From assembly GCF_900116205.1 (NCBI RefSeq), contig NZ_FOZS01000001.1:682001-746000 (forward strand): 64,000 nt of DNA, in the 5' to 3' direction. The translations under genes were made by a program, and so were the position numbers. The first letter of the stretch is position 1; the number at the start of each line of letters is the position of its first letter. Positions 1 to 64,000 of the stretch are shown piece by piece. Under the pieces are notes generated by a model that saw only the letters and a program-made list of their open reading frames with translations, had not been told where the DNA came from and ran no database searches. Origin of the DNA: Halostagnicola kamekurae. Its GTDB lineage: Archaea > Halobacteriota > Halobacteria > Halobacteriales > Natrialbaceae.

Positions 1-291
1 GAGCCGGTGTTGGCGAACGTCGACATCGCCGACTGGTTCGATACGATCCTCTGTTGTACCGAACAGACGGGCTGGAAACCCGACCCGACGCCTGTCGAAC
101 AGGTAATGGCGGATCTCGAGGTCGCGAAAAACGGGCACAAGGGCGTCCTCGCGGGCGACGGCGCGAACGACGTGGGTGCGGCCTGGAACGCCGGACTCGA
201 CGCGATCCACGTCGAACGCGTCGGCCACGACCGACGCGGTCGGTGCGTGCTGGGCGATTACCGCGTCGAATCGTTCGACGAACTGTTTTAG
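1..291 (+). CDS. HAD-superfamily hydrolase, C-terminal fragment (cut by window edge)
   Basis: The frame is open from base 1 to a TAG at 289-291, so the gene starts outside the window. The visible 96 residues carry the late motifs of a haloacid-dehalogenase-type phosphatase: a KPDP stretch (motif III lysine) and the acidic motif IV GDGANDVGAAWNAG, followed by the usual GL-AIHV strand. The N-terminal nucleophile aspartates lie upstream of the window. Phosphatase activity on a small metabolite is the family expectation; the substrate cannot be read. It ends about 60 bp before the convergent HTH_10 regulator. Confidence 0.8.
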   Translation, partial: EPVLANVDIADWFDTILCCTEQTGWKPDPTPVEQVMADLEVAKNGHKGVLAGDGANDVGAAWNAGLDAIHVERVGHDRRGRCVLGDYRVESFDELF

Positions 292-353
292 CGCGGGGAC
301 TGTTACTGCTAGGAATTTGAGACGGTTGATCGCCTTTTGACGAGAACAACGAG

Positions 354-1010
354 CTACTGGTTCGAGGTCGGCGGTTCGCCCGGGGGTCGAAGTTCCTCGT
401 TGACCAGCGTCTCGTAGGCGCGGCGCAACCGTTCGGACAGCGCCTGATGTGAGATGTCGAGCGTTTCGGCGAGTTCCTCCATCGAAATCTGGCGCGGAAT
501 CTCGAAGTACCCCTCCTCGAGGGCCGCCTCCAGGGCTTCCTGCTGCTCGGGGGTAAGCCTCGTGTCGCGGGTCGTCTCCGCGGTCACGTCGGTCACCCGC
601 CGAAGGTCGGCGGTGATATCCTCCTCGAGAAGCCGATCCCTGATCGTCCAGAGGTCGTCTCTGTCCCTGACGCGGACTCGCGCCTGCCACCAGCCGTCGA
701 CCCCCCAGACGGCCAACAGCGAGCAGGTCCCCTCGAGAAGTTCGTCGGACAGCAGCGGTGTCGTTCCCGCGAACCGGACGTCGTAGAGGAGCCGGTCGCC
801 CGCCGTGACGAGATGCTCGTAGCCCTCGACCGCCGGATCGGTTTCGAAGGCCTCGCGAACGGTTTCGGGATCGGCTCCGATGACCCACAGACAGGGCCGG
901 TTCTGGGAAACCGACGACTCGAGCTCGAAGCGAATATCCGGCACCTGTTCGAACGTGGTTGCGAGCATCGTCTCCGTCGCGGGGAAACGGAACTCGGCAA
1001 TCGTCGACAT
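354..1010 (-). CDS. HTH_10 (Bat-type) transcriptional regulator
   Basis: A 218-residue haloarchaeal regulator. The C-terminal part reads LTPEQQEALEAALEEGYFEIPR and then TLDISHQALSERLRRA, the hallmark of the HTH_10 domain of bacterio-opsin-activator-like proteins. The N-terminal half is the associated ligand/sensor-type domain. The start at 1010 (MSTIAEFRF) was chosen over an upstream ATG because family members begin with this strand and the extra 40 residues are basic and non-conserved in appearance. Target genes are unknown. It is a stand-alone transcript, convergent with the HAD gene. Confidence 0.82.
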   Translation of the reverse strand: MSTIAEFRFPATETMLATTFEQVPDIRFELESSVSQNRPCLWVIGADPETVREAFETDPAVEGYEHLVTAGDRLLYDVRFAGTTPLLSDELLEGTCSLLAVWGVDGWWQARVRVRDRDDLWTIRDRLLEEDITADLRRVTDVTAETTRDTRLTPEQQEALEAALEEGYFEIPRQISMEELAETLDISHQALSERLRRAYETLVNEELRPPGEPPTSNQ

Positions 1011-1225
1011 CACTACTGGTACAGCAGTGAGCGATAAAACTCCTATTCCGCTCAAATAGAGGGTCTCTCGAGCGTGTTTTCGGTCATATCGTGAAAAACC
1101 AGTTACGGCGATTGTTCGTCGCTGGGGCACGTTCGAGTCGCCATCGTCTGCGAACCGCCGTCTCTGTGAATCGTTACCGGTTGCAAATCGCCATCTCTGC
1201 GAATCGTCTCTACCTTCGGCTCGTC

Positions 1226-3157
1226 TCAGTCCGCGAGCCGGTCGGCGAGTTCACGTACGCCCGGTTTCTCGAGTCGGTCGGGATTCCCCAGCACGCGGAC
1301 GGGTTGCTCGCCGAGGGAGACGAATCCCAGATCGAGTCGGTCGGCTGTCTCGCGGAGACCGACGGCGGCGTCGGCCGACCCGTCGACGATTCGTCGTGCC
1401 GGACTCTCGTGGGCGCGGAGCCCGAGGCCGAAACCGTCGATCGACTCGGTCAGGTCCGCCCGCGAGGCGTCGCGCTCGTCGGCTAACTCGTCGATCTCGC
1501 GCTCGAGGCTCGTTCGAAGCCCCGAGTCGGGCGTGCGGTTGACGAAGCGGTGATCGCCCTCGACGAGATCGACAATCCCCTCTACCTCTCGCGGATTTCC
1601 TGGCGGGACGATCAGCCCCCACTCGCGGGTGTAGCGGCCGAGTTCGGTCGCGTCGACATCGCGCTCGAGCGGTCCGGCGGCGACGACGAAATCCGGGATG
1701 CCGTCTCGAAGGCGTCTGAGCCCCGGTCGGGTGCCGACCGAGAGGTATCGGGGGTGCTCGAGGCCGTCGAGCAACCGATTGAGCGTCGGGTCGCCCTCGC
1801 CGACGCCCAGAAGTGTTGGGGGGCGCACGTCCGGCGAAAAGAGTTTCACCTCGACGCGTTCGCCCGCCTCGAGGTAGTCAGTCTCCGCCGAGATCTCGAC
1901 CACGCCGTCGGCCTCGGAGAGGCTCGTCGTCGCGCCGCTTCCCTTATCGACGGGATAGACGAGCCGCTCGCCGTCGCCGTCGGTCGTGATGCCGATGGGC
2001 ATGAGTCGAAGTCGCCCCTGCTCGGAGCGCGCTTCGGTCGCCATCGATCCCGAGAGGGTCGCGCTCGCGGGCTCCGGGAGTCCCGCGGCCTCGCGGATCG
2101 CCGGGGCGACGAACGTCCGGAAGACCATCATCGCCGAGACGGGGTAGCCGGGGAGGCCGACGTAGGCCGATTCGCCGGCCGACGGTCGCGCCCCGTTTGC
2201 GGCGTCGTCGGCTCGAGGTCCGGCGTCCTCGAGTCGGCCCACGAGCATCGGTTTGCCGGGCTTGACGCTGACGCCGTGGACGAGGAGTTCGCCCTGGTCT
2301 TCGATCACGCGGTAGATGACGTCGACGGTGCTCGCGCTCGTCGAGCCGGAGGAGAGCACGAGGTCGCACTCGGCGGCGGCCTCGCGAAGCACCCGCTCCA
2401 TCTCCGCCGGGTCGTCGCCCGCGTGGGGGTAGAGGACGGGTTCGCCGCCCGCGTCTTCGACGCCCGCGGCGACGGTGTAGCTGTTGACGTCGTAGATCTC
2501 GCCGCGGGCGCTCTCTATGGGCTCGCCGGGTCGAACGAGTTCGTCGCCGGTCGAGACGATGCCGACTCGAGGCTTCGATCGAACCGGGACCTCCTCGCGG
2601 CCCAGTGCGGAGAGGAGCCCGATGTCTCGCGGCGTCAGCCGCGTTCCGGGGCCGACGGCCCGTTCGCCCGCGGCGACGTCAGCGCCCGCGAACATCACGT
2701 TGTGACCGGGAGCGACGCTCGTGCGCACCAGAACGTCGCGGTCGGCACTCTCGTCGGCCGCGCTCCCGGCGTCCCCGCTATCCTCGCTCGTCCGTTCGAC
2801 CGGGACCATCGCGTCGGCCCCGTCGGGCATCACGGCGCCGGTCGAGATCTCGACGGCCTCGCCCTCGCCGACGGAGACGGCCGGTTCCTCGCCGGCGTGG
2901 ACTGTCCCGACGACCGAGAGCCGCGCGGGATCGCCCTCGTCGGCGCCGAAGGTGTCTCGCGCCCGAAGCGCGTAGCCGTCCAGGCTCGAGCGGTCGAATC
3001 CGGGCACGTCGAGCTCGGCGTCGATCCGCGCGAGGAGCACGCGCCCGCGCGCATTCTCGAGCGATACCCGTTCGACGCCGCCCTCGAGCGAGAGCGAGTC
3101 GATCGCCTCGCGGGCCTCGGCGGGCGAGGCGAGGTCGCGAAATTCCGTGCGGTCCAT
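1226..3157 (-). CDS. moeA: MoeA-type molybdopterin molybdenumtransferase fused to a periplasmic-binding-like domain
   Basis: 643 residues, much longer than a plain MoeA of about 400. Residues 1 to about 425 are MoeA: a GFDRSSLDGYA-type active-site loop, SSGSTSASTVDV, VHGVSVKPGKPMLVG and GLPGYPVSAM. The last 200 residues have the LysR-substrate-binding/PBP-like fold pattern, with GTRPGLRRLRDGIPDFVVAAG, GLIVPPGNP and DAAVGLRETADRLDLGFVSLGEQ. MoeA inserts molybdenum into adenylylated molybdopterin in the cytoplasm. In archaeal fusions the extra domain is thought to bind molybdate or a small ligand, which is inference. A second MoeA lies at 7211-8542. Confidence 0.9.
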   Translation of the reverse strand: MDRTEFRDLASPAEAREAIDSLSLEGGVERVSLENARGRVLLARIDAELDVPGFDRSSLDGYALRARDTFGADEGDPARLSVVGTVHAGEEPAVSVGEGEAVEISTGAVMPDGADAMVPVERTSEDSGDAGSAADESADRDVLVRTSVAPGHNVMFAGADVAAGERAVGPGTRLTPRDIGLLSALGREEVPVRSKPRVGIVSTGDELVRPGEPIESARGEIYDVNSYTVAAGVEDAGGEPVLYPHAGDDPAEMERVLREAAAECDLVLSSGSTSASTVDVIYRVIEDQGELLVHGVSVKPGKPMLVGRLEDAGPRADDAANGARPSAGESAYVGLPGYPVSAMMVFRTFVAPAIREAAGLPEPASATLSGSMATEARSEQGRLRLMPIGITTDGDGERLVYPVDKGSGATTSLSEADGVVEISAETDYLEAGERVEVKLFSPDVRPPTLLGVGEGDPTLNRLLDGLEHPRYLSVGTRPGLRRLRDGIPDFVVAAGPLERDVDATELGRYTREWGLIVPPGNPREVEGIVDLVEGDHRFVNRTPDSGLRTSLEREIDELADERDASRADLTESIDGFGLGLRAHESPARRIVDGSADAAVGLRETADRLDLGFVSLGEQPVRVLGNPDRLEKPGVRELADRLAD

Positions 3158-3245
3158 ATAGCGGGTGTTCGGCCGCGGGGGCTAAAAACGTCGGTCGATA
3201 CCTCCTGCAGGACGGGTCGCCACCCTTCGCAGTGGGTGGAATACG

Positions 3246-4130
3246 CTACTCGCCTAGGTGCTCGAGCACCAGCGCCGTCACCGCCTCGGGTTCCTCGTGT
3301 GGGACCCAGTGGCCGGTTTCGGGAAACCGCTCGAGGCGGCCGTCCTCGCAGTAGGCCAGACTCTCTGGGGCCATCTCGGGCTCGAGCGCGAAGTCCTGTT
3401 CGCCCCACATGACGAGCGTGGGAGCGTCAACGAGGTCTCGAGGCGGCGAGGCGGTGTGACGGGCGGCGGCGCGGTACCAGTTGATCGTCGCCGTCAGCGC
3501 GCCGGGTCGACGCCAGGCGGCACGATACCGCGCAATATCCTCGTCGGTGAACGTCCCCGGCGACGCGTTGGCTCGCAGGGCTCGCTCGAAGAACGCGAAG
3601 TTCTCGCGCTTGCAGGTCCACTCGGGCAGTCGAGGTAACTGGAAGAAAAATACGTACCAGCTCTTTTTCAGCTGTGTCGGGTTCGACAGGACGTGATGTC
3701 GGAGGACGGCGGGATGGGGGACGTTGACGATTCCGAGGCGGTCGACGGTCGCGGGGTAGCGGAGCGCGAGTTCCCAGGCGACCGACGCGCCCCAGTCGTG
3801 GCCGACGACGTGTGCGGACTCGCGTCCCTCGCTGTGGACGAGTTCGACGACGTCGCGGACGAGTTCGCTCTTCCTGTAGGATCGGACGCCGTCGGGTTTC
3901 TCGCTCAAGTTGTAGCCGCGCTGGTCGGGGACGAGCACGCGATAGCCCGCCTCCACGAGCGGTTCGATCTGCTCGCGCCAGCAGTAGAAAAAGTCGGGAA
4001 ACCCGTGGAGCAAGACGACCAGCGGACCGTCTTCGTCTCCCGCGGCGACGACGTGGAGTCGAACGCCGTTTACGTCGCGATAGGTCGATTCGGCACTCGA
4101 GTCGGTCAGCAGCGAGGCGTCGGTTTGCAT
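3246..4130 (-). CDS. alpha/beta hydrolase, epoxide hydrolase/haloacetate dehalogenase type
   Basis: 294 residues with the full alpha/beta-hydrolase set: oxyanion-hole HGFPDFFYCW, nucleophile elbow VGHDWGASVAW with aspartate as nucleophile, a late acidic residue region MWGEQDFAL, and the histidine in FPETGHWVPHEEP. The Asp nucleophile and HGFPD motif point to soluble epoxide hydrolases or haloacetate dehalogenases rather than esterases. It is cytoplasmic with no signal sequence. It diverges from the serine hydrolase at 4193 across a 62-bp AT-richer promoter gap. Substrate unknown. Confidence 0.88.
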   Translation of the reverse strand: MQTDASLLTDSSAESTYRDVNGVRLHVVAAGDEDGPLVVLLHGFPDFFYCWREQIEPLVEAGYRVLVPDQRGYNLSEKPDGVRSYRKSELVRDVVELVHSEGRESAHVVGHDWGASVAWELALRYPATVDRLGIVNVPHPAVLRHHVLSNPTQLKKSWYVFFFQLPRLPEWTCKRENFAFFERALRANASPGTFTDEDIARYRAAWRRPGALTATINWYRAAARHTASPPRDLVDAPTLVMWGEQDFALEPEMAPESLAYCEDGRLERFPETGHWVPHEEPEAVTALVLEHLGE

Positions 4131-4192
4131 TCTCGATCCCTGTCGTCACGTTAGATGGGAATAGTTATGAAATTGCCAGTTGAGTCGCCACT

Positions 4193-5341
4193 ATGGCACG
4201 AATCAGCGAGGGGGACCGACAGCGGGTGCGCGAACTCTTCGAACGGCACCTCGAGGTCGGCCTCCACCACGGGGCCCAGTGTGCGGTCTACGTCGACGGG
4301 GAACTCGAACTCGATCTGGCCGGCGGACAGGCGAACGCGGGCGACGAGTCGTCCGAAAGCGCCCTCCCGACGACGCCGGACACCCGCCACGTGCTGTTTT
4401 CGTGTACGAAGCCTTACGCCGCCGCGGCGCTCCACGCCCTCGTCTGTGACGGCGCGCTCGCCTACGACGACCGCGTCGTCGACCACTGGCCCTCCTTCGC
4501 CGAGGCTGGTTCGACGAAAGCAAGCACGACCGTCCGGCACGTTCTCAGTCACACGGCGGGGCTTCCGTCCGGCGACATCGACCGCCGCCCCGAACTCTGG
4601 GACGACTGGGCCGCCGTCGTCGAGCGTCTCGAGGCGATGGAACCGGTCTCGCCGCCCGGCAAACGGCCGGCCTACCACTCGCTGACGTTCGGCTGGCTCG
4701 TCGGCGAACTCGTCAGGCGCGTCTCGGGCAGCCCGATCGAACGGGTCGTCGCGGATCGGGTCTTCGACCCGCTCGAGATGAACGACACGGGAATCGGCCT
4801 GCGGGACGACGAGAACGGGCCGGTCGCGACGCTCACCGGGTTCGACGCCTTCGACGGCTGTCGGGACCTCGAGGAGGGGCTCGGCGGGCACGCGGAGATC
4901 GCCGACTCGTTCAACAGCGAGGCGATCCACCGGGCCGTGATCCCCGCCGCAAACGGGATCGGAACGGCTCGAGACATGGCCCGGTTTTACGCCTGTCTCG
5001 CGAACGGCGGCGAACTCGACGGCGCGCGGATCCTCGATTCCGAGGTCGTCGAGACGGTGACGACTCTCTGGGCCGCGACGGACGAGGACGGGACGCTGGG
5101 TCGACCCTCGCGGTACGGCCTCGGCGTCTGGAAAGGGGGAACGAGCACGGATCCGTTCGGCTCGCTCACGCCGTCTCGCGTGTTCGGCCACTCCGGTCTC
5201 GGAAGCAGCGTCGGCTGGGCCGATCCCGCCGAAAACATCAGTTTCGCGTACGTGACGAACGGCGTGCGAGAGGAGACCTACGAGCACGTTACGAGAGCCA
5301 GCGCGCTCGGCGACGCGGTTCGGCTAGCCGTGAGCGGGTGA
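4193..5341 (+). CDS. serine hydrolase, class C beta-lactamase/EstB family
   Basis: 382 residues of the beta-lactamase-related (PF00144) fold. SCTKPYAAAALH supplies the SxxK nucleophile/lysine pair, YHSLTFGW the tyrosine motif, and FGHSGLGSSVGW the HxG motif near the C-terminus. Enzymes of this family act as carboxylesterases or D-amino-acid peptidases, and true antibiotic hydrolysis is unlikely in an archaeon. There is no signal peptide, so it is probably cytoplasmic. It starts 11 bp after an AT-rich stretch (TTATGAAATTGCC), consistent with a short leader. Confidence 0.88.
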   Translation: MARISEGDRQRVRELFERHLEVGLHHGAQCAVYVDGELELDLAGGQANAGDESSESALPTTPDTRHVLFSCTKPYAAAALHALVCDGALAYDDRVVDHWPSFAEAGSTKASTTVRHVLSHTAGLPSGDIDRRPELWDDWAAVVERLEAMEPVSPPGKRPAYHSLTFGWLVGELVRRVSGSPIERVVADRVFDPLEMNDTGIGLRDDENGPVATLTGFDAFDGCRDLEEGLGGHAEIADSFNSEAIHRAVIPAANGIGTARDMARFYACLANGGELDGARILDSEVVETVTTLWAATDEDGTLGRPSRYGLGVWKGGTSTDPFGSLTPSRVFGHSGLGSSVGWADPAENISFAYVTNGVREETYEHVTRASALGDAVRLAVSG

Positions 5342-5419
5342 GGTCGTCTCGAGCGCCGAAGTCACCTGCGAGCCGACGGAGACCGAAGGTGCCCGCGAAC
5401 CGACGGGGATCGAAGCCGC

Positions 5420-6982
5420 CTAGCACGCCTGTTCGACGACGGTGAATCGACCCGTTTCCTCGTACTCGCCGTCGATCGGACTCGGCTGGTAGAACCGGTG
5501 GACGGTGATCGACTCGACCGAGTCGCCGCGGCGGTCGATCGCCTGTTCGCAGGCCCACTCGGCGTAGTCGACGGCGATGATTCCATCCGTATCGCCGTTT
5601 CCGGAGGCCCAGACGGTCTGCATGAACTTTCGCTCGCGGAACGTGTCGTACTCCTTCGAAGCGTCAGGCGGCCGATCGTCAGTTATCGTTCCGTTGCCGA
5701 ACGCGTCGACCTCCTCCCCCGACTCGAGTTGCGCTTCGACGGCGTACCAGCTGTAGCCCTCCGTTGGGTTCGGCGCGTACAACCCCCACTGTTGCTGGTC
5801 GACCGACGTCTCGAGTTCGTCCGGCAGATCGTGATCGGTGACGTAGGCCGTCCCGTACAGGAGGATCGAAACGAGCGCGAGGACGCTAACGACGGTCAGC
5901 AGCGAGCGACAGTACGCGCGGACGAACGACAGCTTCGACTCGTATCCCCGTTGCTCGAGCGCGTCGAACGCGCGCCGTTCGAGCGGCCGTCCGGCGATCG
6001 ACTCGAGTCTCGCCCTGCTCGGCAGCCGCTCGAGCAGGCCCGTTGGAACGAGACGACGGAGCGCGTCCCAGAACGGCGGCGTGAGAAACGGGAGGAGCGC
6101 CGTCGTGAGGACGAGCGGGAAGAGTCCGACAGACATCGTCAGCAACATCCCCGCGAACGCGCCGACGTAGACGAGCGCGAAGGCCGCTCGCACCCGCCCG
6201 TCGGTCACGAGCAAAAAGAGAACCGAGCCGGCTAGCAGGCCCACCCAGGCCCAGTTCATCGCCTCGAGCAATGTCGGATACGCGGTGAGATGATTGCCGA
6301 GAAAGATCGTCATCACGTCGTTCGACATCGCGATCTGGAGGGCTTCGCCCTCGTACCAGGTATTGCCCTGGTGCTTGAGAACGGCGTTCTGTGAGAACAC
6401 CATCAACGGTTGTATCAGCAGGGCCGCGGTACCGAACCCGACGACGCTTGCCCGCGCCGAGCCGCGACGAAGCGCGTCGACCGACCAACGTTCTCCCAGC
6501 GGGGTCAAAAGCGCCAGGAACAGCAACACTCGAAGGAGCTTGTCCCCGCCGTTGAGAACCGCGGGATTTCGCGCCTGCAGCGACAGCAATAGTCCCAGCG
6601 AGACGAACCCGACCAATCTCGTCCGGTAGCCGAGCACGAACGCGAGCGCGAACAGGCCCGCGATACCGAACAGCAGCTGCTGGAACCACAGTTCGCCCGA
6701 AAGCGCGTGGACCGACAGGCCGGTGAACTGGCTGTAGGTGGCCTCGTAGGCCTCGATCGGGTACGCGCCGTCGTCCGTGTAAAACTGCTCGATGTTCCCC
6801 CAGCGGACGAGCAGGTCGACCAGCAATATCAGTCCGAACGAGATGCGAACCGCAGCGAGGGCGCGGGTATCGACCTCGAACCGGGAGCGAACCCGCCTGC
6901 CGACCGGCTCGAGGTGGCCAAGCAGCCGCCGGTACCGTTCCGCGTCCGGTCCGACCCGCTCGAGTCTCGAGGCGACGCCCAT
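5420..6982 (-). CDS. HTTM-domain integral membrane protein
   Basis: 520 residues. The N-terminal 330 residues contain repeated hydrophobic helices and the HTTM (vitamin-K-dependent carboxylase-like) signature, beginning VDTRALAAVRISFG and WGNIEQFYTDDGAYP, then FLALLTPLGERWSVDAL. The C-terminal 130 residues, after a last membrane segment, are soluble and end CEQAIDRRGDSVESITV and a terminal cysteine. Family function in archaea is not established. The gene is monocistronic and convergent with the serine hydrolase. Confidence 0.85.
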   Translation of the reverse strand: MGVASRLERVGPDAERYRRLLGHLEPVGRRVRSRFEVDTRALAAVRISFGLILLVDLLVRWGNIEQFYTDDGAYPIEAYEATYSQFTGLSVHALSGELWFQQLLFGIAGLFALAFVLGYRTRLVGFVSLGLLLSLQARNPAVLNGGDKLLRVLLFLALLTPLGERWSVDALRRGSARASVVGFGTAALLIQPLMVFSQNAVLKHQGNTWYEGEALQIAMSNDVMTIFLGNHLTAYPTLLEAMNWAWVGLLAGSVLFLLVTDGRVRAAFALVYVGAFAGMLLTMSVGLFPLVLTTALLPFLTPPFWDALRRLVPTGLLERLPSRARLESIAGRPLERRAFDALEQRGYESKLSFVRAYCRSLLTVVSVLALVSILLYGTAYVTDHDLPDELETSVDQQQWGLYAPNPTEGYSWYAVEAQLESGEEVDAFGNGTITDDRPPDASKEYDTFRERKFMQTVWASGNGDTDGIIAVDYAEWACEQAIDRRGDSVESITVHRFYQPSPIDGEYEETGRFTVVEQAC

Positions 6983-7210
6983 CTAGGGACACCCGCCGCT
7001 GTCGACCGACCGCGAGTCCGTCACCGGAACCGCTTTCGATGTCGAGGGAACCGCTCTCGACGCCGAGGGGAGGATTGTCGAATAGTCGATCATCGGTTCG
7101 TTCAGTGAGATGATCGATTCTGTGTATCTATCTGAAATAAGTTTTGTGGAGCGAAAGGAGCGTCGTCACCCTCGAGCACGCCGACGGCACGGTTCGCGCT
7201 GGCCGCAGCG

Positions 7211-8542
7211 TCACTCCCAGCGCTGGACCGCGACGGTCTCGCCCGCCGGGATCCCCTCGCGGTCGTCGTCGACGACGACCCAGCCGTCGGCGAGCGCGAC
7301 GCTCGAGAGCACGCCGGCCCCACTCGCTCGCGTTGGCACGGCGTCGACGACCGGTCCGTCGGCCGCGCTGTCGGGATCTGCTCCATTGGAGTCCGTGTCG
7401 TCGAGCCCGGTTCCGTCCTCGTCGGCCGGAGATCCGTCCCCGCCCGTCGCTCGAGGCTCGAGCGCGACTCGCGCGAACGTCCGCGTGGCCGGCTCGCTCG
7501 GGATCTTTCGGGTGAGACGCGCCATCGTCGTCAGGTGCGGCTCGGGCTCGGTTCCCTCGAGCCACCGGAGCACCGGCCGCAGGAACTGGACGGCGGTGAC
7601 GATACAGGCGACCGGGTAGCCCGGCAGGGCAAGGACCGGCGTGTCCTCGACGATCCCGAGACAGACCGGATGACCCGGCTCGAGGCCGACGCCGTGGACG
7701 ACCACCTCGCCGATGTCGTCGATGACCTCCGGAAGCAGGTCGCGCTCGCCGACCGACGAGCCGCCGGTCGTGACGATCGCGTCTTTGGTGAGGTCGCGTT
7801 CGATGGCGACCCGAAGCGCGTCGCGATCGTCCGTGACGACGTTCCGGTAGGTCGATCGGCCGCCCCAGCCGTCGACCAGCCGCGAGACCGTGAGTCCGTT
7901 GGTCTCGACGACTTCGCCGGGCTCGGGATCGCGCTGGACGAGTTCCTCGCCGGTCGGGACGACGCCGACCCGCGGTTCCCGTGCGACGGAAACCCGCGAG
8001 CGGCCGACGGATTTGAGCAGCCCCAGATCCGACGGCCTGAGTCGATGGCCCGGTTCGTAGAGCGGCTGTCCCGACTCGACGTCGTCGCCCACCGGGGCGA
8101 CGTTCTCGCCCTCCGCGACCGCCTCGAGGACCTCGAGCTCGTTGGTCCCGTCGATCGTCTCGACGCGCTCGATCATCACGACCGCGTCGCTTCCCTCGGG
8201 AAGCGCGCTCCCCGTGTGAACCCGGACCGCGGTCCCGGACGCGATCGAATCGTCGGCGTCCGCGACGCGGAGCACGGCGGGAGACCGGTCGCTTGCGCCG
8301 AACGTATCAGAGGCCACGACGGCGTAGCCGTCCATCGCCGCCCGACGGTAGTGGGGCACGTCCCGCGAGGCGGTCACCGACTCGGCGATCGCGCGGCCGG
8401 TCGCCTGCTCGATCGGGAGCCGTTCCGTTCGCGGCTCGCGCTCGTCGACCGCGAGTGCGTCTCGCAAGGCAGTGCGGGCCTCCTCGAGCGGCGTCCGTAC
8501 CTTGAAGCCCGCCTCCGTTCGCTCGTGGTCGGCACCTTTCAT
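7211..8542 (-). CDS. moeA: MoeA/gephyrin-type molybdopterin molybdenumtransferase
   Basis: A 443-residue MoeA without an extra C-terminal domain. Visible motifs are YRRAAMDGYAVVASDTFG, HTGSALPEGSDAVV, GVVPTGEEL, the MPT-binding TTGGSSVGERDLLPEV, VHGVGLEPGHPVCLG and LPGYPVACIV. It is predicted to act in the last step of molybdenum cofactor synthesis. The start at 8542 (MKGADHERTEAG) is preferred over the ATG 27 bp upstream by family length. An acidic Asp/Gly-rich insertion (about residues 375-405) near the C-terminus looks like a lineage-specific loop. It partners functionally with the fused MoeA at 1226-3157. Confidence 0.92.
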   Translation of the reverse strand: MKGADHERTEAGFKVRTPLEEARTALRDALAVDEREPRTERLPIEQATGRAIAESVTASRDVPHYRRAAMDGYAVVASDTFGASDRSPAVLRVADADDSIASGTAVRVHTGSALPEGSDAVVMIERVETIDGTNELEVLEAVAEGENVAPVGDDVESGQPLYEPGHRLRPSDLGLLKSVGRSRVSVAREPRVGVVPTGEELVQRDPEPGEVVETNGLTVSRLVDGWGGRSTYRNVVTDDRDALRVAIERDLTKDAIVTTGGSSVGERDLLPEVIDDIGEVVVHGVGLEPGHPVCLGIVEDTPVLALPGYPVACIVTAVQFLRPVLRWLEGTEPEPHLTTMARLTRKIPSEPATRTFARVALEPRATGGDGSPADEDGTGLDDTDSNGADPDSAADGPVVDAVPTRASGAGVLSSVALADGWVVVDDDREGIPAGETVAVQRWE

Positions 8543-8638
8543 ATTCGGACACGCGCGGCGGGCGGCCAAAAACGTGCGGGACCGCCTGGCGAAGTGCGGG
8601 GAGAACCGAGCGAGATCGATCGCCCGCGCCGAGCGACC

Positions 8639-9442
8639 CTAGCTCCGGAGCAGACCGCCGTCGATCGGAATCTCCGCGCCGTTTACGTAACTCGCGTGCG
8701 GACTCGAGAGATACGCGACCGTCTCGCCCAGTTCCTCGGGTTGTCCGATTCGGTCCACCGGAATGTCGGCCGCCAGTTCGGCGAGTCCGGACTCGTAGTC
8801 CGCGTAGGTTCCCCGCTCGACGCCGGCCTCGATCAGTTCCTCGATTCGGGGGGTCTCGATGGTTCCCGGAAGCACGGCATTGGCCCTGATATCGGGTGCG
8901 AACTCGCGGGAGATCGTCTTGATCAGCCCGATCACGCCCCGGCGAACAGAGTTCGAGAGGAGGAGTCCGTCCGCGACCTCTCTGACCGTTCTGGACGTAA
9001 TGGAGGTGATCGTCCCGTATTCTGACTCGCGGAGGTGCGGGTGGGCCTCCTCGATCGTCCAGACGACGCTCATCACGAGCAGGTCGTAGGCCTGATACCA
9101 GTCTTTCTGCTCGGTCTCGAGGAAGGTCGTACTCGGCGGACCCCCGGAGGAGGTGACGAGGTGATCGAGCCCGCCAAAGGCGTCGACGGTCTCTTCGACC
9201 AGGTTTCCGATCTCCTCGGGCGCGGTGAGATCGGCCCGCACTGCGAGGACGTCCCCGGTCGGTCCGTCCGCGGACTCGCTGGCGTCTTCGATCGACTCTC
9301 TCGCTGCCTCGAGTTTATCCTCCCCGCGCCCGCAGATGGCGACGTTCGCGCCCTCGAGCGCCAGCGCCCTCGCGCTCGCGAGACCGAGACCGCTCGAGGA
9401 TGCCGTTACCAGTGCCGTGTTCCCGTCAAGGTGTAGATCCAT
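8639..9442 (-). CDS. SDR-family oxidoreductase
   Basis: 267 residues with the classical short-chain dehydrogenase layout: ALVTASSSGLGLASA (TGxxxGxG-type cofactor loop, with the first Gly replaced by Ala/Ser), VTSSGGPP in place of NNAG, the active-site Ser region ITSITSRTV, and C-terminal YVNGAEIPIDGG. The canonical YxxxK is not present: the segment after SITSRTVREVADG reads LLLSNSVRRG, as in the atypical SDRs related to 3-oxoacyl reductase. Start 9442 (MDLHLDGNTAL) fits the family; the long upstream extension is non-conserved. Substrate unknown. Confidence 0.85.
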   Translation of the reverse strand: MDLHLDGNTALVTASSSGLGLASARALALEGANVAICGRGEDKLEAARESIEDASESADGPTGDVLAVRADLTAPEEIGNLVEETVDAFGGLDHLVTSSGGPPSTTFLETEQKDWYQAYDLLVMSVVWTIEEAHPHLRESEYGTITSITSRTVREVADGLLLSNSVRRGVIGLIKTISREFAPDIRANAVLPGTIETPRIEELIEAGVERGTYADYESGLAELAADIPVDRIGQPEELGETVAYLSSPHASYVNGAEIPIDGGLLRS

Positions 9443-9612
9443 GCGCGGGGAAACGGGACGGGTGACAAAAGGTTTCGGGGACGGGAGACGACCGCGACCG
9501 TCGGCTGGCAGCGACTGCGAGACGATCACGGCAGTAGGCTGACCGCGACAGTGAGACAGAATGGCGGACGAAATCGGGAGCGACGTGAAGAAGGCGGATT
9601 CGTCCGCCGCCG

Positions 9613-10071
9613 TTATTCTCGGTGGCGGACGCGAACGAGCCCGTTCGACGTCACCCCGATGACGAGCGGAGTCGATATCTTGCGTCCCTGGACCGCGGGC
9701 CCGGCGGCGTCGCTGACGACTTTCATCAGATCGGGGGCGGTGTGATCGACCTTGACGCCGTTTTCGTCGCACGCGTCGTAGACGCGATCCGGCACGTCGT
9801 AGAGGTCCGTCCCGGCGGGGATACGAACCCTGACCGGTGCGCGAAGCGCCTCCGCGAACGCCACCGTCTCGCGGGCCTTGGTCAGGTTCTCTCGAGCGCT
9901 CGACTCGACCGACGAGACGTTCGCTCGCGACGTGCCGAGCGCGTCGGCGATGTCGGCCTGGGACACGTCTCGCTCTCGCAACGCGAGGATCTGTGCCTGC
10001 CTGTGGGTCAGGACGCTCGTCTCGGCTTCGAACCCGATGTCCTCGAGCAGCGTTTCGACGTCGTCGATCAC
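9613..10071 (-). CDS. Tfx-family DNA-binding transcriptional regulator
   Basis: 152 residues. The N-terminal HTH (LTHRQAQILALRERDVSQ, then DALGTSRANVSSVESSARENL) and the C-terminal domain ending GVTSNGLVRVRHRE match the Tfx family. Methanothermobacter Tfx binds DNA near the molybdenum formylmethanofuran dehydrogenase operon, so the family has a link to molybdenum genes. I place the start at a GTG (10071, VIDDVETLLED) because the longer frame upstream is non-conserved and basic. It lies within 2 kb of a moeA, so a regulatory link is plausible but inferred. Confidence 0.82.
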   Translation of the reverse strand: MIDDVETLLEDIGFEAETSVLTHRQAQILALRERDVSQADIADALGTSRANVSSVESSARENLTKARETVAFAEALRAPVRVRIPAGTDLYDVPDRVYDACDENGVKVDHTAPDLMKVVSDAAGPAVQGRKISTPLVIGVTSNGLVRVRHRE

Positions 10072-10288
10072 GGCGAAGCCACCTCGAGCGGGGTCGCGCG
10101 CGTGGTCATAATCTGATATCGGGTCGGCAGGATCAAAGCGTCTCCGATCGAATCGATGCCGGACTCGAAGCGGTAGCGAATCGCTGCCGTGCTCGAACCG
10201 CAACTGCACCAGATCGAACGAGATAGACCGAAGAAAACGTCGTGGGTGGCACTGTCCACGGACCGCCGCTGTCGCCAGCGCGGGCCGG

Positions 10289-10750
10289 TTACGATCCCCA
10301 GAAGTTGTCGCGGCTGCCAAGTCGTTCCCGTTTGTGCTGGCTCTCGGTTTCGTCGTCCTCGTCGTCGTCGCTCAAGTCGTCGCTCTCGTCGTCCGGCTCG
10401 TCGTCTTCGTCGCTTTCCAACGGCAGTCGCTCGAGTTCTTTGGCTCTCGCGTGGTTGCTGTGGACGCGCTCGATCTCGACGCGCGATCGGGCCTTCGGGA
10501 GCACGCCGTCGACCATGACGATGAACCCGTCCTCGGTTCGGCCGACGCCGGCGCCGCTTTCGTGCATGTCGACGATGTCGACGACGACTTCCTCGCCGCG
10601 CTTGATCGGTTGGCTCTTCAGGTCGTCGATGGGCTGGTTGTAGTGTTGGCACCACTCCTTGCCACCACGGTCGCCGTAGTGTTGACACCCCATTCCCGAA
10701 ATCCGCTCGGAAAAGCTCGGACAGTCGTCGGCGAGTGGACAGTCTGCCAT
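10289..10750 (-). CDS. TRAM-domain RNA-binding protein with acidic tail
   Basis: 153 residues. An N-terminal cysteine set (MADCPLADDCPSF, GMGCQHYGD, WCQHYNQP) is followed by a TRAM domain: IKRGEEVVVDIVDMHESGAG, then FIVMVDGVLPKARSRVEI. The C-terminal third is an Asp/Glu/Ser-rich tail. TRAM domains bind tRNA or rRNA and are common as short stand-alone proteins in haloarchaea. The four N-terminal Cys could bind zinc. Start 10750 is the ATG at the cysteine cluster. The gene reads away from etfBA; its promoter lies in the 283-bp gap shared with that operon. Confidence 0.87.
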   Translation of the reverse strand: MADCPLADDCPSFSERISGMGCQHYGDRGGKEWCQHYNQPIDDLKSQPIKRGEEVVVDIVDMHESGAGVGRTEDGFIVMVDGVLPKARSRVEIERVHSNHARAKELERLPLESDEDDEPDDESDDLSDDDEDDETESQHKRERLGSRDNFWGS

Positions 10751-11033
10751 ACGGTTTTCTATCAGCGGCGGCGTTAAACCGCTTGCGTCTTGGAAACGAC
10801 GGGTACGCTCGAGCGAGCGTTGCGACCGACGGCCGCCGATCGCGCAGTTTCGACCCGACTTCTGCGTCCAGTCCGGGCCGGTCTGTCGCCGGCGACGAAC
10901 GGAACTCGACACATAGGCGCGATCCCATCTCGACTCACGAACTCTCGGTCGCGTCGAATCTATCGCGACAACTGCTCGCGTATGAAACGGGGTTTCGAAA
11001 ACGTTTACGGGGATGGCAACGCACAAAACAATG

Positions 11034-11825
11034 ATGAAGATTCTCGTTACGGTCAAAGAAGTCGCGACCGTCGAAGACGAGTTCGAGATCGAGGGAACGG
11101 CGATCGCCGACCAGTACCTCGGTGCCGATCTCAACGAATGGGACGACTACGCCGTCGAGGAGGCCGTCCAACTTCAGGAAGCCGGCCTCGCCGACGAGGT
11201 CGTCACCGTCACCATTGGCCCCGAAGACTGCGAGCAGACCATCCGCCAAGCCCTCGCGAAAGGCGCCGACCGCGCCATCCGCGTCTGGGACGACGCCCTC
11301 GAGGATGTCGACCTACTCGATGTCGGCGCGAAGACCGATATCCTGAGCGCCGTCGTCGAGGCTGAAGAGCCGGATCTCGTCCTCTCGGGTGTGCAGTCCG
11401 GCGACGACAGTTTCGGCGCCACCGGCGTCTCGCTCGCCAGCGCCGTCGGCTTCCAGTGGGGCGCGGTCGTCAACGGCCTCGAGCACGACCTCGAAGACGG
11501 CGTCGCGTCGGTCCGGCGCGAACTCGAGGGCGGCGTCGAAGAACTCACTGACATCGACCTGCCCGCGGTGCTGACGATCCAGACCGGGATCAACGAGCCC
11601 CGCTACGCGAGTCTGCGCGGTATTCGCCAGGCCCAGCGCAAGGACCTCGATGTCCAGACGCTGGCCGATCTCGGCGTCGACGCCAGTGCCGTCGAAGGCG
11701 ATCTCGAGCTCACTGAAATGTACGAACCCGAGACCGAGAGCGACGTGACCGTCTGGGAGGGCGGTGCCGACGACACGGCCGGACAACTCGCTGAGTTGCT
11801 CCGCGAGAAGGGGGTGGCACAATGA
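11034..11825 (+). CDS. etfB: electron transfer flavoprotein beta subunit
   Basis: 263 residues starting MKILVTVKEVATVED, with the ETF-beta/adenine-nucleotide alpha-hydrolase fold: LSGVQSGDDSFGATGVSLA, then the recognition-loop region LPAVLTIQTGINEPRYASLRG. ETF-beta binds AMP and partners EtfA to carry electrons from acyl-CoA dehydrogenases or other flavoproteins to the quinone pool. Two tandem ATGs (11031, 11034) could start it; the second fits the family. The stop overlaps the etfA start (ATGA at 11822-11825), so the two subunits are translationally coupled. No etfD/fixC-like quinone oxidoreductase is adjacent. Confidence 0.95.
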   Translation: MKILVTVKEVATVEDEFEIEGTAIADQYLGADLNEWDDYAVEEAVQLQEAGLADEVVTVTIGPEDCEQTIRQALAKGADRAIRVWDDALEDVDLLDVGAKTDILSAVVEAEEPDLVLSGVQSGDDSFGATGVSLASAVGFQWGAVVNGLEHDLEDGVASVRRELEGGVEELTDIDLPAVLTIQTGINEPRYASLRGIRQAQRKDLDVQTLADLGVDASAVEGDLELTEMYEPETESDVTVWEGGADDTAGQLAELLREKGVAQ

Positions 11826-12775
11826 CGGACGTACTCGCGATCGCCGACCACCGCCGCGGTGAACTCCGAGACGTGAGCTACGAGATCATCACCGCCGGGC
11901 GCGAACTCGCGGACGAGACCGGAGGCGATCTCCATCTGGCGATCATCAGCGGCCCCGTCGAGGAGTTCGCCGAGAAGGCGAACCGCGAGGGCGCTGACGC
12001 GATCCACACCGTTTCCTACGGCGAGGAGTTCAACCACGACGTCTACACGCAGGCGATCACACAGCTCTACGACGAACTCAGTCCGCAATACGTGCTCGCG
12101 CCCAACAGCGTCAACGGCCTCGACTACGCCCCCGCCGTCGCCAACGAGCTAGACCTTCCGATCGTCACGGACACGGTCGGCCTCGAGACCGACGGCGAGA
12201 CCCTTCGGGCGAACCGCGAGATGTACGGCGGCAAGGTCGAGACGACCACCGAACTCGAGGGGGCCGCCGTCGCGACGATCCGTAGCGCCGAGTGGCCCCA
12301 AGCCGAAGGCACCGGCGACGCCGAAATCGAGGCCTTCGACGCCGCTATCGACGAGGACGCCATCGGCTCGAGCGTCACGGGCTTCGAAGAGGTCGGCGGC
12401 GGCGACGTCGACATCAGCGAGGCGGACGTGCTGGTCTCGATCGGTCGCGGCATCGAGGAAGAGGAGAATCTGGACATCATTCGCGACCTCGTCGACGCGC
12501 TCGACGCGACGCTGTCGTCGTCGCGGCCGATCGTCGACAACGGCTGGCTGCCCAAAAACCGGCAGGTCGGTCAGTCGGGCAAGGTCGTCACGCCCGACGT
12601 CTACATCGCCATCGGGATCTCGGGGGCAGTCCAGCACGTCGCCGGGATGAAAGGCTCCGATACCATCGTGGCGATCAACACGGACCCGAACGCGCCGATC
12701 ATGGACATCGCCGACTACGCGATCCACGACGACCTCTTCGACGTCGTGCCGGCGCTGACCGAACAGTTCCAGTAA
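11822..12775 (+). CDS. etfA: electron transfer flavoprotein alpha subunit
   Basis: 317 residues. The C-terminal FAD-binding domain is clear: [54 protein letters not shown], and [17 protein letters not shown]. It forms a heterodimer with the preceding EtfB and holds the redox-active FAD in the cytoplasm. It overlaps etfB by 4 bp and ends an apparent two-gene operon; the prenyl synthase 125 bp downstream probably has its own promoter. Length and motifs are complete. Confidence 0.95.
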
Positions 12776-12899
12776 CACGGCCCAATACCGCTATTCTCGT
12801 CGTCCCGCCGATCTCGAACTCCGCCGAACCGTCTCGAGGGACCGAACGGTTTCGGCCGTAACCGTCACGTACTTTTTTCCCCCGTTCGAAGCGCTGGCA

Positions 12900-13742
12900 A
12901 TGGAACTTCTCGAGCGCCGCCGGGCGCTGGTCGAGGAGCGTCTCGTCGAGGTCGTCGACGGCCTCGATCCGGAGACGCTCAGTTCGGAAGTTCGCCACGT
13001 GACGCTCTCGGGGGGGAAACGAGTGCGGCCGATGGTGACGATACTGGCATGTGAAACGGTCGGCGGGGACCGGACCGACGCCGTCGACTTCGGCGTCGGG
13101 ATCGAACTCGTCCACACCGCGTCGCTCGTCGTCGACGACATCATCGACCGCTCGGAGCTTCGACGGGGGACGACCAGCGCCTGGGCCGAGTTCGGCCACG
13201 GGCCGGCGATCATCGCGAGCGACGGACTACTCGGCGAGGCGTTCGCCCTCTTTTCGGCGGATCCGAAGGCGACGCAGGTCGTCGCCGAGTCGCTGGTCGA
13301 ACTCGGCGTCGGCGAGGCGACCGAACTCTCTTCCCAGCCATCGAACGAAGCCGAGTACATGACCCTCGCGCGCCGGAAGACCGGCGCGCTGTTTCGCGCC
13401 GCAGCGGAACTGGGCGCGATCGCCGCCGACTCCGATCCGTTTACCGTCGAGACGCTCGGCGAGTACGCCGAACGCGTCGGCGTCGCCTTCCAGATTCGAG
13501 ACGACGTGTTGGACGCGACTGCGGATCCCTCCTCGCTCGGAAAACCGACCGGCCACGACGCCGCCCTCGAGCGTCCCTCGGTCGTCCAGGTGACCGACCT
13601 GACGCCCGCGGAGGCGAACGAACGGGCCCGATCGCAGGCTGACCGGGCGATCGACGCGCTCAAGACAGTCGACGCCGTCGATACGGCGGCTCGAGACTAC
13701 CTCCTCGAGCTGGCGGAGTTCGTCGTCGAGCGCGAGCGGTAA
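12900..13742 (+). CDS. isoprenyl diphosphate synthase (polyprenyl synthetase family)
   Basis: 280 residues, short for the family but with both aspartate-rich motifs intact: DDIID at residues 79-83 within VVDDIIDRSELRRG, and QIRDDVLD with Asp near 201-202. GGKRVRP near residue 40 is the diphosphate-binding lysine/arginine motif. It condenses IPP with allylic diphosphates to make geranylgeranyl or longer chains for archaeal lipids or quinones. Chain length cannot be decided by eye. A degenerate paralogue without the Asp motifs lies at 35412-36479. Confidence 0.9.
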   Translation: MELLERRRALVEERLVEVVDGLDPETLSSEVRHVTLSGGKRVRPMVTILACETVGGDRTDAVDFGVGIELVHTASLVVDDIIDRSELRRGTTSAWAEFGHGPAIIASDGLLGEAFALFSADPKATQVVAESLVELGVGEATELSSQPSNEAEYMTLARRKTGALFRAAAELGAIAADSDPFTVETLGEYAERVGVAFQIRDDVLDATADPSSLGKPTGHDAALERPSVVQVTDLTPAEANERARSQADRAIDALKTVDAVDTAARDYLLELAEFVVERER

Positions 13743-13778
13743 TCGGCCGCCATCCCAGACGACGCTCGAGCGACCACA

Positions 13779-14258
13779 CTATTCACCGTCCCAGTAATCC
13801 ACGTCGGCCTCGATCGGGTAGTACCCCGAGAGCGACCGCTCCTCGCGCCCGCCCGGCGGCGAGCCGACGTAGACGCCGAACTTCTCCGAGTCCGGGTACA
13901 CCGTCACGTCCGGCTCGTTCATGGTCGAGACCAGGAGGTATCGAAGCGCCGTCTCGGAATCGTTGATCACCTTGTGGCCGCCGCGCTCGTCGGCCGGGAA
14001 CGAGACGTAGTCGCCGGCTTCGAGATCGTACGTCTCGTCCGCGAGCCGAAGCGTTCCGGTTCCGGCGAGCACGTACATCGCCTCTTCGTTCGCGGCGTGA
14101 TAGTGATACGGCCACGATTCGTTTCCGGCCGGAAGCTCGTAGAGGCTACAGCCGAGTCGCTCGCCGTCTGCGGCCTCGCCGAGTTGTTTGCGTCGCACGT
14201 TCATCGTCCCCTGGGTCAGTTCCGTCCACTCGAGGTCGTCGGCCTGTACCGGTCCCAT
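13779..14258 (-). CDS. cupin-domain protein
   Basis: 159 residues forming a single cupin barrel: HYHAANEEAMYVLAGTGTLR (motif 1 with metal-binding His/Glu), then YDLEAGDYVSFPADERGGHKV (motif 2). These residues suggest a bound divalent metal. Many haloarchaea encode one such protein of unknown substrate. The C-terminus has a tyrosine-rich GYYPIEADVDYWDGE. It is convergent with the prenyl synthase, with only 36 bp between stops. Confidence 0.85.
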   Translation of the reverse strand: MGPVQADDLEWTELTQGTMNVRRKQLGEAADGERLGCSLYELPAGNESWPYHYHAANEEAMYVLAGTGTLRLADETYDLEAGDYVSFPADERGGHKVINDSETALRYLLVSTMNEPDVTVYPDSEKFGVYVGSPPGGREERSLSGYYPIEADVDYWDGE

Positions 14259-14380
14259 GTCGGTGCCTTCGACCGGGATCGATTAGGGCTTTGTGCCTGG
14301 ATTCAGGGCGGTTCTGGGTCGATTTTGCGTACCGTTCCAATCGACGACTGAAATGAAAATCAGGGTCGGACGCGTTGCAG

Positions 14381-15481
14381 CTAGGCGCTGTCCGCTCGAG
14401 GCGTCCCCTCTGAAAAACGCGATTCGGCGACAGCGAACGCGAGCGTGCTCACGATACCGAGGACCGTTCCGGCGGTCAGCGCACCGGCGAGCATCGTGAT
14501 GCCGAACTCGTCGAGGAAGAACCCGCTGACCGCATAGAGGACGACGGCGATCCCGATCACGTAGAACGGCGCGTTGAGGTAGCGCCACTCGAGGCGGCCG
14601 GCGATGTACTCGTCGGTGATCTGCCCGAGGCTCGTGGTGATGCCCGCGGCCGCCAACCACTGGATCGAGCCGTACACCAGCGCGGCCAACATCATGGGAA
14701 TCCCGAGGTCGGTCGACGTGGCCGCTCGCGTGTCCTCGAGCATGTTGACGCCGCTGACACCGCCGAGCGCGAGCAATGCGGCCGCGACGACGTACGCAAG
14801 CAGCGTTGTTCGACCGGCGTACAGCGAACGACGACCGTACTCGACGGCGGCGTCGAGGTATTCGCCGAGTCCGAGTCCGCGGGAGATGAGGTAGAGCCCG
14901 AGCAGCGTCGAGGTGACCCCGAGGACGAGCCCCGGCAGGTTGAGCAACGCGCCGACCAGCGCGAGCGGATAGATCAAAAGCAGGATGCCGATCGGGATGA
15001 GGACGGTCCCTCTGGTCTCCGGATCGTCGAGCACCTGCTTGATCGTGTAGTACATCGACTCCAAATTCTGCGCCTGACGGACGACCACCCGTCTAACGCC
15101 GTCTATCGGGACCCGCGAGCGGATGATCGGAATGACCGACTCGTCCTGTGCGCCGTCGGTGATGACCAGCGTCGTGACGTTCTCCGCGGTCGAGAGGCTC
15201 GCGAGGACGGTGTCGACCTCGTCGCCGACCTCGCGGTTGGCCTCGAGGTCGCTCCCGTCGTTGCCCGTGACGACCGCGACCTCGACGCTCTCGTCGCGTT
15301 CCGCGAGGTCGTCGTAGACGTGGATCCCCTGAAAGATGACGTTGACGTCCGAGTCCTCGGGGTCTTCGGTCGCCAGCGCGACGGCGGCCTCCTCGACCGG
15401 TTCGCGGCCGATCACCGGGGTCGAAAAGCCGGTCTTGCGGCCGAGGTCGTCGTCGAGATCGACACACAGGACCAACAGCAT
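14381..15481 (-). CDS. DUF373-family integral membrane protein
   Basis: 366 residues starting MLLVLCVDLDDDLGRKTGF, the typical DUF373 opening. The first 180 residues are a soluble Rossmann-like domain (VIFQGIHVYDDL, VTLVITDGAQDESVIPIIRS-type strands). The rest is a run of hydrophobic segments, roughly 190-360, consistent with multiple membrane helices. Function is not known for the family. Start 15481 was chosen at the conserved MLLVLCVD; the upstream 38 residues of open frame look like promoter DNA shared with the divergent radical SAM gene. Confidence 0.87.
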   Translation of the reverse strand: MLLVLCVDLDDDLGRKTGFSTPVIGREPVEEAAVALATEDPEDSDVNVIFQGIHVYDDLAERDESVEVAVVTGNDGSDLEANREVGDEVDTVLASLSTAENVTTLVITDGAQDESVIPIIRSRVPIDGVRRVVVRQAQNLESMYYTIKQVLDDPETRGTVLIPIGILLLIYPLALVGALLNLPGLVLGVTSTLLGLYLISRGLGLGEYLDAAVEYGRRSLYAGRTTLLAYVVAAALLALGGVSGVNMLEDTRAATSTDLGIPMMLAALVYGSIQWLAAAGITTSLGQITDEYIAGRLEWRYLNAPFYVIGIAVVLYAVSGFFLDEFGITMLAGALTAGTVLGIVSTLAFAVAESRFSEGTPRADSA

Positions 15482-15631
15482 CGAGTCGAGGTACGGGTGC
15501 GTGGTATTTCCATCTTCTGGGGTAGTACGCGGGCCGGAGACTCGCCGTACCGACCGATCTTCGTGGGTGAGACCCGCAAACCGGGGCGATTCCACACGGC
15601 TTTTGGCGTTCGAGACGCTAGACGGAGTCGA

Positions 15632-16627
15632 ATGATCTCGAAGGGCTGTGAGCAGTGTGCGAAAGGCGGCAAGATGGTGCTGTTCGTCTACGGCTACTGC
15701 GATCAGCGCGACTGCTTTTACTGCCCGCTCGGCGAGTCACGCAAGAACGTCACCGACGTCTACGCGAACGAACGACTCGTCGAGGACGACGAGGACGTTC
15801 TCACCGAGGCCCACCGGATGGACGCGCTCGGGACGTCGATCACGGGCGGTGAACCGCAGGAGGCTCTCGAGCGAACCTGTCACTACCTGGAACTCCTCAA
15901 AGACGAGTTCGGGGAGGATCACCACACGCACCTCTACACCGGCATTACGGGCGGCAGAGAGAACATGCGCCGACTTTCCGAAGCCGGTCTCGACGAGATC
16001 CGGTTCCACCCGCCGCTCGAGCAGTGGGGCGACCTCCACGGAACGGAGTGGGAGGACATCCTCTACATCGCGCGCGAGGAAGGGCTCACGCCCGCGTTCG
16101 AAATCCCCGGTATCCGTCCCGAACCGGAGTTCCTCGAGTTTCTCGACGAGGGCGCGGCGGAGTTCTGTAACATAAACGAGTTCGAGATGAGCCACGGGAA
16201 CTTCCGCCGGATGCAAGCCGAGGGATACGAACTCAAAGAAGATCACATGAGTGCAGTCGACAACGATCGTGAGTCCATCCTCGACGTGATGGGCGACCAC
16301 GAGCGGACCTACTTCTGTACCTCCGTGTTCAAAGACGCCGCCCAGCACCGGCGACGGCTCAAACGGGCCGCGCGAAACGTTCGCCGGGAGTTCGACGACA
16401 TCACCGACGACGGAACCCTTGTCTACGGCAAGACCAGGGCGGATCCGTCCCGATTCGTCGACCTCGGCGTTCCCGAGGAGTTCTACACCGTCAAGACGAA
16501 CCACGTCGAAGTCGCCTGGTGGCTCCTAGAGGAGATGATCGACGAAGGCGACCTCGAGGACGGCGAAATCGTCGAACAGTATCCGACCTACGATGGGCAG
16601 GTCGTCGAGCGGACGCCGCTCGCGTAG
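15632..16627 (+). CDS. radical SAM protein with CX4CX2C cluster motif
   Basis: 331 residues. Cys23, Cys28 and Cys31 (GYCDQRDCFYCPLGE) form the predicted 4Fe-4S site, spaced CX4CX2C instead of the usual CX3CX2C. ITGGEP near residue 70 is the SAM-binding GGE motif, and TPAFEIPGIRPEPEFLEFL is a later barrel strand. An additional CEQC pair at residues 6 and 9 could bind metal. Family members in archaea are labelled generically as radical SAM; reaction unknown. Divergent from the DUF373 gene, which is a possible functional neighbour. Start 15632 gives MISKGCEQC. Confidence 0.85.
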   Translation: MISKGCEQCAKGGKMVLFVYGYCDQRDCFYCPLGESRKNVTDVYANERLVEDDEDVLTEAHRMDALGTSITGGEPQEALERTCHYLELLKDEFGEDHHTHLYTGITGGRENMRRLSEAGLDEIRFHPPLEQWGDLHGTEWEDILYIAREEGLTPAFEIPGIRPEPEFLEFLDEGAAEFCNINEFEMSHGNFRRMQAEGYELKEDHMSAVDNDRESILDVMGDHERTYFCTSVFKDAAQHRRRLKRAARNVRREFDDITDDGTLVYGKTRADPSRFVDLGVPEEFYTVKTNHVEVAWWLLEEMIDEGDLEDGEIVEQYPTYDGQVVERTPLA

Positions 16628-16669
16628 GCACTTTTAGAATTTCGCGAACGTCCACGTCAACCGAACTCT

Positions 16670-17914
16670 TCAGTCGATCTCCGTCGGATCGACTTCCGGA
16701 TGCGTAATGAGATTTTCGCGACCGATCCGGAGCTTTTCGATCTCGTCGTCGTCGTCCATCTTCGAGAGGAGCTGGGAGACCTTCGCGTTCGACCAGCCGG
16801 TCTCTTTGACGATCGTCGCCTGTTTCATCCGTCCGCCGTTCTTACTGAGCATCCGGTGGACGCGTTCTTCGTCGCTCAGCAGCGAGGGGTCGACCTCATC
16901 GTTCTCGGAGAACTCGAGTTCGGCATCGCGGGACCCGTCGGACGCCGACCGGTCGTTCGAAGCGCGGGCGGAGCCAGCGATACTCAGGGAGTCTCCGTCG
17001 GTGACGGCCTCGGAGCCGTGACTTGAATCGGTCCCCGGGACGTTGATCTCCGGAATGCGCTCGATCAACGGCTCGATTTCCGAGCGTCGCTGAGCGAGTA
17101 GATAGCCGCTCACACCGAACGCGACCGCGAGCACGGCGAAGACCCCGCCGATCCAGCCCAGATTCTGGAACAGCGGCGATCCACCAGACGATAAGAAGAC
17201 GAGATCCGGCTCTTCGTCTAACTCGACGGGGCCGTCCCAAACGTAGGTCCCGTTTTCGTCGCCGGGCGTCGCTGCCTCGTATCCTTGCGGTGTCTGGATG
17301 ACTAACTGCTGGTTACTGCTGAGATACGGTAACGGATCGCCGTGTTCGTCCTCGAAGACGTCGTTGACGTAGACGCGGTCGCCGTCGACGTATCCGAAGT
17401 TCGTCCACGTGAACGAGTACGAAATCACGCCGACAGAGGCGTTGTCGGCCGCTATGTCGTCGTCGTTTTCGAGCGTCTCAAGTTCGGCTTCGGTCGGCGG
17501 TTCGAATCGCGGTTCGTTCCAGTGGTCGTTTTCGATCGACATATTTCGGCCGATCGAGTCCTCGGCGATGTCGCTGGCCTGTTCGAACGCGTCGATCGGA
17601 TACGTGTTGTCGACCCTGTCGGCTGCGAACTCCTCGAACTGTTCTGCTTCGTCGTCACCTGCGAGGACGAACCGGTGCTCGACCGTCCACTCGGCATCGC
17701 CCGATTCGGTGATATTGAGACGGAAGACCTGTTTCGGATCCGCAGTGTCGACCGAAACATTCGAATCCTGAGGTATAGACGAGACGTCGTACTGGGGACC
17801 GGCAGAGGCCGTCCCTGTCGGCGAAGCGACTGTCGGGGCGGCGGCCACCGTCCCGAGCGTCGACGCGGTGAGGAGGGCGACGAGGGCAAGCGTGAGGGCG
17901 GTCGATAACCGCAT
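16670..17914 (-). CDS. membrane-anchored winged-helix regulator with exported N-terminal domain
   Basis: 414 residues. A signal peptide/anchor (MRLSTALTLALVALLTAST) is followed by an extracytoplasmic beta-rich domain of about 270 residues, a single membrane helix (LGWIGGVFAVLAVAFGVSGYLL), a Ser/Asp-rich linker and a C-terminal winged helix: LLSDEERVHRMLSKNGGRM, then VKETGWSNAKVSQLLSKM. This topology (sensor outside, DNA-binding domain inside) matches haloarchaeal DUF7343/DUF7345-type proteins. Start 17914 places the signal peptide at the N-terminus. Two TTTCC-GGAAA dyads precede it. Confidence 0.82.
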   Translation of the reverse strand: MRLSTALTLALVALLTASTLGTVAAAPTVASPTGTASAGPQYDVSSIPQDSNVSVDTADPKQVFRLNITESGDAEWTVEHRFVLAGDDEAEQFEEFAADRVDNTYPIDAFEQASDIAEDSIGRNMSIENDHWNEPRFEPPTEAELETLENDDDIAADNASVGVISYSFTWTNFGYVDGDRVYVNDVFEDEHGDPLPYLSSNQQLVIQTPQGYEAATPGDENGTYVWDGPVELDEEPDLVFLSSGGSPLFQNLGWIGGVFAVLAVAFGVSGYLLAQRRSEIEPLIERIPEINVPGTDSSHGSEAVTDGDSLSIAGSARASNDRSASDGSRDAELEFSENDEVDPSLLSDEERVHRMLSKNGGRMKQATIVKETGWSNAKVSQLLSKMDDDDEIEKLRIGRENLITHPEVDPTEID

Positions 17915-17929
17915 ACGTACAAGCGGTGG

Positions 17930-17962
17930 TTTCCCAGAGGAAAAAACACTTTCCATAGGAAA
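17930..17962. promoter_or_regulatory. tandem inverted repeats, candidate operator
   Basis: Two short dyads lie just upstream of the membrane-anchored regulator: TTTCC-N4-GGAAA at 17930-17943 and TTTCC-N3-GGAAA at 17950-17962. Their centres are about 20 bp apart, two helical turns. They fall where the minus-strand promoter should be, in the 157-bp gap shared with the exported protein at 18072. The dyads are seen directly; the role as a binding site, possibly for the adjacent winged helix, is inference. Confidence 0.5.
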
Positions 17963-18071
17963 ATCGATTATTACTTCACGCGTCGTGTGGGTATTCTGAT
18001 GGTAGCCTGTGCTTACTCGCGATGAGTAGCTGTCGACCAATTTTTGTATCAGTGGTCTCTACTATCGTTCA

Positions 18072-19316
18072 ATGACGAACGCGACTCCGGCCCTCCTCGC
18101 GTTGCTTCTCGCCGTCTCCCTTCCGGCCATGACCGTCACCGCAGCGGCACCGGGATCCACCCAACAGCGAGTCCAACACCAGTACGAACCCGTCCCCCAG
18201 TCGGTCGAACCAGTTTCCGTAATGGATACGCCGAACCGTCTCAAGTTGTCCGATCCGGCTCGAACCGACTCGGTCGAGTACGGCCAGAGTCTGGGGACGA
18301 TACTCGCTCAAAGCGACGACGACCTCCGCAACGAATACGAGTGGGAGGTCCTCTTCGGCGAGGAGTTCGAAACCGTCGACGACGGCGAACGCGACGAGAT
18401 GATCAACATGTCCCTCGAGAACGTTCGCAACCGGACGGACGAACTCGAGCAGCGAGAGCTCGATGCCGTCCGCGCCCACGCCGCGGGAGATATGTCGACC
18501 GGTCGGCTGTTACAGACCCTCATACGGAACTACAACGACGCGAACGCCCTCGAGCAGCGAATCGAAGAGATAATCGAACGATCGGACGACGTCATCGGGT
18601 ACCATATCGGCGATGACGTTGAAAGCGACCTTCGGTCCGATCGGGAGCGACTGGCGGTCCAGCAGGGGACCGTTCGGGCGTTAGCGGCGTCGGCTCAGCA
18701 GGGAACCGGCCCGGGAACGACGGGCGGACTCTCCATCGAAGTACAGACCTCGAACGATGGATACCGCCTTCAGACGATAGTCGACGGTACGTACGTCGTC
18801 GAGACGACCCGGTTTGACAACCGTGATCTCGATGGCCTCAGCGAGTACGCGGACCAGGGTGACGCTTTCGATAAGTTCGAGGAGTTGTACCCGTGGGCGA
18901 CCGAAGACGGGGACGCCAGTTTCAGCAACGACCATGAGGACCCGTGGAACCTGTATCGCGTGGAGGTCCCACACAGTCAGGGGATTCTCACCTCGTTCCT
19001 CGATAGCAACTCTGCCGATGTCTTCCACGAGGTCCAGGAACTGAACGTCGAAACGCTCCCGATCACGGGGTCGACCACGGAGACGGCAGACGGACTGGAG
19101 CTGACCCACAACCAGACGCCTTCGAATGGTCCAGTCAGGGTACAGGTCAACGAGACCGACTCTGACACTCCGGTCGAGTCGGCTACGATCTCCGTCGACG
19201 GGGCCGTGATCGGCGAGACCGACGACGACGGCGTCGTCTGGTACGTTCCCCCGACCGAATCGTACGAACTCGAGGCCGAATCGGGCTCGAGTACGGTCTC
19301 GATGGACGTCTCCTGA
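18072..19316 (+). CDS. exported haloarchaeal protein with coiled-coil and Ig-like C-terminal domain
   Basis: 414 residues. It has a signal peptide (LLALLLAVSLPAMTVTAAAP), then a charged helical region around residues 80-200 (NVRNRTDELEQRELDAVRAH) that could form coiled coil, a mixed domain, and a final SVDGAVIGETDDDGVVWYVP segment resembling carboxypeptidase-regulatory/PEGA-like beta domains. It resembles haloarchaeal DUF7094/DUF7096 exported proteins of unknown function. It diverges from the membrane-anchored regulator, so the two may form a surface-sensing pair (inference). Confidence 0.75.
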   Translation: MTNATPALLALLLAVSLPAMTVTAAAPGSTQQRVQHQYEPVPQSVEPVSVMDTPNRLKLSDPARTDSVEYGQSLGTILAQSDDDLRNEYEWEVLFGEEFETVDDGERDEMINMSLENVRNRTDELEQRELDAVRAHAAGDMSTGRLLQTLIRNYNDANALEQRIEEIIERSDDVIGYHIGDDVESDLRSDRERLAVQQGTVRALAASAQQGTGPGTTGGLSIEVQTSNDGYRLQTIVDGTYVVETTRFDNRDLDGLSEYADQGDAFDKFEELYPWATEDGDASFSNDHEDPWNLYRVEVPHSQGILTSFLDSNSADVFHEVQELNVETLPITGSTTETADGLELTHNQTPSNGPVRVQVNETDSDTPVESATISVDGAVIGETDDDGVVWYVPPTESYELEAESGSSTVSMDVS

Positions 19317-19358
19317 CGAGACGAGGGTTTATGACGGATCGGGGGCCCAACCGTCGGT

Positions 19359-19883
19359 GTGGAACCGAACGGGCAATCATCCGGCGAGCGAACTTCGAAC
19401 GGGCGAAAACCGACCGACTGTCCCGCCCGAGCGCTCAGCCCGTTGATCGGCATTCTTGTCATGATTGCCGTGACCGTCGTTCTCGCAGCTATTCTCACAG
19501 TCGGTGCCAGCGCGCTCGGGACGGGCGGGACCCCGCCGACGGCCGGATTCGACCTCTCGGCCGACGCGGCGGACTCGACGATCGAACTCGAGCACGCCGG
19601 CGGCGACGCGGTCGACGTTCGCGAACTCGCGGTACGCGTCGAGATAGACGGCGTCGCACTCGAGAACCAGCCGCCGGTTCCGTTCGTCGGTGCCGAGGGG
19701 TTCGACGAGACGCCGACCGGCCCGTTCAACGCGAGAAGCGAGCCGATCTGGCGGGCCGGCGAATCCGCGCGCGTCGATCTCGCGTCGACCAACGATCCTC
19801 GATTACGGGCGGGCGCGACGGTCACCGTGACGCTCGTGACGGACGACCATCGGATCGCCACGCTCGAGACGACGGCGCGGTGA
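19359..19883 (+). CDS. type IV pilin-like protein
   Basis: 174 residues from a GTG start. After a basic leader comes RALSPLIGILVMIAVTVVLA, the haloarchaeal prepilin N-terminus with processing expected before the SPLIG segment, leaving a hydrophobic assembly helix. The remainder is a beta-rich globular domain (VDVRELAVRVEIDGVALEN). It is probably processed by the archaeal prepilin peptidase and surface-assembled or membrane-held. It starts 43 bp after the exported protein at 18072 and probably shares its transcript. Confidence 0.8.
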   Translation: MEPNGQSSGERTSNGRKPTDCPARALSPLIGILVMIAVTVVLAAILTVGASALGTGGTPPTAGFDLSADAADSTIELEHAGGDAVDVRELAVRVEIDGVALENQPPVPFVGAEGFDETPTGPFNARSEPIWRAGESARVDLASTNDPRLRAGATVTVTLVTDDHRIATLETTAR

Positions 19884-19927
19884 TGGCTCGCAGCCCAATT
19901 CCGGATGCGTCGACGGGAAAAGCGTAA

Positions 19928-20554
19928 TTACCGATCGGGAGCCCGACCGATCGTAGTGATGGCGACGTCCGGTTCGTAGGACGGCCCCATGAACTTGTGT
20001 TTGACTTCCTCGAATCCCGCGTGCTTGAACATTCGATCCGCCTCGTACTCGTCGTAAAAGAGCATCATCGCGTCGGCGAGTTTCTGCGTGACGAGCCTGT
20101 CGGGGTAGTTCGGACCGACGACGAGGACCTGCCCGCCCGGTTTCAACACGCGCCGGAACTCCCGAAGCGCGAGGATCGGATTCGGCCAGTACTCGATCGA
20201 ACCGGAGGACCAGACCACGTCGAAGGTATCGGTCGCGAACGGGAGCCGCTCGGCGTCCCCGCGGTGGAACTGTACCGACGGATTCCGCGTGCCGAACTTG
20301 CCGTAGGCCTTCTCGAGTTGGTGTTCGCTCTGGTCGAGCGCGTAGACGTGATCGACCCGCTCGAGCAGGCCCTCGGTCCCGAATCCGGTCCCACAGCCGA
20401 CGTCGAGCACCGTCATATCTGACTCGAGCTCGAGGAGGTCGAGCGCCTCGGTTCGCATCTCCTCGTTCCAGATGAACGGGTTGATCCAGTCGTAGACCGT
20501 CGAGAGATACTTATAAAAGAGCCGGGCCCTGGCTTTGTTCTCGAGGATTCCCAT
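19928..20554 (-). CDS. class I methyltransferase, VTE3/MPBQ-MSBQ methyltransferase-like
   Basis: 208 residues. The SAM site is VLDVGCGTGFGTEGLL. The N-terminus FYKYLSTVYDWINPFIWNEE, the mid-region SSGSIEYWPNPILALREFRR and the C-terminal KHAGFEEVKHKFMGP follow the pattern of the plant VTE3 quinol methyltransferase, a family recognised as archaeal in origin. It probably methylates a quinone head group or another prenylated ring (inference). Start 20554 (MGILENKAR) fits; the upstream 47 residues of open frame are not conserved in character. It diverges from the ATP synthase operon. Confidence 0.8.
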   Translation of the reverse strand: MGILENKARARLFYKYLSTVYDWINPFIWNEEMRTEALDLLELESDMTVLDVGCGTGFGTEGLLERVDHVYALDQSEHQLEKAYGKFGTRNPSVQFHRGDAERLPFATDTFDVVWSSGSIEYWPNPILALREFRRVLKPGGQVLVVGPNYPDRLVTQKLADAMMLFYDEYEADRMFKHAGFEEVKHKFMGPSYEPDVAITTIGRAPDR

Positions 20555-20730
20555 TGGGTGAGCAGTTCCAGTTCGAACACAATATGCTTGCTGTTCTCGG
20601 TTTTCTGCCGAATTCCGGCGCGAATGGGTTGGGCAACCACACCACGATACGGCTGCGTCGGCGGTCCAGCGGCGGATCACTTTCGCAACTACCATATACG
20701 CCCTTGAGCAAAGATTCGCTTGCTTAGATT
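20555..20730. promoter_or_regulatory. divergent promoter region of methyltransferase and ATP synthase operon
   Basis: 176 bp without a gene between the divergent methyltransferase and atpH. A TATA-like ACCATATAC lies around 20691-20699, about 30 bp before the atpH start, which would give a very short leader. AT content is higher than in the flanking genes. The element is seen; its use is inferred. Confidence 0.45.
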
Positions 20731-21063
20731 ATGCCGAGGCCAGAGGTTCTCGAACGACTTCAGTCGGCCGAACAAGAGGCCGACGACATCGTCGCAGAGG
20801 CAGAAGATGACCGCGACGAGCGAATAGCCGAGGCCCGGGAACGCGCCGAGGAGATTCGCACCGACGCTGAACAGGAAGCGCGCGAGCTCAAAGAACGCCG
20901 GCTCGAGCAGGCGCGCGAAGAAATAGACGAGGAGTGCGAGCGCGTTCTCGAGGACGGCGAGCAAGAGCGGGAGGAACTCGCCGAGCGCGCCCGAGACCGG
21001 GTCGACGAAGTGACAGCCCACGTCGTCGAACTGTTCCAGGAGGACGTCCATGCTCAGACCTGA
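20731..21063 (+). CDS. atpH: A-type ATP synthase subunit H (peripheral stalk)
   Basis: 110 residues, almost entirely charged heptad-like helix rich in Glu, Arg and Ala (EVLERLQSAEQEADDIVAEA onward), as expected for the stator coiled-coil subunit that pairs with subunit E. It is the first gene of the operon atpHIKECFAB. It overlaps the start of atpI by 14 bp. Confidence 0.9.
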   Translation: MPRPEVLERLQSAEQEADDIVAEAEDDRDERIAEARERAEEIRTDAEQEARELKERRLEQAREEIDEECERVLEDGEQEREELAERARDRVDEVTAHVVELFQEDVHAQT

Positions 21064-23353
21064 ACGGATGAGCAAGGTCTCGGTGACCGGCTCACGGGGC
21101 GTCATGTCCCAGGTCATCGAGACGATTCACGGGCTGAACCTGGTTCATCTCTCGGACTACGACGGCTCCTGGGAGGGGTTCGACAACGGCGATCCGATCG
21201 AGGGCGCCGAGACCGCGTCCGAGAAGCTCGTCACCGTCCGGGCCCTCGAGAGCACGTTGGATCTCTCGGTCGAGGACGCCAACCCGGATTCGGGTTCGCT
21301 CGAGGACGGCTGGGAGGACCGACTCGAGTCCATCCGTACGCGAGTTAACGAACTCGACGACCGGCGAAGCGAGATCAACGACGAGCTTCGACAGGTCAAC
21401 GAACGGATCGATCGCGTCGCGCCCTTCGCCGCGCTCGGGATCGACCTCGATCTGCTGTCGGGATACGACTCGATCGACGTCCTCGTCGGCGAGGGCTCCC
21501 TCGAGGAAGTCGAGGCGGCCGTCGAGGCGGCCGACGAGATCCGTGCCTACGAGACGTTCACCGGCGACGGCGTCGTCGCCATCGCCGCCGCGCCCGCCGA
21601 ATCGGCCGGCGACAGTCCGATCGACGACGCGCTCGTCGGCGTCGAGTTCACCCGTCACGACGTCCCCGATACCGACCAGACTCCCGAGGCGTACGTCTCG
21701 GACCTCGAGTCCCAACGGGACGAACTCGAGTCCCAACTCGAGGAGATCGACGCCGAACTCGAGGAGATCAAACAGGCCGAGGGCGGATTCCTCCTGCGAG
21801 CCGAAGAGGAGCTATCGGTCGAGGTTCAACAGGCGGAAGCGCCCCTGCAGTTCGCGACGACCGAGCACGCGTTCGTCGCCGAAGGGTGGCTGCCGACCGA
21901 CGAGTACGACCGACTCGTCTCCGGGTTGAACGACGTCGTCGGCGACAGCGTCGAGATCGAGGAACTCGTTCGAGCCGACTACAACGACGAAGGGTATCCG
22001 ACCCGAACCGAGGCCGTCGAACACGGCGACAGCGAGGACTCGAGCGAAACGGTCACCAAAGAGGAAGAAGAGCGGGAAACTCGAGAGGCGGTCGCCGACG
22101 GCGGGTCGGCGACGGCGACCGGTGCAGTGACGATGGTGGACGAGCCGCCGGTCGTCCAGGACAACGTCGGTCCCGCGAAACCGTTCGAGTTCCTGCTTCG
22201 ACTGATCGACCGGCCCAAGTACAGCGAACTCGATCCGACAATCGTCTTGCTGTTGACGTTCCCGGCGTTCTACGGGTTCATGCTCGGTGACCTCGGATAC
22301 GGACTGTTGTACACCGGTGTCGGATACCTGCTGTACAGTCAGTTCGATCAGGACATCGTTCGGAGTCTCGGTGCGATCGGCATGTGGGCCGGTGGGTTCA
22401 CGATGCTGTTCGGGATTCTGTACGGCGAGGTGTTCGGACTCCACGTCCTCGGCGAGGTCCTGTTTAGCGACGGCCCGCCGCTGCGCAAAGGGATCCAGCC
22501 CGCGTTCTCCCAGTTCAGCCAGGCGTGGCTGCTGGCGAGCGTCTTCATCGGACTGGGCCACCTTACCGTCGGGTACATCTTCGGCTTCATCAACGACCTC
22601 GAGCACGGCGTTGGCGAAGCCTACTTCGAGAACGGCTCGTGGGCGCTGCTCATGATCGGTCTCTGGATGTGGATCTTCAGCGTCCAGGGCGAGGGAGCCA
22701 AGCCCGCGTTCCTCTTCGAGACGTTCAGTAGCGAGGGGCCGATTCCGATCGGCTTCAGCGGCTTCCCGGTCATGGAAGTGTTCTCGCTGCCCGAAGCCGT
22801 CCCGGGACTTGGTGGTCTCGCAGTCGGCGTTCCACTATTGATCGCACTGTTTGGCTTCGTGACGATGGTCTACGGCGAGGTCAGACACTACGGTGCCCTC
22901 GGAATCATCATCGGCGGCCTCGAGAGCTTCAACGTCTTCGGTGACGTGCTCTCGTATCTCCGAATGGCGGCGGTCATCCTCGCGAAGGCGGGGATGGCGT
23001 TCGTCGTCAACATGCTGTTCTTCGGAGTCTACGTCGTCGAAACCGACTCCGGTGCCGAGTGGCACTTCGGGACCACCCACGCGCCTCAGCACATGCTCGA
23101 GCAGGGAACCTACCACGGATACGAAGTGAGCGAAGTCATGTTCAGTGGTCTGCTCCACGGGGGCATCCTGATGGCGATCATCGGCGTGTTCATCCTCGTC
23201 CTCGGTCACGTCGTCGTCTTGCTGCTGGGCATCACCAGCGCCGGCCTGCAGGGAATCCGTCTCGAGTACGTCGAGTTCTTCAACCGGTTCTACGATGGCG
23301 GCGGTCGCAAGTTCGAACCGTTCGGTCGAGAGCGACTCGACGACGACAACTGA
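21050..23353 (+). CDS. atpI: A-type ATP synthase subunit I (a subunit)
   Basis: 767 residues. The N-terminal 330 residues are soluble with coiled-coil arms (SQRDELESQLEEIDAELEEI); the C-terminal half holds the membrane helices of the a-subunit. PAFYGFMLGDLGYGLLYTGV, FNVFGDVLSYLRMAAVILAK (containing the essential Arg) and the final GLQGIRLEYVEFF are V/A-ATPase a-subunit signatures. It forms the ion half-channels next to the K ring. Start at 21050 overlaps atpH; an alternative ATG at 21068 (MSKVSVTG) would remove six residues and the overlap. Confidence 0.95.
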   Translation: MLRPERMSKVSVTGSRGVMSQVIETIHGLNLVHLSDYDGSWEGFDNGDPIEGAETASEKLVTVRALESTLDLSVEDANPDSGSLEDGWEDRLESIRTRVNELDDRRSEINDELRQVNERIDRVAPFAALGIDLDLLSGYDSIDVLVGEGSLEEVEAAVEAADEIRAYETFTGDGVVAIAAAPAESAGDSPIDDALVGVEFTRHDVPDTDQTPEAYVSDLESQRDELESQLEEIDAELEEIKQAEGGFLLRAEEELSVEVQQAEAPLQFATTEHAFVAEGWLPTDEYDRLVSGLNDVVGDSVEIEELVRADYNDEGYPTRTEAVEHGDSEDSSETVTKEEEERETREAVADGGSATATGAVTMVDEPPVVQDNVGPAKPFEFLLRLIDRPKYSELDPTIVLLLTFPAFYGFMLGDLGYGLLYTGVGYLLYSQFDQDIVRSLGAIGMWAGGFTMLFGILYGEVFGLHVLGEVLFSDGPPLRKGIQPAFSQFSQAWLLASVFIGLGHLTVGYIFGFINDLEHGVGEAYFENGSWALLMIGLWMWIFSVQGEGAKPAFLFETFSSEGPIPIGFSGFPVMEVFSLPEAVPGLGGLAVGVPLLIALFGFVTMVYGEVRHYGALGIIIGGLESFNVFGDVLSYLRMAAVILAKAGMAFVVNMLFFGVYVVETDSGAEWHFGTTHAPQHMLEQGTYHGYEVSEVMFSGLLHGGILMAIIGVFILVLGHVVVLLLGITSAGLQGIRLEYVEFFNRFYDGGGRKFEPFGRERLDDDN

Positions 23354-23416
23354 CTCGGCAGTCGTTTCGAGATCAGTTCGGGTTCGGTTTCATTTATTTT
23401 CGTCTTCGATACGATA

Positions 23417-23502
23417 GCTATAAACCCGCGAGAGAGCGTCTCGGACCCGCGTGTCAGGGATTAGCAGGCCAGATTTGGCGGTTTGGTTTGGGAAGTTTTA
23501 AG
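23417..23502 (+). promoter_or_regulatory. candidate internal promoter before atpK
   Basis: The 207-bp gap between atpI and atpK is the only large gap in the operon. It contains a good TATA element, GCTATAAAC (23417-23425), and a second AT-rich candidate, GTTTTAAG (23495-23502), about 60 bp before the atpK start. The c-ring subunit is needed in several copies per complex, so a local promoter would make sense. Use is inferred. Confidence 0.45.
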
Positions 23503-23560
23503 AAGACACTGCGGAGTAGTACTACCTGTCCGGTTGCAAAACCACGAGTAAATTACAATC

Positions 23561-23860
23561 ATGATCGAAGCTCCACTCGAACTTGGACTCGCGCTGAACA
23601 GTTTCGCTGAGAACGCGGTTGTGTTGCAGGAACAGGCCGCTGGTGGTGGCGGCGGTCCGATGATCGAACGAGGTGCGGCGGCGGCTCTCGGTATCGGTCT
23701 CGCAGCTATCGGCGCAGGGTATGCAGAGCGAGCGATCGGCGCGTCGGTCGTCGGTGCACTCGCCGAGGACTCCATCTCGCCCGGTATCGGCATTCTCCTG
23801 ACGGTCCTTCCCGAGACGCTCGTGATCTTCGCACTGGTCGCGCTCTTCGTCGGACCTTAA
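23561..23860 (+). CDS. atpK: A-type ATP synthase subunit K (c-ring proteolipid)
   Basis: 99 residues with two hydrophobic helices: AAALGIGLAAIGAGYAER and GIGILLTVLPETLVIFALV. The Glu in LPETLVIF is the ion-carrying carboxylate of the rotor ring. The N-terminal 30 residues before the first helix (EAPLELGLALNSFAENAVVL) may act as a leader. A Gly/Ala-rich GGGGG linker precedes helix 1. It is separated from atpI by a gap with promoter-like elements and followed 26 bp later by atpE. Confidence 0.93.
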   Translation: MIEAPLELGLALNSFAENAVVLQEQAAGGGGGPMIERGAAAALGIGLAAIGAGYAERAIGASVVGALAEDSISPGIGILLTVLPETLVIFALVALFVGP

Positions 23861-23886
23861 AGCGTCTCCCTTCGAACCTTCTTACA

Positions 23887-24468
23887 ATGAGTTTGGACAC
23901 AGTCGTTGAGGACATTCGAGAAGAGGCTCACGCGCGTGCGGAGGATATCCGCTCACAGGGCGAAACGCGCGCCGAAGAGATCGAGTCCGCCGCCCGTGAC
24001 GATGCAGACGAGATCGTCGCCGACGCCGAAGACGAAGTCGAACGCGAGATCGAACAGTTGCGCGAACAGCGACTCTCCAGTGCGAAACTGGAGGCGAAAC
24101 AAAAACGCCTGGAGGCACGCCGCGACGTGCTCACTGAGGTACGTGAGTCCGTCGAAGACGAACTCGCCTCGCTCGAGGGCGACACCCGCGAGGAACTCAC
24201 TCGCGAGCTCCTCGAGGCCGCGACGGTCGAGTTCGACGACGGCGACGACGTCTCCGTCTACGGTCGCGACTCCGACGAGGAACTGATCGAATCGATCCTC
24301 GAGGAGTACGACGACTACGAGTACGCCGGCGAGTACGACTGTCTCGGCGGCGTCGTCGTCGAGAGCGAGGCGTCCCGGCTGCGAGTCAACAACACGTTCG
24401 ACTCCGTGCTCGAGGACGTCTGGGAAGACAACCTCCAGGAGATCAGTAACAGACTCTTCGAGCAATGA
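23887..24468 (+). CDS. atpE: A-type ATP synthase subunit E (peripheral stalk)
   Basis: 193 residues. A long N-terminal charged helix (VVEDIREEAHARAEDIRSQG and onward to about residue 100) is followed by a globular C-terminal domain ending GGVVVESEASRLRVNNTFDS, typical of subunit E. It pairs with AtpH as the stator and caps the A3B3 head. Its stop overlaps the atpC start by 4 bp (ATGA). Confidence 0.93.
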   Translation: MSLDTVVEDIREEAHARAEDIRSQGETRAEEIESAARDDADEIVADAEDEVEREIEQLREQRLSSAKLEAKQKRLEARRDVLTEVRESVEDELASLEGDTREELTRELLEAATVEFDDGDDVSVYGRDSDEELIESILEEYDDYEYAGEYDCLGGVVVESEASRLRVNNTFDSVLEDVWEDNLQEISNRLFEQ

Positions 24469-25517
24469 GCACAGGTGCCTCGAATCCGGAGTACGTAAAC
24501 GCCCGTGTTCGCTCGCGCCGAGCGGCGATGTTGTCCGACGAGGACTACCGCAAGCTGATCCGGATGGGGCCGAGCGAGATCGCGCGGTTCATGGAAGAGA
24601 CGGAGTACGAAACCGAGATCAACGCCCTCGGAACCCGCTTCTCCGGCGTCGATCTGATCGAGTACGCGTTGAACCGAAACCTCGCGAAGCACTTCGACGA
24701 TCTGCTCGAGTGGTCCGAAGGTGAACTGTACGATCGCATCGTTCGATACCTCCGGAAGTTCGACGTCTGGAACCTGAAGACGATCGTTCGCGGGATCTAC
24801 ACCGAGAGCGATCCCGAGGAGATCCAGACCGACCTCATTCGCGCCGGCGAGCTCGACGACGGCACGCTCGATCGACTTGTCGAAGTCGATTCGGTCGAAG
24901 ACGTCGTCGAGATCCTCGAGGGAACGATTTTCGCCGAACAGCTCGAGGACGCCTACGAAGACTACGAGGAGAGCGGGGCGCTCGTTCCGATCGAGAACGC
25001 GCTCGATCGAGCGTTTTACGAGAACCTACTCGAGGACCTGGGTCGGCCCCGAGAGGGACCGCAGGCGAAGTACGTCGAGTTCCTCGAGGCGGAGATCGAC
25101 TTCCGAAACGCGCGGAACGCGTTGCGTCTCGCGCGGAGCGGAGCGGATCTCGACCCTGCTGCGTACTTCATCGAAGGTGGCGTTCTGTTCGACGAATCCG
25201 ACCTGAACCGGCTGATCGACGACTACGACACGCTCGTCGACCACATCGCGGATAACAAACGCTACGGCGACCGCCTGTCGGGGGCGCTGGATCAACTGCG
25301 CGACGCTGACAGCCTTATCCAGTTCGAGCACGCACTAGACGCCGCGTTGCTCGAGTACGCCGATACGCTCTCGAGCGTGTACCCGACCTCGATATCGCCG
25401 GTTCTGTCGTTCGTGCTCGCCAAAGAGCGCGAGGTCGATAACATCCGCGCTATCGCGCGCGGTCGCGAGGTCGGACTCGACGAGAACGAAATCGAAGAAG
25501 AGCTGGTGATCCTATGA
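24465..25517 (+). CDS. atpC: A-type ATP synthase subunit C (central stalk/rotor)
   Basis: 350 residues, all-helical, opening SNPEYVNARVRSRRAAMLSD, with NLAKHFDDLLEWSEGELYDR in the middle and ending SFVLAKEREVDNIRAIARGR, the conserved C-terminal motif of V/A-ATPase subunit C/d. It sits as a funnel between the K ring and the central shaft. It overlaps atpE and atpF by 4 bp each, indicating coupled translation. Confidence 0.94.
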   Translation: MSTGASNPEYVNARVRSRRAAMLSDEDYRKLIRMGPSEIARFMEETEYETEINALGTRFSGVDLIEYALNRNLAKHFDDLLEWSEGELYDRIVRYLRKFDVWNLKTIVRGIYTESDPEEIQTDLIRAGELDDGTLDRLVEVDSVEDVVEILEGTIFAEQLEDAYEDYEESGALVPIENALDRAFYENLLEDLGRPREGPQAKYVEFLEAEIDFRNARNALRLARSGADLDPAAYFIEGGVLFDESDLNRLIDDYDTLVDHIADNKRYGDRLSGALDQLRDADSLIQFEHALDAALLEYADTLSSVYPTSISPVLSFVLAKEREVDNIRAIARGREVGLDENEIEEELVIL

Positions 25518-25846
25518 GCCAGGAAATCGCAGTCGTCGGCAGCCCGGAGTTCACCACCGGCTTTCGCCTCGCTGGCGTCAGCCGATTCGAGAACGTTCCG
25601 GACGACGAGAAAGACGAGCAGTTAGACGACGCAGCGACGGCGGCCCTCGAAGACGACGGCGTCGGTATCGTCGTCATGCACGACGACGATCTCGAGTACC
25701 TGTCGCGAAACGTTAGACAGGAAGTCGAGACGAGCGTCGAGCCGGTCGTCGTCACGATCGGAAGCGGCACCGGTGGTGGCGGGCTGCGCGAACAGATCAA
25801 ACGCGCGATCGGGATCGACCTGATGGACGAGGACGAAGACAGCTAA
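25514..25846 (+). CDS. atpF: A-type ATP synthase subunit F
   Basis: 110 residues with the CheY-like fold of subunit F: EIAVVGSPEFTTGFRLAGVS at the N-terminus and DGVGIVVMHDDDLEYL. The C-terminal VVTIGSGTGGGGLREQIKRA replaces the usual PS-containing loop and is Gly-rich. It belongs to the central rotor shaft and regulates catalysis. It starts inside the stop of atpC and ends 4 bp before atpA. Confidence 0.93.
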   Translation: MSQEIAVVGSPEFTTGFRLAGVSRFENVPDDEKDEQLDDAATAALEDDGVGIVVMHDDDLEYLSRNVRQEVETSVEPVVVTIGSGTGGGGLREQIKRAIGIDLMDEDEDS

Positions 25847-25849
25847 ACT

Positions 25850-27613
<1,764 letters not shown>

Positions 27614-27615
27614 CA

Positions 27616-29028
27616 ATGAAAGAGTACCAGACTATCACGGAAATCAGCGGTCCGCTGGTGTTCGCCGAAGTCGACGAGCCGGTCGGATACGACGAGATCG
27701 TCGAGATCGAGACCGAAGACGGGCGGACCCTTCGCGGGCAGGTGCTGGAATCGAGCGAGGGTATCGTCTCGATCCAGGTCTTCGAGGGCACGGGCGGAAT
27801 CGACCGCAACGCCTCCGTTCGCTTCCTGGGCGAGACGATGAAGATGCCCGTCACCGAGGATCTGCTCGGACGGGTGTTAGACGGCTCCGGCAACCCAATC
27901 GACGGCGGTCCGGAAATCGTCCCCGACGAACGACACGACATCGTCGGCGAAGCGATCAACCCGTACTCTCGAGAGTACCCCGAAGAGTTCATTCAGACCG
28001 GCGTCTCGGCCATCGACGGCATGAACACGCTGGTTCGCGGCCAGAAGCTGCCGATCTTCTCCGGCTCGGGACTGCCACACAACGAACTCGCGCTCCAGAT
28101 CGCCCGACAGGCGACCGTCCCGGAAGAGGAAGAGGGCGAGGACGACGACGGCTCCGAGTTCGCGGTCATCTTCGGCGCGATGGGTATCACCGCCGAGGAG
28201 GCAAACGAGTTCATGGACGACTTCGAGCGCACGGGCGCGCTCGAGCGCTCGGTCGTCTTCATGAACCTCGCGGACGACCCCGCCGTCGAACGGCAGGTCA
28301 CGCCGCGGCTGGTCCTGACGACCGCCGAGTACCTCGCCTTCGAGAAGGATTATCACGTGCTGGTTATCCTGACGGACATGACCAACTACTGTGAGGCGCT
28401 CCGAGAGATCGGCGCCGCACGCGAGGAGGTTCCGGGCCGACGTGGCTACCCCGGATACATGTACACCGACCTGGCCCAACTCTACGAGCGGGCGGGTCGG
28501 ATCGAAGGCCGCGACGGATCGGTCACGCAGATTCCGATCCTCACGATGCCCGGTGACGACGACACCCACCCGATCCCCGACCTGACCGGCTACATTACGG
28601 AAGGTCAGATCATGATGGATCGGAACCTGAACAGTCAGGGTATCGAGCCGCCGGTCAACGTTCTCCCGAGCCTCTCGCGACTGATGGACGACGGTATCGG
28701 CGAAGGGCTCACTCGAGAGGACCACGGCGACGTTTCCGACCAGATGTACGCCGCATACGCGGAGGGTGAGGACCTGCGCGACCTCGTGAACATCGTCGGT
28801 CGCGAAGCACTGTCCGAACGGGACAACAAGTTCCTCGACTTCGCCGACCGCTTTGAGAAGGAGTTCGTCCAGCAGGGCTACGACACCAACCGCTCGATCG
28901 ACGAGACGCTCGAGATCGGCTGGGACCTGCTGTCGATGTTGCCAAAAGACGCGCTCAACCGTATCGACGAGGACCTCATCGAAGAGCACTACCGCGAAGA
29001 CGAGACCGAGGTCGTCCAGGCCGACTAA
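27616..29028 (+). CDS. atpB: A-type ATP synthase regulatory subunit B
   Basis: 470 residues from [14 protein letters not shown]. It lacks a catalytic Walker A lysine, as expected for the non-catalytic subunit, and keeps [40 protein letters not shown] and [19 protein letters not shown]. An acidic insertion ([12 protein letters not shown], about 170) is a halophilic feature. Start 27616 is 2 bp after atpA. It is the last recognisable gene of the operon here; atpD does not follow. Confidence 0.96.
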
Positions 29029-29048
29029 TACACCTCAGTCTCTCGGAT

Positions 29049-29062
29049 CGGATTGTTTTTCG
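29049..29062 (+). terminator. T-rich terminator candidate after atpB
   Basis: About 20 bp after the atpB stop the sequence GGATTGTTTTTCGTTATT contains a T-tract of the kind archaeal RNA polymerase uses to terminate. There is no strong hairpin. It marks the probable end of the operon, just before the AT-rich insertion. Confidence 0.4.
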
Positions 29063-29182
29063 TTATTAACTATCCCGCCGACCAGTGGATACGCTGTTGC
29101 TGGTAGTTGCACGCAGTTTTATTTCCCGTTCCAATATACGTTATAGTGTATACGAGAATGTTCTAAATTAGATACTGTGGAA

Positions 29183-29192
29183 AAATTATATA
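29183..29192 (+). promoter_or_regulatory. TATA element of the Tat-exported protein gene
   Basis: AAATTATATA is centred about 29 bp before the ATG at 29217. That spacing predicts a transcript that begins at or within a few bases of the start codon (leaderless), as is common in haloarchaea. Confidence 0.55.
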
Positions 29193-29216
29193 TGACCCCA
29201 GGCATATTGTTCTTAT

Positions 29217-30134
29217 ATGTCCGATAGAAATGAAATGAATCGGCGAAACATACTCAAAGGCGCAACTGTTGCAGGAATCGGTTCGCTCTGTCTCAGTGGA
29301 TCAGCTACCGCGAATAACAACAAGTCAAATGAACTCACGGGAGAAACCGATTTCAGTGCCGAAAATTACGTTGAATCGGACGGATATATTTACCGACGCG
29401 TGGATACGGCAGAGGCAAAGATGCTGTTACGGTTTGATTTAGAAAAAGGTGAAGCAGTATTTGCCAAAATGGGATCTACTAACACTACAGCCGATGAGAG
29501 TAGATCTGTGTCAACGGTGCGTTCATCAGAAGATGAAGAGCTAAGAGATCAAACTCGTTCTATGACTGCCGCTGAGAACGTGACTATCCAATCTACGGAT
29601 AGTTATTTGAACCCTGTGAAGCCGGAAGAGATAGTTGAAGCCACAAAAGGGATTCAGCTTCAGTCAAGTGGTGTGATATTTGAACAGGTAGATGTAGAAA
29701 CAGAATACATAGGTGACTGTGGTACAGTCGGCTATGATGAGCACAATTATTATCACGTTGCAATGGAATTAGGTGATTACGAGTTTGATGACTTGGATAC
29801 ACTTGGGATGGGGGCCGTTTGTGATGCACTTTTCATTCTAGTCGGGAAGAAAAGTAAGACTATTAAGAAATTATTGAAGAAAATATCAGATACACCGCTT
29901 ATCAGAATTCTTCCCGACGGTATCTGTGCACTTATATTCGAGGATATTTTAGATGGTATTTTCTCCGGAGGAGATGGCACATTTGCAGTTTGGGATCGAG
30001 AAAGCGGTGGTTTAATCAGTACGCCAGAACTCGCAGTTGGAGGATCAAGCGAATACGATCCCGAGCCGAGCGACCTACGTGATGGAGGACCGGAAGAAAC
30101 GTACACCGGTGTCCATACTGAAGCCTTGCTGTAG
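29217..30134 (+). CDS. Tat-exported protein of unknown function in AT-rich insertion
   Basis: 305 residues. The N-terminus has a twin-arginine signal, NRRNILKGATVAGIGSLCLS, then a cut site near SGSATA. The mature part is hydrophilic at first. Near residues 195-245 it turns hydrophobic with a lysine-rich helix (LFILVGKKSKTIKKLLKK) and cysteines (DCGTVG, AVCDAL, GICALI), and it ends in an acidic tail. I recognise no family. Codons are AT-rich, unlike the ATP synthase genes upstream, suggesting recent transfer. Together with the small membrane protein downstream it could be a secreted-effector/immunity pair, but this is speculation. Confidence 0.75.
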   Translation: MSDRNEMNRRNILKGATVAGIGSLCLSGSATANNNKSNELTGETDFSAENYVESDGYIYRRVDTAEAKMLLRFDLEKGEAVFAKMGSTNTTADESRSVSTVRSSEDEELRDQTRSMTAAENVTIQSTDSYLNPVKPEEIVEATKGIQLQSSGVIFEQVDVETEYIGDCGTVGYDEHNYYHVAMELGDYEFDDLDTLGMGAVCDALFILVGKKSKTIKKLLKKISDTPLIRILPDGICALIFEDILDGIFSGGDGTFAVWDRESGGLISTPELAVGGSSEYDPEPSDLRDGGPEETYTGVHTEALL

Positions 30135-30196
30135 GATATACACGGACTCAGCTAGTATAATCCAAAAACTCAATATATAGTTGTATTCGATATTAT

Positions 30197-30475
30197 ATGA
30201 TAGTTATGAATGATGCTACCGCTGCGTTTCTTGTTGGAGCCGGCTGGACAGTCATAGTGTTTGTATACGGAGAGGTTTCGAACACGGGGATGATCCCTCG
30301 TTATGAGGGGACGATCCAGTCGGCAATTCGGAGCAGTTTCAACATCGCATTCGTTGGTGGTGGAACAGGAGTAGTGATATACGTAGTAGAGCACCATCTC
30401 TCGGCTATATCATACGGTCTCGCCGGAATTGTAGTTGCTTCCGTCATAGTCTTAATCGCTGCCAAATTTCGGTAA
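30197..30475 (+). CDS. small integral membrane protein
   Basis: 92 residues with hydrophobic segments AAFLVGAGWTVIVFVYGEV, FNIAFVGGGTGVVIYVV and SYGLAGIVVASVIVLIAA, so two or three membrane helices and a short basic tail. No family recognised. CAATATATAG around 30170-30178 is a TATA element about 22-27 bp upstream, so it may have its own promoter. The gene shares the low GC of the Tat protein 62 bp upstream. An alternative ATG at 30206 would shorten it by three residues. Confidence 0.65.
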   Translation: MIVMNDATAAFLVGAGWTVIVFVYGEVSNTGMIPRYEGTIQSAIRSSFNIAFVGGGTGVVIYVVEHHLSAISYGLAGIVVASVIVLIAAKFR

Positions 30476-30949
30476 GAGTATTAACTTGACCACTGCGGAT
30501 TGGGCCTCAAGTCTTTGACCTCCATCTGGCTTGGGATATTCAAGTCAATCAATCGTCTAACGGAGAGTCACTACAAGTCCTGCTTTCGGTATTGAGGCCG
30601 TCTGTCAGCATGCTCTCGAGTGTCGCCAATCGACTCCGAATATGAGTCATGCTCTGTCAGTCCACCGCGTTCTTCGGCGGGGCGTTCGGTCGTTCGTCGG
30701 TCAGTAATTGGGGAAACTGCCGTCCCCTTACTCCCTAGAGGGCAAACGGGAACGAGAAAGAGCACCGAGACATCGATTTCCCGCGTGTCTAGCGGACACC
30801 GCGAGGCGGGTAGCCGCGCACGACTCCGACGGAACCGGTTCTCGTATCGGGGGCGTTCGATAGCGGTCACCCCCCAGCCGTCGTCACTGATTGTCGAACT
30901 GTCACTGCGTGCAACTGATGGAAACTATGGTATGGGCCGTTAACGAAGC
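30476..30949. other. 474-bp gap without a convincing gene
   Basis: This stretch between the AT-rich insertion and the acyl-CoA synthetase returns to high GC by about 30590. Open frames on both strands exist but are rich in Arg/Ser/Pro, have no recognisable motif and no good start context. I see no RNA gene or inverted-repeat structure. It probably holds the right flank of the insertion and the acyl-CoA synthetase promoter. Confidence 0.6.
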
Positions 30950-32572
30950 ATGGTTTGTATGCACAAACCACTACTCGTGCCGGAGTTCCTCGACCGGGCG
31001 CGGACGCACTACGGCGACGAGGAGGCGGTCGTCGCGACGACGGGGGAGCGGTTCACGTACGACGAACTCGGCGATCGGGCCGACCGGTTCGCGGCGGCGC
31101 TTCAGGAGCGCGGCATCGAGAAGGGTGATCGGGTGGCCGTGCTCGACCCGAACACGCACTATCACCTCGAGGCGGCCTACGGGATCATGCAAGCGGGCGC
31201 GATCCACACGCCGTTGAATTACCGACTCACGCCGAACGATTTCGAGTATATCCTCTCGGATGCGGGCGTCGACGCGATCTACGCCGACTACGAGTACGCA
31301 GGCGGGATCGAGGCGGTGCGCGACGTGGTGCCGACGGAGACGTTCATCACGAACGACGCCGCCGCCGTCGAGGGGGACTGGGAGGGCTTCGACCAAGTGC
31401 TCGAGGAGGCGGGCACCGAATACGATCGGCCGGAGATGGCCGAAGACGAGATAATCACGATCAATTACACCTCGGGGACAACGGGCGATCCGAAGGGGGT
31501 CTGCCGGACCCATCGCTGCGAGACGATCCACGCCTATCTGCTGGTGGCCCATCAGGAGATCACCGACGACGACGTCTACCTGTGGACCCTGCCGATGTTT
31601 CACGCCAACGGCTGGGGTCACATCTTCGCCGTGACCGGCATCGGCGCGAAACACGTCTGTACGCGAGGCGTCGACGCCGGTGGCATCTTCGAGGCGGTTC
31701 GCGACGAAAACGTCTCGTACATGTGCGGCGCACCGACCGTGTTGAACATGCTGGTCGACTACTACGGCGAGTACGAACCGGAGACGACCGGCGACGCGCC
31801 GGTGCGACTCGCGACCGCGGGGAGCGCACCGCCCGAGGCCACGATCCGGACCGTCGAGGAGGAGTTCGGCTGGTACTTGAAACACGTCTACGGGGCGACC
31901 GAGACGGGCCCGCTTATCACCACCTCCGACGCGCGTCGGCACTTCGAGGCCGACAGCGACGACCGGTTCCGAATCAAGAAACGCCAGGGTCTGGCCTACC
32001 TCGGCACCGAGATCCGGGTCGTCGACGAGGACGGGGAAGACGTTCCCCGGGACGACGAGACGCTCGGCGAGGTCGTCGTCCGGGGTAACCAGATCATGGA
32101 GAAGTACTGGAACAAGCCCGAGGCGACCGAGGAGGCCTTCTCCGATCGAATCGAGGGCTACTATCACACGGGCGATCTCGCGACTATCGACGAGCACGGC
32201 ATGATCGCGATTCGCGATCGGAAGAAAGACATCATCATTTCCGGCGGCGAGAACATCTCGAGCATCGAACTCGAGGACGCGCTGTTCGATCACCCCCAGG
32301 TGTCGGACGTGGCGGTGATCCCGGCACCGAGCGAGGAGTGGGGCGAGACGCCAAAGGCGTTCGTGGTTCCCGAGAGCGGCGACCCCGACGAGCCGGGGGT
32401 CACGACGGAGGAACTACTCGAGTTCACGAAAGAGAATTTGGCCGGCTACAAGGCGGTTCGGCGGACGGAGTTCGTCGAGCAACTGCCGACGACGGCGACC
32501 GGGAAGGTCCAGAAGTACGAACTCCGTCAAGAAGAGTGGGCGGACCAGGATCGAATGGTTGGACAGGGGTAG
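30950..32572 (+). CDS. acyl-CoA synthetase (AMP-binding enzyme)
   Basis: 540 residues of the ANL superfamily. TINYTSGTTGDPKGVCRTHR (near 170) is the P-loop-like AMP-binding motif; VYGATETGPL follows, then YYHTGDLATIDEHGMIAIRD with RKKDIIISGGENIS, and TTATGKVQKYEL carries the catalytic lysine. It activates a fatty or other organic acid to its CoA thioester through an acyl-adenylate. Chain specificity cannot be read. Two in-frame ATGs (30950, 30959) are possible starts. Confidence 0.93.
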   Translation: MVCMHKPLLVPEFLDRARTHYGDEEAVVATTGERFTYDELGDRADRFAAALQERGIEKGDRVAVLDPNTHYHLEAAYGIMQAGAIHTPLNYRLTPNDFEYILSDAGVDAIYADYEYAGGIEAVRDVVPTETFITNDAAAVEGDWEGFDQVLEEAGTEYDRPEMAEDEIITINYTSGTTGDPKGVCRTHRCETIHAYLLVAHQEITDDDVYLWTLPMFHANGWGHIFAVTGIGAKHVCTRGVDAGGIFEAVRDENVSYMCGAPTVLNMLVDYYGEYEPETTGDAPVRLATAGSAPPEATIRTVEEEFGWYLKHVYGATETGPLITTSDARRHFEADSDDRFRIKKRQGLAYLGTEIRVVDEDGEDVPRDDETLGEVVVRGNQIMEKYWNKPEATEEAFSDRIEGYYHTGDLATIDEHGMIAIRDRKKDIIISGGENISSIELEDALFDHPQVSDVAVIPAPSEEWGETPKAFVVPESGDPDEPGVTTEELLEFTKENLAGYKAVRRTEFVEQLPTTATGKVQKYELRQEEWADQDRMVGQG

Positions 32573-32881
32573 CTATCGCCACCGGTCGTCGCCGTCGGAG
32601 TCATCCGCGGGTCGTCCCCACGGGTCGTCGTCTTCGGCCCGGTCCCACCCGGACTCGGCATCGTGTTCGTCGCGCTTTCCCCCGTCGTCGGGTCGACTAC
32701 CAGTTTGGTTCGAGGACGCCTGTCCGTAGCGTTGGCCGCCTTGCTCTCGAGCGCGTCGTTCTGCCTCGCTTCGATCGACGACCGTCGGGTCCGACGTTTC
32801 GCTGTCGATCCCGACCCAGAGTGCGATCGCGATGGCGACGCCGACGAGCACAAACGCGCCGAAGACGAGTACACCGAGCAT
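32573..32881 (-). CDS. single-helix membrane protein with charged tail
   Basis: 102 residues: an N-terminal hydrophobic helix (VLVFGAFVLVGVAIAIALWVG) and then a long Asp/Arg/Gly-rich hydrophilic tail (DDDPWGRPADDSDGDDRW). No family recognised; small anchored proteins of this type are common in haloarchaea. Its stop abuts the acyl-CoA synthetase stop (convergent, no gap). The acidic composition and clean helix support it as real. Confidence 0.65.
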   Translation of the reverse strand: MLGVLVFGAFVLVGVAIAIALWVGIDSETSDPTVVDRSEAERRAREQGGQRYGQASSNQTGSRPDDGGKRDEHDAESGWDRAEDDDPWGRPADDSDGDDRWR

Positions 32882-32943
32882 CGGTACTGTCTTTCTCGCG
32901 GTGTGAGCACAAATGTTTTGTTACATTACACGAAAGAGAGAAT

Positions 32944-33144
32944 ATGAAAGACGATCAGGGCTGTCCGAAGTGCGATCACACGGAGACGGAAATCGACGAG
33001 ATATCCACGACGGGCACGGGCTTATCGAAGTTCTTCGACATACAGAACCGGAAGTTCATGGTCATCAGCTGTACCAACTGCGGCTATTCCGAACTGTACA
33101 GGGGCCAGTCGTCTGGCGATATGGTCGACCTGTTTCTGGGCTGA
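32944..33144 (+). CDS. zinc-ribbon protein
   Basis: 66 residues with two Cys pairs, GCPKCDH and SCTNCGYSELY, forming a zinc ribbon, and the segment FFDIQNRKFMVIS between them. This matches the archaeal family of short nucleic-acid-binding zinc-ribbon proteins. Start at 32944 follows an AT-rich GTTACATTACACGAAAGAG stretch that probably contains the promoter. Function unknown; cytoplasmic. Confidence 0.82.
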   Translation: MKDDQGCPKCDHTETEIDEISTTGTGLSKFFDIQNRKFMVISCTNCGYSELYRGQSSGDMVDLFLG

Positions 33145-33163
33145 TCGGGCCTCGAGCGAACGC

Positions 33164-33598
33164 CTAGCCGTCGATGTCGCTTGCGATATCGGAGAGGCTG
33201 GACTTTGGCGGCTCCGAGGCGTCGTAAAACGTCGTCTCGCCGGGTCCGCGAATCCCGTAGGCGAATTCGGGTTCGATGACGTCGATCAGCACCGACCCCC
33301 CGTCTCGTCTGGTGTGCTCGTCGCACCACTCGGGCAAGACGTCGGTTCCGGCCCGCGGGTCGCGGGCACCGTCTGCCGTCTCGTAGACGCCTTCGATCGT
33401 GAGTTCGTCGCCGGTAAGCGCCCGCTCGACTCGAGCGAACCGCTCCGTTCCCTCGAGCGTGATCCGGACGAGTTCGTCGACCGCGAAGGCGTCGCGTTCC
33501 TCGCCGGGAATCTCCAGTCTGACTCCCGTCGTCGTCTCGGAAAGCGTCGCTCTGACGGTTCGAATCGACGGGTGGTCACTCGAAAGTCGATCTGCCAT
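33164..33598 (-). CDS. conserved haloarchaeal protein (DUF7112-like)
   Basis: 144 residues: MADRLSSDHPSIRTVRATLS at the start, a beta-rich middle (VRITLEGTERFARVERALTG), and EWCDEHTRRDGGSVLIDVIE toward the end. It resembles haloarchaeal proteins grouped as DUF7112. The gene lies 16 bp downstream of the eS6 gene on the same strand and probably shares its transcript. Function unknown. Confidence 0.72.
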   Translation of the reverse strand: MADRLSSDHPSIRTVRATLSETTTGVRLEIPGEERDAFAVDELVRITLEGTERFARVERALTGDELTIEGVYETADGARDPRAGTDVLPEWCDEHTRRDGGSVLIDVIEPEFAYGIRGPGETTFYDASEPPKSSLSDIASDIDG

Positions 33599-33614
33599 AA
33601 CTGAGTTGCTGTCG

Positions 33615-34004
33615 TTACTCGTCCTCGGCGAGCAGCTCATCGACGTCGGTTTCGCCGGATTCGACGATCGTCGCGTTGATCTGTGCGACGGCGTCGGAAA
33701 CCTCGCGGCCGCGGACTGTGATACGGCGTCGCTCGCCGTCCCGTTCTGGATGGTAGCCGGTCTGCTTTTCTTCCATCAGCACTTCCTGCAGTTCTGAGCC
33801 CGCGACGGTCTCGTTGAGCGGTCGACCCGCGTCGTCCGAGCCGCCGGTGATCTCGAGGGTGTAGCCGTCTAGGCCGACGGCGGAGCCGTCGACTTCGTCC
33901 CCGATCGATTTGCCGAGGAATCGATTCGCGTCCTGTCCGTCCGCCTCGAGTTGGTGTGCGAGCCCGGAGTCCGGGTCGCCGACAACGACAGTGAAACTTG
34001 CCAT
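33615..34004 (-). CDS. rps6e: 30S ribosomal protein eS6
   Basis: 129 residues. [32 protein letters not shown] and [13 protein letters not shown] follow the eS6 pattern, with the last segment replacing the GG-D-GMP-like motif. It is a component of the small ribosomal subunit. Start 34004 (MASF) was chosen by family; the nine residues before it in the frame lie in the promoter. It is followed by the DUF7112-like gene. Confidence 0.93.
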
Positions 34005-34184
34005 GCCCGAGGGAAAACGGTCTGCAGTCAAAAATACGTCGAATCCAGACCGGGTGGGTTCGGTCCGATCGCGGACACGACCGCCGTGGCTCCGTTCGCG
34101 ATCGATCGTTCCCCGTCACCTCCTCTCGCACCGTCCGGTCGATGCACGGGTGCATTCAAGTTCGTCGCGCTCCTCATCGCGTTC

Positions 34185-34463
34185 GTGGCCATCGAACCGG
34201 AATCGCTCGAGCGGCGATTGCGCGAGGCGTTCGGCGGGCCCGCCGGGGCAGCCAGGGTAGTCACCCGTCAGGCCGTCGACCTCGACGATTCCGGTCGGTA
34301 CAGCGCCGATCTGGCCTGCGAGCTGACGAACGACGTGGTCGTCGACGAGCTCTCGGACGCGCCCGACGGAACCGCGCCAGCGCGCTGGAACTGGTGGATT
34401 GGCTCGCTAGAGGTCGCGTTCGGCGGCTACGAGCGGTTCGAAATAAGCCGTTACCGGCGGTAA
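34185..34463 (+). CDS. small conserved haloarchaeal protein
   Basis: 92 residues from a GTG: EPESLERRLREAFGGPAGAA, then VVTRQAVDLDDSGRYSADLA and the C-terminal ARWNWWIGSLEVAFGGYERF. The Trp-rich, acidic sequence and clean reading frame suggest a real gene; it is reminiscent of short haloarchaeal DUF proteins but I cannot name it with confidence. It diverges from eS6. The longer open frame upstream of the GTG overlaps eS6 on the other strand and is not believed. Confidence 0.65.
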   Translation: MAIEPESLERRLREAFGGPAGAARVVTRQAVDLDDSGRYSADLACELTNDVVVDELSDAPDGTAPARWNWWIGSLEVAFGGYERFEISRYRR

Positions 34464-34506
34464 CGAGGACACGGTTCGACGGAAGCGAAACCTCTTTGAA
34501 CGGATC

Positions 34507-34528
34507 TGACTAACTAGTCAGTTAGTGA
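34507..34528. promoter_or_regulatory. candidate TetR operator over the start codon
   Basis: An imperfect dyad at 34507-34528 (core CTAACTAGTCAGTTAG, 34510-34525) overlaps the GTG start of the TetR-family gene. The arms ACTAAC and GTTAGT are inverted copies. Such AT-rich dyads at the promoter/start of tetR genes are typical of autoregulation. No binding data; the symmetry is seen directly. Confidence 0.55.
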
Positions 34529-35295
34529 CCGATCCGGACGTTCGCGAAGCGATCATGACCGCGACCTACGAGGCGTTGTGTACCCACGGGTACACCGACC
34601 TGACCGCACAGGACATCGCTGATCGAACCGACAAGAGCAAATCGCTCCTGTTCTACCACTACGACTCCAAGGAGGACCTCGTCGCCGACTTCATCGACTA
34701 TCTCTTAGAGCGCCACGACGAGCACGTCGAGGCGGCCGCGGGCGAGCCGCCGGTCGAGCGGCTGGCGACGTTCCTCGATCTGTTCCTGTACGGCCCCGAC
34801 GACACCGATCAGACGTCGTTTCACACCGCGATGCTCGAGTTGCGGGCCCAGGCACCGTACAACGACACCTACCGCGAGCAGTTCCAAAAGAGCGATCGAC
34901 GACTGCAGGCCACGCTCGAGACCATCCTCGAAGACGGCATCGAGTCCGGCGCGTTCGTCGACCACGATTTCGAAGCCGTCGCGACGCTGTTGGTTACGCT
35001 CGTCAACGGCGCGCGCATCCGAGAGATAACCTTCGAGGACGATGACTACCTCGAGACCCTCAAAGCGACGGCGGTCGACAGGGTGATCGACGATATTCTC
35101 GCCGACGGCGTCGAACTCCCGACGGACCCACGCACTGACGGCCCGTTCGAACCCAACGAGAAACTGGGGTCGAGAGCCGATTCGAGAGCAGAAACTACAA
35201 ACGGGTTGGACGACGAACATGACAGTAGCTCGCATGACGACGAATCCGCGAGTTCGGACGATTCCGCCGACGACCACGATGAAGGTACCCAGTGA
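34525..35295 (+). CDS. TetR/AcrR-family transcriptional regulator with acidic tail
   Basis: 256 residues from a GTG. The N-terminal HTH reads CTHGYTDLTAQDIADRTD, then SKSLLFYHYDSKEDLVADFI, a textbook TetR DNA-binding domain. The helical ligand domain extends to about residue 195. The last 55 residues are a Ser/Asp/Glu-rich tail (DEHDSSSHDDESASSDDSAD), unusual for TetR proteins. No efflux transporter is next to it. A dyad across its start suggests autoregulation. Confidence 0.88.
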   Translation: MTDPDVREAIMTATYEALCTHGYTDLTAQDIADRTDKSKSLLFYHYDSKEDLVADFIDYLLERHDEHVEAAAGEPPVERLATFLDLFLYGPDDTDQTSFHTAMLELRAQAPYNDTYREQFQKSDRRLQATLETILEDGIESGAFVDHDFEAVATLLVTLVNGARIREITFEDDDYLETLKATAVDRVIDDILADGVELPTDPRTDGPFEPNEKLGSRADSRAETTNGLDDEHDSSSHDDESASSDDSADDHDEGTQ

Positions 35296-35411
35296 CCGGT
35301 TCCGGCGCCGTCTCGAACGCCAATCCTGTCGGCCAGTCGGCCGGTCGGGGTCCGTCACTGCGGGTGCACGGCGGATAGACGGGATTCGACGACGTCCGCC
35401 GGTGATCGACC

Positions 35412-36479
35412 ATGACTGAACGCACCTCCACGCCCGCCCGAGAAACGATCGCAGACCGACTCGATCGAACGCTCCCCGCGCTCTCCCCGGAGGTTCGATC
35501 GATCGCGTTCGACGCGCTCGAACCCGTCGATCGGTCGTTTCCGGTCGCTCTCTGTCGAGCGAGCGCCGGGGCGGTCTCGAGCGACGGGCCGAGCGCGCGA
35601 ACGCTCGAGTCGATCGCGCTCGTCGTCGAACCGCTTCAGGGCTACGTTCGACTCCGAAACGACCTGCTCGCGGCGGACCGGTACGAGAGCGCGGCCGAGC
35701 GTGACGCGGCTATCCTCGCGGGCGATTACCTCCACGCCTTCGCCCACGCCTCGATCGGCGACGCCTCGCCGGCCGACGGCGGTCGGCTCGAACTGTTCCG
35801 CGTGCTCACGGACGCCTCGAACGCCCTGGCGAGTGCCTACGCGACGTCCGAGGGCGATTCGGGATCGGACACGACGCCGGTGTCGGACCCATCGCGGACC
35901 AGCCGGCCGGACCGGCCGGCCGGCGACGCGCCGACCGCGATACTCGCGGGTGCCGCCGCCGAACTCGGGGCGGCGGCGGCCGGCGCGACCGAAACCGTCC
36001 GCGAATCCGCTCGCGCTTACGGCGCGTCGCTCTCGCGGGCCCTCTCGATCGCCGAACGCGGATCGGTCGACACACGGGACGAATCACCCCGGTGGGTCGC
36101 GACTCGCGTCCTCTCGGCGCGATCGTTCGACGATGACACGGACGAACCGCCGCTGTCGGCGAGCGAGTGCGCGCTCGACGGACCGGTCGGCAACCGCGAC
36201 GGCTCGCTGGAGGCGGGTGATCGATCGGCCGTCCTCGAGGACGAACTCGAGTCCGCCCGAAGCGCCCTCGAGACCATCGAGACGGTCGATCCGATCGATC
36301 GAGGTCCCGCGACGGCCGACGGTGAGGATTCGCCCGCTGTTGACGACCCCGCTCGATCGGCCCAGGGTTCGTCGGATCGCCATTCCGACGACATCCACCA
36401 GTCCGAACTCGCTCCCCGAACACGGCTCGAGCGAGCCGCGCACCTCCCGTTCCAGGGCTTGCTCGCCGCCGATGAGTGA
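35412..36479 (+). CDS. degenerate prenyl-synthase-like protein (DUF7114-like)
   Basis: 355 residues. The N-terminal 150 residues follow the isoprenyl synthase helix pattern (ESIALVVEPLQGYVRLRNDL, then AAILAGDYLHAFAHASIGD), but RNDLL stands where active enzymes have DDxxD, and no second DDxxD motif is found. The C-terminal half has Ala-rich helices separated by acidic, low-complexity loops. It is probably catalytically dead and may be a structural or regulatory relative. It overlaps the next gene by 8 bp (coupled). Confidence 0.7.
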   Translation: MTERTSTPARETIADRLDRTLPALSPEVRSIAFDALEPVDRSFPVALCRASAGAVSSDGPSARTLESIALVVEPLQGYVRLRNDLLAADRYESAAERDAAILAGDYLHAFAHASIGDASPADGGRLELFRVLTDASNALASAYATSEGDSGSDTTPVSDPSRTSRPDRPAGDAPTAILAGAAAELGAAAAGATETVRESARAYGASLSRALSIAERGSVDTRDESPRWVATRVLSARSFDDDTDEPPLSASECALDGPVGNRDGSLEAGDRSAVLEDELESARSALETIETVDPIDRGPATADGEDSPAVDDPARSAQGSSDRHSDDIHQSELAPRTRLERAAHLPFQGLLAADE

Positions 36480-36804
36480 CGCCGCTCGTCCGTACTGGCC
36501 GGCGTACGTCTTGTCGGTGCTCGTCGCGGGCGCAGGACACTGGTATCTCGGGAAGTGGCGCCGCGGCTTCGCCTGGTTCGGTCTGTACGCGCTTGCACTC
36601 GCCTTCCTGAGCGCCCGAACCGTCGTCGGTGCCTTCGACCCGAGCGATCCGTTCGTCGTGACGGCGCTGCAACTCGAGTCGGTCGCCTACGCCGACGTGG
36701 CCGTTCCGCTCGCGGTTTTGCTCGTCTGTCTGCTCGATCTCTATCTCATCGGCGTCGCTACCGACGGGGGCGAACCGATGGACGAAAACCCCTCGAACCG
36801 GTAG
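36472..36804 (+). CDS. small multi-helix membrane protein
   Basis: 110 residues with three hydrophobic stretches: PAYVLSVLVAGAGHWYLGKW, then GFAWFGLYALALAFL, and VAVPLAVLLVCLLDLYLIGV. The GAGHWYLGKWRRGF segment resembles TM2-like proteins. The start ATG lies inside the stop region of the preceding gene (8-bp overlap), so the two are co-translated, suggesting a membrane partner for the prenyl-synthase-like protein. Function unknown. Confidence 0.75.
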   Translation: MSDAARPYWPAYVLSVLVAGAGHWYLGKWRRGFAWFGLYALALAFLSARTVVGAFDPSDPFVVTALQLESVAYADVAVPLAVLLVCLLDLYLIGVATDGGEPMDENPSNR

Positions 36805-36813
36805 GACCGTCAG

Positions 36814-37237
36814 ATGGAACTCGAGTTTCGCGGCGGTGCCGGCGAAGTCGGTCGAAGGTGCTCGTGATCGACGGGACGCTGGTGGTCGGTTTCGGCATGG
36901 ATTCGGGGAACCCGCCGTCGTTTCCCGTCGGCGATGTCGACCCGGAAGCGATCGTCGTGAGCCACGGCCACCTCGATCACGTCGGGTCGCTTGCCTCGTT
37001 GCTGGCGGGCGATACGCGACCAGAGATCAACTGGACGCCGCCGACCCGGGATCTCGGATGGTGCTCGCTCGAGACACGCTGAAACTCCACGGCGTCTCGA
37101 ACGGGCCGACTCGGCGCGGCGGGAGCTATGACTGTCCGTTCACCGAGGCCGAGCTCGCGCAGGTGAGTCAGGTGTCCGAAACCCACGACTACCGCGAGAC
37201 CTTCGAGGTCGCCGGCTACGAGGTCACGTATGCCTAA
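36814..37237 (+). pseudogene. 5' remnant of a beta-CASP metallo-beta-lactamase RNase (aCPSF2-like)
   Basis: From ATG 36814 the translation begins MELEFRGGAGEVGR, as in aCPSF2-type RNases, but the frame breaks near 36855 and continues one frame over (VLVIDGTLVVGF...SHGHLDHVGSL with the zinc motif). It breaks again near 37058 and continues as VLARDTLKLHG to YEVTYA and a stop at 37237. Homology to the intact copy at 41978-43210 ends at about its residue 130, just before the next zinc-ligand region. Two frameshifts plus truncation make it a dead gene fragment. Confidence 0.9.
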
Positions 37238-37343
37238 CAACGTTGGCTGACGCTGTGAGGTGGACGAAGGTGGTCATTCTGAATGATCGTCATGAGATAG
37301 TCCCAGGGTATTCCCTACGGCGAGAGGAATAAACGTGAAAACG

Positions 37344-38704
37344 TCACGGCAGATCAATCGTCCCGGTATCACCGTTAATATGGATGGTAGTGCCGAACGC
37401 CTCTGAGCGCTCAGCAAGCGTTTGGAGAATCTCATGGGCTTTTTCGCCGGTTGCAAGCGCCGGTGTACCGCGCTGCGGAGTAGGCGCGCGTGGTTGGAGG
37501 GTGCATGGATAGAGAGTCACGTTAGCGAGCGTCCCATCTGCCGAAAATTCACACTGTGGGACGACAGATATCCAGTTGTCCGTATCATGTGTGACGGTTG
37601 AATCTGTCTCTGGTGAGGCAACCTCTCCGCGTACGTCAGGCACAGTCGATTCCACAGTTTGGTTGATAGACTCGGGGATCCGACGGATGGCATCTTCGTG
37701 GAAGAAGAAGTTTCCGAGCGAATAGAAAATCGGTCGTCGCTGATGAACTTCGATCCCACGGAGAGTGTGCGGACCGGTTATGACGACTACATCAACGCCT
37801 GCTTCTACACATTCATGGGCGAACTGCTGAAGGAACAGGGGTGTCTCACTCGTATTTCGATTCCCGTTTCTGGCCTGATGAGCGTGCAAACCCATTATCA
37901 CCCAGTCATAGCATCCGCGTCGCTGACCCGGGCGAGGAGCGCTTCACGGTCACGCTCGTGAATAGAATGATAAATTCCAGGCGACTGCTGCTCTGTGGCG
38001 GGGGCACATCGCATCTGCATGAAGTAGTACGCGTCATCGGTCTGCCAATCAGGATTTGTCCGCCGGAGCCACTCCCCTTTAACTTGGTCAATCCCGGTCT
38101 GGGAGGCGATCATCCGAAGCTGATCGAGATGTTCAGGCATCATACGGTATGTCCACTCTACGTGAAGCGGATTGACACCGCATGTGCCATCGAACGTAGG
38201 CGTTGAGACACCCGCTTCTCCCCCAGGTGGGATACTCGTTGTAGCATTGAGGAGGCCGACACGGCCTGCTTCAGTGTCCAAATACGCTGGATCTCGCGCC
38301 TCGGTCAAGTTCCGTCCGATACCTGCGAACGTGAGATCGCGCGTACGCATCGCAGAGAGGGTGGTTCGAAGTCCAGTGGTCCCGAAGTCGAGAGCGTGAT
38401 TAGAGGCGGCTGTGAAGAGATTTAGTCCCATGTCGGTCAGTTCGCCAAGAATACTGGGGGTGGTTCCCATGATTGTGCCTGGGAATGGGGCGAGGTACTG
38501 GTACTGGTCGGTCACCTGCCGCAGAGAGGCGTGTTGATTATCTGTGGTTACCAAGACAGGCTCGACCTGAGTTACCGCCGCATCCGTCTCACGGAGAACG
38601 TCAAGAAGCGCGGCAAACTCCTCCGTTTCGTCTTCCAGTTCTGATATAGACTGTGCGAGGATTGCGTCCCCTGTAGCAGCAACGGTAAACGGATCAGACG
38701 CCAT
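37344..38704 (-). pseudogene. CapA-family metallophosphatase-like gene, frameshifted
   Basis: The N-terminal part (37898-38704, 268 residues) runs VAATGDAILAQSISELED to AASNHALDFGTTGLRTTLSA and stops at ADAMTG. The rest (37344-37901) starts in another frame at IMGLHAHQARNG and holds VDVVVITGPHTLRGIEVHQ and IFYSLGNFFF. Together they make one complete CapA/PGA_cap domain, so a single-base change at about 37898-37905 splits one gene. The GTGA overlap could allow re-initiation, so two co-translated halves remain possible. CapA proteins take part in poly-gamma-glutamate synthesis or act as phosphatases. Confidence 0.8.
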
Positions 38705-38937
38705 AGCTAAAATTCAGATGCCTTCCACTTTGTCCTGATGAACCTGCCGTCCCTTCGTAATAACTCCCTCCCCGCTTATTATGTCAGCTTCGTAGGGGCA
38801 CCGATTCAGTTTAGAAGAGCTCCGCCTCTCAGGCCAATCCGTCAACGTTGGACGACGTTCTCGGTCGGCGTAGAAAAGACTAATCGCCGAATGCTGGATT
38901 CCCCGCGAACCTGTGCCGGACGCATTTGACACTCTCG

Positions 38938-39582
38938 TCACTCCGTTTCGGTATGGCTTTGAATCACGGCTGCCTCTGCTTTCCGCACCAGTTCCCCGGC
39001 GGTACTCGTCGAGCAGTTTAGTACACCTGCGATATCAGCAACCGTTCCCTCCCGAGGTACTTCGTAATAGCCGACCGAGACCGCGGCCTCCAGTGCCGCC
39101 TCTTGCCGGTCAGTGAGGTGTGAAGGCGAGTTCTTCCGCTCGAAGTCGTGGACCTGTTCGATGGTGAGTTCACCGAGTTCGGAGAGCTTTTCGTAGAACG
39201 TACTGAGTGCCGCCGTTTCACCGACCGCTTCGAACTGTACCTCACCCGTCTCGAGAAAGACGACTGGCGGGAGGAAAATCACGTTTGAACCTTCGATTGT
39301 ATCCAGCAGTGCCGAAGCGAACTCGTAGTCGGACTGCCGTAGAAACGCGTACGTCCCATCATTATCCACGACGAAGTTACTAACGAGAAGCGAGTCGATA
39401 TGGGCGATGGCTTTCTCAGTCGCTTCTCGATCCCCGTCACACCAGAACAACGTCGTCGCGTCTTCGGTCGGACTCCACATCAGCAGCTCGGCCCGTGAAA
39501 TCGATGTCCGCTCCATGATCTGCTGGTGAAGTGGGTGAATGAATCGCTTCGGATAGGTGGCCGAGAACTGGATTCGTTTCAT
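38938..39582 (-). CDS. HTH_10 (Bat-type) transcriptional regulator
   Basis: 214 residues. It opens MKRIQFSATYPKRFIHPLHQ, the usual sensor-half start of this family, and ends with the HTH_10 domain: LTDRQEAALEAAVSVGYYEV, then GVLNCSTSTAGELVRKAEAA. It probably controls the neighbouring monooxygenase/hydrolase pair (inference from position on the same strand). Start 39582 was chosen by family; the 26 extra upstream residues are not conserved in character. Confidence 0.82.
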   Translation of the reverse strand: MKRIQFSATYPKRFIHPLHQQIMERTSISRAELLMWSPTEDATTLFWCDGDREATEKAIAHIDSLLVSNFVVDNDGTYAFLRQSDYEFASALLDTIEGSNVIFLPPVVFLETGEVQFEAVGETAALSTFYEKLSELGELTIEQVHDFERKNSPSHLTDRQEAALEAAVSVGYYEVPREGTVADIAGVLNCSTSTAGELVRKAEAAVIQSHTETE

Positions 39583-39690
39583 GCCGCCGTTGAACGGCGT
39601 TCGACTGAGCCACATATCAATCAGTATGGTCTCGACCGAGCAGCTCCAAACCCAGTGCAATGATATGGAGGGATCTGGTCGTCATACTAT

Positions 39691-40827
39691 CTAACGTAAT
39701 TCACGTTTGAGAAACCATTCGAACAGCGGTGTCCGTTTCGTCAGACCGTTCCGTGCCCGACGAAGGACGGGTGATTTGAGGAGTGTGAACGTGGACTCAA
39801 CTCGGGCAGTTCGGTGGACGCGTTTTGCATCGGGGCGGCGGCGCTGTTCGAACCGACTGAAAGCTTTCCGAGACGACGATCGGTCCGTCGTCAGCAGTTC
39901 TTGGGCTAGCACACGGGCGTCCTGTAGCGCGAGCGACGCGCCCATGCCTGAGATCGGGTGAACCGCGTGCGCAGCATCGCCGATTAATACGATACGATCT
40001 GTATGCCAGCTCTCACAGGAAACCTCTCGGACGCGGTCGAAGAACGGCTCGTCGTCCGTTCCGTCGAGGAGCGCCGGGAGTTTCCAACCAATGGCTTCTG
40101 CATGATCGCGGAGCGTCTCGCGGGCCGGCCCGGCTACCGGTGTGTCGTGGCGTGCGGCAAGATTGAATCCGACGCGGTCGCCGACGCGTGCCACGAATCC
40201 TTCACTTCCGGGACCCCAAACGCTGACCATGTCCGGGCCGATCTTGATGTCTTGATGAGCCCAGAGTGACCAGATGTACGTATCGCGTTCGCGTACCGTC
40301 CAGTCGGTAAAGCACTGCTCACGGACGGTGGAATGTACGCCGTCCGCACCGACGACAACATCGAACGTCTCCGTCGAACCGTCGTCGAATGTGACTTCAA
40401 CGCCGCCGCGGGTCTCGTTGATTCGGACTGGTTCTGTGTCCATTCGGAGCCATGCTTCAGGAATATGATTATGGAGGGTCGCGTGCAGGTCGGCACGGTG
40501 AACCGCCAAGAGAAGCGATTGTCCTCGCGGGATCGACATCCGTGTGAGAACTTTCTCATCGCTCGCATGCACGGCAACCGCTCGCGGGTCAGTCGCGACC
40601 TCACGGACGGACGACAGAAGGTCGAGGTCCGCGAGTACAGCTTGGCCATCAGCCCAGAGGCCGATACCGTATCCACTCCTATCCCATTCGGCGCGCTGTT
40701 CGACTATCGTCGGTTCGTAGTCGAAACGGGCGAGGTAGTTTGCCACCGCGAGGCCAGCCAGACCTCCACCGACGATCAGCACGTCGGCGTCCATAGCTGT
40801 CGAACCGCCGTGTTGGGAGTCAGTCAT
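39691..40827 (-). CDS. FAD-dependent monooxygenase (UbiH/PHBH family)
   Basis: 378 residues. The FAD-binding Rossmann motif is DVLIVGGGLAGLAVANYLAR; VVGADGVHSTVR is the DG motif and VLIGDAAHAVHPISGMGASL the GD motif. Enzymes of this group hydroxylate or epoxidise aromatic or polyene substrates using NAD(P)H and oxygen. Start 40827 overlaps the stop of the upstream hydrolase by 8 bp (coupled); a later ATG (40794) precedes the Rossmann strand. The pair looks like a small catabolic or modification unit; the substrate is unknown. Confidence 0.88.
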   Translation of the reverse strand: MTDSQHGGSTAMDADVLIVGGGLAGLAVANYLARFDYEPTIVEQRAEWDRSGYGIGLWADGQAVLADLDLLSSVREVATDPRAVAVHASDEKVLTRMSIPRGQSLLLAVHRADLHATLHNHIPEAWLRMDTEPVRINETRGGVEVTFDDGSTETFDVVVGADGVHSTVREQCFTDWTVRERDTYIWSLWAHQDIKIGPDMVSVWGPGSEGFVARVGDRVGFNLAARHDTPVAGPARETLRDHAEAIGWKLPALLDGTDDEPFFDRVREVSCESWHTDRIVLIGDAAHAVHPISGMGASLALQDARVLAQELLTTDRSSSRKAFSRFEQRRRPDAKRVHRTARVESTFTLLKSPVLRRARNGLTKRTPLFEWFLKRELR

Positions 40828-41653
40828 CGATACCCTCCATCACGTGGGGAGTACTCCGAAGCAGCGTCTGAAGGTGGTCTGCATCGTCGAGAACGTGCAG
40901 TTCGGCGCTCGGTATCTCCCCTTCTAGGCGACGAGCCCCGGCAATCGGTACGTTCGTATCGTTACTCCCGTGCCACAACCGTACTTCTACGTCGATCTCG
41001 TCGAAGTCGACACCCCAGTCAGTTGCTGTATCGCGGAACTCAATCACTGCGCCATTGCGAGAATGGGCGAACGCCTCGACGAAGTCCTCCTTCACGATCT
41101 CTGCCGCAGCGTTGGCTACCGCGTCGTCATTTGCAGTATATTGCCCGACGACGAACGACGGATCCAAGCGTTCCGCCAGCCACATCTGTCCACGGAAGAG
41201 TCCTCGGAGGACGGATGGTGTCGTGGTCGCCAAACTCGCCAGGAGTCGTTGTATCGCAGGGGATTCATCGCTGGCGGTCGGGGGCGTCGCCCCGGCAATA
41301 ATATCGATTTGGTTAATTCTCTCGGCTTGCGTTGCTGCTATTGATAGCGCGTATGGACTGCCACCAGAGAATGCGATGAGACCCGCAGTTTGCACGTCTG
41401 CGTCGTCCAGAACTGGCGTAACGAACTCAGCGGCATCACGCACTGAGCGATTCGGCCACGGTGAGGAGCGGCCGTATCCTGGTCTATCGGGCGCGAGTAC
41501 TCGAACGCCGTTCTCCTGCGCTTCTGCCTCAAAAAGCGCCCCTAGCTGACGAGACCCGGGCGTTCCGTGGAGAAATACCACTGGAACTCCATCTGGACAT
41601 CCGTATTCAGTATACGTGATCTGGCGGTCACTATCTACTGGAACGACGTTCAT
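40820..41653 (-). CDS. alpha/beta hydrolase
   Basis: 277 residues with VVFLHGTPGSRQL (oxyanion loop), the nucleophile elbow GLIAFSGGSPYALSI (Ser in AFSGG), RLWHGSNDTNVPIAGAR (acid region) and LHVLDDADHLQTLL (His region). It differs from the hydrolase at 3246 in using Ser. It is translated first in a coupled pair with the FAD monooxygenase, which suggests ring-cleavage or ester-hydrolysis steps in one pathway (inference). Start 41653 (MNVVPVDSDRQITY) fits the family. Confidence 0.86.
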   Translation of the reverse strand: MNVVPVDSDRQITYTEYGCPDGVPVVFLHGTPGSRQLGALFEAEAQENGVRVLAPDRPGYGRSSPWPNRSVRDAAEFVTPVLDDADVQTAGLIAFSGGSPYALSIAATQAERINQIDIIAGATPPTASDESPAIQRLLASLATTTPSVLRGLFRGQMWLAERLDPSFVVGQYTANDDAVANAAAEIVKEDFVEAFAHSRNGAVIEFRDTATDWGVDFDEIDVEVRLWHGSNDTNVPIAGARRLEGEIPSAELHVLDDADHLQTLLRSTPHVMEGIDD

Positions 41654-41977
41654 TTGTTGTTGGTCCAAGCTTGGTCTACGTTGAGAGCGGGTGGATGATG
41701 TCATTATCTGTAATTATTCGACCAAGTGTCGAGGGACTGGTGCCGGATCAATACGGTGGTATTTACGCACGCCGCAATCAATCAGCGGAAGCCTCGGCTA
41801 TCTTATCGGCCGTTTCTCAGAATTTTCACCATGTTGCGGGCGGTAGTACGCCGTGAGAACAATCGCGGCCAGACGTCTGACACCGTGGTGGTTACGGCTA
41901 TGTCTGCTGACCACTACGTGAATCTATTTGGCACAACCGCCGTAATCTATAATGGTGTTTTCGACAAGTCCAGGCAG
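41654..41977. other. 324-bp intergenic region within the island
   Basis: Low-GC spacer between the intact RNase stop and the hydrolase start (both minus strand). It contains AT-rich tracts (for example ATTATCTGTAATTATTCG near 41702-41719) that could serve as the promoter of the hydrolase/monooxygenase pair. Short open frames on the plus strand have no recognisable motif. No RNA gene seen. Confidence 0.55.
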
Positions 41978-43210
41978 CTAAGCTGTGACCTCGTCACCTA
42001 GTTCTGGTGCCGATGCCGCATATCCAATCTCAGAGAGTTCCTCAGCAAACGCATCACAGCGGTCGCCATGATTTACAAGAACCCGACTATCTTTATACTC
42101 ACTGAGTAAGTTCAACAGTCCGTCACGGTCTGCATGTGCAGAGAAGTCGTACCATTCAGCCTGCGCGCTGACGGGCATGACGCGACCGTCGATCTCAGCT
42201 CGGCCAGATTCTAAAAGTTCGCGCCCCGGTGTCCCCTCGACCTGATAGCCCGTGAGCGCGATCTTGTTCGTTGGACTTGACCGAATCTCTGGAATGTACG
42301 TCATGGCCGGTCCTCCAGATAGCATACCGCTGGTCGTAACGATAACCGTATTCTGAGCAGCAATTCGTTTCCGCTGACCATCTCGGCCGGTGACGAAGCG
42401 AGCGTTCGACTTCGCTCGGCGGAGTGCCTCATCGTCTCGGACGAACTCTGGGTGGCGTCGGAGCATCTGAGTCACTTGTTTTCCCATACCGTCGACGTAA
42501 CAGTCGATGTCACGGGCTTCACAGACAAGTAGCATCTCCTGTGTCCGTCCGATGGCAAATGCCGGCACGACGGCGGTACCGCCCTCCCAGAGCGTCGTTT
42601 CGATACTCTCGGCGAACTGATCCTCGATGCGCTGTCGACGCTCATGCTCGACGTCAGAGTATGTGCTTTCACAGATGACGACGTCAGCGTCGGGGCGGGC
42701 AGTCGATGCCGAGACCAATCGCTGATCTTCTGTATGGAAGTCCGCCGTGTAGAAGAGCCTCGTTTCGCCATCGTCTACGAGGACGTGAGCACTCCCCGGG
42801 ATATGACCTGCGTTGAAGAACGTGATCTCGTGGCCAGCCGCCTCAAAGCTCTCTCGGTAGCTGTGCGTCTTGGAGACCTGAGTAACTCGCCGCACCTCTT
42901 CTTCCGTAAATGGACAGTCGTAGGTACCGCCGTGGAGTTTGAGCGTGTCGCGGGCAAGCGTCAGTGCTAATTCTCGTGTCGGTGGTGTCCAGTGGATCGG
43001 TGGGCGACGGTCGCCGGAGAGGAGCGATGGAATTGCGCCAACGTGATCGAGGTGACCATGACTGACTACAACAGCATCGGGGTCGGGCGTATCCACCGGA
43101 AACTGTGGCGGGTTCCCGGTCAACATCCCGTAGTCAAGAAGAAGGCGGTCGTTCACGAGGATGGCGCTCCGACCGACCTCGTGAACTCCACCGAGAAACC
43201 GGATTTTCAT
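41978..43210 (-). CDS. beta-CASP metallo-beta-lactamase RNase (aCPSF2/RNase J-like)
   Basis: 410 residues, complete. The zinc motifs are VVVSHGHLDHVGAIP, NAGHIPGSAHVL and FYTADFHTEDQRLV; the beta-CASP motifs include DVVICESTYSDVEHERR, ISAHADRDGLL-like SAHADRDGLLNLL and LVNHGDRC. There are no N-terminal KH domains, as in archaeal aCPSF2-type nucleases, which process RNA as endo- or 5'-3' exonucleases. It is the right-hand gene of the island, inverted relative to the two remnants of the related resident gene that flank it. Confidence 0.92.
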   Translation of the reverse strand: MKIRFLGGVHEVGRSAILVNDRLLLDYGMLTGNPPQFPVDTPDPDAVVVSHGHLDHVGAIPSLLSGDRRPPIHWTPPTRELALTLARDTLKLHGGTYDCPFTEEEVRRVTQVSKTHSYRESFEAAGHEITFFNAGHIPGSAHVLVDDGETRLFYTADFHTEDQRLVSASTARPDADVVICESTYSDVEHERRQRIEDQFAESIETTLWEGGTAVVPAFAIGRTQEMLLVCEARDIDCYVDGMGKQVTQMLRRHPEFVRDDEALRRAKSNARFVTGRDGQRKRIAAQNTVIVTTSGMLSGGPAMTYIPEIRSSPTNKIALTGYQVEGTPGRELLESGRAEIDGRVMPVSAQAEWYDFSAHADRDGLLNLLSEYKDSRVLVNHGDRCDAFAEELSEIGYAASAPELGDEVTA

Positions 43211-43313
43211 TACCCTCTGTTAGCAGCCCGCGATGTTTGTCCTCGTCGATTCCTTCTTGATATCCGGTCGGTCGATGGGTAATCACACTCTCTGACACAT
43301 ACCATATCCTTTC

Positions 43314-43463
43314 GGACTGCTTTCGTTTCTCGAGTCCTACCGCGAGACGGAGGTTCTCGCGGTTCACGGCGACCGGTGTGGGGCGTTCGCGGCCGAGTTA
43401 GCCGACGACGGGTTCGACGCGAGTGCGCCGGCGATTGGCGAGACGTGGACGAGTACAGCCTGA
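43314..43463 (+). pseudogene. 3' remnant of the resident beta-CASP RNase
   Basis: The frame GLLSFLESYRETEVLAVHGD, then RCGAFAAELADDGFDASAPA and a TGA at 43461-43463 matches the last 47 residues of the intact island copy (GLLNLLSEYKDSRVLVNHGD and onward). There is no start codon and the homology begins abruptly at about 43314. Read together with 36814-37237, this is the tail of one interrupted gene on the plus strand. Confidence 0.9.
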
Positions 43464-43605
43464 CGACTCGTTTCGGTGGTCGGCTCGTCGAACGAGAGCC
43501 CACTCGAACGATACTCGAGTCTCCGTTCGTTTCGGCGGCACATGTCGCCGGTTTCGCGGGCTCAAAAGCCAAACGCTTAGTCGCTTTGCTCGTTTGACCC
43601 AACCA

Positions 43606-45480
43606 ATGAACGATTCCGACTCCTCCGCGGAGGCGGGGGCAACACGGGAGGCGGAGACGACCCAGGAGCGGGATACGGGACCGCCCGACGAGGTGGATGC
43701 GGTCCGTGATGCGGTCGAGCGGTCCAGAAGCGGGGCGCCGGCGGTCGGTGCAGTCGTTCGGGATCGGTTTTCCTCCGACGAAGTGTTCCAGCGGATCGTG
43801 GCCGCCGCCGACGAGGAGATCACCTCCGGAAGTCGCGAACTGCTGTTTAGCAGCATCGCCGCCGGGCTGGCGATCTCGATCACGGTGTTGCTCTACTCGT
43901 CGCTGCGCGGTGCGACCGACGGACACCCGATACTGAGCGCGCTGCTGTACCCGCTCGGGTTCATCTACATCATCATCGGCGGCTACCAGCTTTACACCGA
44001 GAACACCCTCCCGCCCGTCGCGCTCACCATCGAGCGACTGGCCAGCGTCCCGGCGTTGCTTCGCCACTGGCTGATCGTCATCATCGGTAACTTCATCGGG
44101 GGAACGATCGGCGCGGCGGTCCTCGCGTGGGGCGGCGTCTTCTCGGACGACGCGGCTGACGCGGCGGTCTACCTCGGCACCCACGGCGCGGAGACGCCGT
44201 GGTTCGACCTCTTCTTCAAGGCCGCCTTCGCCGGGCTCATCGTCGCCGGCGTCGTCTGGGTCGCATTCGCCTCACGCGATACGATTTCCCGGCTCGTCGT
44301 CGTCTACCTCGCGTTTCTTGCGATCCCGCTGGGGAACCTCTTTCACGTGGTCACCTCCTTCACCGAAATGGCCTACGTCGTCTTCGTCGGCGAACTCGAG
44401 TTGCTCCCGGGATTGACGGGATTCGTCCTCCCGGTGTTGCTCGGCAACACCATCGGCGGCGTCGTGCTCGTCACCATCGTCAATTACTATCAGACCAGCG
44501 AGGAGCGCCTCGAGTCCGCCCGCTTCGGCGGGGCGGATTCGCGCCTCACCCCGACCGAGTGGCTGTTGGGCGGGATCGCCGGTCGCTCGTTCGTGCCCCT
44601 GATCGACACCGTCGAGGAGACCGCGGCGGACCCCGATACGTTCCGCATTCTCGTTCCGATCGCCAACCCGCGGACCGAGTCGGCGCTCGTCAACTTCGCG
44701 AGCACGCTCGCCAGCCAGAAGGAGTCGGCGGTCGTCCACGTCGTCCACATCGTCCAGCTTCCCGACCAGACGATCGCCGGCTACAGCATGGACCAGCGCC
44801 AGCAGATCATCGACGAGTCCGACAGCCAACTCGAGGGGATCCGCGAGACGGTCGAGAGCTACAATGTCGGCGTCGAGACGTCGACGGTTGTTACCTACCG
44901 TTCGTTCGAGGAGATCTTCAGGACCGCAGAGCGAAAGCACACCGACCTCGTCGTGATGAACTGGGAGGTCGACGACCTGTGGGACGCCGCCCGCGCCGAA
45001 CGGCCGCTCGGCGAACTGACCCAGCAGCTTCCCTGTGACTTCCTGGTCCTCAGAGAGCGGGACTTGGACGCCTCGAGAATCGTGCTTCCGACCGCCGGCG
45101 GTCCGGACTCCGATCTGAGCGCCGAGGTCGTCAAACTACTCCGATCGGGGACCGGTTCGGAGATAACGCTGTTGCACATCGTCGACGGGCCGGACGAGCG
45201 CGAGGCAGGCGAGAAGTTCTTACGGGAGTGGGCCGCAGAACACGGATTAGACGATGCCACACTCGAGGTCGACGACTCCGGCGACGTCGAGGACGCGATC
45301 TGTCGCGCCGTCGACGACCAGACGATGCTCGTTATCGGTGCGACCGAACGAGGGCTCCTTTCGCGACTCGTCTCGGGGTCGTTACATCTCGAGGTCATCG
45401 AGAAAATCGATAAATCGGTCGTCCTCGCCGAACGGCCGACCAAGCGGAGTCTCTACGAGCGACTGTTCGGGCGTCGCTAA
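43606..45480 (+). CDS. formate/nitrite-transporter-like channel fused to two USP domains
   Basis: 624 residues. Residues about 60-300 are a FNT (FocA/NirC) channel: LLFSSIAAGLAISITVLLYS, ALLYPLGFIYIIIGGYQLYT, ENTLPPVALTIERLASVPAL, NFIGGTIGAAVLAWGG and LLGNTIGGVVLVTIVNYYQT. Residues from about 345 carry one universal stress domain (FRILVPIANPRTESALVNFA), and from about 489 a second (ASRIVLPTAGGPDSDLSAEV, ending VIGATERGLLSRLVSGSLHL). FNT proteins conduct small monovalent anions; USP domains bind nucleotides and could gate the pore (inference). Confidence 0.88.
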   Translation: MNDSDSSAEAGATREAETTQERDTGPPDEVDAVRDAVERSRSGAPAVGAVVRDRFSSDEVFQRIVAAADEEITSGSRELLFSSIAAGLAISITVLLYSSLRGATDGHPILSALLYPLGFIYIIIGGYQLYTENTLPPVALTIERLASVPALLRHWLIVIIGNFIGGTIGAAVLAWGGVFSDDAADAAVYLGTHGAETPWFDLFFKAAFAGLIVAGVVWVAFASRDTISRLVVVYLAFLAIPLGNLFHVVTSFTEMAYVVFVGELELLPGLTGFVLPVLLGNTIGGVVLVTIVNYYQTSEERLESARFGGADSRLTPTEWLLGGIAGRSFVPLIDTVEETAADPDTFRILVPIANPRTESALVNFASTLASQKESAVVHVVHIVQLPDQTIAGYSMDQRQQIIDESDSQLEGIRETVESYNVGVETSTVVTYRSFEEIFRTAERKHTDLVVMNWEVDDLWDAARAERPLGELTQQLPCDFLVLRERDLDASRIVLPTAGGPDSDLSAEVVKLLRSGTGSEITLLHIVDGPDEREAGEKFLREWAAEHGLDDATLEVDDSGDVEDAICRAVDDQTMLVIGATERGLLSRLVSGSLHLEVIEKIDKSVVLAERPTKRSLYERLFGRR

Positions 45481-45650
45481 CTCGGTCGGCACTGGTCGAC
45501 CCGATCGCACTGGTTTGGCCGACCCGCCGATTCGAGCGTATCGCGTATGCCGACCTGCCGGTCCGATCGCACCGAGTTGGATCCGCTCGGCAGTCTATCC
45601 ACCCCTCCCGTCTGTAACTTTTTGTCGCCACCCGCCGTCAGGGGGGTACC

Positions 45651-46097
45651 ATGGACGATTCAGAGACACCACCGACCGGCGGAGCCGACGACCTCGAGCT
45701 GAGCGACGCGGAACTCGAGGCACTTCACAATCTCCAGCTGGGAATCGAGCACGTCCACCGGGCCTACGGCTCGCTGCTTGCGTTTCACCACCAGCTCGGC
45801 CACGCGATGGATCGAATGGCGGACGCGGAGTCCCGACTTCGAGACGCGGGTCACGACGCGTGGGCCGACGAACTCCGGGACCAGCACCTCCCGGCGGGCG
45901 CGGTCAGCGACCAGTGGACGTTCGAACTCGTCGAGGAGTTCTCCGAGGTCTTCCTCGAGGAACTCGATCGGTTCGAGAGCGAGGTGCGAGACGAGTTAGC
46001 CGACGGCCTCGACCACGTGAGCGAACGCCGACAGAAGCGCCGCGTTCGCGACCGGGCGGCGAACGGGCGCTCGAGCGGCGACGGTTCGGACGAGTGA
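45651..46097 (+). CDS. helical acidic protein of unknown function
   Basis: 148 residues, mostly amphipathic helix: LSDAELEALHNLQLGIEHVH, then AYGSLLAFHHQLGHAMDRMA and LVEEFSEVFLEELDRFESEV. No Cys and no signal peptide. The His-containing helices (HHQLGH) recall haloarchaeal ferritin-like or four-helix proteins, but the ligand pattern is not convincing. It lies 170 bp after the FNT-USP gene and 49 bp before the flavoprotein; operon membership is uncertain. Confidence 0.7.
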   Translation: MDDSETPPTGGADDLELSDAELEALHNLQLGIEHVHRAYGSLLAFHHQLGHAMDRMADAESRLRDAGHDAWADELRDQHLPAGAVSDQWTFELVEEFSEVFLEELDRFESEVRDELADGLDHVSERRQKRRVRDRAANGRSSGDGSDE

Positions 46098-46146
46098 GCC
46101 GTCGAAAGTGAGAAGGGTTTTCGTCCGTGCCGTGATACGTCGGTGC

Positions 46147-47271
46147 ATGACCGACCGGTACGACGCGATCGTCCTCGGCGTCGGCGAGGTGGGCGCTGCG
46201 ACGGTCGCGCACCTCGCCGAGCGGGGGACGACCGTCCTCGGCCTCGAGCGCGACGACGTTCCGCGCGGAGACGGTTCCGCCGGGACGCGTCGCATCCGAC
46301 GCGCGTACGAGGGCGACCCCGCGTACGTTTCCCTGCGCCGACGTGCCGACGAACTCTGGACCGACCTCGAGGCGGGCCACGACAGGCGGCTCACCTACGA
46401 GACCGGGTCGATCGAGGCCGGACCCGCGGGAAGCGATCGCCTCGAGCGATCGCGCCAGGCCTGCGAGGAACACGGCCTCGAGTACGAATCGCTCTCGAGT
46501 GCGGCCCTCTCCGATCGGTATCCGGGATTTCAACTCCCGGAGGCGTACGAGGCGATATACCAACCCGACGGCGGCTTTCTCGCTTCCCAGCGGTGTATCG
46601 TCGCCCACGTCGAGCGCGCCCACGACGCGGGGGCGACGATCCGGGCTCGAGAGCGCGTCGTCGGCTGGCAGTCGACGGGAGACGGCGACGTCACCGTCGA
46701 CACGGACCACGCGAGGTACGAGGCGGACAACCTCGTCGTCACGGCCGGCGCGTGGACCGCACAGTTCGTCGACGAACTCGAGGGAATCGTCGTTCCCGAC
46801 CGACAGGTGCTGGCGAGGCTCCAGCCCGAGGTACCGGAATCCTTCGAACCCGAAGCACATCCGGTCTGGACGCTGCAGGTTCCCGAGGGCCTATTCTACG
46901 GGTTTCCCGTCCACGACGTCCCCGGGTTCGAGCTCGGCCGGTGTAATCGTCGGGAGACCGCCGACTCACCGCGCGCGTTCGAACGCGAACCGACGCAGGC
47001 GGACGAGCGTCTCCTCCGGGAGTTCGCCGAGGAGCACTTCCCGGACGGCGCGGGGCCGACGATGGGTCTGCAGGCGCGTCCGTCGGCGAGTACGCCCGAC
47101 GGCGATTTCGTCCTCGATACGCTCGCCGACCACCCGCAGGTCGCTATCGGTGCCGGTTTTTCGGGCCATGGGGCCACGTTCGCGACCGCGATCGGCGAGG
47201 TGCTCGCGGACCTCACGCTCGAGGGCGAAACCGAACACGACATCGAGACGTTTTCGCTGGACCGGTTCTGA
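46147..47271 (+). CDS. FAD-dependent oxidase, monomeric sarcosine/N-methyltryptophan oxidase family
   Basis: 374 residues. The Rossmann FAD motif is DAIVLGVGEVGAATVAHLAE; GSAGTRRIRRAY and the C-terminal GAGFSGHGATFATAIGEVLA match the SoxA/SolA family. In bacterial members a Cys before the TPD stretch binds FAD covalently; here the segment reads LQARPSASTPDG with Arg at that place, so the flavin is probably non-covalent. The predicted reaction is oxidative demethylation of an N-methyl amino acid with H2O2 release. Start 46147 fits the family. Confidence 0.86.
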   Translation: MTDRYDAIVLGVGEVGAATVAHLAERGTTVLGLERDDVPRGDGSAGTRRIRRAYEGDPAYVSLRRRADELWTDLEAGHDRRLTYETGSIEAGPAGSDRLERSRQACEEHGLEYESLSSAALSDRYPGFQLPEAYEAIYQPDGGFLASQRCIVAHVERAHDAGATIRARERVVGWQSTGDGDVTVDTDHARYEADNLVVTAGAWTAQFVDELEGIVVPDRQVLARLQPEVPESFEPEAHPVWTLQVPEGLFYGFPVHDVPGFELGRCNRRETADSPRAFEREPTQADERLLREFAEEHFPDGAGPTMGLQARPSASTPDGDFVLDTLADHPQVAIGAGFSGHGATFATAIGEVLADLTLEGETEHDIETFSLDRF

Positions 47272-47356
47272 GCGGTTCAGTCGCCGGTCTTCCCTATTTT
47301 TCGTTCGCGTCCGCGCGTGTTCGTAATAGATGCGACTCCGATCTATACGGTCTGAG

Positions 47357-48529
47357 CTATCGCGGCTCTGCATCCGCGTACGCCCCGGGATCGAGCGACC
47401 GAGACGGCGACTCGAGCCACTGTGCGGGTCGACCGGGGGCGAGCAGGTCGGCGATGCGAACCGATCGGCCGTCGCCGACGCGAACCGCCGCTTCGATCCG
47501 GACGACGGTTTCGGGTCCGACGTCGGAATCGGCCGCTGCGGGCGCTTCTCGCGGCTCGAGCCCGACGCCGGTAACGCGGGTATCGACGGCGTCCGCCTCG
47601 CCGAACCCGTACGCACGAATCTCGGCCTCGAGTTCGGCTTCGACGGCCGTAGTCGTGTGGGTCGCGTCCGTCAGCATCGACCGTACGGACCGAAACGCCT
47701 GGGTCAGTGCGACGTGTGCTCGCCGAGAATCGCCGCCGTCGCTATCGACGACGAACGTGCGGACCAGTCCGCCGTGATATCCCTCGCGGCCGCGCGGTGA
47801 GGCGGCGACGGTGATCGGTTCGCCCGCGCGAAGCACATCGTCGCTCGTCTCGGCTCTGTCGCCGCTTGCTCCGGCACTGTCGTCACTCGTTGCGGGTGCG
47901 TCGTTTCGCATCCCACCAGTAACCCGCGTCCGTCCGTCGGGAAGCGATCCCGCCGCCACGATTGCCTCGTCGATCGCAATTCGAAGTCGCTCGCCCGTTA
48001 ACGGCGTTCCGCCGGCGAGCAGCGCCCCTTCGTCGTCGCTGTCGGATTCGGCGAGCACCGTCGCCGCTCGCTTCACGCCGGCTGCGGTCGCCTGTTGGGC
48101 CCGTTCGATCAGCGCGCGCTCGAGATCCGTTTTCGAGCGTCGGGAGCGAGTCAGGACGTCGCTCGAGGCGAGCGTGAACCCGTTCTGCTCGAGATAGAGT
48201 GCGGCGTCGTGGGGAATCGTCGCCGGCGCGAGCACGGTTCCGGGGACTCCATCGTCCGCGAGTCGAGTCGCGAGTTCGTCGACCGGATGCCGGGGCCAGT
48301 CTTCGGGGACGCCGCGACGGCTGACGTGGTGCCACCGCGTGCCGTCGAACGCGACGGCGTGGGTCGTATCGAACGAATCGGCCGTCGGAGCGCTCTCGAT
48401 CGAATCGATCGCTCGCAGACAGTACTGAACCGCCGGGTCGCGGGACGGCCCGGCGTGGACGAACGCCGCGGCGTCTCTCGAGGACAGCGTCGACGCGACG
48501 CGCGCGGTCGGGGACACACGCTCGCTCAC
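47357..48529 (-). CDS. M24 (Xaa-Pro aminopeptidase-like) protein with most metal ligands lost
   Basis: 390 residues. The C-terminal pita-bread pattern is visible (EGYHGGLVRTFVVDSDG, TRVTGVGLEPREAP, VVRIEAAVRVG, GRSVRIADLLAPG). By position the first Asp is Ala, the second Asp is Gly, the His is Thr and the last Glu is Ala; only the Glu of VRIEAA is kept. It is probably not a metallopeptidase and may bind peptide or protein instead. Its ATG overlaps the helicase stop by 4 bp, so the two are co-translated. Confidence 0.75.
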   Translation of the reverse strand: MSERVSPTARVASTLSSRDAAAFVHAGPSRDPAVQYCLRAIDSIESAPTADSFDTTHAVAFDGTRWHHVSRRGVPEDWPRHPVDELATRLADDGVPGTVLAPATIPHDAALYLEQNGFTLASSDVLTRSRRSKTDLERALIERAQQATAAGVKRAATVLAESDSDDEGALLAGGTPLTGERLRIAIDEAIVAAGSLPDGRTRVTGGMRNDAPATSDDSAGASGDRAETSDDVLRAGEPITVAASPRGREGYHGGLVRTFVVDSDGGDSRRAHVALTQAFRSVRSMLTDATHTTTAVEAELEAEIRAYGFGEADAVDTRVTGVGLEPREAPAAADSDVGPETVVRIEAAVRVGDGRSVRIADLLAPGRPAQWLESPSRSLDPGAYADAEPR

Positions 48530-50433
48530 GGCGCTTCCGCTTCGACCTCGGGTTCGGCTTCGTCGGCGTCCGGATTCTGGGCCTGTTCGACGAGCTCCTC
48601 GAGGGGCGTGTCGGTCAGGCGGTTGTTGAGCAACACGTCGACCGGAAGCGTCGGCGCGCCGTCGACGAGGTTCTCGAGCAGGACCAGCCGTTCTCGAGCG
48701 CGGGACATGCCGACGTAGAAGACCCGGCGTTCGTTGTCGGTGAGGACGGGGACCGGCGAGGTCGTCTTGGTGAACTCCTCGCAGCCGGGAATGTCCGTGA
48801 TCCCCTCGGCGTCGTTCTCGAGGTCGGCGGTCGATCGGTCCTCGATGGTCGCGACCATCTGTTCGACGACCTTCTCGGTGAGGTCGGTGCCGACGACGAC
48901 GTGGTCGGCTTCGCGGCCCTTCGCGGAGTGGATCGTTCCGACGCGGACGCGGTCGGTCGCCATCTTCTGGTAGCTGCCGATCGCGAAGTAGGCTTTGACG
49001 CTCTTTTTCTGGAAGTTCGTCACCTTTCGGAGCATGTCCGAGGCGGATTCGGGCCCGGGCATAAACGGCGTATGGTCGGCGACGACCTCGGCCGGGATCA
49101 TGAGCTCTTCGAGGTCGTCGATGCCGGCTTCTTCCTGGCGCTCGTCGATCGTATCGAAGAGGTCGTCGCGCTCGTTGGTTCCGAACGCGGAGTCCTGGAG
49201 CATGTCGGCGAGGCGACGGGCCTGCAGTCCGGTGACGTCTTCGCCGTTATCGATCGCCTCGACCGCGCGCACGTACTGGGTGAGACGGTCGGTCCACATC
49301 CGCTGGTCGGTCAGCGAGGTGAAGGGGACGCCCTCGGTGATGAACTCGTCGATGAACTGGAACATCTGGTACCGGGCCCGGAACAGGATCATGATCGTCC
49401 CCTCGCCTTCGACCAGCGTCTGTCGGACGAGTCTGACGACGTCGAGCATCGACGCGTTGCGTTTGGCCTCGACGGCGCCGCCTTCCTTGCGCGGTTTGAG
49501 GTCCTTGTCCTGTCGCTTCTCGATGTGTCTGATCTCCTGATTGACCGCGTTGAGCACGTTCGACGGCAGCCGGTAGGAGTTCGGGAGGATGATGTCCTCG
49601 TCGACTTCCTCCTCGAGCAGCAGGGCCGGGTCCGCGCCCTGCCAGGAGTAGACGACCTGGTCGTCGTCGCCGGCGATCAGGACCTGATCGACGTAGGGTT
49701 TCCACTCCTGATAGACATCGTACTGCAGCGTGGTGATGTCCTGGAACTCGTCGATCACCAGGTAGTCGACGTTCGGGACGAGCGAGCGCTGTCTGACCCG
49801 CTCTAGCATGTCCGCGAAGCCGATCTTCTCTTCGGAGCCCTTGTAGTTTCGCCAGGCGCGGATCGCCTCCGGCACGTCGATCCGGTCGTCGTCCGAGGGC
49901 CACGTCGGGGTGTACTTGTTCCCCTCCTGGGCGTTCGGATCGATTTCCGGGGGGAGCCGAACCTCCTCGACGTCCCACTGGAAGGGGACGTCGTACCAGT
50001 CGACGACCTCCCGTCGGGTCCGCTGGAGCCACTGGCTCGTCGCGATGATCTTGTTTCCGATCGTCGTCGAGCGGGCGGTCCGCCTGCCGGCACCGCTGTA
50101 CTCGTCTTCGAACTCGATTCCGTAGTCCTCGCAGAACTCCTCCTTGTCGGATTCGCCGATCACGTCGCCGCGAGAGAGATCCAGCAGATCGTACGCCTTG
50201 GCGTGCATCGTACAGACGTTGCCCTGGAGGGCTCGCGGACTCTCGTCGAGTCGGTCGGCGAGTCGCTCGCGGACCTCCTGTGCGGCCGCTCGCGTGTACG
50301 AAACGACGAGAATGTCTCGGAATGTAACGTTGTCGTCTTCGAGAATTTCTTCAACCTGGTCGAGAAGAGCGGTCGTTTTCCCGCTTCCCGGGCCGCCAAA
50401 CAGCCGGGTAACCGTCGTCTCCGTGGTAGTCAT
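48526..50433 (-). CDS. UvrD/Rep-type superfamily 1 DNA helicase
   Basis: 635 residues. Motif I is FGGPGSGKTTALLDQVEE; LVVSYTRAAAQEVRER is motif Ia, YLVIDEFQDITTLQYDVY motif II, IAGDDDQVVYSWQGADP motif III, GTIHSAKGREADHVVVG motif V and RRVFYVGMSRARERLVLL motif VI. It unwinds DNA 3' to 5' in repair or replication restart (family knowledge). It is full-length and has an acidic C-terminal tail (DADEAEPEVEAEAP). It overlaps the downstream degenerate M24 gene. Confidence 0.94.
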   Translation of the reverse strand: MTTTETTVTRLFGGPGSGKTTALLDQVEEILEDDNVTFRDILVVSYTRAAAQEVRERLADRLDESPRALQGNVCTMHAKAYDLLDLSRGDVIGESDKEEFCEDYGIEFEDEYSGAGRRTARSTTIGNKIIATSQWLQRTRREVVDWYDVPFQWDVEEVRLPPEIDPNAQEGNKYTPTWPSDDDRIDVPEAIRAWRNYKGSEEKIGFADMLERVRQRSLVPNVDYLVIDEFQDITTLQYDVYQEWKPYVDQVLIAGDDDQVVYSWQGADPALLLEEEVDEDIILPNSYRLPSNVLNAVNQEIRHIEKRQDKDLKPRKEGGAVEAKRNASMLDVVRLVRQTLVEGEGTIMILFRARYQMFQFIDEFITEGVPFTSLTDQRMWTDRLTQYVRAVEAIDNGEDVTGLQARRLADMLQDSAFGTNERDDLFDTIDERQEEAGIDDLEELMIPAEVVADHTPFMPGPESASDMLRKVTNFQKKSVKAYFAIGSYQKMATDRVRVGTIHSAKGREADHVVVGTDLTEKVVEQMVATIEDRSTADLENDAEGITDIPGCEEFTKTTSPVPVLTDNERRVFYVGMSRARERLVLLENLVDGAPTLPVDVLLNNRLTDTPLEELVEQAQNPDADEAEPEVEAEAP

Positions 50434-50517
50434 TGTACCGGTACAAGGGCGCGAGACGCATAAGTCACGTGGATTGTCGCCGAGCGAATCCCTCTCTGGC
50501 GGAGGGTTTTGGACACG

Positions 50518-50676
50518 TCAGGCAGTTCGCGTCGAGCGGGCGGTTCTGACTTCGGCTCCGTCACGGACTTTGTCGGGACAGCGGGGGCAGACTCGCGGCT
50601 CATCGACTCCCTGCGGGGTGAACACTTTCGCGTACCGCTCCGTGACGAACGAATCGCAGTTCTGGCAGGTGGGCAT
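50518..50676 (-). CDS. small two-CxxC zinc-binding protein (DUF7563-like)
   Basis: A 52-residue frame beginning MPTCQNCDSFVTERYAKVFT and continuing PQGVDEPRVCPRCPDKVRDG, ending with Arg/Thr-rich TARSTRTA. Two CxxC pairs make a zinc ribbon. It is below common size cut-offs but matches the haloarchaeal family of about 50-residue proteins I know as DUF7563. It lies 84 bp upstream of the helicase start on the same strand; the promoter is probably in the AT-rich TTTAATCATTACTACTAAC stretch just upstream. Confidence 0.8.
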   Translation of the reverse strand: MPTCQNCDSFVTERYAKVFTPQGVDEPRVCPRCPDKVRDGAEVRTARSTRTA

Positions 50677-50899
50677 CGTCGTTTCGAGATCGGTCCCTCT
50701 CGTATTTAATCATTACTACTAACATTTATAGGGAAAAATAAGGGGAGTGAACAGATGTGAGTAGAAACCGCGGCCGGATCGAAACCGAACGTCCCGATCT
50801 TCAGTCACACCTCTCGCGGACGGTCCGAACGCGCGACGGGACGACGAGAGCCCGTGTGACGATGCTTCTCCCGTGTCATCGCTCGAGACGAAACCGCGA

Positions 50900-50935
50900 C
50901 GGGTCGGTTCCGGACGGCCGTCCGGAACCGACCCG
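50900..50935. repeat. 36-bp perfect palindrome
   Basis: The left half CGGGTCGGTTCCGGACGG (50900-50917) is followed with no spacer by its exact reverse complement (50918-50935). It sits in the 290-bp gap between two small zinc-finger genes that both read leftward, about 30 bp from the stop of the right-hand one. It could be a terminator/RNA hairpin for that gene, a cruciform or a protein-binding site. Confidence 0.85.
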
Positions 50936-50966
50936 AGAAACCTCGATCCGTTTTCGGCGTCAGACG

Positions 50967-51149
50967 TTATCGGTGTGGCGACCAGCCACAGACGGTGCAG
51001 TCCGTCGCCGCCGTATCGTGTACGCCGCCACACTCCGGACACTGTTTCTTGTTATACGTCCGTTCCCAGCCGGCGTCTGTGACATCGTGACCGCGTTCTG
51101 CGAGGAATTGATCGAACACGTCGTCGGCACCACTGGGTGAGGTTGCCAT
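50967..51149 (-). CDS. HVO_0416-like zinc-finger protein
   Basis: 60 residues: DDVFDQFLAERGHDVTDAGW, then ERTYNKKQCPECGGVHDTAA and TDCTVCGWSP. Two CxxC pairs (CPEC, CTVC) form a zinc finger. This matches the HVO_0416 family of haloarchaeal zinc-finger micro-proteins. Start 51149 (MATSPSG) is preferred; an ATG two codons earlier is possible. It diverges from UbaA. Function unknown, probably nucleic-acid or protein binding. Confidence 0.82.
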   Translation of the reverse strand: MATSPSGADDVFDQFLAERGHDVTDAGWERTYNKKQCPECGGVHDTAATDCTVCGWSPHR

Positions 51150-51321
51150 AGTCATGGTATGGCACACCAGAGTATTAAATCAATTGGTTGGCCCACTTTG
51201 TCGCCGCGAAAGGGGACAATATAGGCTTCCGACGGCCGCTTACGGTGGATATAATCGATGGGTGCGACGCGTTCAGCCACGGACCCTCGCCCTTTTGTTC
51301 GCCATCGCCCTATCGGCTGGT

Positions 51322-52176
51322 ATGAGCGATCTTCGGCTCGACGCGACGCAACTCGAGCGGTACTCGAGACACGTGATCATGGACGAGGTCGGCCCGGAGG
51401 GTCAACAGCGGCTGCTCGAGGGATCCGTGCTGATCGTCGGCGCCGGCGGGTTGGGTTCGCCGGCGATCCAGTACCTCGCCGCGGCAGGCGTCGGTCACGT
51501 TGGGATCGTCGACGACGACGTCGTCGAGCGCTCGAACTTGCAGCGCCAGATCGTCCACGCCGACGGCGACGTGGGGACCCCGAAAGTCGAGAGCGCGGCC
51601 TCGTACGTCGACGCACTGAACCCCGATATCGACGTCGAGACCTACGAAACGCGACTCACCAGCGAAACGATCGCGGACATCGCGGGGGACTACGACATCG
51701 TCTTGGACGCGAGCGACAACTTCGCCACGCGATACCTGTTGAACGACTATTGTGCACTCACTGGGACGGCACTATCACACGGCGCGATATACCGGTTCGA
51801 GGGCCAGATAACGACGTTCACGAACGGTAGTCTCGCGGCCGAAGACGACTCGGATCCGGAGCGGCCGTGCTACCGGTGTCTGTTCCCCGAAGCGCCCGAA
51901 CCCGGCACCGTTCCGGACTGTGCGACCACCGGCGTGCTCGGTGTCCTCCCCGGGACCGTCGGCTGCGTGCAGGCGACCGAGGTCGTCAAGTACCTGCTGG
52001 GGACAGGCGACCTGCTCGAGGGCCGGCTCCTCATGTACGACGCGATGGACATGTCCTTCGAGACGGTCGAGATCCGACGGAATCCGGACTGTCCGGTTTG
52101 TGGCGACTCGAGTGCGATCGATTCTGTGGGCGAGGTCAGCTACGACGGCACGTGTCAGGTGTCACGCGCGGAATAA
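51322..52176 (+). CDS. ubaA: E1-like SAMP-activating enzyme UbaA (ThiF/MoeB family)
   Basis: 284 residues. The nucleotide site is LIVGAGGLGSPAIQYLAAAG, with DDDVVERSNLQRQ (adenylation residues) and DASDNFATRYLLNDYC. Cys near residue 200 in VPDCATTGVLG is the predicted catalytic thioester cysteine. Zinc pairs CYRC and CPVCG are present. In Haloferax, UbaA adenylates SAMP ubiquitin-like proteins for protein conjugation and for tRNA thiolation and molybdopterin synthesis. Start 51322 fits the family; upstream ATGs are in-frame but non-conserved. Confidence 0.93.
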   Translation: MSDLRLDATQLERYSRHVIMDEVGPEGQQRLLEGSVLIVGAGGLGSPAIQYLAAAGVGHVGIVDDDVVERSNLQRQIVHADGDVGTPKVESAASYVDALNPDIDVETYETRLTSETIADIAGDYDIVLDASDNFATRYLLNDYCALTGTALSHGAIYRFEGQITTFTNGSLAAEDDSDPERPCYRCLFPEAPEPGTVPDCATTGVLGVLPGTVGCVQATEVVKYLLGTGDLLEGRLLMYDAMDMSFETVEIRRNPDCPVCGDSSAIDSVGEVSYDGTCQVSRAE

Positions 52177-52402
52177 CACCGGTGGTCGAGTCGTCTAAGC
52201 ACGGTCGAATCGACGCTGTGAGAGTCGGCGTGCCGATCCGGAACCGCGGACCACACCGAGGGGTTACAACGGACCCGCAGTCGGGGTTCGCGACGGGCCC
52301 GAAGCGGCGGACCACACGGGCTAACACTGGGTGACTGGCGCGACCGACGGCCTCCGCGACCGCGGGCTTTTTCGTATCCGCGTCCTAACGTGTGACCATA
52401 CC

Positions 52403-52768
52403 ATGTCTACGCTCCGCGAGGCGCTGGGTGACCTCTCCGACGACGTCTTCTTCGATCTTCTCGAGAGCGACGACGAGTACCTGCTCGTTCTCGACATCCC
52501 GGGCGTCTCCGCCGAGACCCTCCAGGTGGCCGTCGCAGGCGGACAGATCGAAATCGACGCGAGCCGCGAGAAATCGGTGGACGACGACTACCGATACGTC
52601 GAGGAGAACCGATCGCTGTTTCTCGACGTTTCGCTTCCGTTACCCGACGACGCGACCGAGACCGGCGCGAGCGCGACCGTCGAACGGGGCGTCCTCGAGG
52701 TGACCCTGCCAAAGCGCGAGGCCGCGGCGGAGACGACGATCGACGTCGTCGCCGGGGAGGACGCCTAA
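52403..52768 (+). CDS. Hsp20-family small heat shock protein
   Basis: 121 residues of alpha-crystallin fold: DEYLLVLDIPGVSAETLQVA, then VAGGQIEIDASREKSV, SLFLDVSLPLPDDATE and ATVERGVLEVTLPKRE, the GVL motif of sHSPs being conserved. It is a chaperone of partly unfolded proteins or a relative of gas-vesicle GvpH. Start 52403 (MSTLREALGD) fits; a longer frame upstream is not conserved. The UbiB-like gene follows with almost no gap. Confidence 0.88.
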   Translation: MSTLREALGDLSDDVFFDLLESDDEYLLVLDIPGVSAETLQVAVAGGQIEIDASREKSVDDDYRYVEENRSLFLDVSLPLPDDATETGASATVERGVLEVTLPKREAAAETTIDVVAGEDA

Positions 52769-52844
52769 CGCGGGGTGGCCTGATCTGTCGACTCTCCGCG
52801 CGTATCGGCGGTTCGTCGTCGTCGCGTGGCAGTTTCTCCCGCTG

Positions 52845-54449
52845 TTGGTCGCCTACGCCCGCGATCGACGGCGCTTTTTCCTGTTCGGCGGCTCGAGGCG
52901 AGTCGATCCGGAGACCCACGAACACCGCGCCGAGGTCCTGCTCGAGTCGCTGTTGACGCTCGGGCCGACGTTTATCAAACTCGGGCAGTTGCTCTCGACC
53001 CGCCCCGATATCCTCCCGCCGGAGTACATCGAGGTGCTCTCGGCCTTGCAGGACGAGGTTCCGCCGGCCGACTGGACGGAAGCGAAAGCCGTCCTCGAGG
53101 AGGAACTGGGACCGGTAGACGAACGCTTCGAGGCCTTCGACACCGACCCGATCAGCGGGGCCAGTCTCGGACAGGTGTATCGCGCACGGATCGACGAGCG
53201 TGACGTCGCGGTCAAGATCCGCCGCCCCGGCATCGAGACGCTGGTCGAAACCGATCTTCGGGTGATCCGGTGGTCGATGCCGATCCTGCTGTACTTCGTC
53301 GACGAGTCGCGGTCGTTCTCCCTCGGGAACCTCGCCGAGGAGTTCTCGCGGACGATCCGCGAGGAGATGGACTACGAGCGCGAGGCACGGATGCTAGAGG
53401 AGATCAAGGCGAACTTCGCGGGCGACGAGCAGGTCCGAATCCCGGCGGTGCTCGAGAGCCACTCCGGTCCGCGCGTGCTCACGATGGAGTACGTCGAGGG
53501 GACGAAGATAAACGACGTTGACGAACTCGACGCGAAGGGGATCGACCGGGGCGAGGTCGCGAAGTCCTTAGAGCGGGCCTACCTGCAGATGATCATCGAC
53601 GACGGCGTCTTCCACGCCGATCCCCACCCCGGAAACCTCTCGGTGACCGACGACGGCACGATCGTCTTCTACGACTTCGGGATGTCGGGGTCGGTCGACG
53701 AGTTCGTCCAGCAGAAGATCGTCGAGTTCTACGTCGCGGTCGCGAATCAGGACATCGACGCGATACTGGACGCGCTGATCGAGATCGGGACGCTGAGTCC
53801 GGACGCCGACCGCGCGGTGATGGCGGAGGTGATGGAACTGGCGATCCAGAACGCGCGCGGCGAGGCCGTCGAGCAGTACCGCGTCCAACAGATCGTCGGC
53901 CAGATCGAGGACTCGATCTACGAGTTCCCCTTCCGACTGCCGAAGAACCTCGCGCTCGTCCTCCGGGTCGCGACGGTCGTCGAGGGCGTCTGTCTCACCC
54001 TCGATCCGGACTTCGACTTCATCTCGACGGCGACCGACTACCTCACAGAGGAGGGCTATCGCGAGGAGTCGGTCCGCAAGTACCTCGAGGAAACCGGCGA
54101 GCAGCTCCGGCGGTCGGGCGAGTCCCTGACCCGAATCGCGCCGAAGGCGGAACGAACGCTCGATCGAATCGACCGGGACGACCTCTACGTCCGGGTCGGT
54201 CTCGAGGACGAGAAGAACGTCTTCGCCGTGCTGGCAAAGCGGCTCATCTACGGGATGTTACTGACGATGTCGCTGTTCTCGATGGGCGTCCTCTACGCGC
54301 TCGGCGCGCCCGAGGCGTCGATCGTCGCCGCCGTCTTCGGAGCGGCCGTGACGGTGCAACTGTACCGTTCGTTCCGGAAGCGACGCGGGCTCAGAGCGGA
54401 ACCGCAGTTCGCCAAGCAGCGGTTCCGACAGCGCCAGCGCGAGAAGTGA
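52845..54449 (+). CDS. ABC1/AarF/UbiB-family atypical kinase-like protein
   Basis: 534 residues from the first recognised start (TTG). GPTFIKLGQLLSTRPDILP is the KxGQ motif, ISGASLGQVYRARIDERDVA the Ala-rich loop with VAVKIRRPG lysine, and DDGVFHADPHPGNLSV and VFYDFGMSG the catalytic and metal motifs. Two C-terminal membrane helices close the protein. UbiB proteins support quinone or lipid biosynthesis. The frame upstream reads LRAYRRFVVVAWQFLPLLVA back to about 52785, typical of homologue N-termini, but has no ATG or GTG there, so the true start is unclear. Confidence 0.88.
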   Translation: MVAYARDRRRFFLFGGSRRVDPETHEHRAEVLLESLLTLGPTFIKLGQLLSTRPDILPPEYIEVLSALQDEVPPADWTEAKAVLEEELGPVDERFEAFDTDPISGASLGQVYRARIDERDVAVKIRRPGIETLVETDLRVIRWSMPILLYFVDESRSFSLGNLAEEFSRTIREEMDYEREARMLEEIKANFAGDEQVRIPAVLESHSGPRVLTMEYVEGTKINDVDELDAKGIDRGEVAKSLERAYLQMIIDDGVFHADPHPGNLSVTDDGTIVFYDFGMSGSVDEFVQQKIVEFYVAVANQDIDAILDALIEIGTLSPDADRAVMAEVMELAIQNARGEAVEQYRVQQIVGQIEDSIYEFPFRLPKNLALVLRVATVVEGVCLTLDPDFDFISTATDYLTEEGYREESVRKYLEETGEQLRRSGESLTRIAPKAERTLDRIDRDDLYVRVGLEDEKNVFAVLAKRLIYGMLLTMSLFSMGVLYALGAPEASIVAAVFGAAVTVQLYRSFRKRRGLRAEPQFAKQRFRQRQREK

Positions 54450-54553
54450 CTCGGTGCGGATTTGACGGGACGAGCCGAAACGACGGCCGGTAACTCGTTC
54501 GCTGGACCGATAGAAGGGTGAAACCATATCCCGCTGGCTCCCCTCGTGAGACC

Positions 54554-55618
54554 ATGGACTACGATCGAATCGCCGATCTGTCGGTCGCGATCGACTCGGT
54601 TTCGACGGAGCGACTCGAGGCCGATACGACCAGCGGCTTCACCCGGGTGACGACGCTGTTTTCGCTGTCCGGCCCCGCCGAAAACGGCCGAACGGCGACG
54701 GGGACGGGCGAGGACGTCACCTACGAAACGGACGAACACCACGCGCTAGCCGAAACCGGACTCGAGGATCTCTCCGGCGAGTACACGATCGACTCCTTCT
54801 CGGCCCGCCTCGCCGACGCCGATCTCTTTCCTGCGGGCGCTCCCGACCGCGAGGTGTTCCGGAACTACCGCCGCTGGGGGCTCGAGAGCGCCGCGCTCGA
54901 TCTGGCGCTCCGGCAGGCGGGGACGGATCTGGGAACCGAACTCGGGCGCTCGCTCGATCCGGTTCGGTTCGTCGCCAGCACCCGCCTCGGCGAGCCGCCC
55001 TCGACGGATCGTCTCGAGACGCTGCGCGAACGCGTTCCCGACCTCGAGTTCAAACTCGATCCGACGCCGGAGTGGGACGACCCGGTCGTCGCGGCGGTTA
55101 CGAACACGGCACCAGTTCGGATTCTCGATCTCAAGGGCCAGTACGAGGGGACCGACGTGGACGTGCCCGCAGATCCGGCGCTGTATCGTCGCGTGCTCGA
55201 GGCGTTCCCCGAGGCGATCGTCGAGGACCCCGCACTGACCTCGGAGACCGAGGACCTCTTCGACGACCCCGACGTGCGCGATCGAGTCTCCTGGGACGCG
55301 CCGATCCACGGCCTCGAGGACGTCGAGGCGCTCCCCTGGGAACCGAAGTGGCTCAACATCAAGCCCTCTCGATTCGGCTCGCTCGAGTCGCTGCTCGAGA
55401 CCATCGCGTTCTGCGACGAACGCGACATTCGCCTCTACGGCGGGGGCCAGTTCGAACTCGGCGTCGGTCGGACACAGATCCAAACGCTGGCCTCGTTGTA
55501 CTATCCCGAGACGCCGAACGACGTCGCGCCGCGGGCGTACAACGTCCCCGAGATCACCGACGAGTTGCCGGCGAGCCCGCTCGAGATTCCCACCGAATCC
55601 GACGGGTTCGGCTGGTGA
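54554..55618 (+). CDS. enolase-superfamily (MR/MLE) enzyme
   Basis: 354 residues. It has the TIM-barrel ligand pattern of the superfamily: LEFKLDPTPEW (Lys), RILDLKGQYEG (Asp), EAIVEDPALTSE (Glu) and WLNIKPSRFGSL (Lys), then IRLYGGGQFELGVGR. These acids would bind magnesium and the lysines abstract a proton. o-Succinylbenzoate synthase, N-acylamino acid racemase or dipeptide epimerase are possible; I cannot choose. Start 54554 follows a 7-base gap from a TATA-like CATATCCC stretch. Confidence 0.85.
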   Translation: MDYDRIADLSVAIDSVSTERLEADTTSGFTRVTTLFSLSGPAENGRTATGTGEDVTYETDEHHALAETGLEDLSGEYTIDSFSARLADADLFPAGAPDREVFRNYRRWGLESAALDLALRQAGTDLGTELGRSLDPVRFVASTRLGEPPSTDRLETLRERVPDLEFKLDPTPEWDDPVVAAVTNTAPVRILDLKGQYEGTDVDVPADPALYRRVLEAFPEAIVEDPALTSETEDLFDDPDVRDRVSWDAPIHGLEDVEALPWEPKWLNIKPSRFGSLESLLETIAFCDERDIRLYGGGQFELGVGRTQIQTLASLYYPETPNDVAPRAYNVPEITDELPASPLEIPTESDGFGW

Positions 55619-55684
55619 ACGAGTCGGAATCGGCCGCTCGTCCGATCCAAACGGTTTATGCCGTTCGGTTGATTATCCCGGCGT

Positions 55685-56059
55685 ATGGCGAAACAGCAGC
55701 AAGAAGTTCGCGATCTCCAGGAAGGAAGCTACGTCGTCATCGAGGATACGGCGTGTAAGATCAACGACTACAGCACGGCAAAGCCGGGCAAACACGGCAG
55801 CGCTAAGGCCCGCATCGAAGCCGAGGGGGTCTTCGACGGCAAGAAGCGATCGCTCTCCCAGCCGGTCGACGCGAAGATCTGGGTCCCGATCATCGAGCGC
55901 AAACAGGGCCAGATCGTCTCCGTCGACGGCGACGACATGCAGGTGATGGACCTAGAGACCTACGAAACCATTACGATGCGTGTCCCCGACGACGAGGACG
56001 TTTCGCCCGACGAGAACATCGAATACCTCGAGATGGAAGACCAGCGGAAGATCGTCTAA
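55685..56059 (+). CDS. translation factor aIF5A
   Basis: 124 residues. The hypusine loop [16 protein letters not shown] has the modifiable lysine at residue 36 (PGKHG). The C-terminal OB fold begins near [18 protein letters not shown]. aIF5A relieves ribosome stalling and needs the lysine converted to deoxyhypusine or hypusine. The stop codon overlaps the next ATG by one base (TAATG at 56057-56061), so it is in an operon with the agmatinase-family gene. Confidence 0.96.
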
Positions 56060-56961
56060 TGTTTCCCGGGGCGGCCGACTACCGACGAGCCGAGACGAGC
56101 GGGCGAGAGCCCGACGCGGACTTCGTGGTCGTCGGCGCGCCCCTGGACGCCTCGACGACCTTTCAGCCGGGGGCCCGATTCGGTCCCCGTCGCATTCGAA
56201 CCTTCTCCGAAAGTTACGACGATTACGACCGCCGTACGGACCAGCACTTCTCCGAGCTACGGGTCTTCGACGACGGCGACGTTCGCGCGTGGGACGACGC
56301 GGCGGAGTACCTCGAGTTCCTTGAAGGGACGCTCACCGACGTGGTCTGGGACGACGCCGTTCCCCTGCTGCTCGGGGGCGAACACACCGTCTCGCTGGCC
56401 GGCGTTCGCGCCGTCGAACCCGATGTGTTCGTCTGTCTCGACGCGCACCTCGACCTCCGAGACGAGTACGACGGCAACGACCTCTCTCACGCCTGTGTCA
56501 CCCGGCGCATCCTCGAGAGCGTCGACTCGGTCGAGGAGGCGATCGTTATCGGGGCCAGAACCGGCAGCGAGGCCGAGTGGGAGCGCGCCGAGGCCGCGGA
56601 CGTGACGGTCGTTCCGCCGGAGGCGGTGTCGAGCCCCGACTCGCTGCTCGAGTCCGACTCGGCCTCGAACCCCGAATCCGTCTCGGCCCCGGACCTCGAG
56701 TCGATGCTCGACGAACGGGACGCCTACCTGAGCGTCGACATCGACGCCGTCGATCCCGCCTACGCGCCGGGTACGGGAACCATGGAACCGTTCGGCCTCG
56801 AGCCCCGGGAACTCCGTTCGGTCGTGCGCGCCGTCGCGCCTGCCGCGAGCGGGTTCGACGTCGTCGAAGTGAACGACCGCGACGACGGTCAGGCGGCGGC
56901 GCTCGCCGGAAAGCTCCTCCGCGAGTTCGCGTTTTCGGCCGCCGCCGAACGTGGGGAGTGA
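56059..56961 (+). CDS. speB: agmatinase/arginase-family ureohydrolase, hypusine-associated
   Basis: 300 residues. The manganese ligands are visible in LLGGEHTVSLAG, VCLDAHLDLRDEYDGNDLSH and YLSVDIDAVDPAYAPGTGTM. It hydrolyses a guanidino group to release urea. In Haloferax this gene has been proposed to act on aIF5A carrying an agmatine-derived group (deoxyhypusine pathway), which fits its overlap with the aIF5A gene here. Ser/Pro/Asp-rich insertion (SSPDSLLESDSASNPESVSA) is unusual. Start is the ATG in the aIF5A stop. Confidence 0.92.
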   Translation: MFPGAADYRRAETSGREPDADFVVVGAPLDASTTFQPGARFGPRRIRTFSESYDDYDRRTDQHFSELRVFDDGDVRAWDDAAEYLEFLEGTLTDVVWDDAVPLLLGGEHTVSLAGVRAVEPDVFVCLDAHLDLRDEYDGNDLSHACVTRRILESVDSVEEAIVIGARTGSEAEWERAEAADVTVVPPEAVSSPDSLLESDSASNPESVSAPDLESMLDERDAYLSVDIDAVDPAYAPGTGTMEPFGLEPRELRSVVRAVAPAASGFDVVEVNDRDDGQAAALAGKLLREFAFSAAAERGE

Positions 56962-57083
56962 CGGTTCTCGGTCGCGGTCCGTTTCTCCGCGGGTGGGTGC
57001 TCGATCGACGATAGCACCGCAGCCCTCGGGCGATGGCACTCTCGACGCACACTTACAAGTCTCGGGAGTTCGAATCCCCGCGT

Positions 57084-57851
57084 ATGGAACTCGCCGAATT
57101 CTCGGCTCGACTCGACGAGGAACTCCGGACGGCCGATTATGCGGATATCGATGCGAGCGCGAACGGACTCCAGGTCGGCCCCGCCGAGGGCGAACTCGAG
57201 CACGTCGCCTTCGCCGTCGACGGTGTCGCCGAAACTATCGAGGGAGCGATCGACGCCGGTGCCGACGCGCTGGTCGTCCACCACGGTATCTCTTGGGGCG
57301 GCTTCGACCGCGTGACGGGTCGGAAGTACGAACGCATCGCACCGCTGATCGAAAACGACGTCGCGCTGTACGTCTCGCATCTCCCGCTGGACGGCCACCA
57401 GGACCACGGTAACGCGGCCGGGGTCGCCGACGTGTTGGGTCTCGAGAACCGCTCGCCGTTCGGTGAACTCGGGCCGGAGTACATCGGCCAGCGCGGGACC
57501 GCCCTCGAGTCGTTCTCGCTCGAATCGGTCTGTGACCGCCTCGAGTCGGAACTCGATACGGGCGATCGACAGGTACGGGGTCTCGGATTCGGGCCCGAGG
57601 AGATCTCGGAAGTCGCGATCGTCACCGGCAGCGGAACCGACTGGCTCGAGGACGCCGTCGACGCGGGCGTCGACGCGTTCGTCACCGGGGAGGGGAAACA
57701 GAAAGTCTACCACGAGGCTCAGGAGGCGGGTATCAACGTCGTACTGGCGGGCCACTACGCGACCGAAACGTTCGGCGTCCAGTCGCTTCAGGAGTTGGTC
57801 GAGGAGTGGGGCCTCGAGACGACGTATCTCGACGTGCCGACCGGGCTATAG
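57084..57851 (+). CDS. Nif3-like dinuclear metal centre protein
   Basis: 255 residues. LVVHHGISWGGFDRVTGRKY and YVSHLPLDGHQDHGNAAGVA carry the metal-binding histidines; FVTGEGKQKVYHEAQEAGIN and VLAGHYATETFGVQSLQELV are the C-terminal conserved part. Nif3-like proteins form hexamers with two metals; some have GTP cyclohydrolase-like relatives and no certain role. Start 57084 (MELAEFSARL) fits. It follows the agmatinase gene by 122 bp. Confidence 0.9.
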   Translation: MELAEFSARLDEELRTADYADIDASANGLQVGPAEGELEHVAFAVDGVAETIEGAIDAGADALVVHHGISWGGFDRVTGRKYERIAPLIENDVALYVSHLPLDGHQDHGNAAGVADVLGLENRSPFGELGPEYIGQRGTALESFSLESVCDRLESELDTGDRQVRGLGFGPEEISEVAIVTGSGTDWLEDAVDAGVDAFVTGEGKQKVYHEAQEAGINVVLAGHYATETFGVQSLQELVEEWGLETTYLDVPTGL

Positions 57852-57950
57852 TTCCCTTCATCTCCTCCGTTAGTCGTTGATCCATTCCTTGTGAAATCCA
57901 CAACCATTTATGTGAAAATATTTATTGAATTTCCGAATCCACATTCCGAT

Positions 57951-58469
57951 ATGGCTTCGCCGTTGTCTCTCAGACGATACCGGCCCGCCGATACCGACCG
58001 AATTCTTGAACTCCACGAGGAAGCGATGCGGGATGTCGGATCGTTCATCGACGGCGCACCGGACCCGGATCTCGAGGATATCGAAGGGGCGTATCTCGAG
58101 AACGGGGGCGATTTTCTCGTCGGTGAAGTCGATACTCAAATCGTTGCAATGGGTGCGTTTCGACCCGCAGAGGGGTATATCACGGAGTTTTTCGAGGACC
58201 TCTCCGACACGACGGCGGAACTTAAACGGATGCGCGTCGACCCGGCCCACCAACGGCGAGGGCACGGCCAACGAGTGTATGACGCCCTCGAACGACGCGC
58301 GATCGAAGCAGGCTATTCAGACATCGTTCTCGATACGACGCCCAAACAAACCGGCGCACAGCGGTTCTACGAGAGCAATTCGTTCGAAGAGGTACAACGA
58401 CGGCAGGTCGAGTTTTGCGGGGACGAGTTCACGATGATTCTGTATCGAAAATCGTTCCCGAACGACTAG
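57951..58469 (+). CDS. GNAT-family N-acetyltransferase
   Basis: 172 residues. RMRVDPAHQRRGHGQRVYDA is the acetyl-CoA-binding motif A, followed by FYESNSFEEVQRRQ. It acetylates an unknown amine or protein. Start 57951 (MASPLSLRRYRPAD) matches GNAT N-termini. Upstream there is AT-rich AACCATTTATGTGAAAATA, a likely TATA, so it probably has its own promoter within the hypusine cluster. Confidence 0.87.
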   Translation: MASPLSLRRYRPADTDRILELHEEAMRDVGSFIDGAPDPDLEDIEGAYLENGGDFLVGEVDTQIVAMGAFRPAEGYITEFFEDLSDTTAELKRMRVDPAHQRRGHGQRVYDALERRAIEAGYSDIVLDTTPKQTGAQRFYESNSFEEVQRRQVEFCGDEFTMILYRKSFPND

Positions 58470-58527
58470 CCCCGCCCTCGAGCGCAGAACCGCGGCGTTC
58501 AACACGATCGGTCCCCCATCCGCGAGT

Positions 58528-59595
58528 ATGACCGACGAGCACGATCACGCTGACGCACGCGACGAGGGCGACCACGACGGCGAGCACGCCCACGGGTCGG
58601 ACGAGGGCCGAGAGACGTTCTCCTACGACCCGATCGGCCACGCCGAGGCTCGAGCCGGGATGACCGTCGGCGAACTGGCAGACGAATACGGGAACGCGGG
58701 CGTCGGCGCGGCGAACATCCACGAGGCCGTCTCGGTCACGGAGGCGATGTTCGACGACGGCGTGACTGTCTTCTTCGGCCTCGCGGGCGCGATGGTGCCG
58801 ACCGGAATGCGACGCATCGTCGCCGACCTGATTCGGGATGGCTACATCGACGCGCTCGTGACGACCGGGGCAAACCTGACCCACGACAGCATCGAGGCGA
58901 TCGGGGGCAAACACCACCACGGATCGGTGACTGCCGAGGGGAAGACCGAGCGCGAGCACGACGAGACGCTGCGCGACGAGGGCGTCGATCGGATTTACAA
59001 CGTCTACCTTCCGCAGGAGTTCTTCGCCACGTTCGAGTCCCACCTCCGGGAGGAGGTCTTCCCGCCGCTCGAGGCCGAGGGCGTCGTCCCTATCCAACGG
59101 CTGACCGAAGAACTCGGACGGGCCAACGCGGCGGTCAACGACCGGGAGAACGTCGCGGAGGGCCCCGGTATCGCCGCCGCGGCCTACGAGAACGACGTAC
59201 CGATCTACTGTCCGGCGATTCAGGACTCGGTGCTCGGCCTGCAGGCGTGGATGTACTCCCAGACGAGCGACTTCTCGCTCGACGCGCTCGCCGACATGAC
59301 CGCGCTGACCGACATCGCCTACGATTCCGAGGAGGCGGGCGCGTTCGTCGTCGGCGGCGGCGTCCCGAAGAACTTCACCCTCCAGACGATGCTCGTCACG
59401 CCCGGCGCGTACGACTACGCCGTCCAGTTGACGATGGACCCCAAACAGACAGGCGGTCTGTCGGGGGCCACTCTCGAGGAGGCGCGCTCGTGGGGCAAAC
59501 TCGAGAAAGACGCCCGAAACGTCTCGGTCTACGGCGACGCGACCATCTCGCTCCCGCTCGTGATCGCGGCCGCTCGAGAGCGCCTCGAGAACTGA
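58528..59595 (+). CDS. deoxyhypusine synthase
   Basis: 355 residues. VFFGLAGAMVPTGMRRIVAD, LVTTGANLTHDSIEAIGG, FVVGGGVPKNFTLQ and the active-site SWGKLEKDA (Lys near residue 324) are characteristic. It transfers an aminobutyl-type group from spermidine, or from agmatine in haloarchaea, to the aIF5A lysine via an enzyme-lysine imine. The N-terminus has a His/Asp-rich extension (DEHDHADARDEGDHDGEHAH), possibly metal binding. It is 2.5 kb downstream of the aIF5A gene. Confidence 0.94.
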   Translation: MTDEHDHADARDEGDHDGEHAHGSDEGRETFSYDPIGHAEARAGMTVGELADEYGNAGVGAANIHEAVSVTEAMFDDGVTVFFGLAGAMVPTGMRRIVADLIRDGYIDALVTTGANLTHDSIEAIGGKHHHGSVTAEGKTEREHDETLRDEGVDRIYNVYLPQEFFATFESHLREEVFPPLEAEGVVPIQRLTEELGRANAAVNDRENVAEGPGIAAAAYENDVPIYCPAIQDSVLGLQAWMYSQTSDFSLDALADMTALTDIAYDSEEAGAFVVGGGVPKNFTLQTMLVTPGAYDYAVQLTMDPKQTGGLSGATLEEARSWGKLEKDARNVSVYGDATISLPLVIAAARERLEN

Positions 59596-59631
59596 GCCGT
59601 CTCCCGCACCGCTTTTCGCCGCCTACACTGC

Positions 59632-60423
59632 TCACTCGAGGTCGCTCGCCTCGAGCGGTCGCGCCCGGTCCCAGTAGCGTTCGTGGAGATCCCGTCCCCA
59701 CGCGCGAACCCGTTCGTCGTCGGTGTCGAGCGCCGCTTGCAACACCCCGTCGTCGTCTCGAACCATGAGGCTGAGCACGTCGTCGGCGATGGTCACGGCG
59801 TGGGGAACGTCGCCGTCGACGACGCGAACCGCGGCCCGGTCGGCCTCGAGGAGGTCGCAAAGCAGGTCCCCGAGAGACTGGTCGTCCGCGAGGGCGTCGA
59901 TCGCGGTCGTCGAGAAGACGCCGTCGAAGCGCTGTCCGTTCTCGTTGACCCCCCGGTGGATCGTCTCGAGGCTCCGCTCGTTGAACGCGTGGGAGACGAT
60001 TCGAACGGAATCGGCGCCTCGGATCGTGTCCGTGACCCGGCTGACCGGCGCGCCCGGTCGCGTCTGGGACGGAACGGTGATCGTCGCGTCCCTGAGCGCG
60101 AGCAGGTCGAAGTCCATCTCGTCGGTCGGCAACCACGGAACCACGTCTCGCAGGGTCAGTTCCGTCTCGACGATCTCCCGCAGGTCCGTAAAGCCGGCCG
60201 CGACGAGCCGTCCGGTGGCGGTCACGTCGTAGCCCTCGTCCATCCTCGCGATCCAGTTCCGGTCCTCGAAATCCCGAAGGATGCGCCCGAGCGTCGGCTG
60301 TGAGGCCCCCGTCTCGCCCTCGAGTTCGCGCCGCGTGGCCGGCGCGTCCCGGAGCGCGTTCAACACCGCGATCCGATTCGGAGAGAGCGCGAGAAATTCG
60401 ATCTCCTCGAGTGCGCGGTCCAT
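59632..60423 (-). CDS. winged-helix transcriptional regulator
   Basis: 263 residues. The N-terminal winged helix reads LSPNRIAVLNALRDAPATRR, then ELEGETGASQPTLGRILRDF and NWIARMDEGYDVTATGRLVA. The C-terminal part is the HVO-type sensor domain seen in many haloarchaeal regulators (ADSVRIVSHAFNERSLETIH). It diverges from the EamA transporter. A GTGAA-N5-TTCAC dyad upstream of its start overlaps a probable TATA and may be its operator. Confidence 0.83.
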   Translation of the reverse strand: MDRALEEIEFLALSPNRIAVLNALRDAPATRRELEGETGASQPTLGRILRDFEDRNWIARMDEGYDVTATGRLVAAGFTDLREIVETELTLRDVVPWLPTDEMDFDLLALRDATITVPSQTRPGAPVSRVTDTIRGADSVRIVSHAFNERSLETIHRGVNENGQRFDGVFSTTAIDALADDQSLGDLLCDLLEADRAAVRVVDGDVPHAVTIADDVLSLMVRDDDGVLQAALDTDDERVRAWGRDLHERYWDRARPLEASDLE

Positions 60424-60463
60424 ACGCGTCGTTTGCCCCCTCGATAGAAATGCGTTTTGGGCC

Positions 60464-60478
60464 GTGAATAAATTTCAC
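60464..60478. promoter_or_regulatory. inverted repeat over a TATA-like element
   Basis: GTGAA-TAAAT-TTCAC at 60464-60478, with one further GTGAA copy at 60482-60486. The AT-rich spacer overlaps the likely TATA box of the leftward regulator gene starting at 60423. The symmetry is seen directly; operator function for the adjacent regulator or transporter is inferred. Confidence 0.5.
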
Positions 60479-60653
60479 ACCGTGAACGATTGCGCCGCTC
60501 GAAAGGATAGCGCGCCGCACCACTGTTTCTTACTCTGAAATATTTACTGAATTAATTTACGTGCGTCGGCCTCGTTCGGTCACATACACGATGATCTGGA
60601 ACCTCCTTTCGTCTATTCGGACTGCTCGAGAACCGTGTCGGGTGGTGAGCTAG

Positions 60654-61646
60654 ATGTCCCGAACGCGGGTCGCCGTTTCGTTCGTCCTCGCGAGCGTCTT
60701 CTTCGGCGGGACGTTCGTCGCCGCGAAAGCGGGACAGGCGTACATCCCGCCGCTGCTTTTCGTCGCGTTGCGCTTCGATATCGCGGCCGTTCTTCTCCTC
60801 GCGTACGCCGCAGTGACGACGCCGCGAGCGGATCTCGTCCCGCGAACGCGAGGCGACATCGCCGGCATCATCGCCGCCGGCGTCTTCGCGATCGGACTGG
60901 CGAATGCGCTCCTGTTCGTCGGTCAGGGGTACGTCTCGAGCGCGGTCGGGTCGATCGTCTTCAGTCTCGTCCCGATCTTCTCGCCGCTTTTCGCCGGCGT
61001 CTTGCTCGCCGACGAGCGACTGACGCCAGCGGGGGCGGTCGGTACCGCGGTCGGACTCGTCGGCGTCGCGATGGTGATCGGAATCGATCCCGGGAACCTC
61101 TCGAGCGCGCTCGACTACGGCACCGCCATCGTCTTCGGCGGCGCCGTCAGCGCCGCGCTCGGCGGCGTCCTGATTCGACGCGCCGAGACGACGACCTCGA
61201 GTACGGTTCGAACCGCCTGGGCGCTTCCCGTCAGCGCGCTCTTGCTCCACGCGCTGAGTGTCGGCGCGGGCGAGTCGGCCGCCGCGATCGAGTGGACCGC
61301 CGGGGCGGTCGTCGCGCTGGTCTACGTCGGCGTCTTCGCTGGTGCGATCGCCTACATCGCGTACTTCGACCTCATCGACGAGGTCGGGGCGATCCGCTCG
61401 AGCCTCACCTTCTACGCCAGCCCCGCGGTCGCCGCGATCGGCGGGTGGCTCGTTCTGGGCGAACAGCTTTCGGGACTCGCGGTCGCCGGATTCGCGGTGA
61501 TCCTCGCGGGGTTCACGATCATCGGCTACCGCACGGTCGTGCCCGCACTCGAGGGAGCCGTTCTTCGGGCGATCCACCGCCTTCCGCCGATCCGCCTTCT
61601 GGGCGACGACCGCCGCGAGTCGGGGTTCGAGACCGACGGCGACTGA
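60654..61646 (+). CDS. EamA/DMT-family transporter
   Basis: 330 residues with ten hydrophobic segments in two EamA repeats: VFFGGTFVAAKAGQAYIPPL, SAVGSIVFSLVPIFSPLFAG and, in the second half, SSTVRTAWALPVSALLLHAL and SSLTFYASPAVAAIGGWLVL. It likely exports or imports small metabolites. The upstream gap contains TATA-like GAATTAATTTAC near 60548-60559. A divergent regulator precedes it. The C-terminus has a basic, cytoplasmic tail. Confidence 0.9.
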   Translation: MSRTRVAVSFVLASVFFGGTFVAAKAGQAYIPPLLFVALRFDIAAVLLLAYAAVTTPRADLVPRTRGDIAGIIAAGVFAIGLANALLFVGQGYVSSAVGSIVFSLVPIFSPLFAGVLLADERLTPAGAVGTAVGLVGVAMVIGIDPGNLSSALDYGTAIVFGGAVSAALGGVLIRRAETTTSSTVRTAWALPVSALLLHALSVGAGESAAAIEWTAGAVVALVYVGVFAGAIAYIAYFDLIDEVGAIRSSLTFYASPAVAAIGGWLVLGEQLSGLAVAGFAVILAGFTIIGYRTVVPALEGAVLRAIHRLPPIRLLGDDRRESGFETDGD

Positions 61647-61661
61647 CACTTGCGGTCGCCA

Positions 61662-61943
61662 CTACAGGACGTGATTTCGCACCGCCGCGACCGAGTGCGG
61701 CCAGTCGTCCTCGAGCGCTCCTAACGCGGCCTCGACTGCCGCCGGATTCGCCCGCATCCACGCCTCTTCCTCGTCGAGCGTCTCCGACCACTCCGCCTGC
61801 GAGTCGATGCCGAAATCAGCGGCCGTGTACGCGTCGCCGTCGACGGTGACGGTGCTGTGAACGTCGCCGCAGTTCGAACACCGCGTGGAAGCGATGATGA
61901 AGTACCGCTCGAGGCGTTTCGCGACCGAGTCGTGTTCGCTCAT
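61662..61943 (-). CDS. small CxxC protein of unknown function
   Basis: 93 residues. FIIASTRCSNCGDVHSTVTV has one CxxC pair; the rest is helical and acidic (EAWMRANPAAVEAALGALED). It resembles short haloarchaeal proteins without assigned function. It is convergent with the transporter (15 bp between stops). Another Cys pair is absent, so any metal site would be shared by a dimer. Confidence 0.7.
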   Translation of the reverse strand: MSEHDSVAKRLERYFIIASTRCSNCGDVHSTVTVDGDAYTAADFGIDSQAEWSETLDEEEAWMRANPAAVEAALGALEDDWPHSVAAVRNHVL

Positions 61944-61985
61944 AGCGGGTCTGGCCTTGTTTTCGCTTAAGAAGTCTCGGGGCGC

Positions 61986-62540
61986 TCACTCGAGCCACTC
62001 GGGCGTCCACTCGACGAGCCGCCGGCGAACGAGCGCGTACGCGACCGAGACGGCGATGCCGACGACGATGACGGCGCTCACCCAGCCGTCGAAGACGAGT
62101 AGCCCGGGCACCGCGAGCCCGACCGCCAGGGCGGCGTCTTCCGGAGCACCGTCGTATCGGATCCACCGACGCGGTCGGATCCACGTAGAGCGGACGTGAT
62201 CGTAGACTGCGCGCTCGCTTCGGTGAGTCCACGGGTCCATCTCGGGACCCCCTCCGAGCGCGTCGCTAGCCGAGTGGAGCCAGGCGGCGACCGCGGCGGC
62301 CGCGAGCGCGGCGGTGATCGCCGCCGGAACGAGCAGTGCGACGACGATACCGAGCGCGGCGAGGGGTGCGCCGAGCACGGGCGCGTGAAAGGTCCGCCGG
62401 TGCTCGAGGAAGAGATCGAAGTCGGGGGCGAGTCCGCCACAGATCGCGCCGACGGCGAGCGGGGCCGCGAGTTCGGGACCGGCGTAGGCGACCGGGGCGA
62501 CGACGGCCAGCCCCGCGAACACGTGCGTCGTCGCCATCAT
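61986..62540 (-). CDS. YdjM/DUF457-like membrane-bound hydrolase-related protein
   Basis: 184 residues. ATTHVFAGLAVVAPVAYAGP, then GGLAPDFDLFLEHRRTFHAP and AAWLHSASDALGG give the histidine/aspartate pattern and membrane helices of the LexA-binding, inner-membrane metal-dependent hydrolase family (YdjM-like). Two tandem ATGs (62540, 62537) could start it. It is encoded 42 bp upstream of the CxxC gene on the same strand. Confidence 0.83.
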   Translation of the reverse strand: MMATTHVFAGLAVVAPVAYAGPELAAPLAVGAICGGLAPDFDLFLEHRRTFHAPVLGAPLAALGIVVALLVPAAITAALAAAAVAAWLHSASDALGGGPEMDPWTHRSERAVYDHVRSTWIRPRRWIRYDGAPEDAALAVGLAVPGLLVFDGWVSAVIVVGIAVSVAYALVRRRLVEWTPEWLE

Positions 62541-62715
62541 ACCGGGACGGACGCCCGCGAGCGGGAAAACTGTGTGCGAATCGGCGGACGATTCGACGCA
62601 GCAATTATGGTTGCGTCCCGTCCTAGTCCGACCCGTCCGATGGCTGTCCGTCGCAGACGCGAACTCGCGTTCGAAATCTCGGTGGTGGAGCGATGACGTC
62701 CGCGGTGATGGGGCG

Positions 62716-63570
62716 ATGACGTTGCGCGAGCGAGCCGGGAGCGGCGAGCCGACCCACCGGCTCGTCACTCGGTCCCTTCCTGGGGTCAAAGATTGGGACG
62801 ACACCGGCCGCGTGACCGCCGAAAACCGGGTCGTCGATCTCCTCCTCGAGTACGGATCCGCTGTCCACCTTCGAATCGATTCGAAGCACGATCAGTTCGA
62901 AACCGTCAGCGGCGAGTTAGCGCGGGTGCCGGAATCGGAGCAAGTCTTCGCCGGCTCCGGACGGGAGTACCGGGCGTCGCTACCGACGGATCGGCCGCTC
63001 GTCGAGTCGGTGCTGGAGATCGCTGTCGGTGATACCGACGGGTGGACCGACCGCACGTTCTCCCTCGAGGCCTTCGCGATCCTGACCGAGCAGTCGTGGC
63101 TGTATTACTCGGTCCCTCACGAGACGCATATCCGCGAGTGCAACGCGAGCGAGCTCGACAGACTCGTCGCGACGCTGAACGAAGCGCTGGAGCGGGTCCC
63201 CGGATCGGCCGTCGTTCCCGTCGATGGGGTCGCCGCGTGGACGAGCGACGGAGCGAACTACAAACTGACGTGGGATCGTCTGAAGCGCGATCCGAACGCC
63301 AACGGCTATGTTGCGTACGATCTCGAGCGCCTCCAGCGCGTTCGCGTGGCAACGACGGAATCCGTCCTTCGGTTCGACTGGAAACCGGCGTCTGCCGAAT
63401 CGGTGTTCCGCCGAGCATGGTGGTGGCTTCGCGACTCCGAATCGGCGAGGCCGCCGACCCGCGTTCGCGTTCCCGACGCAGTGCGGGCTCGTGAGATCCT
63501 CGACGCGTTTGATCGGCTCCGATCGTCGCTCGCGTATTCGTACGAAGTAGGGAATCCCGGCTCGAGGTAG
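62716..63570 (+). CDS. conserved haloarchaeal protein of unknown function
   Basis: 284 residues starting MTLRERAGSGEPTHRLVTRS. Soluble, with Trp- and Arg-rich stretches (RRAWWWLRDSESARPPTRVR) and FDRLRSSLAYSYEVGNPG at the end. I recognise no domain. The start is uncertain because the frame is open back to 62572 and contains other starts, but those overlap the promoter of the divergent YdjM-like gene. Confidence 0.6.
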   Translation: MTLRERAGSGEPTHRLVTRSLPGVKDWDDTGRVTAENRVVDLLLEYGSAVHLRIDSKHDQFETVSGELARVPESEQVFAGSGREYRASLPTDRPLVESVLEIAVGDTDGWTDRTFSLEAFAILTEQSWLYYSVPHETHIRECNASELDRLVATLNEALERVPGSAVVPVDGVAAWTSDGANYKLTWDRLKRDPNANGYVAYDLERLQRVRVATTESVLRFDWKPASAESVFRRAWWWLRDSESARPPTRVRVPDAVRAREILDAFDRLRSSLAYSYEVGNPGSR

Positions 63571-63625
63571 CGGAGCTCGACTCAAGATAGCGGAGCTGGA
63601 CTCGAGGTAGTAGCGTTCGACTCGA

Positions 63626-63748
63626 GGTGCCGACGGGCGAGTCGGACGAAAATCCGCGGAAGTCGAACAAAACTCGGACGACGGTGCCGACGGGCGAGTC
63701 GGACGAAAATCCGCGGAAGTCGAACAAAACTCGGACGACGGCGCCGAC
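63626..63748. repeat. 57-bp tandem duplication
   Basis: A 57-bp unit beginning GGTGCCGACGGGCGAGTCGG occurs at 63626-63682 and again, identical, at 63683-63739, with a third partial start (GGCGCCGAC) at 63740-63748. Just before it, three imperfect copies of a GACTCGAGGTAGCGGAGCT-like unit lie at about 63576-63626. 57 is a multiple of three, so frames on either strand stay open, but no gene is convincing. It sits between the unknown gene and the dcd stop. Confidence 0.85.
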
Positions 63749-64000
63749 TAGCGTCCCTCGAGGTTCTCGCCCTGATAGCTCCCGTCGTAGGTCTCTTCGT
63801 GGTCGGCCTCGACGAGCACCAGCTGGGCGATACGGGCGCCGCGCTGGATCTCGATGTCGTGGTGGACCTGCAGGAGTCCCTCGCCGCGGCCCTCGTAGCC
63901 GGCGTCCCAGACTGCCGTGTTGAGCATACAGGAGTTGCGCATGAGCGACGAGCGCGGATAGACGAACCCGATGTGGCCGTCGGGGATCTCGATCCGCTCG
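63748..64000 (-). CDS. dcd: dCTP deaminase, C-terminal part (cut by window edge)
   Basis: The frame enters from the right edge and ends at 63748. It reads VYPRSSLMRNSCMLNTAVWD, then EGLLQVHHDIEIQRGARIAQ, VLVEADHEETYDGSYQGENL, with the PRSS substrate-binding motif of dCTP deaminase/dUTPase trimers. It makes dUMP precursors for thymidylate synthesis. The N-terminus is outside the window. The last codons touch the 57-bp repeat region. Confidence 0.9.
   Translation of the reverse strand, partial: ERIEIPDGHIGFVYPRSSLMRNSCMLNTAVWDAGYEGRGEGLLQVHHDIEIQRGARIAQLVLVEADHEETYDGSYQGENLEGR

Follow-up and report, generated by a model that had tools for sequence, protein, structure and literature searches.

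A foreign block with an inverted homologue inside a haloarchaeal RNase gene that is a recurrent insertion target

Several described systems bring foreign DNA into a protein-coding gene or put a foreign gene in its place. SXT, integrated in prfC, supplies a new 5' end of its target, and e14, integrated in icd, supplies the 3' end. In xenologous in situ displacement, a foreign homologue is found where a native gene has decayed. Among archaea, a survey of Thaumarchaeota described tyrosine-recombinase elements that integrate in the 3'-distal parts of protein-coding genes (PMC6563490).

We analyzed a 64,000-nucleotide stretch of the Halostagnicola kamekurae genome (G000:C1:682001-746000, hereafter the window), in which a native gene for a predicted beta-CASP RNase is divided by a foreign block that carries a complete RNase of the same family. 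As in xenologous in situ displacement, a foreign homologue stands in the place of a native gene that has decayed; unlike in that process, the orientation in the window is opposite, there are extra cargo genes, and the one slot has been hit in several families. The window also differs from SXT and e14 in that its copy is complete and inverted, and from the thaumarchaeal elements in that its block is without a recombinase. Our search of the open literature for this RNase gene as such a target, or for a full RNase copy carried by an element, returned nothing, and absence there is not proof of novelty.

The reading that we favor, at a probability of about 0.55, is a recent in-place xenologous replacement by what would be the eroded remains of an element that targets this gene and carries its own copy of it. 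A foreign patchwork with an RNase of a clade that we label A2 would have entered the native gene, with removal of the middle of that gene; the A2 copy on the opposite strand would then have taken over while the native fragments decayed. Because the block brings its own intact RNase, we propose that the cell kept the activity during this decay. Across haloarchaea, a near-universal, conserved archaeal RNase gene is invaded again and again by DNA that brings the very gene it breaks, and this accounts for the patchy, hybrid and inverted history of the RNase there.

The broken native gene and its uninterrupted relatives

Native loci of the family carry TM2 (a label only), the RNase gene and p148 in that order on a single strand, and the RNase gene is present in 110 of the 111 good genomes of the family. 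From its domains, we read the native gene as encoding an RNase of the aCPSF2-like type, aCPSF2 being what we take to be the name of the subfamily. In the sister species (G002) the gene is uninterrupted and encodes 420 aa; G001 and G004 likewise have an uninterrupted RNase gene, and the block is absent from all three. A single gene in these relatives goes against the possibility, raised in the first-pass annotation, that the two pieces are separate genes elsewhere. At the right flank of the slot in the genus, the 43607-45480 product joins a formate/nitrite transporter to two universal-stress-protein domains.

Features of the window around the divided RNase gene (block strand not assigned)
Feature	Position	Strand	Remarks
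TM2, small membrane protein gene, left flank of native slot	36473..36804	+	Adjoins the RNase gene in G001, G002, G004 and many Natrialbaceae
5' fragment of native RNase gene, residues 1 to ~142	36814..37229	+	416 bp, two frameshifts; ~94% identity to intact G002 gene
Foreign block, 6.1 kb, in place of 703 bp of native gene	37230..43324	.	Right edge between 43312 and 43324
capA/PGA_cap-like gene, two overlapping frames (37898-38704, 37344-37901)	37344..38704	-	Closest in G061, 74% DNA identity
HTH_10 (HVO_0513-like) regulator	38938..39660	-	88% DNA identity to G049:C2
FAD-dependent monooxygenase	39691..40827	-	85% DNA identity to G049:C2
Alpha/beta hydrolase	40820..41704	-	86% DNA identity to G049:C2
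Intact RNase, A2 clade, 410 aa	41978..43210	-	Inverted relative to native slot; Lactamase_B, Beta-Casp and RMMBL domains
3' fragment of native RNase gene, ~residues 375-420 (final ~46 codons)	43325..43463	+	139 bp; 94.6% identity to G002
Formate/nitrite transporter-USP gene, right flank of slot in genus	43607..45480	+	Collinear in G002 and G001; named from domains
p148, conserved marker 3' of native RNase gene	45651..46097	+	From locus comparison

That the window holds two same-strand pieces of one native gene had been seen at first pass, and the pieces stand; their inner ends moved, to 37229 rather than 37237 and to 43325 rather than 43314, and the final bases ahead of the stop of the 5' fragment (after 37229) are island sequence. 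This fragment also extends to residue ~142, not ~130, and carries frameshifts that are new here. Relative to G002, the fragment has lost single bases near 36858 and 37057 and 3 bp near 37096, so that it is a dead pseudogene beyond mere truncation. The native fragments are 94.0-94.6% identical to the G002 gene and the flanking genes 91-97%; since the fragments resemble G002 as closely as the neighboring genes do, the disruption is younger than the split from this sister species. The native gene has lost 703 bp, or ~234 codons (L091 9738..9036 in G002), close to the ~230 estimated earlier, and the window has positions 37230 to ~43312-43324 in their stead.

One detail of the block could point to an artefact, in which a contig mis-join placed foreign DNA in the gene: its capA/PGA_cap-like gene is frameshifted, and either a recent frameshift or a mistake in the assembly probably accounts for this split. 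A mis-join of the whole block is scarcely credible, given that the contig is 1.5 Mb long, that the genome has 99.9% completeness and 0.6% contamination, that the assembly has no other intact native copy, and that the same type of locus occurs in independent genomes.

The intact RNase and the cargo of the block

The intact RNase of the block has the metallo-beta-lactamase (MBL), beta-CASP and RMMBL domains and the length (~410 aa) of an aCPSF2-like RNase and lacks the long N-terminal part of aCPSF1; it scores 249 against the aCPSF1 model TIGR03675, for which the cut-off is 580. It is the sole full-length member of the subfamily in the genome, the next match being aCPSF1 itself (37%, a longer protein). 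A tree built from the first ~300 residues joins the window fragment to G002, G001 and G004 (support 97) and places the intact copy, with moderate support, among sequences of Haloarcula amylovorans, Halobellus rarus, Salinigranum, Halegenticoccus and Haloquadratum; a C-terminal tree places much the same set around the intact copy (support 97). Both trees were quick ones, with SH-aLRT support and no bootstrap. They indicate that the A2 copy is not the vertical orthologue of the fragments, and place it in a divergent, horizontally spread lineage. The first-pass annotation had described a complete, diverged RNase in the opposite orientation and had named vertical descent of that copy as what would speak against a replacement; the description holds, and the copy lies in a separate clade. 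Together, an orthologue that the sister species retains in intact form but that has decayed in the window, a foreign homologue and an incongruent tree are the marks of xenologous replacement in situ. No close relative of this RNase was found on viral contigs, in phages or on plasmids.

The A2 copy sits within the disrupted gene, 115 bp from the 3' fragment. This position bears on a scheme of two unrelated steps, in which the A2 RNase arrived first, the native gene became redundant, and a later, unrelated insertion broke it. Frameshifts in the native 5' fragment are what a redundant gene would acquire, but the scheme requires an independent landing in the same one of ~4,000 genes, and we regard it as quite improbable. 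The opposite orientation rules out simple homologous recombination within the gene, and thus upholds the earlier objection to a plain homologous crossover.

The block was first noted as a 6.1-kb region of lower GC, and this is what we find (0.52-0.63 against 0.63-0.74 in the surroundings). It is a patchwork whose pieces differ in their nearest relatives. The cargo operon resembles ordinary gene content common to an unrelated locus of G049, and we rejected capA and the HTH/FAD/hydrolase genes as hallmarks of an element, as they are ordinary genes with different neighbors in other genomes. In G049 (L142, G049:C2:790001-810000, 10614-13219), the HTH/FAD/hydrolase operon is split by three ORFs that by eye look like RAMP-type CRISPR genes. 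At the block edges there are no direct, inverted or terminal repeats and no transposon ends, and no PF00589 match lies near the block, in line with the lack of integrase and repeats remarked on at first pass. A single 12-bp repeat at the edges was discarded as an element end, being native RNase sequence. Edge and spacer DNA of the block, sought in 125 genomes of the family, matched only the G049 operon, in the region upstream of the hydrolase, apart from one weak 34-bp match.

These features are equally those of illegitimate recombination, in which linear chromosomal DNA with an RNase homologue was end-joined into the gene with a 703-bp deletion and no element took part. The edges have no att site, repeat or recombinase, the insertion was accompanied by a deletion in the target gene, and the pieces of the block have different nearest relatives. 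Selection for RNase activity, as part of the same account, would have retained only those insertions that brought a copy; since nearly all genomes of the family keep the gene, an incoming copy would be selected for. We consider this a strong rival, to which we assign somewhat less than an even chance.

An integrase-bearing element in the same gene

A search with the native RNase type led to G060. Its native gene survives as two pieces, encoding residues 1-312 and 300-418, that lie 42 kb apart and enclose an intact foreign RNase. The left junction reads AGTGG-GATGCTC-GGAAACGAAGAT and the right junction ATCTTCGTTTCC-GATGCTC-CACGG. The insertion site is exactly SGML/HGG, at ~codon 303, with GATGCTC as the att core and GGGATGCTCCACGG as attB; the RNase-gene sequence at the predicted integration site is GGGATGCTC. 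When the ends are joined, the reconstructed attP, ATCTTCGTTTCC-GATGCTC-GGAAACGAAGAT, has two perfect 12-bp arms around a 7-bp core, a layout that a tyrosine-recombinase crossover site would be expected to have. A protein of the Phage_integrase family is encoded near the left end of the G060 element. tRNA genes were dismissed as att sites, as none were found.

The left junction (TTSGML/GNED, with the broken protein ending TTSGML-GNEDPLAVA) recurs at the same codon in seven genomes of four families: G060, G024, G052 and G041 in one family, and G247, G405 and G211 in three others. The right end of the element is conserved in G060, G247 and G405. G247 has the plan of G060, with the 5' fragment at 80.0 kb, the intact RNase at 119.6 kb and the 3' fragment at 123.1 kb. 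Compared stretches of the two ~42-kb elements are 93-96% identical over long runs, with 90% in the RNase region. The host RNase fragments are only 75% and 81% identical, and it follows that the element moved recently between families. Integrases of the same subgroup (at least 78% identity) occur in three of the 391 sampled genomes, each of which has the junction; the next relatives are ~50% identical or less, and none close was found on viral contigs and plasmids. At the level of sequence, these comparisons show the same predicted RNase gene to be a recurrent insertion target across haloarchaea, and they make a defined att site and an integrase available as a candidate pair.

Like the thaumarchaeal elements (PMC6563490), the G060/G247 type is site-specific within a coding gene, has a short att and is verified by empty sites. 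Unlike them, it has its att ~70% into the gene, so that the gene is cut short at ~codon 303, and it carries a further, whole copy of its target. This copy, complete and independent, lies 2-4 kb inside the element near the right end in both G060 and G247, and both host fragments are kept, which sets these elements apart from SXT and e14. The cargo of the G060 element (L151, L152) includes large helicases that resemble Druantia/Dpd/DISARM proteins, along with a BrxD-like ATPase and a HATPase protein. The 42-kb element is thus a possible mobile defence island, and its defence-like genes suggest a route by which such islands could travel between families. More distant integrases (~34-55% identity, L239-L265) are present in 55 further haloarchaeal genomes. 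The left end of the element is also found on contigs without an RNase fragment (L192, G066:C5:123218; L197, G026:C2:307127; L229, G051:C7:63619), which are perhaps free or differently integrated elements.

The suggestion at first pass that an element lands in this RNase gene and supplies a replacement is thus borne out elsewhere, with att and integrase, and only in part in the window. There, the target is split and an intact RNase lies between its halves, as in G060 and G247. The carried RNase differs in clade and in orientation, being inverted in the window, whereas the element-borne RNases run the same way as the target gene. Neither an integrase nor an att core was found in the block, and it shares no gene with the 42-kb element; the element end sequences are not at the block, and the subgroup integrase is absent from the window genome at E 1e-40. 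Codon ~303 falls within the lost 703 bp, so an att site in the window could have been eroded away. An equal gap placed at random would span this codon ~60% of the time, and its loss is therefore weak support for an element origin.

In G211, the two RNase fragments lie 5.3 kb apart and no intact copy was found, indicating that a cell can do without the gene. This weakens the selective filter on which illegitimate recombination would depend. In G087, too, only broken fragments and no intact RNase copy were found; its 3' fragment at codon 302 was rejected as an att junction because it reflects an internal deletion.

Relics, hybrids and inverted copies

In G069, G065, G055, G024, G052, Halorientalis regularis and Halolamina salifodinae, an intact copy has remnants of a broken one 1.5-10 kb away. 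In G069, G065, G052 and G053, the intact RNase is of hybrid make-up: over residues 1-302 it matches the element copy at 76-79% identity and the host type at 66-70%, and over the remainder the figures are 72-74% and 86-92%, respectively. N-terminal and C-terminal trees of the hybrids disagree accordingly. This two-part identity indicates that foreign 5' parts were fused to native 3' parts. The hybrids resemble SXT; as with SXT and e14, integration is tolerable when a functional, partly foreign target gene results.

An all-against-all comparison of the flanks of RNase loci, with one genome per species, was used to call inversions. An A2-type RNase is inverted in the slot in the window, G003, L011, L012, L013 and L015; with G055, where the inverted A2-like copy is decayed, this makes six inverted A2 cases beyond the window. 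A2 RNases in the native orientation occur at L010, L014, L070 and L023, and inverted loci of other types at L039, L060, L089 and in three Halorientalis. Inverted replacement is thus recurrent and enriched in the A2 clade, without being exclusive to it, and some inverted loci, such as L012 and L015, may share one ancestral event. Halobellus rarus (L010) was itself considered as an inverted case and rejected, since the flank comparison showed its relative L060 to be inverted instead. Among the inverted A2 cases, both native halves are kept only in the window; the decayed inverted A2-like copy of G055 lies directly against a native 3' fragment, an arrangement also seen in the window.

Inverted A2 copies in the slot across several families, together with a proven att target in the same gene, would have to be repeated coincidence if illegitimate recombination alone were at work. 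Other relics of the gene have eroded in a similar manner, which favors an element origin of the block. Between the two origins, we judge the odds to be similar, with a slight lean, on account of this recurrence, towards an eroded element.

A bolder view is that the A2 RNase is itself the core of a directional unit that enters resident copies of its family in inverted orientation, with no classical integrase nearby. By eye, no recombinase gene lies near the A2 loci, which also counts against an element origin of the block, and a common element defined by the cargo of the A2 group was rejected, there being neither recombinase nor cargo in common. We think this unlikely. If it were true, the RNase would be a selfish 'replace yourself' gene that repeatedly takes the slot across haloarchaeal families, and a second, integrase-driven family of elements would exploit the same target.

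Directly 3' of the foreign RNase, G055 (L157 3905-5239) and Haloarcula amylovorans (L011 11342-12622) both encode a 444-aa protein of unknown family, 83% identical between the two; in several Natrialbaceae, this protein is encoded some kilobases downstream.
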